IMG/VR virus record: IMGVR_UViG_3300017782_000026
Span: 1 to 51,319 of that record
Strand: one strand, 5' to 3'
DNA length: 51,319 nucleotides
DNA from: a virus
Part shown: piece after piece, positions 1 to 51,319 of the stretch
How the letters are laid out: the number at the start of each line of letters is the position of its first letter
Position numbering within the stretch: the first letter of the stretch is position 1
Translations under genes and position numbers: made by a program
The notes under the pieces: model-generated
What the model was told of the DNA's origin: nothing
Seen by the model: the letters and a program-made list of their open reading frames with translations, nothing else
Databases searched by the model: none

Positions 1-199
1 TGATATACATTTCAGCCATATATGCATCATTGAATGTTGAAAGGTCGTCTTCGTTAAGAATGTCGTCTTTGGCTACGAGAGTTCTGGGAATATACCAAGC
101 ATCGATTCCATAGATTTTTATAGACTCGATCACCAAGTCCTCGATGAGAGTCTGCTCCATCGAGTTTTCAAAGTTCTCAAAATAATAATTTTTAGCCAC
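1..199 (-). CDS. gp14: Neck protein gp14-like, N-terminal part (cut by window edge)
   Basis: Only the first 66 residues lie in the window; the rest runs off the left edge. The visible peptide contains IESIKIYGIDAWYIPRTLV, which matches the conserved N-terminal block of T4-type gp14 neck proteins (pattern EQ.L.EDL.IES.KIYG.D..Y.PR). gp14 joins gp13 at the head-tail junction during virion assembly. The reading frame opens with GTG at 199-197; no in-frame ATG lies upstream before the gp13 stop at 204-206. The start is preceded by an AGGA-type ribosome binding site inside the end of gp13, so the two genes are probably translationally coupled. Family assignment is by recognition of this block and by its position next to gp13. 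Confidence 0.85.
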   Translation of the reverse strand, partial: MAKNYYFENFENSMEQTLIEDLVIESIKIYGIDAWYIPRTLVAKDDILNEDDLSTFNDAYMAEMYI

Positions 200-203
200 T
201 GCT

Positions 204-1238
204 TTATCCTATCATATCGACTGCGGGCAGAGAATAGCTATTATACATTTCTTCTTCTAGCTTCTGAATCTCTTCTCTCGCATCGCTTAAAATTTGTTCT
301 CCATTGAACTGTACATTACCTGGCAGTGTCATGCCGTTGAACTTAGTGAGATTCGAACCCCACTGATATTTGATTTTTGCTGTTGCATAGTTTTGTAAGA
401 AACGATCTTTCCAGACATCCGAGTATACTTGAGGGTCTACAATTCGATATGCTTCTATAACAATGGTATCACCCACATTTAAGGTGTTCCAATCCATATC
501 CAACATAACTCGATCTGTATGTCTGTTGTATCTTATAGGAACTTTACCCACCAACAACTCTTCCATAAGCTGAAGATGTTGCATAGCCATTTGGAAGTTT
601 ACTAACTCACCTCTAACGATATTGTGTAAGTTTTCGAGTACGAAGTGATACTTAGCATTAAAGATGCCTGATCCAATTGAACTTGTAGAGTTTGGAGTAA
701 ACACATTAACTGCGCCAATGATGTTTTCTGGTACAGGGATATACTCTAGTTCGAATGCGCCTTGATGAATAGCAGTAATCGATGTAGCAGATCCACTAGT
801 TGTACTACCAACTCTAGTCATAAATGTATCGCTAGTAACATACTTACCCACATTAAATTGTCCACTAGTAGGCTTTTTAAAGAATAATCTTTTCTTACCG
901 GCAGTGTTGTCCACAGCAATGACAGTTGCAGATGCTGTTCCGTCTGTAGCACCTGAGTCGCCATTTTCTACTTCTTTAATCACATCTCCAACTTTAAAAT
1001 GTGGATTATTGTTGGGATCAAGTTCAATACCATCTGCGACAGTAACGCTAGAATTTGTTACTTGATACTTAACATATGTCTTTTCAACACCATCGAAGTG
1101 ATAGTCATAGTAGAACTCTAGAGCCTCGTCAATACGATCACTCGCCTGATCAACATCGACATTAATCTCAATAACTGGCTTACCTAGCTTTCTTAGACAC
1201 CATTCTGTAAATTCGTTTCTGTTTTGTGGCTGTGCCAT
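204..1238 (-). CDS. gp13: Neck protein gp13
   Basis: 344 residues (T4 gp13 has 309). gp13 forms part of the neck that closes the filled head and receives the tail. Typical gp13 features are the N-terminal EFTEWCLRKLGKPVIEIN block, the DRIDEALEFYYDYHFDG segment, the YIPVPENIIGAVNVF strand near residues 166-180, and the C-terminal LNVGDTIVIEAYR and WKDRFLQNYATAKIKYQWG blocks. Between QVT (about residue 61) and YIPVP (about 166) lies a beta-rich, Gly/Thr-rich stretch of roughly 100 residues. In the gp13 relatives I recall these two blocks are close together, so this looks like an inserted domain. ATG at 1238 has an AGGA ribosome site and a TATAAATA late promoter about 35 bases upstream. gp14 follows immediately. 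Confidence 0.92.
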   Translation of the reverse strand: MAQPQNRNEFTEWCLRKLGKPVIEINVDVDQASDRIDEALEFYYDYHFDGVEKTYVKYQVTNSSVTVADGIELDPNNNPHFKVGDVIKEVENGDSGATDGTASATVIAVDNTAGKKRLFFKKPTSGQFNVGKYVTSDTFMTRVGSTTSGSATSITAIHQGAFELEYIPVPENIIGAVNVFTPNSTSSIGSGIFNAKYHFVLENLHNIVRGELVNFQMAMQHLQLMEELLVGKVPIRYNRHTDRVMLDMDWNTLNVGDTIVIEAYRIVDPQVYSDVWKDRFLQNYATAKIKYQWGSNLTKFNGMTLPGNVQFNGEQILSDAREEIQKLEEEMYNSYSLPAVDMIG

Positions 1239-1270
1239 GTCTATGTCCTAAATTTTGTTGATATATTATG

Positions 1271-1278
1271 TATTTATA
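1271..1278 (-). promoter_or_regulatory. T4-type late promoter for gp13-gp14
   Basis: An exact TATAAATA on the minus strand in the 48-base gap between the small structural gene and gp13. The expected transcription start near 1265 leaves a leader of about 27 bases before the gp13 ATG. In T4 this box is read by RNA polymerase carrying the phage late sigma factor gp55. Assignment rests on exact match and position. Confidence 0.8.
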
Positions 1279-1286
1279 ACGATAAA

Positions 1287-1649
1287 TTATCTAGTTATGC
1301 CGCCAGTCACAGTAACAGTTCCTTGTAGAACACGAGTTACGACCCCGGCTTGTGACTCCATTTCAACGTCATAGAGATATCTACCTGGTTCTATAGAATT
1401 TGTTCCAATTTGAGTTACTGAACCATCGACTACAGTGTTTGAACTAGGTAGCGACAATGTAACCACTCCACCCGCATCATTGTGAGTAGTGATAAACTGT
1501 GCGGTAAGCCCGCTGGCGTAACTTTTACGCATCTGAGCCCTAGTGCTATAACCAGTAAGATCGAATAGTTGCCCATCGCTAGATAGAACATCAACTGTTG
1601 CTGAAAAGTCTGAGCCCTGATCGATTGTTAAATTTGATTTAATTGCCAT
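1287..1649 (-). CDS. Small beta-rich virion protein, BppU-like fold suspected
   Basis: 120 residues counted from the ATG at 1649. A TTG 15 bases further out is in frame, but it forms part of the ribosome site TTGGAG, so ATG is the better start. The protein is almost all predicted beta strand: LTIDQGSDFSATVDV at the N-terminus, a DLTGYSTRAQMRKSY segment, and a C-terminal EPGRYLYDVEMESQAG then VLQGTVTVTGG. This pattern of a dimeric Ig-like module resembles small proteins common beside neck genes in marine T4-like phages, and the N-terminal module of baseplate upper proteins. It may be a neck or fibre-attachment or decoration protein; function is not established. Its promoter is half of the palindrome at 1677-1690. 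Confidence 0.75.
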   Translation of the reverse strand: MAIKSNLTIDQGSDFSATVDVLSSDGQLFDLTGYSTRAQMRKSYASGLTAQFITTHNDAGGVVTLSLPSSNTVVDGSVTQIGTNSIEPGRYLYDVEMESQAGVVTRVLQGTVTVTGGITR

Positions 1650-1676
1650 GTTTCTTTTCTCCAATAGATACTACAG

Positions 1677-1690
1677 TTATTTATAAATAA
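1677..1690. promoter_or_regulatory. Palindromic divergent late promoter
   Basis: The 14 bases TTATTTATAAATAA are a perfect palindrome holding two overlapping late boxes: TATAAATA at 1682-1689 on the plus strand and TATAAATA at 1678-1685 on the minus strand. The plus copy would drive the fibre gene starting at 1726 and the minus copy the small gene starting at 1649. Expected starts near 1696 and 1671 leave leaders of 20-30 bases. Because the two boxes share four bases, only one polymerase could bind at a time. Confidence 0.8.
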
Positions 1691-1725
1691 CAGAATAACC
1701 CTATTATGAACTAATTGGAAAACAT

Positions 1726-4700
1726 ATGTCAAAGTATTTAAAATTTGGATTGCGGGCAGATAAGAATCTAGCTGATATTCAAAACCCAAAACAAGCACTT
1801 GATAATATTCTTGATAATATCTCGAATATTACAGATGAAGAAGGTAACAAACTAAACTTCACAGCAGATGATCTTCTGCCACTGGTGGGTATTTCTGATG
1901 GTCCCTTAGGAAGAAGAACTGTAGGTAATCAATCTGCCGATTTCGTTGATCTTGCCAATACATCAGTAGAAGCAACTTCAGCCGCAGACGCATCAACAAA
2001 AGTCGCTGTAGAACCAAGAATAACAATTCAAGATCATATCAACAACTTCAAAGTAACATTAGGCAGCCCGCCTTGGACAAATGGTGGAACGGGTCCTGTG
2101 GCAACGATGGTGCCTGCTGGCAGGGTAAATCAAAATATTCTACAATATGACGATGAAACAGCATCTAACTATGGCATCATAACTGCTCAATATGCAGTTC
2201 CAGAGTTAATGCTTAGAGTAATGGAGCCCACAAGTACAAACTTGACATTTAATCAACTTCAAGCGGCAATGAATCATATAACGGGTGATACAGGTGGCAC
2301 AAAAAGAATAAACGACCCAGAAACTAATGGTGGTAAAGTTTTCACGATAGATGCCACTGACGCATACTATGTGATTGTAGATACAGGTAACGGTACATTT
2401 GACTTTTCGACTGTTGGTGCTTCTGCAAGCACTCCACCCATAGGGGAGGTATTCAAATCCACAGCTACAGCTACTTGGACAGCTTCTCAGGGTCATGTAA
2501 TAAAGGCTAAGCCTCTGGGTAGTCTAACTAATGGCAGAAAATATAGAATTTTATCTTTAGGGTCGAGTGGGAATGGATTATCGTCTTCATATGTTGAATG
2601 GATTTTAGCGGGTGCACCCAACCCATTTGTTGGCAAAATCTTTGAGTGTACGCAAGTAACCCAAGCTAGTGTGACAGATGCTTGGTGTCTAGAGCATTGG
2701 GCTATTGGTGATGTATTCGAGTGTACAGCGCCAGGTGGTGGTGACGGGTCACCCTCAACAACAAATATACAGCATACTCAACTAGAAGCGCACACCAATA
2801 CATCTGGTGACAATTTGACCAATGTTACACCGGAAAACTTACCTGTGAATTATTGGTATACCTCAAAAGTGCAGGCATCGTTACCGAATATAGAAAACAA
2901 TCAAGATTTTTGGGAAAATGGAGACTTTGAACTCGGTGGGGTATTGCACCCAGAATTTAGAGACACATTTGGTGGTGTTAGATGGGAAGGGTATCAATCA
3001 GGTGAGTTTACTTTCAAATATGCGACTAACGCTTTCTTTGCCTTTGAAGAAGATACTGTTGATGATGGAACAGACAACAACTGGACACTACTGAAAGGCG
3101 TAAGTCAAAATAGAATTAGAAATGCGTATCCAATAACATATGAAACAGTAGATAGTATTACTAGATTAAAATTGCAAAAATTTGACTATCTAAGAATCTG
3201 TGGCTTGACTACGGTAGAACTTGAGGGGACACCTTATGAGGTACAAACCGTAGCAAGATCGTATGTTGCCACGAGAAGAGATTATGTATATTATGCGTAC
3301 TTGGGTGAAGATACTGGTCTATCTAATGCTAATCCACTTGGTGATTATTTCGAGTTTGGTTACGATAGATCACAAACCGATATAGAAACTGGTGTAATAT
3401 CAATCACTCCACCTGCAACTGGTAAGAGAAGACATATAAGATATAGTGCTTGGTGGGTAGAGCCCACTAATAATATAGCAGAAGATGAAATAGAAACTAA
3501 GAAACTTCTTGAAATCAATGAGGGTGGAGAGCCGTTAGATTATAACAAATTCTATCCAGTTCAGGCTGGAGCCGGTTTCGGTGTTTACTCATACCCATAT
3601 TTTAATGATAATAGATTACAAAAACTAAAGCAAGATTCTACTGCTAGACTTTCTGTAGATGCGCCAGTGAGCCTTACGCTATACACCCCGCCACAAGAAC
3701 TTGTAGATAGCTTCCCATTTGCTGAAAGCAACACTACGCATCTAAAAAAATATGATGTGGTGATTACCGATACATCTGGTGCGCTAGAAACTGACATTCT
3801 TTCTAGTGAAACAAGTCCATTTGCTGACGTAAGTGAGGGTGATTGGATTATAGCGGCTTCTGGATTTGTCACTGACTGGACAAATGCGGCTAGTGATGCG
3901 TACTGTTTTCAAGTTAGGCAAGTCATTAACTCTGATAAAATTTTTGTCGATTCCAATTATCTAACAGATTTGAATCTGGGTGTTGGTCAGACTCATCAAA
4001 TAATAATAGCTAAAAATGATGGATTAGCGGGTATTTACTTAGGATCGAGATCGACTGACACTAGTCTAACTCTTTACGAAACAGCGCAAGGTGCGGCTGG
4101 GAGTACTGCAATGTCAAGACCGGTTGATGAGATTACGACCAACGACTTGATGTATTACATTGGCTACACTGGTTCGACAAGCAGGGCTACATATGCCGCA
4201 CCAAGTCACTGTAGCAAGATAAATACCCTAGGGACATATCAATCAACATCTGTTGTTGCGACTGTAGCAAAGCATCCAAGTCTAGACTCTGGCACAGACA
4301 CACTATTGTCTGGTAATCTAAGTTCCCTTGACTCTTTACATGGTATAGTTGTTACTTATGCGAGTAGAGGATTAAATGACATTTCTGGTGCGACCGAATG
4401 TAGAGATGTATATGGGGTAGAGGTTGCCGGTCCTAATGAAGTAACCAGTGGAAATCAAATCACTCTAGTCGATGCGTCAAAGGTAAATACTGGTGACGTA
4501 ATTTATTATGAGGCTGCAATCGATCAGTATTGGTCACCTGCACATGATGCAACTACTGGGCCAGGCATAACGACAGTTACAAACAAGAGTGGTAACACTA
4601 TAACGTTAAGCACCTCTATTCAGAGTGGTAAAACTATAATACCGGGTGCAACTCTTGTAGGTGTACCTTCGTCATATGGCGATCTAACCCAAAGACGAAG

Positions 4701-5343
4701 AAATAGAGAATATTGCATCATTCCTCTTAACACAGCGCCACCGTTTGTTAGTAGTGGTAAAGGGCTAGCTACTGTAAGTGACTATCCGAATTTTGTAGCT
4801 AAAAAATTATCATATAAGCAATTGTCGCTAGAGACCTTAGCTGACGTTGTATTTAAAGAACCTACGAGAGGTGCTAGTAATAGAATAGTTCCACCGGCAT
4901 CAGCCGCAAAAGAATTAACTACTGATCACTACTTTGTGGTTACTGGTTCTAGTGGTGCGGGTGCAAGTATATCTGGTCATCCAAATCAATCGGGTGAATC
5001 ATATAGCGTATATAAAGTACTTTCTGTAGGTGGAACAAATAACAGTGAGCCCACACTAGGTCAGTGGAATGGCAGTTCTTGGGCAGCCGTGACATTGAAT
5101 GGTAGTGTGGGTGCGACATTCACTGGATTAACATTCAGTGGTTTTGGTACAGTCAAGCCGCTTGAGTTCTTTAGATATAAGGGTGATGTGACACAAGAGC
5201 AATCGTCGGGTGGTAGAAACGATGCACAGCAATCTAATCAGTATTTTCCTGTGACATATACTAGTGGTGGGTCAACAAGAACATTTAGATTGTTATCAAG
5301 TAGTCGTGACGTTGAGGCTATAGCAGAGATTGGTGATATTTAA
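1726..5343 (+). CDS. Large tail-fibre-like structural protein
   Basis: 1205 residues, alone on the plus strand among minus-strand fibre genes. The N-terminus (KFGLRADKNLADIQNPKQAL) resembles the start of the protein at 6560-10111 (RGLNVAKTMADVDDPIAAL), suggesting a shared attachment segment. The rest is Gly/Ser/Thr-rich predicted beta structure. A recurrent small domain (pattern G..Y.I...G...W...GA....G..F) occurs near residues 265-312, at 2518-2661, and it is followed by a second partial copy (HWAIGDVFECTAPGG). No enzymatic motif was recognised. It is likely an adhesin or fibre of the receptor-binding apparatus. It is transcribed from the palindromic promoter at 1677-1690 and converges on the next gene with a gap of only four bases. 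Confidence 0.75.
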   Translation: MSKYLKFGLRADKNLADIQNPKQALDNILDNISNITDEEGNKLNFTADDLLPLVGISDGPLGRRTVGNQSADFVDLANTSVEATSAADASTKVAVEPRITIQDHINNFKVTLGSPPWTNGGTGPVATMVPAGRVNQNILQYDDETASNYGIITAQYAVPELMLRVMEPTSTNLTFNQLQAAMNHITGDTGGTKRINDPETNGGKVFTIDATDAYYVIVDTGNGTFDFSTVGASASTPPIGEVFKSTATATWTASQGHVIKAKPLGSLTNGRKYRILSLGSSGNGLSSSYVEWILAGAPNPFVGKIFECTQVTQASVTDAWCLEHWAIGDVFECTAPGGGDGSPSTTNIQHTQLEAHTNTSGDNLTNVTPENLPVNYWYTSKVQASLPNIENNQDFWENGDFELGGVLHPEFRDTFGGVRWEGYQSGEFTFKYATNAFFAFEEDTVDDGTDNNWTLLKGVSQNRIRNAYPITYETVDSITRLKLQKFDYLRICGLTTVELEGTPYEVQTVARSYVATRRDYVYYAYLGEDTGLSNANPLGDYFEFGYDRSQTDIETGVISITPPATGKRRHIRYSAWWVEPTNNIAEDEIETKKLLEINEGGEPLDYNKFYPVQAGAGFGVYSYPYFNDNRLQKLKQDSTARLSVDAPVSLTLYTPPQELVDSFPFAESNTTHLKKYDVVITDTSGALETDILSSETSPFADVSEGDWIIAASGFVTDWTNAASDAYCFQVRQVINSDKIFVDSNYLTDLNLGVGQTHQIIIAKNDGLAGIYLGSRSTDTSLTLYETAQGAAGSTAMSRPVDEITTNDLMYYIGYTGSTSRATYAAPSHCSKINTLGTYQSTSVVATVAKHPSLDSGTDTLLSGNLSSLDSLHGIVVTYASRGLNDISGATECRDVYGVEVAGPNEVTSGNQITLVDASKVNTGDVIYYEAAIDQYWSPAHDATTGPGITTVTNKSGNTITLSTSIQSGKTIIPGATLVGVPSSYGDLTQRRRNREYCIIPLNTAPPFVSSGKGLATVSDYPNFVAKKLSYKQLSLETLADVVFKEPTRGASNRIVPPASAAKELTTDHYFVVTGSSGAGASISGHPNQSGESYSVYKVLSVGGTNNSEPTLGQWNGSSWAAVTLNGSVGATFTGLTFSGFGTVKPLEFFRYKGDVTQEQSSGGRNDAQQSNQYFPVTYTSGGSTRTFRLLSSSRDVEAIAEIGDI

Positions 5344-5360
5344 CGCATCACACCTCTTTT
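5333..5360 (+). terminator. Weak hairpin at the convergent gene ends
   Basis: GTGAT at 5333-5337 can pair with ATCAC at 5347-5351 across a 9-base loop, followed by CCTCTTTT. This lies exactly where the plus-strand fibre gene ends and the minus-strand gene ends. The stem is only five base pairs and the T tract is interrupted, so it is a weak candidate for a plus-strand terminator. Confidence 0.25.
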
Positions 5361-6550
5361 GATAGTAGGAAGTATTGCTCACCGTTTATTACAACTGGTA
5401 TTTTGTGTGTATACTCAGATACATTGGTGGTTGCGTCAACAAACTTATCCTCTTCCGCACTTTGCGATGAGTTAAGTGTTTTGAACAGAGGTATCGACCC
5501 TCTAGCATTGTCGCCAGACCCACCACCATCTGGTGCTATAATTAAGTTACTAACTTGGGAATGAGCAGACTCTGTTTTTAATGCGGTTTTTCCGAATGTT
5601 GTGTCGGAAGTTTCAGCCTTTTCCCACGGGTTGTCTGTACCAGAAAATGCTCTAATTTCAGATTTTGATGCAGTATTGTAAATATATAACCCTGGTGCGG
5701 ATGCGTTTAATCCACCCTCGGTGGTAGTATTATATATTGATATTTGCGCTGTGTTGACTATTCGAATGTTTCCTCTAAGTCGAAAGGCGTCAATGCCGTG
5801 ATCTTCAACTGTAAATAAACTGTCTCGATATGTCAGTGGTACTCTATCCATTTTAGCCCTGAGTCTACCAACACCTTGCCCTACTAAATCCACCACATTA
5901 TATGTAATAAGATTCTCGAACATTCCTGTGTCTTCTGCTGTACCACCATCACCACCACCTTCGGCATCAGCACCGTCACCGGCACCCTCTGTCCCCCCTT
6001 GACCACCTGAGAAACTTTCTCCAGAACCGGTTCCACCGCCACCAGTATCATTAGTAGGTAGTCTCTCGACTGATAGATTGGTGATATTTTCAACAGTAAT
6101 TGCATCGTTTCTTGTTAAGATTAGGTTTGGTATATCCTGCCCAACCCAGGGTGCCGCTAGATCAGATTCGCTATAAGGTGCAGTAGGTTGTGGGTCTAGA
6201 CTCATATCGACAATCTGAAACGAATCTATTGCATTAGCATTAACAACTAAGTATGGGTAATCATCATTACCATCATCAAAAGATATCCTAGTCCCATTGG
6301 TGAATGGAACCTTGTTGTCAACTAGATTAGTTACCGCAGTCTTGCCGTAGTCAGGGTCATCAATAACTTGAAAGTCTTGACGACTAATCTGAGATATATT
6401 TTGAAGACGACTTCTAAATCCACTATTTCCATCAAATAGCAGAATATCTTGAGTGATATTAACACCACCCAAGTTATCTAGAATCTTTCTATCAGAAGAC
6501 GGAGTTACACTTTCCGCTAAATTTAGATTTAATACAAAACCCTGTGCCAT
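5348..6550 (-). CDS. Putative fibre or adhesin protein with Gly/Asp-rich linker
   Basis: 400 residues, not assignable to a named family. The N-terminus (GFVLNLNLAESVTPSSDR, then KILDNLGGVNITQDILLF) looks like an attachment segment of the type seen in neighbouring fibre proteins. About residues 166-204 form a very low-complexity Gly/Asp/Glu/Ser linker that joins an N-terminal beta domain to a C-terminal beta-rich domain (NIRIVNTAQISIYNT, then GLYIYNTASKSEIRAFSG). This organisation suits a flexible distal fibre subunit. The start has an AGAGG ribosome site. It is the last gene of the minus-strand fibre run, ten bases after the leucine-rich-repeat gene. Confidence 0.65.
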   Translation of the reverse strand: MAQGFVLNLNLAESVTPSSDRKILDNLGGVNITQDILLFDGNSGFRSRLQNISQISRQDFQVIDDPDYGKTAVTNLVDNKVPFTNGTRISFDDGNDDYPYLVVNANAIDSFQIVDMSLDPQPTAPYSESDLAAPWVGQDIPNLILTRNDAITVENITNLSVERLPTNDTGGGGTGSGESFSGGQGGTEGAGDGADAEGGGDGGTAEDTGMFENLITYNVVDLVGQGVGRLRAKMDRVPLTYRDSLFTVEDHGIDAFRLRGNIRIVNTAQISIYNTTTEGGLNASAPGLYIYNTASKSEIRAFSGTDNPWEKAETSDTTFGKTALKTESAHSQVSNLIIAPDGGGSGDNARGSIPLFKTLNSSQSAEEDKFVDATTNVSEYTHKIPVVINGEQYFLLSKEV

Positions 6551-6559
6551 TTTTTTCCT

Positions 6560-9500
6560 CTACTCGCTTAGTTGTATAATCCAACCTGCGGCTCTAAGTG
6601 TTTTTAGTTTGTTTTCGGTAGACTCTGGGCCTGTTGTTCCATCAAACTTAGAATCCTCTCTCAATGGATTGGCGCCGCCTTGAACTCTAAGGTCTACTCT
6701 ACAAGTTCTACTGGTGTTAAGATTATACGCTTCAATTAAGTCGCTTACCATAGGTCCCAAAACATTTGCTTGTAACAGATTATTATCTAGAGTAATCTGT
6801 CTAACGTTTCTTAAATTTGCAAAAGAGCCTTCCTCATAACCAGAAAGCTGATTTCGGTGGAATTTTATATAATAAAGATTTGTACATTCGCTAAAGTCTG
6901 GTATGTTGCCAGTAAAGTGATTTCTATAGCCAAAAATTCTCCACATTCTAGAACACTTCAGTTTTGGGAACTGCCCGACAAACCCATTCCAGTGAAGATA
7001 CATATTACCCACGACTGAATGGTTAGAAGTGTTGCCTGGAAATAATCCAGTAAATCCTAATGATCTAAATCTAGGCCTAGTTGCGTATGGCATACACTCA
7101 CCTGGGTCTGAGCCGGCAATACTATTCGTTATGGTTGTATTATTGTATCTTATTACAGTACCTTTCTTATACACATATCCAGATGCATATGATGAATCTA
7201 TAGCAGACCAGTTGGTGTTTCCTACTTTATGGATTACATATCTTTTTCCTGTTGAACCAACATATCTAAGAGGTGCAGTTGGGCTTATCACAATATTAGT
7301 TAAGCGGAATGCGTCTCTATTTGCAGGCGTTGAACCAATTGCTTTTGCATAAGCAATACCAACTGCGTCTCTATTATCCTCATAACTTTGAGTACCAGGC
7401 CAACCAATGGCTTCATAGTCTGCTTGTGTATAATAAGCATCTCCAACATAATTAGCATCATTTGTCAGTTGTCTATCACCAATTTTATATACTTGCTTCT
7501 TAGTGGCATCGTGTGGCGCAAGCCATACGGCTTGATATCCTATGTTATAGTACCACATTCTAGGGAAAGCCTCTAGGAAGTTTGGACAAGTTCCTCTGAA
7601 ATTGTTTCCATACATATGCCACATATTCAAATTTGGTTTATTGGAGAGATCAAGATTCTTCGAGTTTGGCGATATGGATGCATCCTCTGCCATTAGCGCA
7701 CCACCACCATAGTTATGGACAGCATATATTCTTCTAAAATTGGTGAAATTACTCATCCACAGACCCTGAGTATTTGAGGCGTTACCCTCGCAACCAAAGA
7801 AATCGTGGTCATATCTATCTGTGATCGAACCAACATAAAAATACTGTAAAGCATCAGTACCTGTGAATGTATCGTCTCTGAATCTACCAGTCGATCGTTG
7901 ACCACCCCAAGCCATGAGATTTACATAGTACAGTTTAGGTAGATTTTGAAATAGACTCTCTGTTTCCCAATCACCAGTAACACCCCTCAAATTATAAAGA
8001 TATAGTAACGCAAGACTTGAACACCCCTTAAACTTGATGATACTTCTTTCTGGGTCTTCATATTTGCTATACAATGTAACATGACATTGACGATAGTAGC
8101 GCAATCTAGGGTGATTAGTAAAATCAATAATGTTATGATGGCCATAGTCAGAGAAATAGTTATATACAAATTCCGACTGTGGTGTAGGTATAGCCATATC
8201 CGCCGATGATCTTGCTTTGTTGTTCTCATCGAAATATGGGTACTCAGAATTAGTCTCAATTCTTGTGGATTGCGTAGTAAGCGTATATAGATTGCGACTA
8301 TTATATACACCAGGCGACAATCGCCGACAATCTTGATGGTTGAATCGATAGGTTTGTATACCGCCATAACCACCACCAGTATCAACGAGAGGGGCCCCTA
8401 CAGTTCCATCCCAGTTCTGTTGAGTGCTGTCCCAAGGTATCATACTATGATATACACCAGTTATTCCACTATTGTGAACATTCATACGACTACCGGCTGA
8501 AAGGTTAGAATTACTACACACATAATAAGATGCAGTATCGCCTGTTGTGCCTGTAGGTGTGTCGCCAGAAATATAATCTAAGTAATAAATATTACCATCC
8601 ACCAAACCAGAACTACCAACAGTGCCTAAGTTTCCATCAGCGTCTACTCTAAAGTTATATTTTACTGCCTGACCAGATGATGGAAATTTAAGACCTTCCC
8701 TTAGTATCAGGCTCACAAAGTCTCCACCGCTATCTGACCCTGTTCCATTCGATGCAAACGACAGCATTGAGTTGACGTTGTAAGTTTTGGGTGAGGGTTT
8801 GAATCTATAACCACTATCCATTCTTCTGTATAGATCATCAGCATATCTTGAATCTAAATCAACGTATCTAAGATTTAGATAGTCGGTCAAATCTATTGTT
8901 TGAGAACCGTCTGTAAAACAACCTAACGCCCTCAATTCTCTAATAGATAGTGGTAGTCTATTAAGTTGAGAACTCGATCCACCTGCATGACTTGCGACAC
9001 TAGTGTCTCCCAATAAAGCATCAAAGCCTCTACCGAGATTGTTGTTGGTCATTGTAAGTATTTCTAGGTTAGGTGCTATACCTGTACCCCCAGTAAACCC
9101 TTGTCTATCCACAGTGCCATCATTTCTAAATTGTGGCATTAGTGAAAAATTATTTGATGATAGAGTAAGATTCGTAAGAGATGGTAGAGTCACTGAGGGT
9201 AAAGAACTTATCTCCAACTGTGGTAAATCTAATCTCAACATTTTACTTGGATCGTAGTAAATATCGACTCGTCTTCTTCTGAAGTCAACCCCGCTAAACT
9301 CATAAAATGCTGGCGAACCTATACTGCCAGTACCAATAGAGCCAGGGTTTGCATCCGTACCATCACCAGAGTTATAAGTCTGTCCACCAGTATCGAGATT
9401 CGTTATCTTGAATGTAATTGGTATAGTGCCCGCAGAGTCTTGGATTGGCGTAACAGCCGCTTTAATATTTGCGTCTTTAAAGTTACAGATAAAACTTAGA

Positions 9501-10111
9501 GGTATACCCTTCATCGCCATGAAATTTTCTGTTGCGCCATTGATATTCAACTGAACAGCGTGTGTGGGGACTTCAGCCCTGAACTCTCTCTGCTTGGGCT
9601 CGTCTGTTACTGCAAGATCAGTAAACGCAAAAGTGTCTCCGATAACTTTTGCATCACTACCATAAACAATATATGAATCTTCGTTGGGGGCGTCACCCAT
9701 AGGCGACCACGAAGAAAGTCTAGAAGTTGATATATCTGCTTCCTTTACCTCATATTTACCACCAATAACACTATTGAAATCCAAGAACTTATACTTAATC
9801 GCACCACCTGAAAGCGAATTACCATCGATTCTTATGTTGTGATATAGTGGTGTACTTACGTCTGGAATACGATCAGATAGAATAGCAGTTGTTTGAACAC
9901 AATTTTCTAGTGACGATAACTCCTTTTTGGCATCACTAGTCAAACCAGATAGATTATGAATATCGCTGACATCTACACCAACATCACTTCCGGTCAAGCC
10001 AGCGATAAGATCAAAGTCAGCCTTTTTCAACCCTAAATTGGATAGAGCCGCTATCGGGTCATCTACATCAGCCATAGTTTTGGCTACATTAAGACCTCTA
10101 TAAATTGCCAT
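6560..10111 (-). CDS. Leucine-rich-repeat fibre or adhesin protein
   Basis: 1183 residues. After an N-terminal segment (YRGLNVAKTMADVDDPIAAL) shared with the plus-strand fibre protein and a beta-rich region, it carries irregular leucine-rich repeats. One block lies near residues 290-430 (LPSVTLPSLTNLTLSSNNF; LEILTMTNNNLG), another near 820-860, and a third near 1010-1130 (NHFTGNIPDFSECTNLYYIK; QLSG; VRQITLDNNLLQ). The third resembles the N.FTG.IP type of repeat. A Tyr/Gly/Asn-rich central region separates them, and a YVGSTGKRYVIHKVGNTNW segment near residue 955-980 fits the small domain that recurs across this cluster. LRR surfaces bind proteins or glycans, so a receptor-binding role is inferred. 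The start overlaps the upstream stop (TAATG), so it is translationally coupled. Confidence 0.75.
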   Translation of the reverse strand: MAIYRGLNVAKTMADVDDPIAALSNLGLKKADFDLIAGLTGSDVGVDVSDIHNLSGLTSDAKKELSSLENCVQTTAILSDRIPDVSTPLYHNIRIDGNSLSGGAIKYKFLDFNSVIGGKYEVKEADISTSRLSSWSPMGDAPNEDSYIVYGSDAKVIGDTFAFTDLAVTDEPKQREFRAEVPTHAVQLNINGATENFMAMKGIPLSFICNFKDANIKAAVTPIQDSAGTIPITFKITNLDTGGQTYNSGDGTDANPGSIGTGSIGSPAFYEFSGVDFRRRRVDIYYDPSKMLRLDLPQLEISSLPSVTLPSLTNLTLSSNNFSLMPQFRNDGTVDRQGFTGGTGIAPNLEILTMTNNNLGRGFDALLGDTSVASHAGGSSSQLNRLPLSIRELRALGCFTDGSQTIDLTDYLNLRYVDLDSRYADDLYRRMDSGYRFKPSPKTYNVNSMLSFASNGTGSDSGGDFVSLILREGLKFPSSGQAVKYNFRVDADGNLGTVGSSGLVDGNIYYLDYISGDTPTGTTGDTASYYVCSNSNLSAGSRMNVHNSGITGVYHSMIPWDSTQQNWDGTVGAPLVDTGGGYGGIQTYRFNHQDCRRLSPGVYNSRNLYTLTTQSTRIETNSEYPYFDENNKARSSADMAIPTPQSEFVYNYFSDYGHHNIIDFTNHPRLRYYRQCHVTLYSKYEDPERSIIKFKGCSSLALLYLYNLRGVTGDWETESLFQNLPKLYYVNLMAWGGQRSTGRFRDDTFTGTDALQYFYVGSITDRYDHDFFGCEGNASNTQGLWMSNFTNFRRIYAVHNYGGGALMAEDASISPNSKNLDLSNKPNLNMWHMYGNNFRGTCPNFLEAFPRMWYYNIGYQAVWLAPHDATKKQVYKIGDRQLTNDANYVGDAYYTQADYEAIGWPGTQSYEDNRDAVGIAYAKAIGSTPANRDAFRLTNIVISPTAPLRYVGSTGKRYVIHKVGNTNWSAIDSSYASGYVYKKGTVIRYNNTTITNSIAGSDPGECMPYATRPRFRSLGFTGLFPGNTSNHSVVGNMYLHWNGFVGQFPKLKCSRMWRIFGYRNHFTGNIPDFSECTNLYYIKFHRNQLSGYEEGSFANLRNVRQITLDNNLLQANVLGPMVSDLIEAYNLNTSRTCRVDLRVQGGANPLREDSKFDGTTGPESTENKLKTLRAAGWIIQLSE

Positions 10112-13100
10112 TATTGCTCCTTAACAGTTAATGCAAGTTCGACTTCACCACTCTGACCACTTAGAGATGTCGCTGTAAAGTATATTGCTTCTGTATTTAG
10201 CAATCCTCTAGATATACCCTTTCTATCAACATTAAAGATATTACTCAGATCGACTTCTATTGGTTTATCTTTTTCAACATAGAACGAATATAATACCGTG
10301 CTGGGTCTTAATGGCTGAAGAGAAGCTATGTCATATCTCAAGCCAGACAAGTCATCATCATAATTAAATGTGTTCGGTGTATCTGTCTCAGTTGTAGATG
10401 TCGCTTTCACATTATATCTCGTTCTTGCACTCGAAGGTATTATGGTGTCTACGCCAACTGCTGGGTTGAAGCCATCATTGGTATTATCATCATGTAAGAA
10501 CTTTGGTGTATGTACTCTCACTGTGCCGTCTTGATCGATCTCTTCCACCACGATACTATTTACTCTAGACTTGTCTGCTAAAGAAAATACTGGGTACAGA
10601 GGCTGATCATTAAATGCTATAGCCTGAGACTGTGAGTTTCTTGCTGATCTTGGGAACAAGTCTGTACCATCTTCATCCTTTGACACAGCCTGCCAATCTT
10701 CGCTTAGTGTCAAAACTTTTGTCTGAACTCTATAGCAAGTCGTATCTTCGATAAACTCGCTATTAATTGGAGCGATTCCTAAACTTGTTATGTGAGTGAT
10801 AAAATCAGCGTCAACATAAACGTAATACTCACCACCAGTAACTCTGAAAACCTCGCTCTTGAAGAATCTACCGCTTCCGATAAAGTTAACACCTATCTCT
10901 GATTTACCACTACTTGGTATATAGTCGCCATTAAGTGCAAATTGAGAAAATTTAAGGTTCTGACTTTGGGGAGGTTGATCTAAAAATACTAATCTTTTAA
11001 GCCCGTTGAATCTAGAACCATCTGACTCAATAGCGTCTTCCAAAGCTGTAGCGGCCTCAAACGTTATAGTATCTATAGAACCCTTTACCGCAGAAACGTA
11101 ACCACTATTACCACCTAGAGGCGCAGGGATTCTTGGATCAACTGACATCTGATCACCATATGCCCCATCCCATTCATATGTTTCTGCCCTATATTTTTCA
11201 CTAAATCTAACCCTATCTGAGCAATATTCTAGGTATGGATAATTCTCTAAATCAAATTTCTCATAATTACCCTCGGTCACTTCAAACGCTAACTCATCTA
11301 TAACGTCAACGCCATCAGGTGCTTTTGGTTTATATGGGGTCACACCAACAGCAAATTCTGCAAAGTGTGTATAGTTATACTGATGCTCTGAATCTTTAGG
11401 TCTTTGTAGCCCGTCTTTCTGACTGGGGTTTAACCAGTGGATTCTAAAATTATTGGCGAATATTGGAATCTCAGATGCGACCACTGTTTTATATCCACTC
11501 AATCTAGCATCGAATGGAACGCTTCGATCAAGAACAGAATCGTCAATTTTAAGCGAGTCTCTTACAGTATCAGTTACTAATATGTGATTCTTGTCACTAT
11601 CTCTTCTATATAGAGTTGAACTTTTTCCATTACCCGACGACTTGAGATAAACACCGTAGACACCATCTGCCACTAGCTTACTATAGTCATCAGCAGACGT
11701 TAGTTTATAGACCAAATCCACGACTTTATTACTGGCATTAGCACCGGCATTATTGTTGTAATCACTCACTAAGTGTAATTCTGTATCTGAAATTATCTTG
11801 TCTATGATATGATCTGTATTTCCATCTGAGCCAGCTAATCCACCAATAATGATAACATCACCCAATTGAAGTTCGGATTCAAATGCTGTGCCTGAACCAG
11901 TAACAATTTTTTCGTTTAAATCAACAGAAACTGTACCCGAAATTCTAGGGTTTTGTGGTTGAACTAGCTGTATATTATTATCACTATTAGCATAGTTAAA
12001 TGTCAATGTTCTACTTCTAGGGCTAATTCCATCCATATGGATACATGGCGCATATGTAAAGTGTACGCCCGATGGGGCGCCCTGAATTGCTTCAATATCT
12101 ATTCTTGCTGTTCTATCAACATCAACATTAACTTTTACTGGGTACGCCTTTTTCATATTTAAAATTGGCGTACCATCTCCATTTAATATTTTGTCTCTCG
12201 GTAGTACACCTAAAACTGGAGTTCGTGTAGTAAAAGATTTTGTGGGGGCGTTTGTTGTGGATAGCGTCACTGTACCCTCATCACCACCATCAACATAATA
12301 ACTACTACCATACTTGTAAAGATATAGCGGTTCTGTTACAGTAGCAGAATTTGTCGTATATAACTTATACATAAATTTGAAGTCTGGATTTTGCAACACT
12401 GGTTTACCCATACCATTCTCTATAACGAATGTATGCATCAGCGCCCATCTGGCTTCACCTGCACCCTCAGGAATATACGCATAAAATTTAGCACCAATAG
12501 CACCATACCAAGAATATTCAATCTTATACATGGTCACATCTTCAAACTTTAGAATGTAACCAGAGTCCCCAGTTCCTATAAGCGCATCTCCATTCCATTT
12601 TGATCTAGGAATGATAGTCTCATACATAGGAATCTCGTTACCTATTCCTCTAGGGAAAATAGGGGTATCTGACTGATCTGATATCGCAAGACCCTGTCTA
12701 GTCAATAGCGAGTCTGGCATACGAATCGTACTTCGTCTAATAATACTAAGGTCAGAGCCACTAAGTCTAAACATATACATATCAGTATCGTTAGCGCAAC
12801 CCCACTCTAGAACACTAGAAGCAGATGTTAAGTCTGATTTCATTCTAGCACCAAATGTGAATCCACTCGCTCGACCGGGTTGATACCTAAACGCTCTTTT
12901 GCTTTCCAATACAGCAACTGTGAAATTATTTGAGCCAGCGCCAGGTAAGATATCATTAGTTACAAATGATACTAACTTATTATAATAATTTTTGTTTCTA
13001 ATGCTAGACCCGTCTTTCAATAAAGGCCATTGAGCGGTGTCCGCCTTTATTTTCTCCCAAAAGAAAGTCCATCTTTCAATTGCATCGAATGAATCCTGAA

Positions 13101-13875
13101 TATCTTCTTCACCATAAGAAACATCGTAAAAGTTTATACCACCCTGAAATACAGCCTGTATGCCAGCGAAGTTTAAATTTATTTCTTGGTTTGCTCCAGT
13201 TACAATATTATCCGACTGATCGACAATATTTGCGGAAATATCGTTTAGGAAATATTTGTTTGCAAAATCTGGTACATGATCGAATCTTTTATATAACCAT
13301 CTACCTAAAGCAATGAAGTCCATGTAGCGTCTGAATCCACTCGTTGGTTCGGAAGCACCCTTTTGACCAGGTCCTGTAGGGTAGTTATATTGAGACGGAA
13401 ATGACTTTAGATAGAGCGCCTGTTCTTGAGAGCCTTCGTTGAAGCTAGGTTGAGATCGTCTTCCAAAAATTGGATGCTCTTTTTGATACCATTGATAGGG
13501 AACAGTAGCGGAACTGAATGTGTAATAGTTCCACTGATCTTCATCTAGACCATATGTTGCGACATCAGAGAACAAAGATAGTTGCTCTTCTGCTCTAGGA
13601 ACACCCAATAGAGAAGAACTAACATTAGACTCATTAGGAAATTGCTCTACAACTGGAATAGCTGTGCCACCAACATTGGGTCTTTCATTGTTGACATGAA
13701 CAGATAGAGAACTTGCACCAGTAGTAAATGCGTTTACTGGTGCAATTTCTTCTGTTACGAGAGGGTTACCCGCCGCATCAAAAAGCCTAGTGCCCTCTAT
13801 GTCTACAAGTTGAGTGAACTGCTTTGTGACTGGAGCCGGTACTTTGTCGAATCCAATCTTTATTTGCTTTGCCAT
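10111..13875 (-). CDS. Large fibre-like structural protein, paralogue B
   Basis: 1254 residues. Clear paralogue of the next gene upstream: both share SLLG(V/I)PRAE near the N-terminus followed by an F.DV.TY segment, then (A/F)FRYQPGR.S..TFG, a central KIE(Y/F)SWYGA(I/V)GA...AY(I/V)P segment followed by GEARW, and KYG(S/A)SYY(V/I)DGGD.GTV. The C-termini also end similarly (VKEQ versus TWEEQ). The N-terminal GGTAIPVVEQ segment matches the SIPVV...IPV style of attachment domain seen in phage fibre proteins. No catalytic motif was recognised. Long, beta-rich and low in Cys, it is probably a virion fibre or baseplate-associated adhesin. It ends in a TAATG overlap with the LRR gene. Confidence 0.75.
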   Translation of the reverse strand: MAKQIKIGFDKVPAPVTKQFTQLVDIEGTRLFDAAGNPLVTEEIAPVNAFTTGASSLSVHVNNERPNVGGTAIPVVEQFPNESNVSSSLLGVPRAEEQLSLFSDVATYGLDEDQWNYYTFSSATVPYQWYQKEHPIFGRRSQPSFNEGSQEQALYLKSFPSQYNYPTGPGQKGASEPTSGFRRYMDFIALGRWLYKRFDHVPDFANKYFLNDISANIVDQSDNIVTGANQEINLNFAGIQAVFQGGINFYDVSYGEEDIQDSFDAIERWTFFWEKIKADTAQWPLLKDGSSIRNKNYYNKLVSFVTNDILPGAGSNNFTVAVLESKRAFRYQPGRASGFTFGARMKSDLTSASSVLEWGCANDTDMYMFRLSGSDLSIIRRSTIRMPDSLLTRQGLAISDQSDTPIFPRGIGNEIPMYETIIPRSKWNGDALIGTGDSGYILKFEDVTMYKIEYSWYGAIGAKFYAYIPEGAGEARWALMHTFVIENGMGKPVLQNPDFKFMYKLYTTNSATVTEPLYLYKYGSSYYVDGGDEGTVTLSTTNAPTKSFTTRTPVLGVLPRDKILNGDGTPILNMKKAYPVKVNVDVDRTARIDIEAIQGAPSGVHFTYAPCIHMDGISPRSRTLTFNYANSDNNIQLVQPQNPRISGTVSVDLNEKIVTGSGTAFESELQLGDVIIIGGLAGSDGNTDHIIDKIISDTELHLVSDYNNNAGANASNKVVDLVYKLTSADDYSKLVADGVYGVYLKSSGNGKSSTLYRRDSDKNHILVTDTVRDSLKIDDSVLDRSVPFDARLSGYKTVVASEIPIFANNFRIHWLNPSQKDGLQRPKDSEHQYNYTHFAEFAVGVTPYKPKAPDGVDVIDELAFEVTEGNYEKFDLENYPYLEYCSDRVRFSEKYRAETYEWDGAYGDQMSVDPRIPAPLGGNSGYVSAVKGSIDTITFEAATALEDAIESDGSRFNGLKRLVFLDQPPQSQNLKFSQFALNGDYIPSSGKSEIGVNFIGSGRFFKSEVFRVTGGEYYVYVDADFITHITSLGIAPINSEFIEDTTCYRVQTKVLTLSEDWQAVSKDEDGTDLFPRSARNSQSQAIAFNDQPLYPVFSLADKSRVNSIVVEEIDQDGTVRVHTPKFLHDDNTNDGFNPAVGVDTIIPSSARTRYNVKATSTTETDTPNTFNYDDDLSGLRYDIASLQPLRPSTVLYSFYVEKDKPIEVDLSNIFNVDRKGISRGLLNTEAIYFTATSLSGQSGEVELALTVKEQ

Positions 13876-13878
13876 AAA

Positions 13879-16800
13879 CTACTGCTCTTCCCATGTTACA
13901 CCTAAGCTAATAGCATCGTCAGAATTTTCTGTTTGGACATGACTTGTATCTGAGTCAACACAGAAATATAGACTGTCTGCAATATCTGTTAACGGAAACG
14001 ATAGATATTCTTTGTTATAATCAAAGTAAGCGTCTAGGTCAAATTGTTCGGTACCTGTCTGCAAGTATAGTGTTGCTACATTTGTACCAGTGTTCGGTAT
14101 AGGCACAACTACATCAGTCGCTATTTTCAATGAACTTAGACCCTCAATCTCAGCAGTTTCTTTTGTTGCTGAATAATTCATATTCTCTCCATCATAAGCA
14201 TATCTACCATCTGGTAGGAATGGCTCAGTGGTGGTCAAGATTACAGTACCTTCTACTGATTGAAGAAGTTCAAAATAATACTGATCGCCTTCTTTATATA
14301 GTCTACCAAATACAGTGATATTGTCAGACGAAACTCTAGCCCTAAACCAACCATATAAGAACTCACCGTTTTGCATATAGCTTCTAGAGTCTCCGTTAGA
14401 CCCACCAGTAGACACTGGTAAGGGCGTATTAGTACTATCAATAGTGTACTCTGATGCAGAATCCAATTTAAAATCATTAGTTGGACTAACAAGACTTTGG
14501 AACAATGGGGTCTTCTTGAATCTAAGTCGAACTGAGTTTGAGTTTGCGGCGTCAGCAGAACTATTAGATGTAGACAGCTTAGTTGGATATACTTGCACTC
14601 TGTTACGAACTGCATTACTCTCTCTCGTACTCAAAATAACACGCTTGGTTTCAAGACCATATATCGTGTTGGCTCTATCTGGTAGAAGTTTGATACTACT
14701 GCCTTGAAGTTCTCTATTGAAGTAAACTCTAGTAGCGTCTGCCCAAATAACTTTAACGTTATTATCTAATTTACTATTGGTAATAACTGATGCGCCCATA
14801 AAGAATACTGGGTCATGTTCGGCAAGGCTACTATTACCATCAATATGAGAATCAGTCTCTACGCTCGGTGTAGCGATTCCGTTCAGATTGTTGTTCACCT
14901 GCGAATTGCTCTGAGCATACTTTTTACCCCTAGCAGATACTGAGTCTGGATTATTATAACTATACAGACGAACAGTACCACGGTCACCACCATCGATGTA
15001 ATATGAAGCACCATACTTAACAATGTTATGAGAGTTTGAACCATAACCTTGATCTGCAATACCCACACCTGCAACATCTTCACCATCACCACCACAATAC
15101 TGACTACCGCCACCATAAGTTGTGTAAGTAATTGGTAGTGTTGCGTTACCAAGAGATGCAATCTTCAACTGATTCGATGCTCTTAGGTGATGTACTCGTA
15201 CCCATCGTGCTTCACCATTACTTACAGGAACATATGCTAAGAACAATGCACCTACCGCACCATACCACGAGAACTCAATTTTAAGCATCGTTACTTTCGT
15301 GAAGTCAAAGTCGTATAGGCTATCTTGATTTTCTGTTACGCCTTCACCATTAATAAACTTCTCACCAGGTCTAACAGTACCAAGAACACCTGTTGCTAGA
15401 TCACTATACACACGCTTTCTAGTACCATTTTCCGCATTTGATCTAACCCCATTAAGTGCGTCATGACTGAATCTTGAGCGTGGGACACGATATTCATAAA
15501 CGCCCCAGTATTCTGGCTTAACATTATTCTTAACCCAGTTTACATACTCTGGATAGAAGTTTACATTATCGATCTGCGATCTGATTACATCAACACCGGC
15601 ACCTTGTTGCGGGTTAATTGCAGTGTTAATGAATCCTACAGTTTTATCATCGGATAATTCATCACCTGTAAGATCATCCAACGTATCATATAGATATGGG
15701 AACTGCGCTCCTACTGGAATTGCGCCCATGTCGGAAATTTGTATCGCACCACCGGTACCCTTGAATATCCTTTGGTTGCTTTCGCCTTTCTGACCATTAT
15801 TAGTTAAGGTTGCGCTAGTGGTCATTATCTCAGAAGTAACCCCTGTTGAATATGCTGATAGATCATAGTCGATGGGTGTTAAAAATGGCACGACAAGTTC
15901 TACATAAAAAGTGCCATTTTCGCTATTGAATGTAGATAAATCAGTAAACGTTACGATAGTGCCGTCTAGTTTTTGAGCATGGAAATGAGTAGCCTTTGGG
16001 TCAAGTACTCTGACAACTCGTAAGACCTCTCCATTGCGTACTCCATTGATAGTAACAATAGCCCCACTATCTTCAACCCATCTTAATTTGATGTGCTGAC
16101 CAAAAGTTACTCTACCCTTTGTTATCTTAATTTTTGATGGTAGTGTGGCTTCTTGCTCGATTATTGCTTTTACTTGCTCTGAGTCTTTAAGTAACGATGG
16201 ATCGTTCATAGCGGCATGAGTGTGGATAAGACCATCACGCAAAACAACCAAGTTGCCTGCGAAGCCCCTGTTACCTATTGTCATAGCCCGTTCTTGCTCT
16301 TCATTAAAGTTCGCAACAATGTATGACGCTAGTGCAGTAAGTTTGGTATATTCATCATCTGATGCAGTAAAGCCATAACTTAACAGATCATTCTGTATAA
16401 TAGATTTTAGATGAGTGTGTCTTTCTATTTCACTTACTACGCCAGCAGATTCTTCTTGAGAGTAAACAGACATACCAGTTCCTCGTAGGAACATAGAAGC
16501 GTTGTAAGTAGTTTCGGCATCACCACCACCGATAATATCATTCTTATAGCCATCTATCACATAGACTACATCTCGTTGACATTTGTTTCTGATAAAGTCT
16601 TGAATTTCAGTATCAGTAAGAGTTGATAGGTAGTTAAGCCCACCGTTAGTCGCACTATTACCACTAGTACCGTGATTTAGAGTGGTGTATGTAATTGCGT
16701 TACCATTTTGCTTTTTGGTGGTAACATAGTAGGCCCAGAAGTTCTTCTTAACATCAAAGAAAGAGTCTAATTTGCTACCCGATCTAGCGCCATACTCGCT

Positions 16801-18144
16801 ACTAGAAGGAACTTGTATTGCGAACGTACCTGCTACTTGGGCCTTATCATCACTACCATTGTCGAAAGAGTCTCTAATGATTGACTGCAAGGCATCTAGT
16901 TTTGTTTTACCATCAGTGGTAAATCCAATGACTGCACCGTTTGGAACATCACCAGCCCCATCAGTTCCGACATTGAATAATTTCCCTGCTGTGTAAATTG
17001 CTTCCAATGCAACATGAACAGGCTTTTCGAATAATTGAATTCTTGGGAATCTACCTACATCTGTTGCGCCCCAGTCAGGGGTGTTTGTGCTACCATTTGA
17101 GAGCGCAAAGTTTGTGGTATTCCACTTGACATGGGCTGTAGAGTTAAACTCAAGGTCCATTAGTATGAAGTCGATCCAGTAATCTAGATCACGCTTACAT
17201 TTTTTCTCCATGTCTGCGGCAGTAAAGCCACTTATACCAGACAAAGCATTATATGCAGTAGCCAAGTCAGCGTAGTAGTCAACTGACAGATTCGCTGTGC
17301 CACCACCTGCTATTTTAACACCAGTGCCTGGCGGTACATATGTACCGACAACATGAGCGAGCGCATTTTCAACGATCTCAAATCTGTTTGCTATTAGTAC
17401 TTTTCTGTCTGTAACAAAAGAACCTTCGGATTTCTCAGTTTCACTGGCTCCCAATCCAACAGTTCTATAGTCGTCTAATTGAGTAGATGTTACTGTGTTT
17501 GCATCACCACCAGTCGTGTCGCCTCTTCTAAGTGATGTAGTATTTGCAATACCATAAGGGCTTACTGGTGCGTTAGCTACAGATTGAGTTCTACGAACAC
17601 AGGAGAAGTTATCACCTACGCCATTATTCTTTGTTTCCCAATAGTATCCGTCATACTTATCGTAGATTCCATATTTTCTGATAACTGGATTTCTAGCAAA
17701 TGGCGCAACTGATACAGAACTTCTAATACCAAATGTAGCCGCAGATACACGACCCGGTTGATATCTGAAGAAACGCTTAGATGTCAATACAGAAACTTTA
17801 TCTCTGGGGGCTTCTACGAGTGCGCCTGCTTCTGTTGGTAAATGCTGTACACCATAACCTTCAATATGATACTCTGGCGACATTGACCACTCTGACGGAT
17901 TAACGTCATATGTGTTTACGTCAGCAAAGATACCCAGAGCGACCTCTGCTCTTGGAATACCTAGAAGCGATAGTGCAACCTCTGACTGTACTTTGTTCTG
18001 CTCTTCTACTGGAATAGCAGTTTGATCAGAAGCCATTACTACTGGTATAGATCGGCTGGCGGGCTGTGCGCCCGGTGCTACCGGTGTTGTTCTACCAACA
18101 TTAATTACGCTTGAGTTATTGTTTATATTTGTTATACTTGACAT
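13879..18144 (-). CDS. Large fibre-like structural protein, paralogue A
   Basis: 1421 residues. The N-terminus carries SRSIPVVMASDQTAIPVEEQ, a segment widespread at the start of marine phage structural proteins, then SLLGIPRAEVALGIFADV. It shares several blocks in the same order with paralogue B at 10111-13875 (RYQPGR, SWYGA.GA, GEARW, YY.DGGD.GTV). A region of about 500 residues (roughly 230-730) between the RYQPGR block and the later shared blocks is largely absent from B. It contains helical, Asp/Lys-rich segments such as AADMEKKCKRDLDYWIDFI and LTDTEIQDFIRNKCQRDVVY. The repeated K(C)(K/Q)RD..Y.ID pattern suggests an internal duplication. Function is inferred to be fibre or adhesin. The start has an AGGA ribosome site. 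Confidence 0.75.
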   Translation of the reverse strand: MSSITNINNNSSVINVGRTTPVAPGAQPASRSIPVVMASDQTAIPVEEQNKVQSEVALSLLGIPRAEVALGIFADVNTYDVNPSEWSMSPEYHIEGYGVQHLPTEAGALVEAPRDKVSVLTSKRFFRYQPGRVSAATFGIRSSVSVAPFARNPVIRKYGIYDKYDGYYWETKNNGVGDNFSCVRRTQSVANAPVSPYGIANTTSLRRGDTTGGDANTVTSTQLDDYRTVGLGASETEKSEGSFVTDRKVLIANRFEIVENALAHVVGTYVPPGTGVKIAGGGTANLSVDYYADLATAYNALSGISGFTAADMEKKCKRDLDYWIDFILMDLEFNSTAHVKWNTTNFALSNGSTNTPDWGATDVGRFPRIQLFEKPVHVALEAIYTAGKLFNVGTDGAGDVPNGAVIGFTTDGKTKLDALQSIIRDSFDNGSDDKAQVAGTFAIQVPSSSEYGARSGSKLDSFFDVKKNFWAYYVTTKKQNGNAITYTTLNHGTSGNSATNGGLNYLSTLTDTEIQDFIRNKCQRDVVYVIDGYKNDIIGGGDAETTYNASMFLRGTGMSVYSQEESAGVVSEIERHTHLKSIIQNDLLSYGFTASDDEYTKLTALASYIVANFNEEQERAMTIGNRGFAGNLVVLRDGLIHTHAAMNDPSLLKDSEQVKAIIEQEATLPSKIKITKGRVTFGQHIKLRWVEDSGAIVTINGVRNGEVLRVVRVLDPKATHFHAQKLDGTIVTFTDLSTFNSENGTFYVELVVPFLTPIDYDLSAYSTGVTSEIMTTSATLTNNGQKGESNQRIFKGTGGAIQISDMGAIPVGAQFPYLYDTLDDLTGDELSDDKTVGFINTAINPQQGAGVDVIRSQIDNVNFYPEYVNWVKNNVKPEYWGVYEYRVPRSRFSHDALNGVRSNAENGTRKRVYSDLATGVLGTVRPGEKFINGEGVTENQDSLYDFDFTKVTMLKIEFSWYGAVGALFLAYVPVSNGEARWVRVHHLRASNQLKIASLGNATLPITYTTYGGGSQYCGGDGEDVAGVGIADQGYGSNSHNIVKYGASYYIDGGDRGTVRLYSYNNPDSVSARGKKYAQSNSQVNNNLNGIATPSVETDSHIDGNSSLAEHDPVFFMGASVITNSKLDNNVKVIWADATRVYFNRELQGSSIKLLPDRANTIYGLETKRVILSTRESNAVRNRVQVYPTKLSTSNSSADAANSNSVRLRFKKTPLFQSLVSPTNDFKLDSASEYTIDSTNTPLPVSTGGSNGDSRSYMQNGEFLYGWFRARVSSDNITVFGRLYKEGDQYYFELLQSVEGTVILTTTEPFLPDGRYAYDGENMNYSATKETAEIEGLSSLKIATDVVVPIPNTGTNVATLYLQTGTEQFDLDAYFDYNKEYLSFPLTDIADSLYFCVDSDTSHVQTENSDDAISLGVTWEEQ

Positions 18145-18153
18145 TTATTTTTC

Positions 18154-21100
18154 CTATTTAATAAGCCCTTGACCTAGAACGAAATCATCAATTGTATTTA
18201 GTGTACCGTTACCATTAGGGTTGTTGTTGCCCTTAACCAGACCGCCATTTTGTAAGAGTGTGACGCCGTTTTGACCAGAGGGTATAGCATTATAGAATCT
18301 CACCTCGACAGAAACATCATCAGCATTGGCAGTTACTGAAGTTATTACCCCGTATCTAGTGCTAGGCATAACGAATCCACCATGACCGTTAATTGAAACT
18401 TCCATACCAGGCACCAAATCTATTGGGCTACTAACATTCATTTTATATATTGCGTCTCTTTCTGGATTGTCTCCACCTAGGTCTACTTTAAACCCTTGCT
18501 GTGAACCATCACTTGTTGCTTGAACTGTTGTTTGCGTAGCGCCATTCTCATGAACATACCATAATCCACTTTTAATTGTAGCAATTTCTGCCATATATCT
18601 ATAACTACAAGACCAAGCAACACCTAAGTGAGTAGAGCCCTCTATATAGCCTGGGAATGAGCCCGGTGTAGTTGCTTCGTTGCCTCTTCTAGCATTATAT
18701 GCGCCTTGAAGAAGTGCGGGTGACATGAAACCTGTGTAAAGTTTAGCTTTCTCGCCTTCTAAAATCTGGAACGACCATTGACCTAAAGATGCGTCTAGAT
18801 TTACTGCTCCAATTGAGGATAAGTTAGTAAATTCTGCAGGTGCGTCAGTCGTTGTTCCAACAAACTCATTTGGAGAAACGACAGCACCACCACCCATTGC
18901 GCCGCCACTTATACAAGTGAATGTTTCGTTAGTCATACCGACTTTTGCGCCAGCCGCTACCCAGTTAGCCTCACCCCAAGTACCTGGGTTTACAATTCTG
19001 TATCTTTTACCTACTATTAGCGGTATACCAGTATTCCCATTAATATCTTTAATATTTGGTCCTGCTTGATTAGCATATACTTGAGTAGAGCCATCAGCAA
19101 GCTGTTGAACAAGGTTCAGTCTATAAACCAGTATCGCACTTTGCGCTGAAGTTGCAGTATAAGTTAAGTCAAATGGATCACCATTTTCTTGATAAGTAAA
19201 TCTATCGCCCTTATATGGACCTGCGGTTTCAGCGAACTTAACTATTGGGATGTTAATAGAATCGTATGTGGTATTAAGAATATCTGGGCTATCTAGGAAT
19301 TCATTAGCGGCTCCAATCAATACGTTTGGTGAAGAAACCAAAAACGTTGAGCCATATACATTCAAGCCTGATCCACACGCCCTAATAATGTTATTAGAAA
19401 CGATACCGTCTGATGTGACAGACACATCAACTGAACCGGCAAAGTTTTCAAACCTATTACCAATCACCATATTACTACGACCACCACCGATTGAGAGTGG
19501 AGTATCTAACTCTGGGTATCTATCAGTCACGCCACTATTGAGAACTTCACTTGTAGACATTCTGAATTCATTTGTAGATATTGCGAAAATACCACCGGCA
19601 ATCATATTCTTGAATCGACATCTATCGACTAGTATAGAATCCGATCCAACACCAAGATCAACAAGATAGTTGGCTGAATCGTCTACAGTATCAATCAATC
19701 TACACTGATTTTTCAAATTTCCGTCTAAGTCAATACCAAATATAGAAATAGTACTAGCGCCGGCACTTGTTTGCGATTTAACTAGAGAATTATCTGGAAC
19801 ATCTCCTCTATATGTACTCCAAGGCATTTTAGAAACTGTTGTGACATTCGCAGTACCAACTAAACCAAAATTATCTGGAACTCTGATGTGAGTTGCAATA
19901 TAATTTTTAGCATTCAGTGTGATACTTTTAGAGCCAGCGGCTGCCTTACCCTGAATCGCTTCGTTAATTTTTGCTGTATCATTATGAGCAATTTGGACTG
20001 TACGAGCCTGCCCATTAACTAAGAAGTTGTTAGGGTTAACAAATACTGTCTGATCAACGTCTGGAGTAGCTGTACCTAAAATGATATCGAAGTGTGTTGC
20101 ACTAAGTGCAACAGCCTTCACAGAAACATCAGCCCAACCTCTTAATCCCCCACTGTATACGGTTAATGGAAAGTGTGTAATATCATCGTACACGTTAGAT
20201 GTTGGGTTCTTCCCACTCCAAGCAGTGAAGTCAAATGTATTATAGTCTTGCCAAGTTGCATCGCCACTGAGGTCTTTAGGTCCTAATACAGCAAGCAGTT
20301 TGAAATCTAGATCAGTACCATCAATCTTTCTATAAATTATAATACCCTGATTATTGGGGTTAGGTAGACCAGAAAACTTTACAAAGTTGTTAGAATTGAA
20401 TGCGGTCATTGGATTGTTACCGCCATTCTCCAAAGAAACTGTGGTGGTAGGCGACAGAGGGCTTATCTTACCATCAATTAAATTGAAAAAAGCCATCCTA
20501 TACAAGAGTTGTACTGAACCGGCGCCAGACCCTGCACCAAATGGAGTGACACCCTCAATAGACAACTGAGGGGCAGCCGGAGAACTTGTTAGTAGTTCGC
20601 CATCTAATGATGCGCCAAAAAGTCTCAATATTTGACCAGCCTTATAGAACCTTGCTAGGCTCGTGTCCATAACTCTAATGACGTTAGACTCATTACTCTG
20701 ATTTATATTCTGAAAAATGCCTTGTACATCTTGAAGACTATCAATTACAAATCCACCATCGAATGTACTACTAAATTGATTAAACAGTTGACCAAACTTA
20801 GCATCAAGTCGTATGTCCACTCTCTCGTTGGTGAAGTATAGATTATCTGAGCCTTCACTCAAGAAGTCTGTAATCATAGTACGATCAGTTGCAAAGTTCC
20901 CTGTACGAGCAACAACTCGCATTGTGCCGGGTAGGTTGGCATCAGTCTCATTGTCTACATACGATATGTAATTGGTTGAGTTCTGTAGATCAGTCAAATC
21001 TACTGGAAGATCCGGTTTACCTGAGATGTTACCCCATGCCATAACATACTCACCGGTTCTATATTCACCATTGTAGTATAATGCGGAAGCATAGAGTGCG

Positions 21101-21330
21101 TTGTTTAGTGATGTATTTGCATTTATAGCATTTATTTTTGATACAATCGTAGTTGCTTTATTCTGTAAATTAGTATCTGAAAGAATAGCACTAGTGAACT
21201 CACCAAAGGTAATCTTGCTTGATGTACTTTCTGAAACATCTGTGATTGCTAGTAAATCACCATTAGTAATGGCGCCAGCAGTTATCTGAGTTAAATCGCT
21301 GAACTTCTTAGCTGAATATTCAATAGTCAT
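18154..21330 (-). CDS. Tailspike/fibre with right-handed beta-helix
   Basis: 1058 residues. The N-terminal region (AGAITNGDLLAITDVSE) resembles head-binding or attachment ends of marine phage fibres. A helical segment (DNLYFTNERVDIRLDAKFG) follows, and residues about 420-690 read as a parallel beta-helix: short strands with Asn/Gly turns, an LVGTANVTTVSKMPW segment, SIFGIDLDGNLKNQCRLI, VDRCRFKNMIAGGIFAI and MVIGNRFENF, the pectate-lyase-like pattern typical of tailspikes. Near residues 767-812 lies the recurrent small domain (LIVGKRYRIVNPGTWGEANW). Beta-helix spikes often bind or cut surface polysaccharide, but no catalytic Asp/Glu set can be assigned from sequence alone. AAAGGA ribosome site. 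Confidence 0.75.
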   Translation of the reverse strand: MTIEYSAKKFSDLTQITAGAITNGDLLAITDVSESTSSKITFGEFTSAILSDTNLQNKATTIVSKINAINANTSLNNALYASALYYNGEYRTGEYVMAWGNISGKPDLPVDLTDLQNSTNYISYVDNETDANLPGTMRVVARTGNFATDRTMITDFLSEGSDNLYFTNERVDIRLDAKFGQLFNQFSSTFDGGFVIDSLQDVQGIFQNINQSNESNVIRVMDTSLARFYKAGQILRLFGASLDGELLTSSPAAPQLSIEGVTPFGAGSGAGSVQLLYRMAFFNLIDGKISPLSPTTTVSLENGGNNPMTAFNSNNFVKFSGLPNPNNQGIIIYRKIDGTDLDFKLLAVLGPKDLSGDATWQDYNTFDFTAWSGKNPTSNVYDDITHFPLTVYSGGLRGWADVSVKAVALSATHFDIILGTATPDVDQTVFVNPNNFLVNGQARTVQIAHNDTAKINEAIQGKAAAGSKSITLNAKNYIATHIRVPDNFGLVGTANVTTVSKMPWSTYRGDVPDNSLVKSQTSAGASTISIFGIDLDGNLKNQCRLIDTVDDSANYLVDLGVGSDSILVDRCRFKNMIAGGIFAISTNEFRMSTSEVLNSGVTDRYPELDTPLSIGGGRSNMVIGNRFENFAGSVDVSVTSDGIVSNNIIRACGSGLNVYGSTFLVSSPNVLIGAANEFLDSPDILNTTYDSINIPIVKFAETAGPYKGDRFTYQENGDPFDLTYTATSAQSAILVYRLNLVQQLADGSTQVYANQAGPNIKDINGNTGIPLIVGKRYRIVNPGTWGEANWVAAGAKVGMTNETFTCISGGAMGGGAVVSPNEFVGTTTDAPAEFTNLSSIGAVNLDASLGQWSFQILEGEKAKLYTGFMSPALLQGAYNARRGNEATTPGSFPGYIEGSTHLGVAWSCSYRYMAEIATIKSGLWYVHENGATQTTVQATSDGSQQGFKVDLGGDNPERDAIYKMNVSSPIDLVPGMEVSINGHGGFVMPSTRYGVITSVTANADDVSVEVRFYNAIPSGQNGVTLLQNGGLVKGNNNPNGNGTLNTIDDFVLGQGLIK

Positions 21331-21351
21331 TTCTATTCCTTTGATTCTTTA

Positions 21352-22944
21352 TTAACTTACTCTTTTCCATATTGAACATAGAGCAAACTTAGGGTCTATG
21401 GGCATGGGTAGATTGTTTCCAGTTTTTTTCATTACAGCACCAACGAAGACATTCATTTCACCTGAAGTGTAGTCAGTCGCTTTACCAGTAGTTAGAAAAC
21501 CACTCATGGTAGTAACTCTATTATACATCCCCTGTTGAGCATCAGTGGCGTCAGTATTGTCGTAAGCATGATCATGAGAAGGTAGATTATCTATGTTTAT
21601 GTACGCTCTATCTGCACCACCTTGTGCGTTATTCGATGTATCTTGAGATGCGCCATAAGTAGATACATTTGCATATTGCCCAGAAAGGGAGTTAGTATTT
21701 ATCGGCCTAGGGTAGATCTCTATCTTATTACTCGCCGGCACTTGAACAACTAAATATCTACCAAGCGAACCATTGGTCGTACCCCAATCCCCTTCTATAT
21801 AATTATCACCCTCAAGAGCCTTCGTTATAGTCGGGCTGGCGTGTGATTGGATATTGTTTACCGAAACATATTCACCCACTTTGAACGAGTGGTTTGCACT
21901 AAGTGTCAGTTCAGCGGCTGCTCTGTAGATCTTAATAGGGTTACCACCTGAACCTGGCCCTTGAAGAGTACCAGTCGTTGTTCCATCAAGATTATCAGTG
22001 GTTGTTTCCCATACAGTGTCAGAATGCGAAGAAATGCCAATACCGGGGTCAAACCCCTTTAATGCTCTACCTTCTGCAAATCTCTCCCAAGATTGAGTAC
22101 CAGAACCAACTCCAAGAATAGTATAGGGGTTGCTTGTACTAGTTGTTGTGTACAAACAGCCTACTGGATATACTGCATTCAATACCGCATCGATGCCTGC
22201 TTGAGTAAGTCCACCCGCAGTACCGCTAGTGTTACCAGTGACATTACCAGTTACATCACCCTGAACGCCACCATTTGCAGTAATAAGACCAGATGCAGTT
22301 ACAGTCGAGAATGCGGCAGTCGTTGCTGTCGTACCACCTATAACAGTATTATCAATACTACCACCATCAATATCAACAGTAGTGAAGTTACCGGCCGCCG
22401 CTGTGGTTGAGCCAATAATAGTATTGTTAATTGTGCCACCACTAATAGTCACTGCATTAGCTGTTAATGTACCACCTGTAACTGTTAAGTCATCATCAAG
22501 AGTAACACTTGCAGGCATCATCCCATTACTTATTTTAAGGTTACTAGTTATAGCAGTAGTAGAAACAGTAAGATGATTAGTACCATCACTAAAGCCTACT
22601 GTCGTATGACCACTATTGGTTGCTATCTTCCAAGTATCACTACTGGCAAGTTTAAATTGTAACTTACCTTCTCCAGACGCCTTGTTGACTGCTATGCTAT
22701 CTGATGCGTTCAGTATACCAGAAAAATTGACTGTTGTTTGACCATCCAGTGGTGCTATGGTCGGTACCTTCAGTGTATTTGTATTGCTACCGAAAGTAAA
22801 GTCTCCAGTCAACCCAATATTAGACGCAACATTATTTGAGTCTAATGTGAAGGACTGCCCAGCAAAAGACACAAGATTATTTGTTATCTGTCTCCACTCA
22901 TCGAAAGTCTTGGCTGTAGTTACTTGATCTATTACTATACTCAT
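21352..22944 (-). CDS. Tail-collar-type fibre protein (short tail fibre-like)
   Basis: 530 residues. The C-terminal half has the phage tail-collar signature: AVYPVGCLYTT, then WERFAEGRALKGFD, then INIDNLPSHDH, ending LCSIWKRVS. SHDH-type histidines in this family (T4 gp12 and relatives) bind metal or lie in the receptor-binding head. The N-terminal half contains two or more tandem beta repeats of the form GG.I(N/D)NT(I/V)IG.TTA..A.F.TV (about residues 168-220), then GNVTGNTSGTAGG, likely a trimeric fibre shaft. The start codon sits in an ATGA overlap with the upstream 62-residue gene. It probably supplies the short or side tail fibre. Confidence 0.82.
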   Translation of the reverse strand: MSIVIDQVTTAKTFDEWRQITNNLVSFAGQSFTLDSNNVASNIGLTGDFTFGSNTNTLKVPTIAPLDGQTTVNFSGILNASDSIAVNKASGEGKLQFKLASSDTWKIATNSGHTTVGFSDGTNHLTVSTTAITSNLKISNGMMPASVTLDDDLTVTGGTLTANAVTISGGTINNTIIGSTTAAAGNFTTVDIDGGSIDNTVIGGTTATTAAFSTVTASGLITANGGVQGDVTGNVTGNTSGTAGGLTQAGIDAVLNAVYPVGCLYTTTSTSNPYTILGVGSGTQSWERFAEGRALKGFDPGIGISSHSDTVWETTTDNLDGTTTGTLQGPGSGGNPIKIYRAAAELTLSANHSFKVGEYVSVNNIQSHASPTITKALEGDNYIEGDWGTTNGSLGRYLVVQVPASNKIEIYPRPINTNSLSGQYANVSTYGASQDTSNNAQGGADRAYINIDNLPSHDHAYDNTDATDAQQGMYNRVTTMSGFLTTGKATDYTSGEMNVFVGAVMKKTGNNLPMPIDPKFALCSIWKRVS

Positions 22945-23129
22945 TTAGTTATCTCTTTAACTGTTTTTTCTAATAAAACCATAGCAGACTCTAACTTACA
23001 TATTTTCTGCTCTAATCCTTTGATATATTTATCTTGTTTGCGTTTTGCTAATGCAGCCTTATACGCACTTGTATCAGTATTAATGACACCAGCCCCGCTA
23101 TTAGATGCTGTATATGCAGAATTTTCCAT
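22941..23129 (-). CDS. Coiled-coil microprotein, unknown function
   Basis: 62 residues, sandwiched between the DUF4815 gene and the collar-type fibre gene with overlapping codons on both sides (TAATG upstream, ATGA downstream), which supports a real, co-translated gene. The N-terminal third is Ser/Ala/Thr-rich and probably disordered. The C-terminal half is a Lys-rich heptad helix (LEQKICKLESAMVLLEKTVK) that should form a coiled coil. It may act as a fibre chaperone or as a trimeric connector between the DUF4815 protein and the fibre. No family was recognised. Confidence 0.7.
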   Translation of the reverse strand: MENSAYTASNSGAGVINTDTSAYKAALAKRKQDKYIKGLEQKICKLESAMVLLEKTVKEITK

Positions 23130-26100
23130 TATGTTAACGCTATTGCTCTGTAGTCATATATGTGTGGGAAAAGATTCACATCTGGAACAATACCACTAAA
23201 TCTAGGGTTATTTAACTCTGATTCAGACGAAGTATTACCATGTCTTAATACAAACTTCAACTGGAAGGTGCTGTATTCTAAAGAGTCTACCGTTTCTGGT
23301 AAGTTATATTCAAACTGTCTATAATCTTTTGTATTACTGGTGTTTGAATATAAGTCTGGATTCTTATTCGTTAACTGATACCACTGCCCCTGATCTTCAC
23401 CTTGAATAGTTGGATATGTAAATCTCCCATACACATCGACAAATGTACCTGCAGGTCTGTAAGCCGCAAGATATACTCTCATTCCTACTGCATTCAAGTC
23501 TTCTTTTAGAATAACCTCTTTAGTCACCCAATTAGATGTAGACAATTCAGTGTTTGTGATATGATATTCATAACCTTGAATCTCAGACAACTCCTTATCT
23601 ATAATAGGTGTCGCCGTAGAAACACCATTGTTAGATAACTCGACACGAATCTTAAAGTCTTGTGATGCTGAAGGGTTGCTTTCAACATGACTTTTACTAT
23701 GCACTGATCTAATATTATTTGTCGTATAAACATTAGCCTTTTTATCAATCTCCTTATCAATCAACCCATCGCCCTTCAATAGAGAAAGACTTGTGTTGGT
23801 AGTAAGAGAGTCTGCAACATAAATCTGTGGTTGGAAATACGAAATCTTTTGAGACTTAACACCATTTATGCCTGCAGAAGCACCACTATCAGAGCCCTGT
23901 ACAATCTGAGAGTTAGGTCTAGCCATACCACTGGAAGCAGAGTTACCCTCATCAGTACACACGAACTGAACACCGACAGCAGGGGTAACATTCTGACTCA
24001 CACCTGCATTACGCCAATCAGCATTTGAAGTATCACCCTGACTTACGTCAGTAATTGTATAGGTAGTACCTACATCGAAAGAGCCCATTTGAACTGGTGC
24101 TTCATCGTCAAGATAGTTAGTAGTTACTGCGGAGCTTCCTCGTAAAAATATCTCATGTGGTTTTCTTGGGTTAAAGTGAGAAACCTTACCCGCAACTACT
24201 AGAGTCACTTGAGCAGACAATGTAGCTTCTGAGAAAGGCGTGTCCACAGTAAAGACCTTGACAGCAGCCTCTGTATCAACATTTAAGACCTTGGCTAGAA
24301 TGAAGTCCGTGGCTGTATTATTTTCTATGTGTATATAATCACCGATAGATATCCCCGGTGAACCGGAAATTGTAATTATGTTAAGATCATCACCACTAAC
24401 ACTTGCACTAAACGTCTGCGATTTCTTAACATATGCGATTTCGTCTACCAAGAAATTTCCACTAACATCTCTAATATTAATAAACTCGGGGTCATTCGGC
24501 TCTAGGTCTACTGTTGAGTTGGTCGTAGAGAAGTCATAGCGATTTATCGAAAACTTAATGTCCTCGTCTTGATAAGACTTCCATGCACTATCGTTTGTTG
24601 ACGTAAATAGAACGCCATCACCCCAGTCATTAGTAATAGCAAGCTGAGTTGCAACGGAACCCTTAGACTTACTAATCTCACCAACTTTTGCAGTATGGAT
24701 TAAGTAGTCTGGTGAGTTAGCATCCGGTATAACTACGAACGAATATTCTTTATCTGCGTTCAGTCTAACAGGATTGTCGAACGTAAATTTGGTAGCCATA
24801 GTACCATCATCAGACACATAAACCTCTGATGGTTCATGATGTTTGCTTGCGAATGGTAGTACATTCTTAGACGGGTAACCATTTTGAACTTCTCGTATTT
24901 GTAATGTCACCCCAGTTGTTGCACTCTTTCTCTTAAAGTATACGTCAATATCACTAATAAATGCTACATTACTACCTTCTGTGCTAGAAGATTTAACTTT
25001 AAATGTTTGTGCAATCGGGTCACCGATTCGTCTAGTGACTTCTCTCTGGACAATATCTATCTGAGTGTCGAAGTCTACAGTTCTTGTGGTCATACTCACA
25101 GAAGACTTATTGACTGCAAAGTTATACCCTCTATATGTCGCTTTACCATATGAGGTAGAGCCAGACTCTATAGAGTTGTACTCATCAACATCCACAACTT
25201 CAAGTACGTTCTCACCAACAAAGAAAGTTTCTGCGGGTATCATAAAGACAGCCGCCAAGACACCATTAGAATCACTTCTTACTACTCTACCCTTACTTCT
25301 GCGCCAAGAACTAGAAACTCTTTTAACATCGAGAGTAGAACTATTGCGTCTACCAAATCTAATATTTCTGGCGGGCGCAACGTGTTCGTTAACATCAACC
25401 TCGTCAAAGAAGAAGTAGTGACGAGTTGATGGTCTTAAACCAGTGATAAGAATCTTAATTTCCTTTCTTCTCAGATAAGGCTTCATATTCACATCAGTAA
25501 CGAAATTACCCACCGCCTGATTTAGTTGACTAGAACTACTAGTCAAAGATTTGGTTTCAATGTCTTGAAGGAATGTTCCAGTTCTAACTCTTCGTCTACC
25601 ACGCCTAGTTCTCTGAGTGCTTATTCGCTCCTCGCTGAGAAGTTCTTCACTTGTAATCGGCATGATCTCTTGGATATTATCGAGCAAATCCAACATTGGA
25701 CCTTCTATATCAATCTCTAAATTAACTTCTGGATTCTTAATTACGTCATACCCAGAGTCAAAAGGTGGATCAATAATAGTTCTACCTCTAAAGTCATAGA
25801 AGTTAGACACACAGTTTCTGAAAGAAGTTGCGTAAGGCTGATTGATAACATTGACATTAGTTCCAGTTTTAGCCATAGTCACAACATCTGGGAAAGACAA
25901 TTGTACGCCATCACCAGTAGACGCTTTTAAGTCTACAGGGAATTGTTTCACAGAAGGTGTTACAACTGTTCTACCTCTGTCAAGCGAAGATTTAAACTCT
26001 GGATCAAGAATATCTGCTAATTGAACATTGGCAAATGCGTCTGCTAAAATACCATTCTTAAATCTGTCTGCGCCATTTTCATCGGGTATTAGCATACTGT

Positions 26101-28660
26101 TTGTTTCTGCTTCAAGAAGACTCAAAGAGACAATATCGACAAGAGAGTCGATTCTTTTCTCGATTCTACCGATGTCTTCCATTCTATAATTTTGTGTCGA
26201 TACGTCAGTGACAGTAATTTTACCTGGTCCTGTTATACGACTAGTAGCACCGGGTATCTTAATATTGGCAAGTCGATATAAGGAATCTAGTTTGGGTGCT
26301 TTGGGATTTTCATCTTCACCACCTTTGATCAATTTGACATTAGAATACTCGTCAAGAACAACACTATCCATTCTAGCCATAAAGTATGTCTGATCGGAAG
26401 ATATTGTTGAGTTTAGTGCGGGTACTATTTCTCTGGGCGATATTACCAATTCAGATGCAGTTACAATATCAGCATTAGCGCCAGTAGAAGGTGTAACCAT
26501 ATTTCTGGCATAAGGTCTGAAGTCAAAACAGTCTAATAGATTGTACTCTCTTGCTTCCTTAGATACATATGCTTGTATCAGATGTTTTTCATCTTCTGAT
26601 ATAGATTCATAGCTATCTACTGAAAGATAACCACCATTGACACTGGTATTTCTTCTTAGATACTTAAATCGTATAAGAAGATCATTATTTAGAAGTTCTT
26701 CACCTGCTCCCAAAGCTATATAAGATATGTCATAGAATCCATCTTTTTGATTACTAACCAATCTGAATTTAGAAGTTACGTCTTCACTACCATCCGCCTG
26801 ACTACCAAACTGAGTCTGAATGGATACTATTTCTACTACGTTAGGAACACCAAGCAGTGCTTTCTTAGTAGAAGAATTGTATATAGACTTGACGTAAACA
26901 GTTTCTAATGATAATGTGTCTTCCTCTACAGCATCTACTCTGTCATAGTATAAAGCAGAACTTGAAGCACTACCTAGAGTTACAGAAACTTCATTGTCGT
27001 CAGCATATGAACTACCTGTTACTTCAATAAGCGAACCTGTTGTACTTACTGCAACCATATTACCAGTTAACGGAAATCCATCAGCCGCTGATAATGTCAC
27101 TGAGTTACCGCTTATACTTTGCCTAATTCTTCTGGTAACAGAGACATTAGCGTGAGTACTCATGCCGTCTTTACCTGTGTCAAATATCATGCAACCTTTA
27201 TTACTCTCATACAATTTTGCTGCCTGAGTACCTGTGGTTGCAGATTTAGTTGTTGCAAATGTTCCAGTAGAAGAATCAAACCCAGTATCTTCTCTGTAGA
27301 GTCTTATATTATTTTGACTTGATATACCTATCTGGTTAGGTGCTGTAGTTTCTTGCCCAGCAATTTTTGTGATTGCATAAACATATATTCTACCGACTGT
27401 TCCATCTGTAGTGATGTTTGATATACCACATCTACCAACTAATGTTCCGTTATTGAATAGTAGATATAGCCCAGTCTCTCCACCGGTTAAAACGAAGGAT
27501 GGTAAAGATTCGCCAGGCGATCCATTAAATTCATAATACTGCCCATATGAAACACCAGTACGCTGACCGATTTTAGATTGAGTTGCTGTAAGCGGGTCTA
27601 TTTCTAGCTTGGTTGGAGATACTTTAGTGATCTCTTTACCATAAATGTATGCTTTGCCCGGTTGTAATACTGCATAGGCTGTATTAGCTTCTCTTTCTAG
27701 AGTTACATTAAGTCCATTTACCACATAGTTACCAGACTCTTCATATGTTCTTCTTGCTAACTCATTTCCAATGATATTAAATTCGGTTCGATCACGAATA
27801 CGAACTGGCTGTCCACCAACATATCTGATTAGAGAAAAGAACTCTGTGGGCTCTGCGCTAGTTGGGTACGATACTAGTGTAGGTACAAGCTGTAGTCTAT
27901 CAGCACCTGGTGCATTTTCATTGTTAAATCCAGAAGCGTTATCGAGAAGAGTTGTGTCCTGATCGGAGTCAATAAGATTTTCTTTTATCGCAAATCCTAC
28001 TGACACATTACCCGGCACATTACTATACTTGTTTGCAATTATGAATTGATTGTCAACAAAGATGAAGTGCCCTTTCTGATAGATGACACCCTCTTCACAA
28101 GATATACCAAATGATCTACCTTCATGTCCGCTTGCGTCATTGACAGTAACAGAGCCAACAACACCACCGTTGCTGTCTCGTATCGTTAGAATCTCACCCT
28201 GTATAAATCTCTTTACGTCTACGTCATTATCTTGATTAGAGTTTAGATACTTGACGTAGAATGTTTTTAAATCTGGTGCTTGAGTTTGGAATCCATTCTC
28301 ACCCTTAATGACCTCTGCTGTTAGACCAGAAGTTGAGCCCTGAACAGTGAATGTGGTTGTAGTTCCGTCATCATTGATAACTTGATCGTAAACTGCTGGG
28401 TTGGAAAATCCAACCTTATCGTTTAACTTCACAAAGAAAAGATCATCACGAGCAGTCAAGTTAACACCACTAATGATAGTACCTTCTTTGTATATGTTCG
28501 AACCGAATCTCTCTACCTGTTTCTGTAGAATGGTTTGAAGCTGAGTCAATTCTCGTGCTTGAACAGCCTTCGCTGGCTTGAACAGAACCTTATTGAACTG
28601 TTTAGCCTCGTCAAAGTCATCGTAGTACGGATCTACATTTAAGTCTGTGTTAATACCCAT
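23129..28660 (-). CDS. Giant DUF4815-type baseplate structural protein
   Basis: 1843 residues. The N-terminus (NTDLNVDPYYDDFDEAKQF, then VQARELTQLQTILQKQVERF) is the DUF4815 signature found in large structural proteins of marine T4-like phages, often annotated as a gp10-like wedge or tail pin. Repeated beta domains follow: FLVDEIAYVKKSQTF, then DYIHIENNTATDFILAKV, and a copy of the recurrent small domain (FDVGTTYTITDVSQGD) near residues 1525-1570. An Arg-rich patch (RTRRGRRRVRTG) lies near residue 1015-1030. The C-terminus reads SGIVPDVNLFPHIYDYRAIA. It lies between gp8 and the fibres, consistent with the periphery of the baseplate linking wedges to fibres. GGAAGAG ribosome site. Confidence 0.85.
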   Translation of the reverse strand: MGINTDLNVDPYYDDFDEAKQFNKVLFKPAKAVQARELTQLQTILQKQVERFGSNIYKEGTIISGVNLTARDDLFFVKLNDKVGFSNPAVYDQVINDDGTTTTFTVQGSTSGLTAEVIKGENGFQTQAPDLKTFYVKYLNSNQDNDVDVKRFIQGEILTIRDSNGGVVGSVTVNDASGHEGRSFGISCEEGVIYQKGHFIFVDNQFIIANKYSNVPGNVSVGFAIKENLIDSDQDTTLLDNASGFNNENAPGADRLQLVPTLVSYPTSAEPTEFFSLIRYVGGQPVRIRDRTEFNIIGNELARRTYEESGNYVVNGLNVTLEREANTAYAVLQPGKAYIYGKEITKVSPTKLEIDPLTATQSKIGQRTGVSYGQYYEFNGSPGESLPSFVLTGGETGLYLLFNNGTLVGRCGISNITTDGTVGRIYVYAITKIAGQETTAPNQIGISSQNNIRLYREDTGFDSSTGTFATTKSATTGTQAAKLYESNKGCMIFDTGKDGMSTHANVSVTRRIRQSISGNSVTLSAADGFPLTGNMVAVSTTGSLIEVTGSSYADDNEVSVTLGSASSSALYYDRVDAVEEDTLSLETVYVKSIYNSSTKKALLGVPNVVEIVSIQTQFGSQADGSEDVTSKFRLVSNQKDGFYDISYIALGAGEELLNNDLLIRFKYLRRNTSVNGGYLSVDSYESISEDEKHLIQAYVSKEAREYNLLDCFDFRPYARNMVTPSTGANADIVTASELVISPREIVPALNSTISSDQTYFMARMDSVVLDEYSNVKLIKGGEDENPKAPKLDSLYRLANIKIPGATSRITGPGKITVTDVSTQNYRMEDIGRIEKRIDSLVDIVSLSLLEAETNSMLIPDENGADRFKNGILADAFANVQLADILDPEFKSSLDRGRTVVTPSVKQFPVDLKASTGDGVQLSFPDVVTMAKTGTNVNVINQPYATSFRNCVSNFYDFRGRTIIDPPFDSGYDVIKNPEVNLEIDIEGPMLDLLDNIQEIMPITSEELLSEERISTQRTRRGRRRVRTGTFLQDIETKSLTSSSSQLNQAVGNFVTDVNMKPYLRRKEIKILITGLRPSTRHYFFFDEVDVNEHVAPARNIRFGRRNSSTLDVKRVSSSWRRSKGRVVRSDSNGVLAAVFMIPAETFFVGENVLEVVDVDEYNSIESGSTSYGKATYRGYNFAVNKSSVSMTTRTVDFDTQIDIVQREVTRRIGDPIAQTFKVKSSSTEGSNVAFISDIDVYFKRKSATTGVTLQIREVQNGYPSKNVLPFASKHHEPSEVYVSDDGTMATKFTFDNPVRLNADKEYSFVVIPDANSPDYLIHTAKVGEISKSKGSVATQLAITNDWGDGVLFTSTNDSAWKSYQDEDIKFSINRYDFSTTNSTVDLEPNDPEFINIRDVSGNFLVDEIAYVKKSQTFSASVSGDDLNIITISGSPGISIGDYIHIENNTATDFILAKVLNVDTEAAVKVFTVDTPFSEATLSAQVTLVVAGKVSHFNPRKPHEIFLRGSSAVTTNYLDDEAPVQMGSFDVGTTYTITDVSQGDTSNADWRNAGVSQNVTPAVGVQFVCTDEGNSASSGMARPNSQIVQGSDSGASAGINGVKSQKISYFQPQIYVADSLTTNTSLSLLKGDGLIDKEIDKKANVYTTNNIRSVHSKSHVESNPSASQDFKIRVELSNNGVSTATPIIDKELSEIQGYEYHITNTELSTSNWVTKEVILKEDLNAVGMRVYLAAYRPAGTFVDVYGRFTYPTIQGEDQGQWYQLTNKNPDLYSNTSNTKDYRQFEYNLPETVDSLEYSTFQLKFVLRHGNTSSESELNNPRFSGIVPDVNLFPHIYDYRAIALT

Positions 28661-28676
28661 GTGTTATTCTCTTCCC

Positions 28677-30698
28677 TTAAAAATCAAATAAGAATTTAAT
28701 CTTTTCTTTTGTAGTTGCTGTTCTTTCTATCGGCGAAAAATCTAAGTAGTGTAGAAGCTGTCCAGTGTACGGCACATAATCACCATGTTCAATATTACTA
28801 AAAGTATTTATATTGATAGTATCACCGCCAGCAGAATCAGCACGATTTTTTATCGTGATAGGACCAGGATGAATCTTACTCTTGAAAGGCCCTGTATAGT
28901 CTGTAAAATACACTTTGGTCACTTCACTAGGTGATGTAATAAAATCGCTTTGATGCACTTTTGCCGTTATTGTTTCTATGTCTTCATCTGGCGAGAAATT
29001 CGTAACCGCAGAAGAGATTTTACCAGTTCTAGAAGAATCCAAAATGGTGGAGTTAGACGGATCAACATAAAAAGTCAAACCGGCGGGTATATTACCAGAA
29101 GCGTCTGGGGATACGCCAATACTACCCCACTCAGAAATACTCATGTTACCTGGGTCTACGACAGTGTAGTGTCTTCCAGGCTGAAACTGCTTGACATCTT
29201 CAGTCTTGATAAACTGTTGTGCAAATCTACCTGGTGCAGTCTGTAGCGTTTTATCACCAGTAAACGTTGCGACTGTTCGATTATCAAAAGTCGAAGGTTG
29301 ACCACCACCTACGAATTCTGGATTTTTTAGTAATCCAACTTGTGTGTAGTAATAAGATTTTGGCGTGTTTGCGTTTTCACCAGAGAAATTTACGACCACA
29401 GCTATACGACTCATAGCTATTTCATTAATTGGATTAGACCCATGACCACCAGTTGGTGATATGACCACACGAAGGGTTGTCGGTGTTTCGTCACTAAGGC
29501 CCTTTGGATTAACTGCCTCAGCTTCTGCTATTTTATATTTCGACCCTTTGTTTTCAAATGCGACTCTTACTAGTGTCCCTAGATTATCGATGACACCATA
29601 TGCCTTACATCGTTCACCATCAATTGAACCTTCTGTCACAGAAATTTTAGGAACAAGCTGACATATAGGTGGAAGAGTATCAGTAGTCTCCACTTCTACT
29701 GTTATTTCTGAAGTTAGTGCGCTTGATTTGGAACTGATAATATCATACAGTTTACCTGCTGTATCGCCCTCACCAGACCGTAAGTACATTCTAGTATAAT
29801 GACCGGTAATATTAGACAAGACAGATGTGTTCTGAATACCCAGTTTAACCCTCATTAGATTAGTGCCTTCTATCGGCTCATTATTTAATGCAGTAACATT
29901 AGATGGTCTTAATCCATTATCTCTTATGTCAAATATAAATTGGTTAAAATGGCTAGGTGGAGTGCTTTCTATAACTATTTGAGAGACACACTCTTTTGCG
30001 TTAGCAATAACGTTAGGGTCACCACCGCCTGCAGGGAGAGGTAAGCTATCAGATGTCTTATACGTTTCTGCTTCTGATGAAGGCACAGTGAACATATATT
30101 GCCAAATATATTTGTCTGTAGTTTCTACAGATTGATATGCAGAATCGGCTAACTCACTAACCACAGAGTGTGGGCTTGTTGTTGAGAGACCCCCATTATT
30201 ATTTTCTATACATTTAAATACTAAGTAGTCATCATCAGCACTTCTAATCGTCACTATACAATTCAGATCCTCGATGTCTATAGTATCATCAAACGCATCG
30301 TATCTACTGCCAGCAATCCAAGGTTTCTCAAAAAACATATATCTTGCTGAATCTTCACTTATCTTAGCACCAAATATAACCTTTCTTTGAAAGTCTCTTT
30401 TATCTTTCTGTGTATTTTGAATTACAGGCACACCCTCAATATCGGTTAATGCTCTAGAAGCCATAATGTAGTAATCAGACTCTGGGCGCAAAACTTCAAG
30501 TTGATTTGTGACAAATGCTTTGATGTCAGTAATATCGCCCGTAAGAAGAGCCCTACTAGCAGGGCTTAAAAATGCTGTGTTGTATGCACTAAGCTGATTT
30601 TCAAAGTTGTTGGCTAGTATGCCATTCTGACTTTTAAACGAGGTGTATAACTCGTTTGTAGTTTCGACTTTAAAATTCTCTGTTATAATCTTTGCCAT
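28677..30698 (-). CDS. gp8: Baseplate wedge protein gp8-like
   Basis: 673 residues, about twice T4 gp8 (334). The N-terminal half matches the gp8 family: residues about 80-130 (RALTDIEGVPVIQNTQKDKR, FGAKISEDSARYMFFEK), then DDYLVFKCIENNNGG and the strongly conserved KYIWQYMFTVPSSEAETY. gp8 is a wedge component that contacts gp7 and gp10 in T4. The C-terminal extension adds beta-rich sequence, including a copy of the recurrent small domain (FQPGRHYTVVDPGNMSISEW) at 29050-29192. An exact late-promoter octamer lies inside the 3' end. GGAAAG ribosome site; the gene follows the YHYH gene in the wedge operon. Confidence 0.85.
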   Translation of the reverse strand: MAKIITENFKVETTNELYTSFKSQNGILANNFENQLSAYNTAFLSPASRALLTGDITDIKAFVTNQLEVLRPESDYYIMASRALTDIEGVPVIQNTQKDKRDFQRKVIFGAKISEDSARYMFFEKPWIAGSRYDAFDDTIDIEDLNCIVTIRSADDDYLVFKCIENNNGGLSTTSPHSVVSELADSAYQSVETTDKYIWQYMFTVPSSEAETYKTSDSLPLPAGGGDPNVIANAKECVSQIVIESTPPSHFNQFIFDIRDNGLRPSNVTALNNEPIEGTNLMRVKLGIQNTSVLSNITGHYTRMYLRSGEGDTAGKLYDIISSKSSALTSEITVEVETTDTLPPICQLVPKISVTEGSIDGERCKAYGVIDNLGTLVRVAFENKGSKYKIAEAEAVNPKGLSDETPTTLRVVISPTGGHGSNPINEIAMSRIAVVVNFSGENANTPKSYYYTQVGLLKNPEFVGGGQPSTFDNRTVATFTGDKTLQTAPGRFAQQFIKTEDVKQFQPGRHYTVVDPGNMSISEWGSIGVSPDASGNIPAGLTFYVDPSNSTILDSSRTGKISSAVTNFSPDEDIETITAKVHQSDFITSPSEVTKVYFTDYTGPFKSKIHPGPITIKNRADSAGGDTININTFSNIEHGDYVPYTGQLLHYLDFSPIERTATTKEKIKFLFDF
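28805..28812 (-). promoter_or_regulatory. Possible internal late promoter inside gp8
   Basis: Exact TATAAATA on the minus strand within the gp8 coding region, about 145 bases upstream of the DUF4815 start. It could give extra transcription of the DUF4815 and fibre genes. It sits in coding sequence, and an 8-mer can arise by chance in AT-rich DNA, so confidence is limited. Confidence 0.35.
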
Positions 30699-30714
30699 TA
30701 TTCTTTCCGTTTAG

Positions 30715-31590
30715 TTAAGCTGTTCTTCGCTCTCTAGTTGATGGACCTATTACATAGGGGTATTCTGGTATATTTAAATCACCATCAGTGAATGTTAAGA
30801 AATACGCATAAGTACCATTTGGGTAATCAGGGGTCGTGCAAGTTCTTCCATTGTGTTCGTCAAGAGTACCAGTTGGTAAATTTGATACAAAACGATAATC
30901 TTCGATAAAAGACCCTCTAGGTACTTGCGTATATGAATACACCCTACCATCAGCCTCTTGATCTCTCAAAACATATGAACTTCTCATTCTAGTCACATCG
31001 GGGGCAGTCCCACCAATATCTGGAGTTGCGTTCACATCTACATAGCCATAAGGGCCATATATAGGGTACCCGTCAAAAGCATAACCCAAAATCTTAGAAT
31101 GCCCGTCTTCATGTCTCAACTTATCTGAACCAAAATTAGTCGATTGTGATAGATATTGACTAGACTGCACAAAGACTGAGTTGCCTAGCATACCTGCCTT
31201 ATAAAAAGAGCAGTTTCTATATCTATATTCACCATTTTCTTCTGGTCTACCGCCTGCGGGGTCAACTGGAAAATCTGTGGGTAAAGCAACAGTATTCCAA
31301 GTAAAATTAGTTGGTGCAGTTAATCCAAAAGATTCAATACCACGATTGGGTGACCCACTACTATATATAGTCACACCATTTATCGCTATACCTATAGGTT
31401 GATTCAGATCAACAGGATGCGGGTCTCTAGTTGAACTACCTGCTCTATATGTAAACGAAAAATCGTGACGCTGATCTGCAATGAAAGCATTGTTAAAAAA
31501 TTGTCTAGAAGTGAACCCGTCATTTACTAGATTGTCACCAGCCTTTACTGGATGCGGATCGCCATCTGATGTGATTCGTAGTGTTGCCAT
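30715..31590 (-). CDS. YHYH-domain structural protein
   Basis: 291 residues. Residues about 161-183 read GHSKILGYAFDGYPIYGPYG, the hallmark of the YHYH domain found in secreted and membrane-associated bacterial proteins and in some marine phage tail proteins. Other family features are NRGIESFGL near the middle and RTCTTPDYPNGTYAYFLT at the C-terminus. It sits between the gp7-like and gp8 genes with near-zero spacing, so it is likely a baseplate wedge component. Whether the domain binds a ligand or carries enzymatic activity is unknown. The repeated DPHPV motif occurs twice in the first 70 residues. Confidence 0.82.
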   Translation of the reverse strand: MATLRITSDGDPHPVKAGDNLVNDGFTSRQFFNNAFIADQRHDFSFTYRAGSSTRDPHPVDLNQPIGIAINGVTIYSSGSPNRGIESFGLTAPTNFTWNTVALPTDFPVDPAGGRPEENGEYRYRNCSFYKAGMLGNSVFVQSSQYLSQSTNFGSDKLRHEDGHSKILGYAFDGYPIYGPYGYVDVNATPDIGGTAPDVTRMRSSYVLRDQEADGRVYSYTQVPRGSFIEDYRFVSNLPTGTLDEHNGRTCTTPDYPNGTYAYFLTFTDGDLNIPEYPYVIGPSTRERRTA

Positions 31591-31591
31591 T

Positions 31592-34500
31592 CTATAACTC
31601 CTGAATACTAATTAGTGTGCTTTGATCTGCATGGATAGCAGTGTGCTTGATCAATAAATGCTCAGAGCCAGTCATCGTTGACAAGTCAATCTGATTAACA
31701 GATGGTTCAGAAGAACCCTGCATAGGCATTCGTGACAACTGGAAAGTGTTAGCGGTAGCATTTACGACATAATAGAAATACGCTTCGTTCATGCCGGCGG
31801 TGTCACTCTGATACGCATCACTGTTATCGCCCGTAGTCGGGTCTGTTAGATTACCACTATTACCTGCACCAAACTTTCTATACTCAACCACAGTATCGTT
31901 AACCATACCGTGATTCGATTTATTAATAGTGAAGCCAGAAATATCATTATCTGCATCAATTACCACAACAGCAGATGTTATGTTTGCTAGATGTAAAGGC
32001 GCTGATGTAAGGCTTCCAGTACCATCATTATAATCAGACTCGTCTGTTGGTAATGACGACTTACCCTTAACTATAGTAAGTCCACTCACAGGATAAGTAG
32101 CAGTATCTGCGACATCGACTACTCCAGTATCTATATCGAAATAAGTGTTCCACATAGCAACTAAACGACTTTCCCTGGTCGAGGCTGATGATACATTATG
32201 AATGTTCCAACTGTTTATGTAATGTTGAGTTGTGTTTGCATATGGCGGATTGACATATGCAAGACCACCAGGTCCGTCATGATAAGGCATATCTAGAATA
32301 ATATAATAGTCGCCCGATGTAATATTAACTCTATTTTCTGGAAAAAATTGTGGATTATAGACATCAAATGTGTCAGATATATACATTGCGTTTTCAAATG
32401 CTTCATTAGTATCAAAATCAAAAGCCGGGTATGGTGTACCATAATAACTAAGCGCATAGTTCCTCCCCATCACTGGAGACATCCAACCGATATCATTGTT
32501 ACCTGGCTCTTCGTTAGCCCAGTATGGAGTGACCATAATACCGTCTATGTATGATACACTTGTTAGACTTGTAGTGTCGCTCAGAGAAAGACCGGTTATG
32601 TTTATACCATCTTTAGTTGCAATAAATGGGATTCCGATTTTAGGTTGGCGTGATGTAAATACTACATCGAGCAGACTCCCTGGTGGGTTATCTCTTAAAT
32701 CGTCAACATACCCTGAATTCGAATTGCTAAAGAATGCGTTATCCACAACTAGACCCGTATCAATACTATTAAGAGCGGCTAAAAATACGCTATTTATTTC
32801 AGTCCTACCTTCAATCATACCATTCATTTCGAAGATATCGGAGCTATTCACACTTCCTGAACCGTTAATGTCTATATTGAATATGTTTCCATAATGACCC
32901 CCTGTAAAGAAGAACCAGAACTGAAACCACTCATATCTCTCAGTGGCGGGTAAGTCTTTAACAATGTTCCAAGACGCTGAACCGATGTCTTGCACAATAT
33001 ATGTCTGGCCTATGTCTAATCCAATCGGGGACACAATTGCAGTGTCGTCATATTCAGCACCAACATCTATCCATTGCTCTCTAGTCAATCCACCATTCGA
33101 ACTATCGCTATCAAGCCCGGAATCGATGATAGTGTAACTTTGCCCAGCATTTATACCCCTCGCAGTAGTTTTCTTTGTTGTCAAGAAAGGGACCGACCTA
33201 ATGTTAAACGTAGATATCTCTAGATTAAGTGTGCTATCCATCGAGTTATCACTATTAATAAGTGGCTTACTAAATAGCTTAGTGCCAGCCACACCAACTG
33301 TATCAGATATCAAAGACTCATATCTTTCTGGTGTTATGATGGAAGAAATTTCATACGAGTATTCTTGGTAGTAGTCATTATCATGTATTTTCTTTGAAGA
33401 CTCACTCAAGAAAGAAGTTTTGGATAACCACTTACCTGCAGTTTTGCCCTGCCCGAGAACACGAAGATTTGCTTTAGCTATTGTCCTATTATAGTTTTCA
33501 CTAGTTTCTTCTAGGTTCACAATACTGACCGTTTCTTCATCAGTGTATCTGTAGCCAGTTTTCGTTACAGATATCTCATCTACCTGCCCAGTTTGGAATG
33601 ATGCGTTAGCACTGATCTCAGCATTAGCACCCATAGGCAGAGAGTCTTCATCTCTTCTCACTAGCGTCAATATTTTTTTAGAACCACCAATGATCACTGG
33701 TGGGCTCACTTCACCTAAGCTAGTAGAAGATATTGTGTTGTCATTAATCATGCCCTGAATGGTAGCAGAAGTCGTTGATGTAAATATCTCCCCCACTGTT
33801 GGGTTGCTCGATGCGCCTAAGGCATTCCAAGTAGATGAGGGCAGATTACCCAAAGAAGAAATAATATATTCAGTTTGCCCTATAAGACCCTGAATACGAA
33901 CAGACTTCTCGAAGTCATAGAAACTTAGTTGTCGGAAGTAGTAGTCATTGCCAATTCTTTTAATGAACTTACCCTTCACTGTATAATCTAGCGAGTTAGA
34001 CTCAACGTATTGGAATGTTGTGGTGGTATTTGCGTAGTTAGTACCAGTTGCAACAGACCCCATACCATCAATCACAAGAGTGGAGCCGTCTGCCAAAAAC
34101 GTATGAACATAGTTACCAGTTTGATTGATCTGAATATCTGGTATCTTGATTTTCTGTTCAATGATATCTCCAACAGAAATATCAAAGTCGATGTTATTGA
34201 AGTTGAGTATCAAATCTTTCTTGTTGAAAGTAGATATACCTGGGTTATCAATAGAGACTCTAGTATCGTTTCTATAGTCTATACCTGGGCTCAAAATATT
34301 TAATTTAGAGATGCTACCAATCTTTAGTGTTATTGGGCTAAACGCTTCATTGATACTAGTATTCAGATTTTCATTTGAGGGCCCAGACATACCGTAGTCA
34401 TCAGTATTAATCACACCATCATTATTAATATCTAGTTCTATGTTTGCAAAATCTTTAATTCGATCTGTAATAAGAGTTACTGTTTCTACATTATCAATCT

Positions 34501-36619
34501 CACCTATTTCAAAATCAGCAGAGTCATTGAAGGCACCATAATTATTTAATTCGATAGGCGCCAATGCAACATCAGTTGCGCTAACTGCATCAAACTGTGC
34601 TTGATCTCCTCTATATCTAGAAAAGGAAAACTCAGGGGCTTGAACTCCAGTTGGATACGCAACAACAGTACCCGCATGATTAGGCACTCTATAGTTACGA
34701 GCATTATTTGTACTAGAGTCCTGAGTCGGTGACTTGACTCTTAATCTGTTTAAGTGAATCTCGGATATCTGATCTGGCGACATACTTGTGACATCGACAA
34801 CCAATCCATCATATGGATTCTGGAATGTATTGTCTACAGTAGCATTAAAGACCAAACCCTCAACACCCCTAGCTGACAATGCGCCCAGAGTAGTCCAATC
34901 TTTGTTGCCGTCACCATTATCATATATTAAATAGTTTCTACCATCAACAACATAGTTCTGCGTTATCACAGATGTATTATCAACACCCACTCTGAATGCA
35001 GGATATATTCCAAACTTAGAAAAGCCCAAGAGTAGACCAGCCATTATATCTTCCCAAGTCTGAGAATGCTCTGCGTATCTTAGAGCCTCTGTATCATCGC
35101 TACTATCATGAAATCTATATTGTGGTGTGATTACTGGAAAGTCACCAGAAAGAGTAAGAACATTAATATAGTCTCTTAGTGCTTGTATGGAATTAATACC
35201 AAATCCAGTGAATGGCGTACTCGATGGGTTTGGTGGATAGTACGCATCCTGCGAAACGTCTATCTTGTATGGCATCGATAGACTGTTGACTTTAAACGCA
35301 TGATCTTGGCCAGTGTCGTTAAGAACTTCAGTCCATAACTGATTAGGCTTGAGATAGTTACTCTGATAATCGCTGTACTCAACAGGTAGTGTGCTTAGTG
35401 GTAGAACATCTACATTATCATCAGATGTAATGTATTCAGCGTATTGTGCGTTTCTCATGCCCGCAATCAAGAGTTTTTCTTCGAAGGGCGCAATAGCTGT
35501 TGCTGGCGCAGAGTATGCGGATAAAGTTCGATTGGCAAACTCTAATACTTCTTCATATGTGTTGCTGTATAAGAACACTAGAGGATGAACATAATCAACA
35601 ACTTTACCAGAACCAGTAATCGTGTAATCAATATCACTAGAGCCAGTTGATCCAAGACTGTTACCATTAGCGATAAGCACATCACCCCTTTTAATGTCTA
35701 GGAGTGTTTCGCCTTTCAAAACCATTACATGATTACTAATACCAATGTCATTCTTTACGACAAGAGACTGTGAGTTTGGATCAACATAACCAAATCCACC
35801 ATCAACAATTTCAAAATCAATCGTACCAGTAATAGTCTCTGAAATTTTTGTTACTCGCCCTTGCCCTTCGACACCACTTAGATCGGAAATTAAACTTACT
35901 CTATCACCTAGTCTCTGATTGGCTAATCTATCACTGATCTTACTAACAGTGATTGCACTGACAGACCCAGCCATGATTCGCCCTCTATTGAAAAGAGACT
36001 CAGTACCATCGGGATTAGTAGTAGCGATTTGAATACCATCATCGGAAACAAAACTACCGGCTACATTAGATAGATAAACAATTGGAGTCAAAGCGCCCGA
36101 GAAGTTTATAAAGATTACTTCATCGACAAACGCTGACGCAAGAGAAAGGTCGCCCTTAATGCGTTGCCCCTTCTTAATTGGATATTCGTCTACAGTATAT
36201 ACAGGTAGCATCTCAAGAAAAGCATCGCCGCCCCAGATAGAATCAGATGGTCTTAGTACAGCCGTGCTTGGATAGAATATCTCGATGTCTTCATTAAAGA
36301 ACAATTGAAACAGTAACTCAAGACTTTCCTGAGAACCCTTTCTCTTGTACATATCTTGAATGTGCTTAATGATAAATCGAATATCTATATTTGTGTCAAG
36401 AGGAAGATCAGCCAGATACTTCTTCTTATAATAGATTAAGAATGTTGATAGAGTTGAATCAATGTCTTTTAGTTTAGGTATGTTACGATCATTCTTTCCG
36501 TCAAGATACTCATAATACGACTTTACGAACTCAATGAGAAACGATCCATCTTCAGTATAGATAGACGGAAATTGTTCGCTAATTCCAGAATAGATAGCAT
36601 CTCTAATTTCAACAGGCAT
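31592..36619 (-). CDS. Giant baseplate wedge protein, gp7-like, with dockerin-type loops
   Basis: 1675 residues (T4 gp7 has 1032). The N-terminus (FPSIYTEDGSFLIEFVKSYY, then IIKHIQDMYKRKGSQESLEL) is the conserved start of the large wedge protein next to gp6 in marine T4-like phages; position between gp6 and gp8 supports a gp7 role, the wedge initiator. Residues 730-741 (DINNDGVINTDD, at 34397-34432) are a perfect dockerin/EF-type calcium loop. Residues 1250-1261 (DINGSGSVNSSD, at 32837-32872) are a second loop with Ser at position 5. At least four copies of a small beta domain (G..Y.I...G...W...G) occur at 34830-34960, 33757-33893, 33030-33165 and 32920-33028. gp7 homology is inferred from position and N-terminus, not from full alignment. 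Confidence 0.8.
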   Translation of the reverse strand: MPVEIRDAIYSGISEQFPSIYTEDGSFLIEFVKSYYEYLDGKNDRNIPKLKDIDSTLSTFLIYYKKKYLADLPLDTNIDIRFIIKHIQDMYKRKGSQESLELLFQLFFNEDIEIFYPSTAVLRPSDSIWGGDAFLEMLPVYTVDEYPIKKGQRIKGDLSLASAFVDEVIFINFSGALTPIVYLSNVAGSFVSDDGIQIATTNPDGTESLFNRGRIMAGSVSAITVSKISDRLANQRLGDRVSLISDLSGVEGQGRVTKISETITGTIDFEIVDGGFGYVDPNSQSLVVKNDIGISNHVMVLKGETLLDIKRGDVLIANGNSLGSTGSSDIDYTITGSGKVVDYVHPLVFLYSNTYEEVLEFANRTLSAYSAPATAIAPFEEKLLIAGMRNAQYAEYITSDDNVDVLPLSTLPVEYSDYQSNYLKPNQLWTEVLNDTGQDHAFKVNSLSMPYKIDVSQDAYYPPNPSSTPFTGFGINSIQALRDYINVLTLSGDFPVITPQYRFHDSSDDTEALRYAEHSQTWEDIMAGLLLGFSKFGIYPAFRVGVDNTSVITQNYVVDGRNYLIYDNGDGNKDWTTLGALSARGVEGLVFNATVDNTFQNPYDGLVVDVTSMSPDQISEIHLNRLRVKSPTQDSSTNNARNYRVPNHAGTVVAYPTGVQAPEFSFSRYRGDQAQFDAVSATDVALAPIELNNYGAFNDSADFEIGEIDNVETVTLITDRIKDFANIELDINNDGVINTDDYGMSGPSNENLNTSINEAFSPITLKIGSISKLNILSPGIDYRNDTRVSIDNPGISTFNKKDLILNFNNIDFDISVGDIIEQKIKIPDIQINQTGNYVHTFLADGSTLVIDGMGSVATGTNYANTTTTFQYVESNSLDYTVKGKFIKRIGNDYYFRQLSFYDFEKSVRIQGLIGQTEYIISSLGNLPSSTWNALGASSNPTVGEIFTSTTSATIQGMINDNTISSTSLGEVSPPVIIGGSKKILTLVRRDEDSLPMGANAEISANASFQTGQVDEISVTKTGYRYTDEETVSIVNLEETSENYNRTIAKANLRVLGQGKTAGKWLSKTSFLSESSKKIHDNDYYQEYSYEISSIITPERYESLISDTVGVAGTKLFSKPLINSDNSMDSTLNLEISTFNIRSVPFLTTKKTTARGINAGQSYTIIDSGLDSDSSNGGLTREQWIDVGAEYDDTAIVSPIGLDIGQTYIVQDIGSASWNIVKDLPATERYEWFQFWFFFTGGHYGNIFNIDINGSGSVNSSDIFEMNGMIEGRTEINSVFLAALNSIDTGLVVDNAFFSNSNSGYVDDLRDNPPGSLLDVVFTSRQPKIGIPFIATKDGINITGLSLSDTTSLTSVSYIDGIMVTPYWANEEPGNNDIGWMSPVMGRNYALSYYGTPYPAFDFDTNEAFENAMYISDTFDVYNPQFFPENRVNITSGDYYIILDMPYHDGPGGLAYVNPPYANTTQHYINSWNIHNVSSASTRESRLVAMWNTYFDIDTGVVDVADTATYPVSGLTIVKGKSSLPTDESDYNDGTGSLTSAPLHLANITSAVVVIDADNDISGFTINKSNHGMVNDTVVEYRKFGAGNSGNLTDPTTGDNSDAYQSDTAGMNEAYFYYVVNATANTFQLSRMPMQGSSEPSVNQIDLSTMTGSEHLLIKHTAIHADQSTLISIQEL

Positions 36620-36622
36620 GAA

Positions 36623-38383
36623 TTATGATTCCAATGGTTTTACTGTTACTGTTACATCTTCACCACGAATCATAATGATACGATCTTTTGGTGGGCGTAT
36701 ATCTTTATTTACCGTATTTGCTGTGAACTTAATTGCGCTGTTCTGGAAAGACTCAATGTTTAAATTTGACAACTTGATAGCACCTGTAGTATAATTAATC
36801 GTACCAACACTAGGCTTGAATACACTTTCACTATCAGCAGTTTCTGTTACAAGCATAATATTACCATTACCATCATCTTGTGCTGATACAAGAGTACCCT
36901 CTACACTAAACTTAGTTGACTTAACAGCAGGCTTGAATGTTGAGAATCCAGAAGCCTCATCAAATGGATATGGCTGTACTAACTGAGACTCAAACGAGAA
37001 CGATGGGCTAGTCGCAAAGTTCAATCTTGGAACATATTCAATGATAGGCTTACTTATGATATCAGTCGATACGATTGAAGAATCAAGACTATCTAGATAA
37101 GAGGCTAGTCGTGACTGTCTTAGTGTTACATTAAAGTCATTCAGATTAGTATCTTGATACTCAATGATACCCGCATTGACTTCGCTCTGAATCTGCCCAA
37201 GACTCTTAGTGGTAAGAGTTGGGTCATATACCACATTAATATCACTATCAACGAATAGAAACTTAGCAACAACAAACACAGTCTCAATTGTTAATGGAGT
37301 CTTATCTCGTAGATACGCTTTAAAGTTAGCAATCTCGTAGTCAGCCGCACCTTCACCACCAACTACATCTACAGATATCACTACTTTACCAAACTGTGGT
37401 GGATCAATTTCATCGCCACCATATACAGAGATTGCTTGAATGTTAGGAAAACGAGAACGCAGTAGAGTCTCGTAGTCTCGTTTCGTTACTGCTCTCTCTT
37501 GCACTTGAAGCGCCTTAGGCGCAAAAGTCCGAATTGAGTCAATGCCTTCAGCCGCTGAACCACCACTTGTCTGAGCAACAAGAGCCACGCTAATCGAAGA
37601 AGTACCATTGAAGTTACCCTTAGTCATTGAAGTAACGCCATTAGCCGAAGCGCCTGACGACACCCTATAGGTCGCTAGAATAGAATCAGTGATCGTTGGT
37701 TGCTTACCAAACTTGTCATGCCCAAACTGTACAGAGTACTTACCATCATTCTCGGGCTGTAGATAGAATACTTTATCATTCTCAGTTGCACCAAAGATAT
37801 CAGAACGATATGTGTAAGTCTCGCCATTTACAGTTACTTCAAGGCTTCGTGTATCGATTGTATTGTTTGATAGTATAGTATTAGCAGACGTAATTGTTTC
37901 TGTTATCATACGCCCTTCATATACATCAACATCATTCACAACATACACAGTAGCATCAGTTGCTGTTCTCACAGCGTTATATGTTTGATCTGTAAGGAAT
38001 GTATATGTCTTACTACCACAACGGCCTAGAAACGCAGTGTTCTTAGGTACAGTGAAGTAGTTACTATCTAGATTAGGTATAACAATACGCAATGTTAGCT
38101 TGGTTGCTGAACTACGTCTACTTGTAGGTAGATAGTTTAACTCTTTAGCATGAGAGATAACACTATTACGTTGTGTAGCACTATCAAGAAACATCTCAGA
38201 TATAGCCATGTTATAGTAATAGCTATTATAGTATGTGTTATACGACAAAACATCTAACAGTACATTCATGTTAGAGCCTTCGTAATCAAAGTCTTTAAAT
38301 CTATCTTGATTCTTTAGGAATATCTTTAATGATTCCTTAGTAGACTCAAAATCCATATTTGTTATTGGTGACAAGTCAGCCAT
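36623..38383 (-). CDS. gp6: Baseplate wedge protein gp6
   Basis: 586 residues (T4 gp6 has 660). gp6 dimers form the ring that joins adjacent wedges around the hub; the family includes the baseplate J-like fold. Visible family blocks are the N-terminal SLKIFLKNQDRFKDFDYEGS, NVLLDVLSYNTYYNSYYYNM and RNSVISHAKELNYLPTSRRS, then VQERAVTKRDYETLLRSRFP, typical of the J-like region at about residues 290-310. It is preceded by gp25 with two bases between them and followed by the gp7-like gene after three bases, so the group is one operon. Confidence 0.95.
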   Translation of the reverse strand: MADLSPITNMDFESTKESLKIFLKNQDRFKDFDYEGSNMNVLLDVLSYNTYYNSYYYNMAISEMFLDSATQRNSVISHAKELNYLPTSRRSSATKLTLRIVIPNLDSNYFTVPKNTAFLGRCGSKTYTFLTDQTYNAVRTATDATVYVVNDVDVYEGRMITETITSANTILSNNTIDTRSLEVTVNGETYTYRSDIFGATENDKVFYLQPENDGKYSVQFGHDKFGKQPTITDSILATYRVSSGASANGVTSMTKGNFNGTSSISVALVAQTSGGSAAEGIDSIRTFAPKALQVQERAVTKRDYETLLRSRFPNIQAISVYGGDEIDPPQFGKVVISVDVVGGEGAADYEIANFKAYLRDKTPLTIETVFVVAKFLFVDSDINVVYDPTLTTKSLGQIQSEVNAGIIEYQDTNLNDFNVTLRQSRLASYLDSLDSSIVSTDIISKPIIEYVPRLNFATSPSFSFESQLVQPYPFDEASGFSTFKPAVKSTKFSVEGTLVSAQDDGNGNIMLVTETADSESVFKPSVGTINYTTGAIKLSNLNIESFQNSAIKFTANTVNKDIRPPKDRIIMIRGEDVTVTVKPLES

Positions 38384-38385
38384 GT

Positions 38386-38793
38386 CTATCTTACCCTATT
38401 AAGATCAATTGTAAGTGAAGATGTAGTAGTGGTATTTATTACACTAAAAACAATGGTCACTTGTAAGTCGTTATTATCAGTATTAGCAAGTACCTCAACA
38501 TCTCTTAGATTACATCGAGGCTCAAATGTTTTGATGGTAGTCTTTATGTTCTCTTCTAATATCAGTATAGTATTAGCATCGATATTCTCAAAGAGGCTAC
38601 CTCGTATATCACACCCTATCGTTGGTTGCATTAATCGCTCACCTCTATCAGTGAGTACTAGATTTCTAATGCTTTGCTTTACTGCATTCTCATTAATAAT
38701 ACGAGAAGGATCACCACGCCCAGGCACTTGATCTAAGTTTCGTGTGAAGTCAGAGAAAAATTCTGCGCTTCTTGTTCTGGGTGTCAGTGCCAT
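38386..38793 (-). CDS. gp25: Baseplate wedge protein gp25
   Basis: 135 residues (T4 gp25 has 132). gp25 lies at the inner end of the wedge and starts sheath polymerisation. The family pattern is clear: INENAVKQSIRNLVLTDRGE, RLMQPTIGCDIRGSLFEN, then KTTIKTFEPRCNLRDVEV with the conserved EPR core motif near residues 94-96. A TATAAATA late promoter lies about 20 bases upstream and the ribosome site is AAAGGA, so gp25 heads a transcription unit running through gp6, the gp7-like gene and beyond. Confidence 0.95.
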   Translation of the reverse strand: MALTPRTRSAEFFSDFTRNLDQVPGRGDPSRIINENAVKQSIRNLVLTDRGERLMQPTIGCDIRGSLFENIDANTILILEENIKTTIKTFEPRCNLRDVEVLANTDNNDLQVTIVFSVINTTTTSSLTIDLNRVR

Positions 38794-38813
38794 TGTTCTA
38801 TCCTTTTATAGAG

Positions 38814-38821
38814 TATTTATA
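38814..38821 (-). promoter_or_regulatory. T4-type late promoter for gp25-gp6-gp7-like
   Basis: Exact TATAAATA on the minus strand in the 29-base gap between the M15-like gene and gp25. The expected start near 38808 leaves only about 15 bases before the gp25 ATG, just enough to include the ribosome site. Confidence 0.78.
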
Positions 38822-38822
38822 G

Positions 38823-40799
38823 TTAAAATGTCGGAGTGTATTCGAATGGTGGCGGTGGTGGATCATTCTCTTCCACAACATTGCTCGGATTAGGTGAAAT
38901 AAATGGATTCGTGTTCTCAACGAATATGCTTTCGCCCGTATTATCTTCCTCTACTACGAATGTAGATGGGTCAGTCATGTTAAAGTCATCAAACCCCTCT
39001 CTTCGTTTTCTATATCCATCTATTAGATGCTTCTTCATCATAGACTGAACCCGAATCAAGTCTGTACCTGCTAACGCTTCATCACCATCCCATCTTGGAT
39101 CATTACCATCACTTACACTACCACTTCTAGTACCTAAGTCTAGTTTAATGTAAGTCTTACCAACATGAATACCAGTAAAGCCTACTCTACTAGCGGCTAG
39201 TATAGCTTTCTGTCTATTCTCATCAGTAACATTCAGTTCTACAGCATATCCACTATACTTCTTATGATAAGCATCTACAGTACCCTGTTTCTTACCAAAG
39301 CGTCTAGCACGAGCATTCAAAACTTCTACGTCAGGCGCTACTCTTCCTTCTCTTAACTCGAATCGTTCTCCAGTAAGAGCAGACATACGCAATAGCTTAG
39401 ACCATACACCCTGCTTAACACCCTTCCATTGCTGATCTTCTATCACTTTATCACTAAACTTAATTAACTCAGTAGGACCTATATATGTTCTATCTATCTT
39501 CCTACCAAGAAACATATCTTTCTTCTTGTAGAGTTCATCAATAGCTTTTCTCTCATCGTCTGTGACGCCTTCTTCATGTATATAATCAACGTTCTCTGGT
39601 ATAGCTAGTTGTTGTGTAGCGGGATCTATATAACCAAGTTCACCAGGCTGTCTATACTTAACAACATACTTAACTCTTGGTGGCATTGGGGGTGGCATGA
39701 TAAGTATTACTTCTTCTAGATATCTATTCACACTATTATCAAGAGCCTTTTCATTTATTACAGCAGTACATGATTGTCTTATCGTATCACCAGCCTCTTC
39801 TGATATTCTAACAGCACCGGCTTCTACAGCAATCTTATACTCATTCTTACTAGAACAACTAAGGGCTTGTGATTCTCCAGTAATAGCATTTACTATCTTG
39901 TTGAACTCTTCTGCAGGCGAGAATATAATACCTAGTAGAACTTCTACGAAGTTACATAGTATGTGTAGTATCATTTGTATATTGGCTATAGTGGGTCTCT
40001 CAAACATAGCAATCATACCAGTAATAAACTTAGAAACATTGTTCTTGATTCTAGTCATGGTATCGCCATTATAGAAGTCTGTTGCTTCTTCTGTAATCTT
40101 ATCCATATAGCCACTAATGGTATTCTTTGGATCAGTGATAAGTTTAACTAGTTCTTTACCTAGCCCTTCCATACCATCAAGTATCTTCTTAATGACCTTC
40201 TCAAATAGTTTATCAATAATCTCTGTAAGTTTATCAGCAAACTCTTCAAGTAATTGTTCTTGTGTCTTCTTAATGGCTTCTTTCTTGAGATTCCACTCAA
40301 TGTTCTTTAGATCAGTCAACTTATCTAATGTAGCATCTAATAGAGAGAATGTAGCAAGTAACTCAGTTATCGTACTACCAAACTTACCACAAGTACCCTC
40401 GGCAATACTCTTAGCATAGTTATCATTATAATACAAGTCAAGATCATCTACAGTCTTAGCAACTAAGTTGTTCAGTTCACCCCCATTATAAGACTCTACA
40501 GCAATCTGTACATCAACAGGGTCTATGTTATTTGTAATAAGATAGTCAGCGACTTCAGCATAAAGTAAAGGAAACTGCCCTCTTCTACTAGCTAGTGTCG
40601 GGTACGCACCCAAGTCTATATCAGTAAGTATCTCATTCATTCCATCTGTGATAGACTTAACCGAAGCACGATCTATATTATCGAGTGGGTCAGGTCTAGA
40701 TATCAAAGGCGTAAAGTCGATGTCACCAATGTTATTAACATCAGTTAACTCCGAAAAACGACTTGCTAGTGGCGCAGTATTATTACATTCTATTGACAT
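38823..40799 (-). CDS. Virion protein with degenerate M15-peptidase-like domain
   Basis: 658 residues. The N-terminal part is helical and amphipathic (KKTQEQLLEEFADKLTEIID, then KLFEKVIKKILDGM) with a hydrophobic stretch (IQMILHILCNFVEVLLGIIF) near residues 280-300. The C-terminal domain (about 500-575) follows the M15A D-Ala-D-Ala peptidase plan: G517YAVEL, then AASRVGFTGIHVG, then YIKLDLG. In the canonical form (S.H..G.A.D ... FIH.D.G) the zinc ligands are H, D and H; here the aligned residues are K514, E521 and K552. A His lies two positions off (H512). Thus the fold seems kept but the metal site changed. The C-terminus is Pro-rich. It is placed between gp5 and gp25, so it may be a hub or tail-tip protein that once cut peptidoglycan. 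Confidence 0.7.
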   Translation of the reverse strand: MSIECNNTAPLASRFSELTDVNNIGDIDFTPLISRPDPLDNIDRASVKSITDGMNEILTDIDLGAYPTLASRRGQFPLLYAEVADYLITNNIDPVDVQIAVESYNGGELNNLVAKTVDDLDLYYNDNYAKSIAEGTCGKFGSTITELLATFSLLDATLDKLTDLKNIEWNLKKEAIKKTQEQLLEEFADKLTEIIDKLFEKVIKKILDGMEGLGKELVKLITDPKNTISGYMDKITEEATDFYNGDTMTRIKNNVSKFITGMIAMFERPTIANIQMILHILCNFVEVLLGIIFSPAEEFNKIVNAITGESQALSCSSKNEYKIAVEAGAVRISEEAGDTIRQSCTAVINEKALDNSVNRYLEEVILIMPPPMPPRVKYVVKYRQPGELGYIDPATQQLAIPENVDYIHEEGVTDDERKAIDELYKKKDMFLGRKIDRTYIGPTELIKFSDKVIEDQQWKGVKQGVWSKLLRMSALTGERFELREGRVAPDVEVLNARARRFGKKQGTVDAYHKKYSGYAVELNVTDENRQKAILAASRVGFTGIHVGKTYIKLDLGTRSGSVSDGNDPRWDGDEALAGTDLIRVQSMMKKHLIDGYRKRREGFDDFNMTDPSTFVVEEDNTGESIFVENTNPFISPNPSNVVEENDPPPPPFEYTPTF

Positions 40800-40859
40800 G
40801 ATAGCCCTTGACAGATAATAGTATTAGTGTTATAATGGTATTGATAACCACCCAAAAAG

Positions 40860-40867
40860 TATTTAGT
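40860..40867 (-). promoter_or_regulatory. Possible variant late promoter (ACTAAATA)
   Basis: Minus-strand ACTAAATA in the 69-base gap between gp5 and the M15-like gene, with two mismatches to TATAAATA but the TAAATA core kept. It is about 60 bases upstream of the M15-like ATG. This is a candidate only. Confidence 0.35.
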
Positions 40868-40868
40868 G

Positions 40869-42449
40869 TTAGTCATTAGGATCACTCCTCATCAGATTCA
40901 CGATTGGATGATACCATCTCTCAGTTTTTGGTGGTATGACAGGGTGGGCTGCATTCTCAATCTTCTGTGGCTTAACTACTTTAGCAGTCTCTAGTGCTAT
41001 ATTAGGAATCACAGAGAACGTTGTGCTTTGTAGTAACTGTGGTGCTTTCGATGTCGCAACTGTTCCCGAAGCAAGACCTGATGTAAGGCTTCCAGTACCA
41101 TTACCAATGTTTACTAACGTACCATCCATATTCACTAGTCCACCAGCCCCTAATCCAAGTTGCCCTGTAGCATGAAGGTCCATCGTACCAACACTCTTGA
41201 TTCCAAGTGCGGCTCCAGAGTTAATACCCATTGCTCCAAGTGATTCAATATTCACTGTACCAAGCCCTTCGATACGAGTAGATGTAAGACTCTGTATGTC
41301 AATACCAAGATGCCCTAAATCGGGCGCAGGTAATGTCTGATCACTAATTGCAGGTGTACCCATACTGTGTATTCGTGTATATGCGGCACTGTTTAGATTC
41401 ATCTTATAAGCATCAACGTGGAAGTCACCCCCATCACCGGCTAAGTTAGCAGGACCACCCGGTAATAGACACTGAAAGTACATACCGCCCAGGGTTGTCT
41501 TAGCTTTTAGATTTGTCATTGCAACCATATTGATATCATCAGCACTAGCAAATATACCAACACCTGAACCCGATATATTCGTCTTAATGTTAGCATCAAG
41601 ATTAATATTACGAGCGGCTCTTACGTTAAAGTCAGTACATTCGATATCAAGACTACCATTGATCTGTATCTTACCTTTCTTACCAATCTTTATTGTATAG
41701 TCTTCTTCGATATTAGTATGTGAAGAGCCTCGAACAAAGTTTGACTCTACACCCTGAGTTGATGTATACTTATCACCAAAGGCTTTAACAAAGATAGTAC
41801 CATTTGGATCAATCTGAAAGACAGAGCCTGAACTATGAGAGATAAGAAAGTAATCACTTGATTCGCCTTCTTTACCATCTCCAATCACAATAAAGTTATC
41901 TCCGCCTTTACTTTTGATGACTCTATTGTTATAATTGTTTTCAGGCATCATAATAGGTGGCTCATCAAAGGCTGCCCCATCTGCTTGTTCGATACCTGTA
42001 TTCGATAATACTCTCTGTAGTAGTGTCTGCCCCTTACCTGCTTCTTCACCGCTTTGATAACGATGAAGTGGTGGGCGCCCGAATTGATTCACTACATCTG
42101 GTGGAAGATAAGGGTCTTCACCAGGTTCGCCTGAACCAAAAGGCATCTGTAGATGTTGCCCAGGTATACGCCCCATCACCATTGGCTGTTGTGCTTCTGC
42201 TCCATCAATAAAGAAACCAAACACCCAATCGCCTACTGTAGGAATGACTGGTGATACTCCATATGTACCATCTAATACAGTAGCCCAAGGCAAATGCTCT
42301 GTAGGAACACTATCACCACCCTCTTCAGCTTCTGGAACACGAGGTGGATGAATACCAAACACTCTTACTCTCACTCGCCCGCCATTCGTTTTATCATGAA
42401 TGTCTTCAACAACACCCACAAAGTGTAACATATTCGTAAACAAACTCAT
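40869..42449 (-). CDS. gp5: Baseplate hub/spike protein gp5 without lysozyme domain
   Basis: 526 residues. The N-terminal 130 residues form the OB-fold of gp5 (MLHFVGVVEDIHDKTNGGRV, then VRVFGIHPPRVPE, PTVGDWVFGFFIDG, QQPMVMGRIPG). About residues 175-460 read as the triple beta-helix spike: VIKSKGGDNFIVIGDG, SGSVFQIDPNGTIFVKAFGD, EDYTIKIGKKGKIQINGSL, then Gly/Ile-rich repeats (LGHLGIDIQSLTSTRIEGLG, TVNIESLGAMGINSGAALGI). T4 gp5 carries a lysozyme domain between these parts; here the linker is only about 45 residues and no lysozyme motif is visible. This resembles the lysozyme-free gp5 of marine relatives. ATG follows directly on the stop of the 28-residue microprotein, whose 3' end holds the GAGG ribosome site. 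Confidence 0.92.
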   Translation of the reverse strand: MSLFTNMLHFVGVVEDIHDKTNGGRVRVRVFGIHPPRVPEAEEGGDSVPTEHLPWATVLDGTYGVSPVIPTVGDWVFGFFIDGAEAQQPMVMGRIPGQHLQMPFGSGEPGEDPYLPPDVVNQFGRPPLHRYQSGEEAGKGQTLLQRVLSNTGIEQADGAAFDEPPIMMPENNYNNRVIKSKGGDNFIVIGDGKEGESSDYFLISHSSGSVFQIDPNGTIFVKAFGDKYTSTQGVESNFVRGSSHTNIEEDYTIKIGKKGKIQINGSLDIECTDFNVRAARNINLDANIKTNISGSGVGIFASADDINMVAMTNLKAKTTLGGMYFQCLLPGGPANLAGDGGDFHVDAYKMNLNSAAYTRIHSMGTPAISDQTLPAPDLGHLGIDIQSLTSTRIEGLGTVNIESLGAMGINSGAALGIKSVGTMDLHATGQLGLGAGGLVNMDGTLVNIGNGTGSLTSGLASGTVATSKAPQLLQSTTFSVIPNIALETAKVVKPQKIENAAHPVIPPKTERWYHPIVNLMRSDPND

Positions 42450-42536
42450 CTATTCACCATCCTCTAACTTCAAATATATCGTATAACTTATTGATATTAC
42501 TAATAAAACTCCAATCATGTCACTCCACTCACTCAT
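42450..42536 (-). CDS. 28-residue single-span membrane microprotein
   Basis: A 28-codon ORF (ATG at 42536, TAG at 42452-42450) fills the whole gap between gp27 and gp5. It begins MSEWSDMIGVLLVISI and continues SYTIYLKLEDGE. Residues 7-22 form one hydrophobic segment flanked by acidic ends. Its ATG overlaps the gp27 stop (ATGA), it has a GGAGG ribosome site, and its stop abuts the gp5 ATG. Such exact packing is strong support for translation. Function is unknown; it could be a membrane-associated lysis or hub-targeting peptide, or it may mainly serve to couple gp5 translation to gp27. Confidence 0.65.
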   Translation of the reverse strand: MSEWSDMIGVLLVISISYTIYLKLEDGE

Positions 42537-43870
42537 GATAAGCCTCCTTTCGTAACGGCTAAGATACTTGTATAGATATCGCCGTCAAAACTATGTACAT
42601 TAGATAGTACAAGATACTTACCACTTCTCTGCTTATCTTTTTCTCTTGTGCCTTGTAACGAATGGCTTAACTTATATAGATTAAGTTCAATAATGTCACC
42701 TACTCGTATGGCGTGTTGCCCATGTATAGATAGACCAAAAGCATTAGCCTGTAAATGATAATTTGTAGTCGGCTTTGATGTATAGTTCTCGAAGTAATGC
42801 TGATATGGCTTCTGCATATACTGCTCGCCTTCGTTCTGCCCTATCTGAGGAAAGTCTGCAATCAATGTAGTCTCGTGGGCACTGCCAAAAGGCATAAAGC
42901 TGGAGATAAACGCAGACGAATGTGTAGTCTTGATGGGTTCTGGATAGTCGTAGCCATCGCTCTCTATAGAATAGTCATAGGCCCTTGTCACTCTCGTTCT
43001 GTTCACAAGATCGAGTTCGGTCACTCGCCTTCGTATGGTTCCCTGCTTCATATCAGAGAATGAATCGACATGACCGCCAAAGTTAATGTTGTTTATACTC
43101 TGTTGCGCTCTGATTTGCCCTGGTCCTGTGTTGTCATTTAACACGGAGTAATTAAAAATATGGCGGTTTATTTCTTCCTCTGTTTTACCCTTGTTTGCAC
43201 GGTCTTTTTTGATCAGATACTCATGCGTACAGAAATAATACTTCTCTCTTGTCTCAAAGAATTTAAATAAACTTGATTTACTATCACTACTATATGCTCT
43301 TCTAGATAAAAACTGCATTGCGGCATCAGGTCTAAGGTTAGGAATGACTAAAGTTTGCTCTCCATCTGTGTGTTCTATCTCTAGTTCTTTACTACTTCCC
43401 ATATAATAGTCATCGAATATGATTCTAGCCATGTCGCTTATTCTAATTTTTGAGAAGGATCTTTTTATTTCTTTTGTATCAGAGAATAGTTTATCTTCTG
43501 TAGTGAAGTTTAATGTATATTTCATTGTTCTATCGTTACCAGAACTTGCAGGTGATACGTCTTCTATTGAATATACAATGAATTCATGTGTTTCTACTTC
43601 TCCATAGAAGTCTGTGTAGGTCACTTCGAGTTTTTCTTCGCCTCTTATGGGCAGGTCTTCGATGAGATTATCGCCTTCTACTAGCTTCATTGTGCCTGTA
43701 AGAAAGGGTGAATCCATACTTTCTGATAGAGTCCAGTTGGTTACGACCTTTGTGATGTCTACGAAATCGGGCAGACTGGCGCTTTTGGCTCTTTGCTCGT
43801 CTGGATAGAGGGGATAGAGTACGGCGCTCTTCAGAACATAAAAGCCAGCATTAGATAATAAATCAGTCAT
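42533..43870 (-). CDS. gp27: Baseplate hub protein gp27-like
   Basis: 445 residues counted from ATG at 43870 (an in-frame TTG 15 bases upstream is less likely). T4 gp27 has 391 residues and forms the trimeric hub that holds gp5. Here the N-terminal block VVTNWTLSESMDSPFLTGTM, then KLVEGDNLIEDLPIRGEEKL, FIVYSIEDV, the RTMKYTLNFTTEDKLFSDTK strand and ISDMARIIFDDYY fit the hub (gpD/gp27-like) fold. The C-terminal AIRVGDIIELNL block and KYLVLSNVHSFDGDIYTSI match its last barrel. Assignment rests on position directly ahead of gp5 and on these blocks. It overlaps gp53 by eight bases and the microprotein by four. Confidence 0.85.
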   Translation of the reverse strand: MTDLLSNAGFYVLKSAVLYPLYPDEQRAKSASLPDFVDITKVVTNWTLSESMDSPFLTGTMKLVEGDNLIEDLPIRGEEKLEVTYTDFYGEVETHEFIVYSIEDVSPASSGNDRTMKYTLNFTTEDKLFSDTKEIKRSFSKIRISDMARIIFDDYYMGSSKELEIEHTDGEQTLVIPNLRPDAAMQFLSRRAYSSDSKSSLFKFFETREKYYFCTHEYLIKKDRANKGKTEEEINRHIFNYSVLNDNTGPGQIRAQQSINNINFGGHVDSFSDMKQGTIRRRVTELDLVNRTRVTRAYDYSIESDGYDYPEPIKTTHSSAFISSFMPFGSAHETTLIADFPQIGQNEGEQYMQKPYQHYFENYTSKPTTNYHLQANAFGLSIHGQHAIRVGDIIELNLYKLSHSLQGTREKDKQRSGKYLVLSNVHSFDGDIYTSILAVTKGGLS

Positions 43871-44420
43871 GCAATACAGTTCCAAGTTGATCTTTGATTG
43901 TAGATAATAAACCTTTGTTAATTAAAACAATTTCTCGTCTGGCTTCGTTTTGAGAAAATTCGTAATCATATACACGAACTGGATAGAACTTTGCTTTCTC
44001 TGTTGGTGATGTATTTAAATATGATGCACGATTTAATTGAATAGCAGGGTCTTCAAACTCTTGATAATATAAAATATTTGAGCCAATTGTTGCATTCTTA
44101 GCCCATTCTATTACAGCGTCACCTGTTGTGTTTGCTTCTTTTGCGTACTGCACTTTAATATATTCATCTAATTCTTTTTCTGACTTAGGCCAGTGTGAAT
44201 ATGGATCAATAATATCATTAGCCATAAGCACTAACCAAGAATACTGTACTGAATCATAATAAAGATATGCTACGTCTTCCGGTCTCTCGCCTTCTGCAAT
44301 TGTATATGTCATATAAGCAAGAGCAGATGATTCAACAATTGAATCTAATTTAGCCTTACGAGTGATATCAGCAAGAGTCTCGCCATGAAATTTTGTTGTG
44401 GGAAAGTTCTCGAAGTACAT
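43863..44420 (-). CDS. gp53: Baseplate wedge protein gp53
   Basis: 185 residues (T4 gp53 has 196). gp53 completes the inner wedge and clamps it to neighbouring wedges. Clear family blocks: N-terminal MYFENFPTTKF, ESSALAYMTYTIAEGERPED, VAYLYYDSVQYSWLVLMAND (LysM-like segment), and IIDPYSHWPKSEKELDEYI. The start lies two bases after the gp48 stop, with GGAG as ribosome site inside the gp48 end. Confidence 0.93.
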   Translation of the reverse strand: MYFENFPTTKFHGETLADITRKAKLDSIVESSALAYMTYTIAEGERPEDVAYLYYDSVQYSWLVLMANDIIDPYSHWPKSEKELDEYIKVQYAKEANTTGDAVIEWAKNATIGSNILYYQEFEDPAIQLNRASYLNTSPTEKAKFYPVRVYDYEFSQNEARREIVLINKGLLSTIKDQLGTVLHD

Positions 44421-44422
44421 AA

Positions 44423-45682
44423 TTATGCTCCATTCGATGAGAATGTAACGCCTTCAATACCACTTGGGCTTGCACCCGCTATCTGAGCATCACTGTACCC
44501 CTGATCTTTTAGCTGTGATTTAGGCACTACTTTGGATTGTGTTGCTCCACTTTGGAGCGTTGTCGTGATTGTTACTTCATCATCGGCTCTCTGTTGATTA
44601 GGAGTTGGTGGTTGATTCGTACTCGTTCTTACGACAGTAGCATCATATTCTGGTGCTTCGTCATCTGAAAGAGTTTCTGTGATAGCATCTTCGACTTTCT
44701 CTGCAAGATATTCTTCTAATAAATCAGATGGTTGATGATCAGCCGCTGTATGAATAAATGCTTCATTTAGCGTCATTGTAATACGAATAGCAGATGGCTT
44801 GCCACCCTTATTTAATGCAATACCATTAGGAGTATAGTCAATAGATAGATTTGATATCATACTTGTTTTAAATCTTAGGAAGTATGACTCGTTGACGCCC
44901 ATTAAATAAATATTACACATAGCAGGGTAGCGCATAATACCACGATCAACAACTTCAATACCAGTACTATCTGCATCTGAACCAAACGCTGACTGCACTT
45001 TTGGTAACACCATTCGTTGTAATGTACGAATAATTTTCTTTAATTCTTTTGCTTCGCTCTCGCTTTCTGGTGATAATAACCATTCTAGTGAGTGTACTTT
45101 GAGGTCGACACCCTTAAATACCATACTCGCAAATGGATTTACTGCTGTACCTCGCCCTTTACCCAGACCATTGGCAAAGTCTGGCGACATTTTAGTCAGA
45201 CCTGCTCGTGTGATAAATCCACTAGAATCCAAAGCACCTTCAGCAGTTCTACTAGCCCCGTCTACAATAGATCGTACTGTTGCCGCAACATCTTTACCAC
45301 CTAAAAGTCTACCTGCAAGATTGGCTATGTTACCCGCCCCCACTTTAACAAAATCTGATACTCGCTTTGCATCACCTGGGTCAGACGCTAACTGTGCAGT
45401 AAATCCACCAACAAGCCCTAGTTCGTCACCCCCAACATTCACTTTTAAATTATCTTGAATTTGTTTGGGTAGAGGCAGCATTATTTCTGCAAGACGCTTT
45501 TCTTCTGAGCCTTTTAATCCCCCATAGTTATATTCAAAGAATCGCATGAGCGTTCCATGTGCGCCTATATTTTTAGGGAAAGTCATTACTGTTGACGGGC
45601 CCTTGTTCTCAACTCTTCTTTGAGCAATATGCTCCATAGGGTTTGTCTTGAGTAATCCTTTATTGCCTTTTGTAGATGACAT
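44423..45682 (-). CDS. gp48: Baseplate tail tube cap gp48
   Basis: 419 residues from the ATG at 45682 (MSSTKGNKGLLKTNP). A longer frame to 45751 starts with TTG and would run through the promoter region and into gp4, so the ATG with AAAGG ribosome site is chosen. gp48 sits on the hub and, with gp54, starts the tail tube. Family blocks: FFEYNYGGLKGSEEKRLAEI, MLPLPKQIQDNLKVNVGGDE, SLEWLLSPESESEAKELKKI, RYPAMCNIYLMGVNESYFLR and LSIDYTPNGIALNKGGKPSA. The last two are typical of tube-fold proteins. The C-terminal 90 residues are Thr/Ser/Gln-rich and probably flexible. It heads the minus-strand operon. Confidence 0.9.
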   Translation of the reverse strand: MSSTKGNKGLLKTNPMEHIAQRRVENKGPSTVMTFPKNIGAHGTLMRFFEYNYGGLKGSEEKRLAEIMLPLPKQIQDNLKVNVGGDELGLVGGFTAQLASDPGDAKRVSDFVKVGAGNIANLAGRLLGGKDVAATVRSIVDGASRTAEGALDSSGFITRAGLTKMSPDFANGLGKGRGTAVNPFASMVFKGVDLKVHSLEWLLSPESESEAKELKKIIRTLQRMVLPKVQSAFGSDADSTGIEVVDRGIMRYPAMCNIYLMGVNESYFLRFKTSMISNLSIDYTPNGIALNKGGKPSAIRITMTLNEAFIHTAADHQPSDLLEEYLAEKVEDAITETLSDDEAPEYDATVVRTSTNQPPTPNQQRADDEVTITTTLQSGATQSKVVPKSQLKDQGYSDAQIAGASPSGIEGVTFSSNGA

Positions 45683-45695
45683 ATCTGAACCTTTA

Positions 45696-45703
45696 TATAA
45701 ATA
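45696..45703 (+). promoter_or_regulatory. T4-type late promoter for gp4 operon
   Basis: Exact TATAAATA on the plus strand. The expected start near 45709 gives a 35-base leader before the gp4 ATG at 45745. It faces a minus-strand promoter 21 bases to its right. Confidence 0.8.
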
Positions 45704-45723
45704 ATAAGTTAGTCTATGACAAT

Positions 45724-45731
45724 TATTTATA
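45724..45731 (-). promoter_or_regulatory. T4-type late promoter for gp48 operon
   Basis: Exact TATAAATA on the minus strand. The expected start near 45718 gives a 35-base leader to the gp48 ATG at 45682. It points toward the plus-strand promoter at 45696-45703, so the two transcripts overlap by about ten bases at their 5' ends. Confidence 0.8.
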
Positions 45732-45744
45732 TGAGTTTTATAAC

Positions 45745-46200
45745 ATGGCAAAGTATTATCAGGGAAGATTTAAACCTAAAAATCCACAAAAATATAAGGG
45801 TGACCCGACTAATATAATATACAGAAGTGGTTGGGAACTGAAGCTGATGTCTTATTTAGACAAGCACCCACACGTTATTAAGTGGAATAGTGAAGAAATT
45901 ATTGTACCATATCGTTCACCTATAGATGGAAGAATGCACAGATATTTTCCAGACTTTTATGTAGAACAGATAAATAGACAGAAGAAGAAAGAAAAAGTAC
46001 TGATAGAGGTGAAGCCATATGCTCAAACGCAAGCACCAAAGGTACAGAATACAAAAAGAAATAAGCCTACAAAAAGATACTTGAATGAAGTAAAAACTTG
46101 GGGCGTTAACTCTGCTAAATGGAAAGCGGCTGAAGAGTTTTGTAAGGATAGAGGGTATATCTTTAGAATAATCACCGAAAATGAATTAGGAATAAAGTAA
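45745..46200 (+). CDS. gp4: Head completion nuclease gp4
   Basis: 151 residues from ATG at 45745. An in-frame ATG 69 bases upstream would start before the late promoter, so it is rejected. gp4 (T4 genes 50/65/4) is needed for head completion and has a TnsA/restriction-nuclease-like fold. The sequence has MAKYYQGRFKPKNPQKYKGD, SGWELKLMSYLDKHP, then the PD-(D/E)xK set: E31, D70 in RYFPDFYV, and E88-V-K90 in VLIEVKPY. All catalytic residues appear present. The stop overlaps the start of the next gene (TAATG). It leads the plus-strand operon. Confidence 0.93.
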   Translation: MAKYYQGRFKPKNPQKYKGDPTNIIYRSGWELKLMSYLDKHPHVIKWNSEEIIVPYRSPIDGRMHRYFPDFYVEQINRQKKKEKVLIEVKPYAQTQAPKVQNTKRNKPTKRYLNEVKTWGVNSAKWKAAEEFCKDRGYIFRIITENELGIK

Positions 46201-46643
46201 TGTATGATTATAAATGTAATGTAGTTAAGATAGTAGATGGTGATACTGTAGATGTGGACATCGATCTAGGTTTTGGTATCTGGATGAGAAACGAAAGAGT
46301 TCGTATCATGGGCATCGACACACCTGAATCAAGAACAAGAGACTTAGTAGAGAAGAAGTTTGGTCTAGCCGCAAAGGAAAGACTCAAGCAACTACTAGGT
46401 GAGAAAACAGTATTGCGTACACAAATCGCAAGAAATGGCGAAGACATGAAAGGTAAGTTTGGTCGTATTCTTGGTGACTTTGATGTATATGATGCTCAGA
46501 CTGATGCTGTAAGACCAGTCACAAAGATATTAATTGACGAGGGTCATGCTGTACTCTATTTTGGTGGATCAAAAGAAGAGATTCAAGAGAAGCATATGCT
46601 CAATAGACAAAGATTAATCGAAGAAGGTGTAGTAATACTCTAA
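46200..46643 (+). CDS. Staphylococcal-nuclease-like (thermonuclease) protein
   Basis: 147 residues. The SNase fold signature is complete: NVVKIVDGDTVDVDIDLGFG near residues 7-26 with metal-binding Asp residues, then RVRIMGIDTPESR with R35, D40, T41 and E43, and GKFGRILGDF with R89 as the second catalytic Arg. The set Arg-Glu-Arg matches active calcium-dependent nucleases. No signal peptide is seen, so it acts in the cell or in the virion. It lies between gp4 and a virion protein gene with TAATG overlaps on both sides, suggesting a role in head completion or in host/competitor DNA degradation rather than a stray gene. Confidence 0.9.
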   Translation: MYDYKCNVVKIVDGDTVDVDIDLGFGIWMRNERVRIMGIDTPESRTRDLVEKKFGLAAKERLKQLLGEKTVLRTQIARNGEDMKGKFGRILGDFDVYDAQTDAVRPVTKILIDEGHAVLYFGGSKEEIQEKHMLNRQRLIEEGVVIL

Positions 46644-47236
46644 TGGCTGTACTGTTTGATGAAATACTTAACAAGGGTGTAAGATCGGGGCAGATACCTG
46701 CTAGAACTGATAAGGCTCGTGATTGGTATCGTGATCAAGCAAAGAAGTATGGTAGAGTAAAAGAAAACGACTTCTTTGGTAGTAATCAAAGAGAGCGAAT
46801 GACGACTCAACCCTTGATTGGTGGAATGTATATGTATCTTTACGATGCAAAGACAAAGGCAAAACTACCATACTATGACAGAATGCCACTAATCTTTCCA
46901 TTTAAAAAGGTTAAGGGTGGATTTTATGGTCTGAATCTCCACTATTTACCACTGCCGCTTAGGGCTAAACTGATGGATGCGTTGTATGAGACTGCTAATA
47001 ATAAGTCATATGACGAAACCACGAGACTTAGAATAAGTTATAAAATTCTAGATAGTGCGTCTAGATTTGAGGGGTTTAAGCCATGCTTAAAGAGATACTT
47101 GACTAAGCAAGTACAAAGTAAATTTATGTATGTATACCCATCAGAATGGGATATAGCACTATTCTTACCAACAGAAAGATTTGTTGGTGCATCAAAAGCA
47201 ACTGTGTTTGCTGATTCAAGACGAAAATTAGGATAA
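46643..47236 (+). CDS. Conserved T4-like virion protein, possibly gp2-like DNA end protector
   Basis: 197 residues. Blocks such as FDEILNKGVRSGQIPARTDK, ARDWYRDQAKKYG, PLIGGMYMYLYDAKTKAKLP, YYDRMPLIFPFKK and LNLHYLPLPLRAKLMDALY match a family that I recall beside gp4 in marine T4-like phages. In T4 gene 2 (DNA end protector) lies beside gene 4, so gp2-like function is suggested by position, but I cannot verify similarity to T4 gp2 itself. No nuclease motif is visible; the protein is rich in Tyr, Lys and Pro. TAATG overlap with the nuclease gene implies coupled translation. Confidence 0.6.
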   Translation: MAVLFDEILNKGVRSGQIPARTDKARDWYRDQAKKYGRVKENDFFGSNQRERMTTQPLIGGMYMYLYDAKTKAKLPYYDRMPLIFPFKKVKGGFYGLNLHYLPLPLRAKLMDALYETANNKSYDETTRLRISYKILDSASRFEGFKPCLKRYLTKQVQSKFMYVYPSEWDIALFLPTERFVGASKATVFADSRRKLG

Positions 47237-47240
47237 AAAA

Positions 47241-47987
47241 ATGGCTTTTAGTATAAGCGAATTCAATTCAAAAATAGGTCAGCATGGTCTAGCCAAAAGC
47301 AATTTGTTCTTTGCTAGAGTAAACATTCCTCGTGCGTTGCGTGACGAGTTAGGTGCAATACCAGTAAGTAGAGACTTAGAGTTTTTCTGTAGATCAGTTC
47401 AGTTACCAGAAATGGAATTGGGTACAGCAGACATTCAACAACAGGGGTTCGGAGCCATCACTAGAAGACCACAAAGTATGTCTTTCCCAGTTCTACCTGC
47501 AACATTTATGATGGATTCGAACTTTGGCGTGTTAAAGTTCTATCACAGATGGATGCAGGCGGTGGTAAACTACGACAGAAGTGGTGGTAATTATGGGTCA
47601 GTAAATAACGCATTACCATTTGAAATGGGTTATAAAAGCGAATATGCTTCAACAATGGATGTTGCAGTATTTTCTCAAAACACAAATAAAGTTGAATATG
47701 TGTATAGCTTTTCTGGATTATACCCAGTAAGTGTTGGTAATATGTCAGTCGCATGGGAAAACTCCGCAGAAGTAATGGCGTTACCAGTAGGGTTTACATA
47801 TGACGAATTAAAGGTTACTGGTTCGCAACAGGGTAAAGTTCAATCAAACAAACCACCTTTAGGTACACTGCTGAAATGGTTCTCTAGAATTAATAGTTTC
47901 ACTAATTCAATACAGAGTATTCAAAATCCAACGAATATTCAGGACTCAATAAATAACATACAAAACATTAGCAATATGTTCGATTAA
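47241..47987 (+). CDS. gp54: Tail tube initiator gp54-like
   Basis: 248 residues (T4 gp54 has 320). The fold pattern is that of tail tube proteins: NIPRALRDE, FFCRSVQLPEMELGTADIQQ, SMSFPVLPATFMMDSNFG, VLKFYHRWMQAVVNY and YVYSFSGLYPVSVGNMSVAW. gp54 and gp48 form the first rings above the hub on which gp19 polymerises. The Asn/Gln/Ser-rich C-terminal tail (SIQNPTNIQDSINNIQNIS) is repetitive and probably extended. A gp19-like tube protein is the alternative, but the position among hub genes favours gp54. AGGA ribosome site. Confidence 0.75.
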   Translation: MAFSISEFNSKIGQHGLAKSNLFFARVNIPRALRDELGAIPVSRDLEFFCRSVQLPEMELGTADIQQQGFGAITRRPQSMSFPVLPATFMMDSNFGVLKFYHRWMQAVVNYDRSGGNYGSVNNALPFEMGYKSEYASTMDVAVFSQNTNKVEYVYSFSGLYPVSVGNMSVAWENSAEVMALPVGFTYDELKVTGSQQGKVQSNKPPLGTLLKWFSRINSFTNSIQSIQNPTNIQDSINNIQNISNMFD

Positions 47988-48020
47988 ATTTTAATATTTT
48001 TATAGTATAGGAGAAGTGCA

Positions 48021-48734
48021 ATGGGGTTACCTAAAATCGATCTACCTTTGTTTGAGACGAAAATATTCTCAACTGGCGAGACAATAAAATATAGACCATT
48101 TACAGTTAAAGAAGAAAAGGTACTGTTGATGGCGCAAGAGTCTGGCGATAACAAGCAGATATCGTTGGCAATGAAGCAGATTATCAATAGTTGTATTGTT
48201 GACTCGTTAGACATAGATATTCTACCGATGTTTGATGTAGAGTATCTAATGTTGCAAATTAGAGCGAAATCTGTGAATAATATTATAAACTTTACTCTAA
48301 TTGATCCAGATACAGACAACCCAGTAACACTTGAATTGAATATTGACGATATAGGTTTTGTAACTCCAGAAGGGCATAACAAGGAGATCAGGGTATCTGA
48401 AGATATGCGATTGATAATGCGATACCCCGCATTAGACGAAGTTAATATGTTCCTAAATTCAAATGATGTGGATAATGTTTCGGCTGATACTGCATTTAGT
48501 GTTATGACTTCGTGTATAGAAACTGTGGTTAATGGTGATGAAGTTGCAAAGTTGACAGACTACAGTGCAGAAGAAGTTGAAGAGTTTATTAATGGTTTTC
48601 CATCAAGTGCTATGGAAGAACTTAAAAACTTTTTCGAGACTATGCCTAGATTGAGTTACACTGCTAAGTATACAGACTCAGAAGGCGAAGAGAAAGAAAT
48701 GTTACTGGAGGGTACAGAAACTTTTTTTCTCTAA
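48021..48734 (+). CDS. gp26: Baseplate hub/assembly protein gp26-like
   Basis: 237 residues (T4 gp26 has 208). It matches the T4_baseplate family: LPKIDLPLFETKIFSTGETI, YRPFTVKEEKVLLMAQESGD, KQIINSCIVDSLDIDILPMF, then DVEYLMLQIRAKSVNN. gp26 is required for hub assembly in T4. The frame ends with a run of seven T (48722-48728), reading acT-TTT-TTT, and the stop TAA overlaps the ATG of the next ORF, which is in the -1 frame. A -1 slip on this run would fuse gp26 to the next ORF without a stop. GGAG ribosome site. Confidence 0.85.
   Translation: MGLPKIDLPLFETKIFSTGETIKYRPFTVKEEKVLLMAQESGDNKQISLAMKQIINSCIVDSLDIDILPMFDVEYLMLQIRAKSVNNIINFTLIDPDTDNPVTLELNIDDIGFVTPEGHNKEIRVSEDMRLIMRYPALDEVNMFLNSNDVDNVSADTAFSVMTSCIETVVNGDEVAKLTDYSAEEVEEFINGFPSSAMEELKNFFETMPRLSYTAKYTDSEGEEKEMLLEGTETFFL
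48722..48728 (+). promoter_or_regulatory. Candidate -1 frameshift slippery site (T7)
   Basis: Seven T in the phase T-TTT-TTT relative to gp26, three codons before its stop. After a -1 slip the ribosome reads Ser-Leu-Met and continues in the ORF at 48734, giving a product of about 294 residues. This layout matches the G/GT tail-assembly-chaperone frameshift known in other tailed phages. No obvious downstream pseudoknot was found by eye. Confidence 0.5.
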
Positions 48735-48904
48735 TGTTGTGTCATACTAGTCTAGGGAATTACTACAAAACATTATTCTCATTGGCGCAACATCATAAAT
48801 ATAGTATTGCCGATATAGAAAATATATTACCATTTGAAAGAGACTTATATGTTGAAATGTTAGTGGATTATCTTAAAGAAGCAGAAGAAAAATCAAAACG
48901 ATAA
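48734..48904 (+). CDS. Short gp51/chaperone-T-like ORF in the -1 frame of gp26
   Basis: 56 residues if started at the ATG overlapping the gp26 stop (TAATG). The sequence contains GNYYKTLFSLAQHHKYSIAD and NILPFERDLYVEMLVDYLKE, a pattern (aromatic-rich helix, then LP-ERDLYV and a charged helix) typical of the short protein after gp26 in marine T4-like phages and of the second part of frameshifted tail assembly chaperones. In T4, gene 51 (hub assembly catalyst) follows gene 26. It may be made alone by re-initiation or as a -1 fusion to gp26. No ribosome site beyond the coupled start is seen. Confidence 0.78.
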   Translation: MLCHTSLGNYYKTLFSLAQHHKYSIADIENILPFERDLYVEMLVDYLKEAEEKSKR

Positions 48905-48915
48905 CGGAGTATAAA

Positions 48916-49239
48916 ATGAGTGAAGAAACAAAAGCAGAAGTATTTCACCCTGCTGATACAAATGGTGATGGGCAAGTAAGTAAGCAAGAAGAAGCGTTGT
49001 ATCTTGAGTTTAAACGCAAGGAACTAGAAGATGCTGATGCTATGCGTGATGCACAGCGTAACATGACATGGTTTGCTCTTGGTGGTTTGTTGTTATATCC
49101 ATTTGCCGTTGTTCTAGCATCTCTCGCAGGATTAAATCAAGCACAAGAAACGCTAGGTGATATGGCACCGACATACTTTGTCGCTGTTGCCGGTATCGTT
49201 GCGGCATTCTTTGGCACACAAGCAATGAAGAAGAAGTAG
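48916..49239 (+). CDS. EF-hand membrane protein (two spans)
   Basis: 107 residues. Residues 14-25 (DTNGDGQVSKQE) are a perfect 12-residue EF-hand calcium loop with D1, N3, D5, G6, V8 and E12. Two hydrophobic segments follow: MTWFALGGLLLYPFAVVLAS at about 49-69 and YFVAVAGIVAAFFGTQAM at about 87-104, ending KKK, which suggests both termini face the same side. Between them is a short polar loop. Size and topology resemble small two-span holins, but no holin family was recognised, and an EF-hand in a holin would be unusual. GGAG ribosome site; the gene follows the gp26/gp51-like pair. Confidence 0.8.
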   Translation: MSEETKAEVFHPADTNGDGQVSKQEEALYLEFKRKELEDADAMRDAQRNMTWFALGGLLLYPFAVVLASLAGLNQAQETLGDMAPTYFVAVAGIVAAFFGTQAMKKK

Positions 49240-49248
49240 GAGTAGATT

Positions 49249-49365
49249 ATGGACCCAGTAGAAGCGTGGAACTCGTTATCATATTTTGACGGTGTACTAT
49301 TCACTGTCTGGTTAGGCATTATGTATTACGGAAAAAACTTAATCGACCAATGGTTCGGAAAATAA
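49249..49365 (+). CDS. 38-residue membrane microprotein
   Basis: 38 residues beginning MDPVEAWNSLSYFDGVLFTV and ending LIDQWFGK. Residues about 14-26 are hydrophobic and aromatic-rich, suggesting one membrane or interface helix. It has a good GGAG ribosome site nine bases after the EF-hand gene and ends 15 bases before the next gene, so it fills a gap that would otherwise be empty. Possible partner of the EF-hand protein in lysis or membrane attachment; function is inferred only from context. Confidence 0.6.
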   Translation: MDPVEAWNSLSYFDGVLFTVWLGIMYYGKNLIDQWFGK

Positions 49366-49380
49366 TAAAGGCTAAGTAAG

Positions 49381-51096
49381 ATGGCAGATGACTCCAAAAT
49401 AACCGATGTACTATCTTCTGTAAATAGAACGATGATGGATCAGTCTGCGTTGATTTCTGATATGCAAAGAACTCAGAGGAAAACTACTGAACTTCAAAAA
49501 GAGCAAGAAGAAGATAGAAAACGTAAGGAACTTGAGCAAAGAGTAACAGACGACTTCGAGAAGAAAGAAAGAGCCAGAGATACAGTCAGAGATAGACAGA
49601 GAGCAAGTTCTGCTGAAAGACGTAAGGGTGGCACAAGTGTTGCTGGCGCACTTGGTCGAATGACTTTACTAGGATTGGGCGCACCAAATATTGTAGGATT
49701 TATTGAGGGGTTCACAAAGGGTATATCTGAAGTCATGTTAAACATGGGTGATTCACCGATAGATGAGTCCCCAGTAAAACAAGCTGTATCTGACGCAATC
49801 AGTGATGAGATGGTCGTCAGACCTCTGGTATTTGGTATTATGGCTCGTCTAGTACCTGTTATTGGTAGATATCTAGCGTTACCTGCGGCTAGTGCGGGAT
49901 TAGCACAAGCTATTGCTGAAAAACTGGGGTTAGAGGGGAGAGGTCAAGATTTGGCTATGCTAGGTGGTGCTGCCGCTGGCGTTGGTGGTATGTATGCTCT
50001 GGGCAAAGCGAACGAGGCCAGACTAGTCCGAAGAGAATTGAGAGTAGAAGAGAAAAAGGCTAGATTACAAGCAAAACAAGAAAGAGAAAGAGCCGAGAAA
50101 CTAAGGAAAGCTAAAGAAGACGCAGAAAGAAAACGACAAGCGCAACAAGAAAAAGATGATAAAAGAAGAGCGAAAGAAGACGAAAAAGAAGCTAAAAAAA
50201 GACAGAAGGCCGCTGAAACAAAAAGGGCTAAATTCCGAGCAGTACCGAAGGTAGAGTTTACTAGTACATCTCAGATACAGGGCTTTGCTGATGGCGTTCG
50301 AGATATGAACAAAACCCCTAATAGACTACCTAGCGGCGCTAATGTATCACCAGGCGGTAACGTGATACAGGGTAATTTTGGAAAAATGACTGCGGCAGAC
50401 ATTGCAGAGAAAAACAAAGCATTAAGCCCTGAGAAATTAGCAAAATATAGCAGATTTTTAAATCTTCTAAAAATTTCGGGTGTGGTAAGTTCATTACCTG
50501 CCTTATACAATGTGGCAAATGCAATCTATAATGATGAGCCAGAATCAGTAGTCAAAAGACTATTAATCGAAGCCCTAGGTGGTGTTAGTGGTAGTATATT
50601 GGGTACAGCCGCAGGTGTCGCACTTGGTTCAGCTATACCGGGTATTGGTAATCTAGTAGGTGGTGGTGTTGGTGGTATAGCAGGCTTCTTGTTAGGCGAT
50701 CAACTTGGTGTAGAAGTAGCGGACTATCTACTAGGCGGTCCACCACCAAATCCAAATAAGCGCACAGAGCAAACCAGAAGAGGCACAAGAACATATTTTC
50801 TCAAGCCAGGTGATGAGGGTTATGTTGCCCCTACAGGGAGTTCTGATTTGATACTACCCACAGATGCATCACAAGAATCATCGACTACCAACCTCAATAC
50901 AATGGAGAGAAATCCTCTGGGTCGGGTCGGTGGATTTAGTGGTGCCGGTGGTGATACTGTTATAAGTGGTGGCAATCAAGTGGATAATAGTTCAGTTCGT
51001 GGTGGCGACACTAATATCACAAACAATATTATTCAAAGTCCTGACGCTTCTTTACAAAACATACAGCCACACTTACCATTCCCACAAGCACTTTAA
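49381..51096 (+). CDS. Long coiled-coil protein, candidate tape measure or gp29-like
   Basis: 571 residues (T4 gp29, the hub tail-length protein, has 590). The first 85 residues are a charged helix (LQKEQEEDRKRKELEQRV), followed by hydrophobic Gly/Ala helices (FIEGFTKGISEVMLN; ALPAASAGLAQAIAEKLGL; GGAAAGVGGMYALGK). About residues 210-283 form an unusually long Lys/Arg/Glu/Ala helix. After a linker comes a Gly-zipper hydrophobic region (about 390-455: GSILGTAAGVALGSAIPGIG, LVGGGVGGIAGFLLGDQLG). The C-terminus is Gly/Ser/Asn-rich. Helical rod plus hydrophobic Gly zipper fits a tape measure ejected into the host membrane, and the gene order after gp26-gp51 parallels T4. No sequence identity to gp29 was confirmed. 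Confidence 0.55.
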   Translation: MADDSKITDVLSSVNRTMMDQSALISDMQRTQRKTTELQKEQEEDRKRKELEQRVTDDFEKKERARDTVRDRQRASSAERRKGGTSVAGALGRMTLLGLGAPNIVGFIEGFTKGISEVMLNMGDSPIDESPVKQAVSDAISDEMVVRPLVFGIMARLVPVIGRYLALPAASAGLAQAIAEKLGLEGRGQDLAMLGGAAAGVGGMYALGKANEARLVRRELRVEEKKARLQAKQERERAEKLRKAKEDAERKRQAQQEKDDKRRAKEDEKEAKKRQKAAETKRAKFRAVPKVEFTSTSQIQGFADGVRDMNKTPNRLPSGANVSPGGNVIQGNFGKMTAADIAEKNKALSPEKLAKYSRFLNLLKISGVVSSLPALYNVANAIYNDEPESVVKRLLIEALGGVSGSILGTAAGVALGSAIPGIGNLVGGGVGGIAGFLLGDQLGVEVADYLLGGPPPNPNKRTEQTRRGTRTYFLKPGDEGYVAPTGSSDLILPTDASQESSTTNLNTMERNPLGRVGGFSGAGGDTVISGGNQVDNSSVRGGDTNITNNIIQSPDASLQNIQPHLPFPQAL

Positions 51097-51290
51097 TCAA
51101 TATCTCTTTTCTTGCGAGTCAGTGTAGTTTCTACATTGTCTTGCTTGAGAAGTTCCTCAAGTTGCTCCACCGAAACATAATCTAAGTCCCAGTGATTGCA
51201 GATATCATTGCGATATCGTGTATGATTCTTGTCAGAACTTTTTGACTTCTTTCTGTTGAAATAGTTTATCAATCGATTACTTATTTTCAT
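51093..51290 (-). CDS. Small hypothetical protein
   Basis: 65 residues, basic N-terminus (KISNRLINYFNRKKSKSSDK) and an acidic helical segment (WDLDYVSVEQLEELLKQ). ATG at 51290 has an AAGAGG ribosome site at suitable distance. Its stop overlaps the stop of the tape-measure candidate tail to tail. No family was recognised, and its promoter would lie outside the window. Confidence 0.5.
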   Translation of the reverse strand: MKISNRLINYFNRKKSKSSDKNHTRYRNDICNHWDLDYVSVEQLEELLKQDNVETTLTRKKRDID

Positions 51291-51319
51291 ATAAACAACC
51301 TCTTATTTTGAATTAAAAA

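Follow-up and report, generated by a model that had tools for sequence, protein, structure and literature searches.

A gp26/gp51-type tail assembly chaperone locus with a probable programmed −1 frameshift in an uncultivated marine T4-like phage

Frameshifting is the usual way in which tailed phages make tail assembly chaperones (TACs). In 2004, Xu, Hendrix and Duda reportedly described conserved tail-gene frameshifts of double-stranded DNA phages, with lambda gpG/gpGT among them. Vladimirov, Gautam and Davidson (2022; Virology 566:9-15) reportedly found that several groups of T4-like phages have kept the frameshift, whereas T4 uses the separate genes 26 and 51. Outside the tail genes, in the −1 signal of E. 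coli dnaX, the heptamer A AAA AAG is preceded by a Shine-Dalgarno-like (SD-like) element at about 10 nt and followed by a stem-loop at about 5 nt. One later paper cites Vladimirov et al. 2022 for T4-like phages that do without frameshifting and carry a short gene alongside a fused one (PMC10885494), and another credits them with poly-T shift signals in the TAC-N genes of T4-like phages (PMC12846349). According to these two papers, T4-like tail assembly chaperones had already been identified by Vladimirov, Gautam and Davidson in 2022, so the statement in an earlier, sequence-only reading that the role was not firmly assigned in T4 does not hold; these TACs are the same gene pair as the one described here, a gp26-type TAC-N and a gp51-type TAC-C. 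The principle of a frameshifted TAC in T4-like phages is already known, and the locus below is a well-supported further example.

Layout and protein families of the gp26 locus

The window, by which we mean the whole stretch of DNA analyzed, corresponds to a 51,319-base IMG/VR virus record from an uncultivated marine T4-like phage. None of the phage records searched nearly matched its last 11.3 kb, and its gp26 was at most about 42% identical to that of any phage record searched. Three features make up the coding part of the locus:

48021..48734, + strand: gp26-like TAC-N (chaperone G equivalent), 237 aa, assigned from PF12322, phrog_150, an AlphaFold2 model and a match to 2OB9
48722..48728, + strand: slippery heptamer T TTT TTT, proposed −1 shift site, in phase in all 50 distinct relatives
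48728..48904, + strand: −1 frame extension, Ser-Leu followed by the 56-aa gp51-type TAC-C domain (phrog_634; the ORF itself is 48734-48904)

The 3' codons of gp26 read ACT TTT TTT CTC TAA, with the stop at 48732-48734, and this stop shares bases with the ATG of the second ORF (TAATG). Past the heptamer, the −1 codons are TCT CTA ATG (Ser-Leu-Met), after which there is no stop until one ending at 48904, and a slip on the heptamer is predicted to give a fusion of 236 + 58 = 294 aa. The sequence-only reading had pointed to a zero-frame heptamer near the gp26 stop, a −1 frame open into the 56-residue ORF with a Ser-Leu-Met join, a TAATG overlap and a fusion of about 294 residues, and all of these are found in, or computed from, the window sequence. 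When the 84 window ORFs of at least 60 aa were scanned, three had a canonical in-frame slippery heptamer and a −1 frame passing their own stop, and gp26 alone among them had the heptamer at its very end and a family-matched continuation. The other two ORFs, 22924-23199 (+) and 14253-14615 (−), have the heptamers GGGAAAA and TTTAAAT, which are probably due to chance.

Searches against family models placed gp26 in PF12322 (T4_baseplate; E 2.5e-55, with 188 bits against a Pfam gathering cut-off of 24.5) and matched it to phrog_150 (E 1.5e-59). An AlphaFold2 model, built from an alignment of the window and the relatives' loci described below, reached a pLDDT of 87.7. The first 85-95 residues of this model resembled both the HK97 tail assembly chaperone 2OB9 (residues 1-85, with a Z of 7.8 and an rmsd of 4.2 across 84 residues) and the uncharacterised 3FGX (Z 7.8), whereas the next-best row in the comparison scored Z 2.7 and unrelated rows scored 2.7 or less. 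The match is moderate but isolated and supports a TAC-N fold for the N-terminus of gp26. A Foldseek search of the model against the PDB alone returned nothing significant, and a sequence search for PDB chains gave no credible match.

The second ORF matched phrog_634 (gp51, baseplate hub assembly catalyst) with an E of 1.4e-22, and it weakly matched the end of phrog_150 (245-277 of 282; E 0.025), a model that takes in fused forms such as T4 gp51. An alignment of 46 of the −1 frame products contained 10 invariant columns, including P35, E37, D39 and Y41. These family models identify the second ORF as a C-terminal domain of the gp51 type (TAC-C). When the profiles of the window families were compared directly with T4 gp51 alone, the N part produced no hit and the C part a weak one, so the link of the window pair to T4 gp51 rests on the Pfam and PHROG models. 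As read from the coding sequence, the locus has the capacity for a short and a long form with a common N-terminal part, as expected of a TAC locus.

Conservation of the heptamer and its flanking elements

We fetched 80 IMG/VR viral loci with gp26 relatives and, after dropping near-copies, retained 50 distinct sequences, with the window counted. In 80/80 loci, the second ORF lies in −1 relative to gp26, a T run is present at the gp26 end and the −1 frame is open through the junction, so that the alignment of relatives' gp26 3' ends proposed as a check of the sequence-only reading came out in its favor. The in-phase heptamer T_TTT_TT(T/C) was present in each of the 50 distinct relatives, as TTTTTTT in 45 and TTTTTTC in 5. 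Its first Phe codon was TTT in 50/50, compared to 69.6% among other Phe codons, and the preceding codon ended in T in 50/50, be it Thr, Ser or Asn; where it encoded Thr, it was ACT in 32/32 compared to 35% elsewhere. This codon bias indicates synonymous constraint on the heptamer, which protein-level conservation does not explain. The locus combines a zero-frame X XXY YYZ heptamer with a −1 frame open into a conserved product, as looked for in a programmed −1 site. A chance heptamer is ruled out by the 50/50 conservation and the synonymous bias, and an assembly or sequencing error in the window by the like arrangement of 80 other loci.

The heptamer, as T_TTT_TT(C/T/G), was also found in cyanophages and other named phages (S-SM2, P-SSM5, S-T4, Sf-FP1, S-BM3, S-CRM01, AG-345-E15, phiM19, ValKK3, AS-szw, ACP17 and RHph_N34), of which AS-szw and ACP17 are without a start codon at the overlap and have the second ORF unannotated. 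The distant relatives Cygsa01, K469, LHE287, K393 and GR28A (L085, L088, L095, L097 and L098) are without the canonical heptamer and keep TAATG and the −1 phase; these phages possibly use re-initiation or a non-canonical shift. In Stenotrophomonas phage IME-SM1 (L092:3150-3340), the corresponding sequence is GATTTTTCGG, whose run of five T is shorter than the six or seven seen in relatives; the gp26 annotated there continues beyond its normal end and the second domain is in another frame, reflecting either a sequencing indel or a real change.

Three further features flank the heptamer of the window:

48707..48712, + strand: GGAGGG, candidate SD-like stimulator, 9 nt before the heptamer
48734..48744, + strand: 5' arm of a downstream stem, beginning 5 nt past the heptamer, drawn from pairing and covariation
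48783..48793, + strand: 3' arm of this stem, pairing with 48734-48744 over 11 bp

Of the 50 relatives, 49 have an SD-like 4-mer upstream of the heptamer, a feature present at 7.4% of in-phase control positions, and in 48/50 the final AGG stops 9-10 nt short of the heptamer. Across 44 sequences, 91.7% of the stem cells can pair, compared to 27-48% with the partners slid, and 31 cells have changed on both sides, compared to 13.1 in shuffles (0/500 shuffles as high), although kinship among the sequences inflates these covariation counts. The clearest covarying pair joins two synonymous positions, with Leu TTG accompanying Gln CAA (27) and CTG/CTA accompanying CAG (18); the table of Leu T/C against Gln A/G is 27/1/2/18, with 3 exceptions and a Fisher p of 4.6e-10 that is uncorrected for phylogeny. 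When corrected for the tree, nearly all independent pairs changed in the same direction, and they were too few for significance. The stability of the stem in the single window sequence is modest (z −1.3), and the ATG of the second ORF falls inside the stem. More distant phages differ in their downstream structure; close to the heptamer, P-SSM5 and Sf-FP1 carry strong hairpins of their own. A candidate stimulator of the kind expected at a programmed −1 site, be it an RNA structure or an SD-like element at standard spacing, is present, and the SD-like element and the stem may together stimulate slippage. If any part of the locus is new, it is most likely these two elements, and the three-part signal may represent a new detail.

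Slippage and its alternatives

We consider it very probable that gp26 and the next ORF form one recoded TAC-N/TAC-NC (G/GT) locus using programmed −1 ribosomal frameshifting, with the roles proposed below for the short and long forms. Both the frameshift and the G/GT chaperone role had been put forward from sequence alone, and the comparative and structural evidence supports them. What we observed is the sequence, the phase, the conservation, the codon-level constraint, the covariation of the stem and the fold similarity of TAC-N; the occurrence of slippage, its efficiency, the action of the two flanking elements and the tail-assembly role in the window phage we infer.

Termination at the TAA followed by a restart at the overlapping ATG, yielding the 56-aa protein on its own while slippage plays no functional part, would fit the TAATG of the window, the ATG or GTG found at this site in 35/50 relatives and the TAATG kept by the heptamer-less distant lineages. 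Yet ACG, GCG or AGC stands there in the other 15/50, through nine state changes on the tree, and in four of the relatives (L019, L031, L064 and L069) the first 15 codons of the second ORF contain neither ATG nor GTG nor TTG. Since the second ORF is conserved even without a start codon at the overlap, slippage is the sole route common to all 50. GGAGGG is also 21 nt from the ATG, beyond the ordinary range for initiation, yet 9 nt from the heptamer; the synonymous constraint sits on the heptamer, and the ATG is buried in the stem. We therefore regard re-initiation in place of slippage as quite improbable. Of the two alternatives left side by side in the sequence-only reading, slippage stands, and re-initiation falls as a general mechanism. 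Re-initiation may add to slippage where the ATG is present, and since the window keeps TAATG, it could there add a free C-domain. In a more elaborate version, which we think rather unlikely, a single stem would govern −1 slippage (TAC-NC) as well as a restart at the stem-base ATG (free TAC-C), and Cygsa01, K469, GR28A and LHE287 would have moved to re-initiation or non-canonical slippage alone; T4-like phages would then represent three solutions (frameshift, overlap and gene duplication) to one stoichiometry problem.

The two frames could also be fused in the mRNA, through RNA polymerase slipping on the T7 run, and seven T could permit some such slipping on general grounds. On the other hand, 5/50 relatives and most of the named phages have just six T, and polymerase slippage would not require the conservation of such ribosomal stimulators as an SD-like element at 9-10 nt or a stem at 5 nt, which leaves this explanation less probable still than re-initiation. 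It is scarcely credible that the second ORF represents the remnant of a decayed gene or a frame left open by chance: it has only 56 codons and is unannotated in several records (e.g., ACP17, AS-szw and S-BM3), but its invariant residues across 46 sequences, its phrog_634 match and the open junction in every locus already refute this view through conservation.

Under programmed frameshifting, most ribosomes would end at the TAA and produce the 237-aa TAC-N, while a minority would slip −1 on T TTT TTT, held by an anti-SD/GGAGGG interaction upstream and by the stem-loop 5 nt downstream, and produce the 294-aa TAC-NC with its gp51-type C-terminal domain. Modelled on lambda gpG/gpGT, the division of labor would have TAC-N covering the tape measure and TAC-NC bringing in subunits of the tail tube, whose protein is encoded at 47241-47987. 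The tape measure is probably the 571-aa protein encoded downstream:

49381..51096, + strand: candidate tape measure protein, 571 aa, proposed from its position and a weak phrog_23574 match (E 2.7e-6)

This ORF is placed beyond two small ORFs downstream of the TAC pair, and its tape-measure matches are weak. Large ORFs at the same place in other T4-like phages gave weak matches to tape-measure phrogs in 3/5, and BLASTP of the candidate against T4 gp29 or the phiM19 ORF found no similarity. Between the TAC pair and the candidate, a 107-aa ORF (48916-49239) contains an EF-hand-like loop (DTNGDGQVSKQE) and hydrophobic stretches.

Comparison with T4 and other known systems

In most of the phage records examined, gp26 is labelled a baseplate hub subunit and gp51 a hub assembly catalyst, and annotations often overlook the second ORF. 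The deposited annotations of S-T4, Sf-FP1 and S-BM3 cut down or skip it (L099:2265-2399, L101:2268-2393 and L102 downstream of 2205), probably because there is no good start codon at the overlap. The three-part signal eases both correct annotation and direct reporter tests. It also helps to explain the contested place of gp26 in the T4 hub, since gp26 makes more sense as a chaperone of assembly than as a component of the virion.

T4 gp26 and gp51 are both members of PF12322, and gp51 contains the phrog_634 part in addition. T4 gp51 thus has N and C parts in one ORF, whereas the window phage has the same two parts split by a −1 junction. T4 genes 26 (N) and 51 (NC) are separate and lie on opposite strands, which excludes use of the frameshift by T4 itself. 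Compared to the HK97 chaperone, the gp26-type protein extends past its HK97-like part into an additional domain. Lambda gpG/gpGT has a slippery site unlike the T TTT TTT of the window. The candidate tape measure follows the TAC pair and, if it is one, would keep to the G-GT-H order of lambda. E. coli dnaX has the same three-part layout as the window, with A AAA AAG in place of T TTT TTT; the gene is unrelated, and the dnaX product is truncated, whereas that of the window would be extended.
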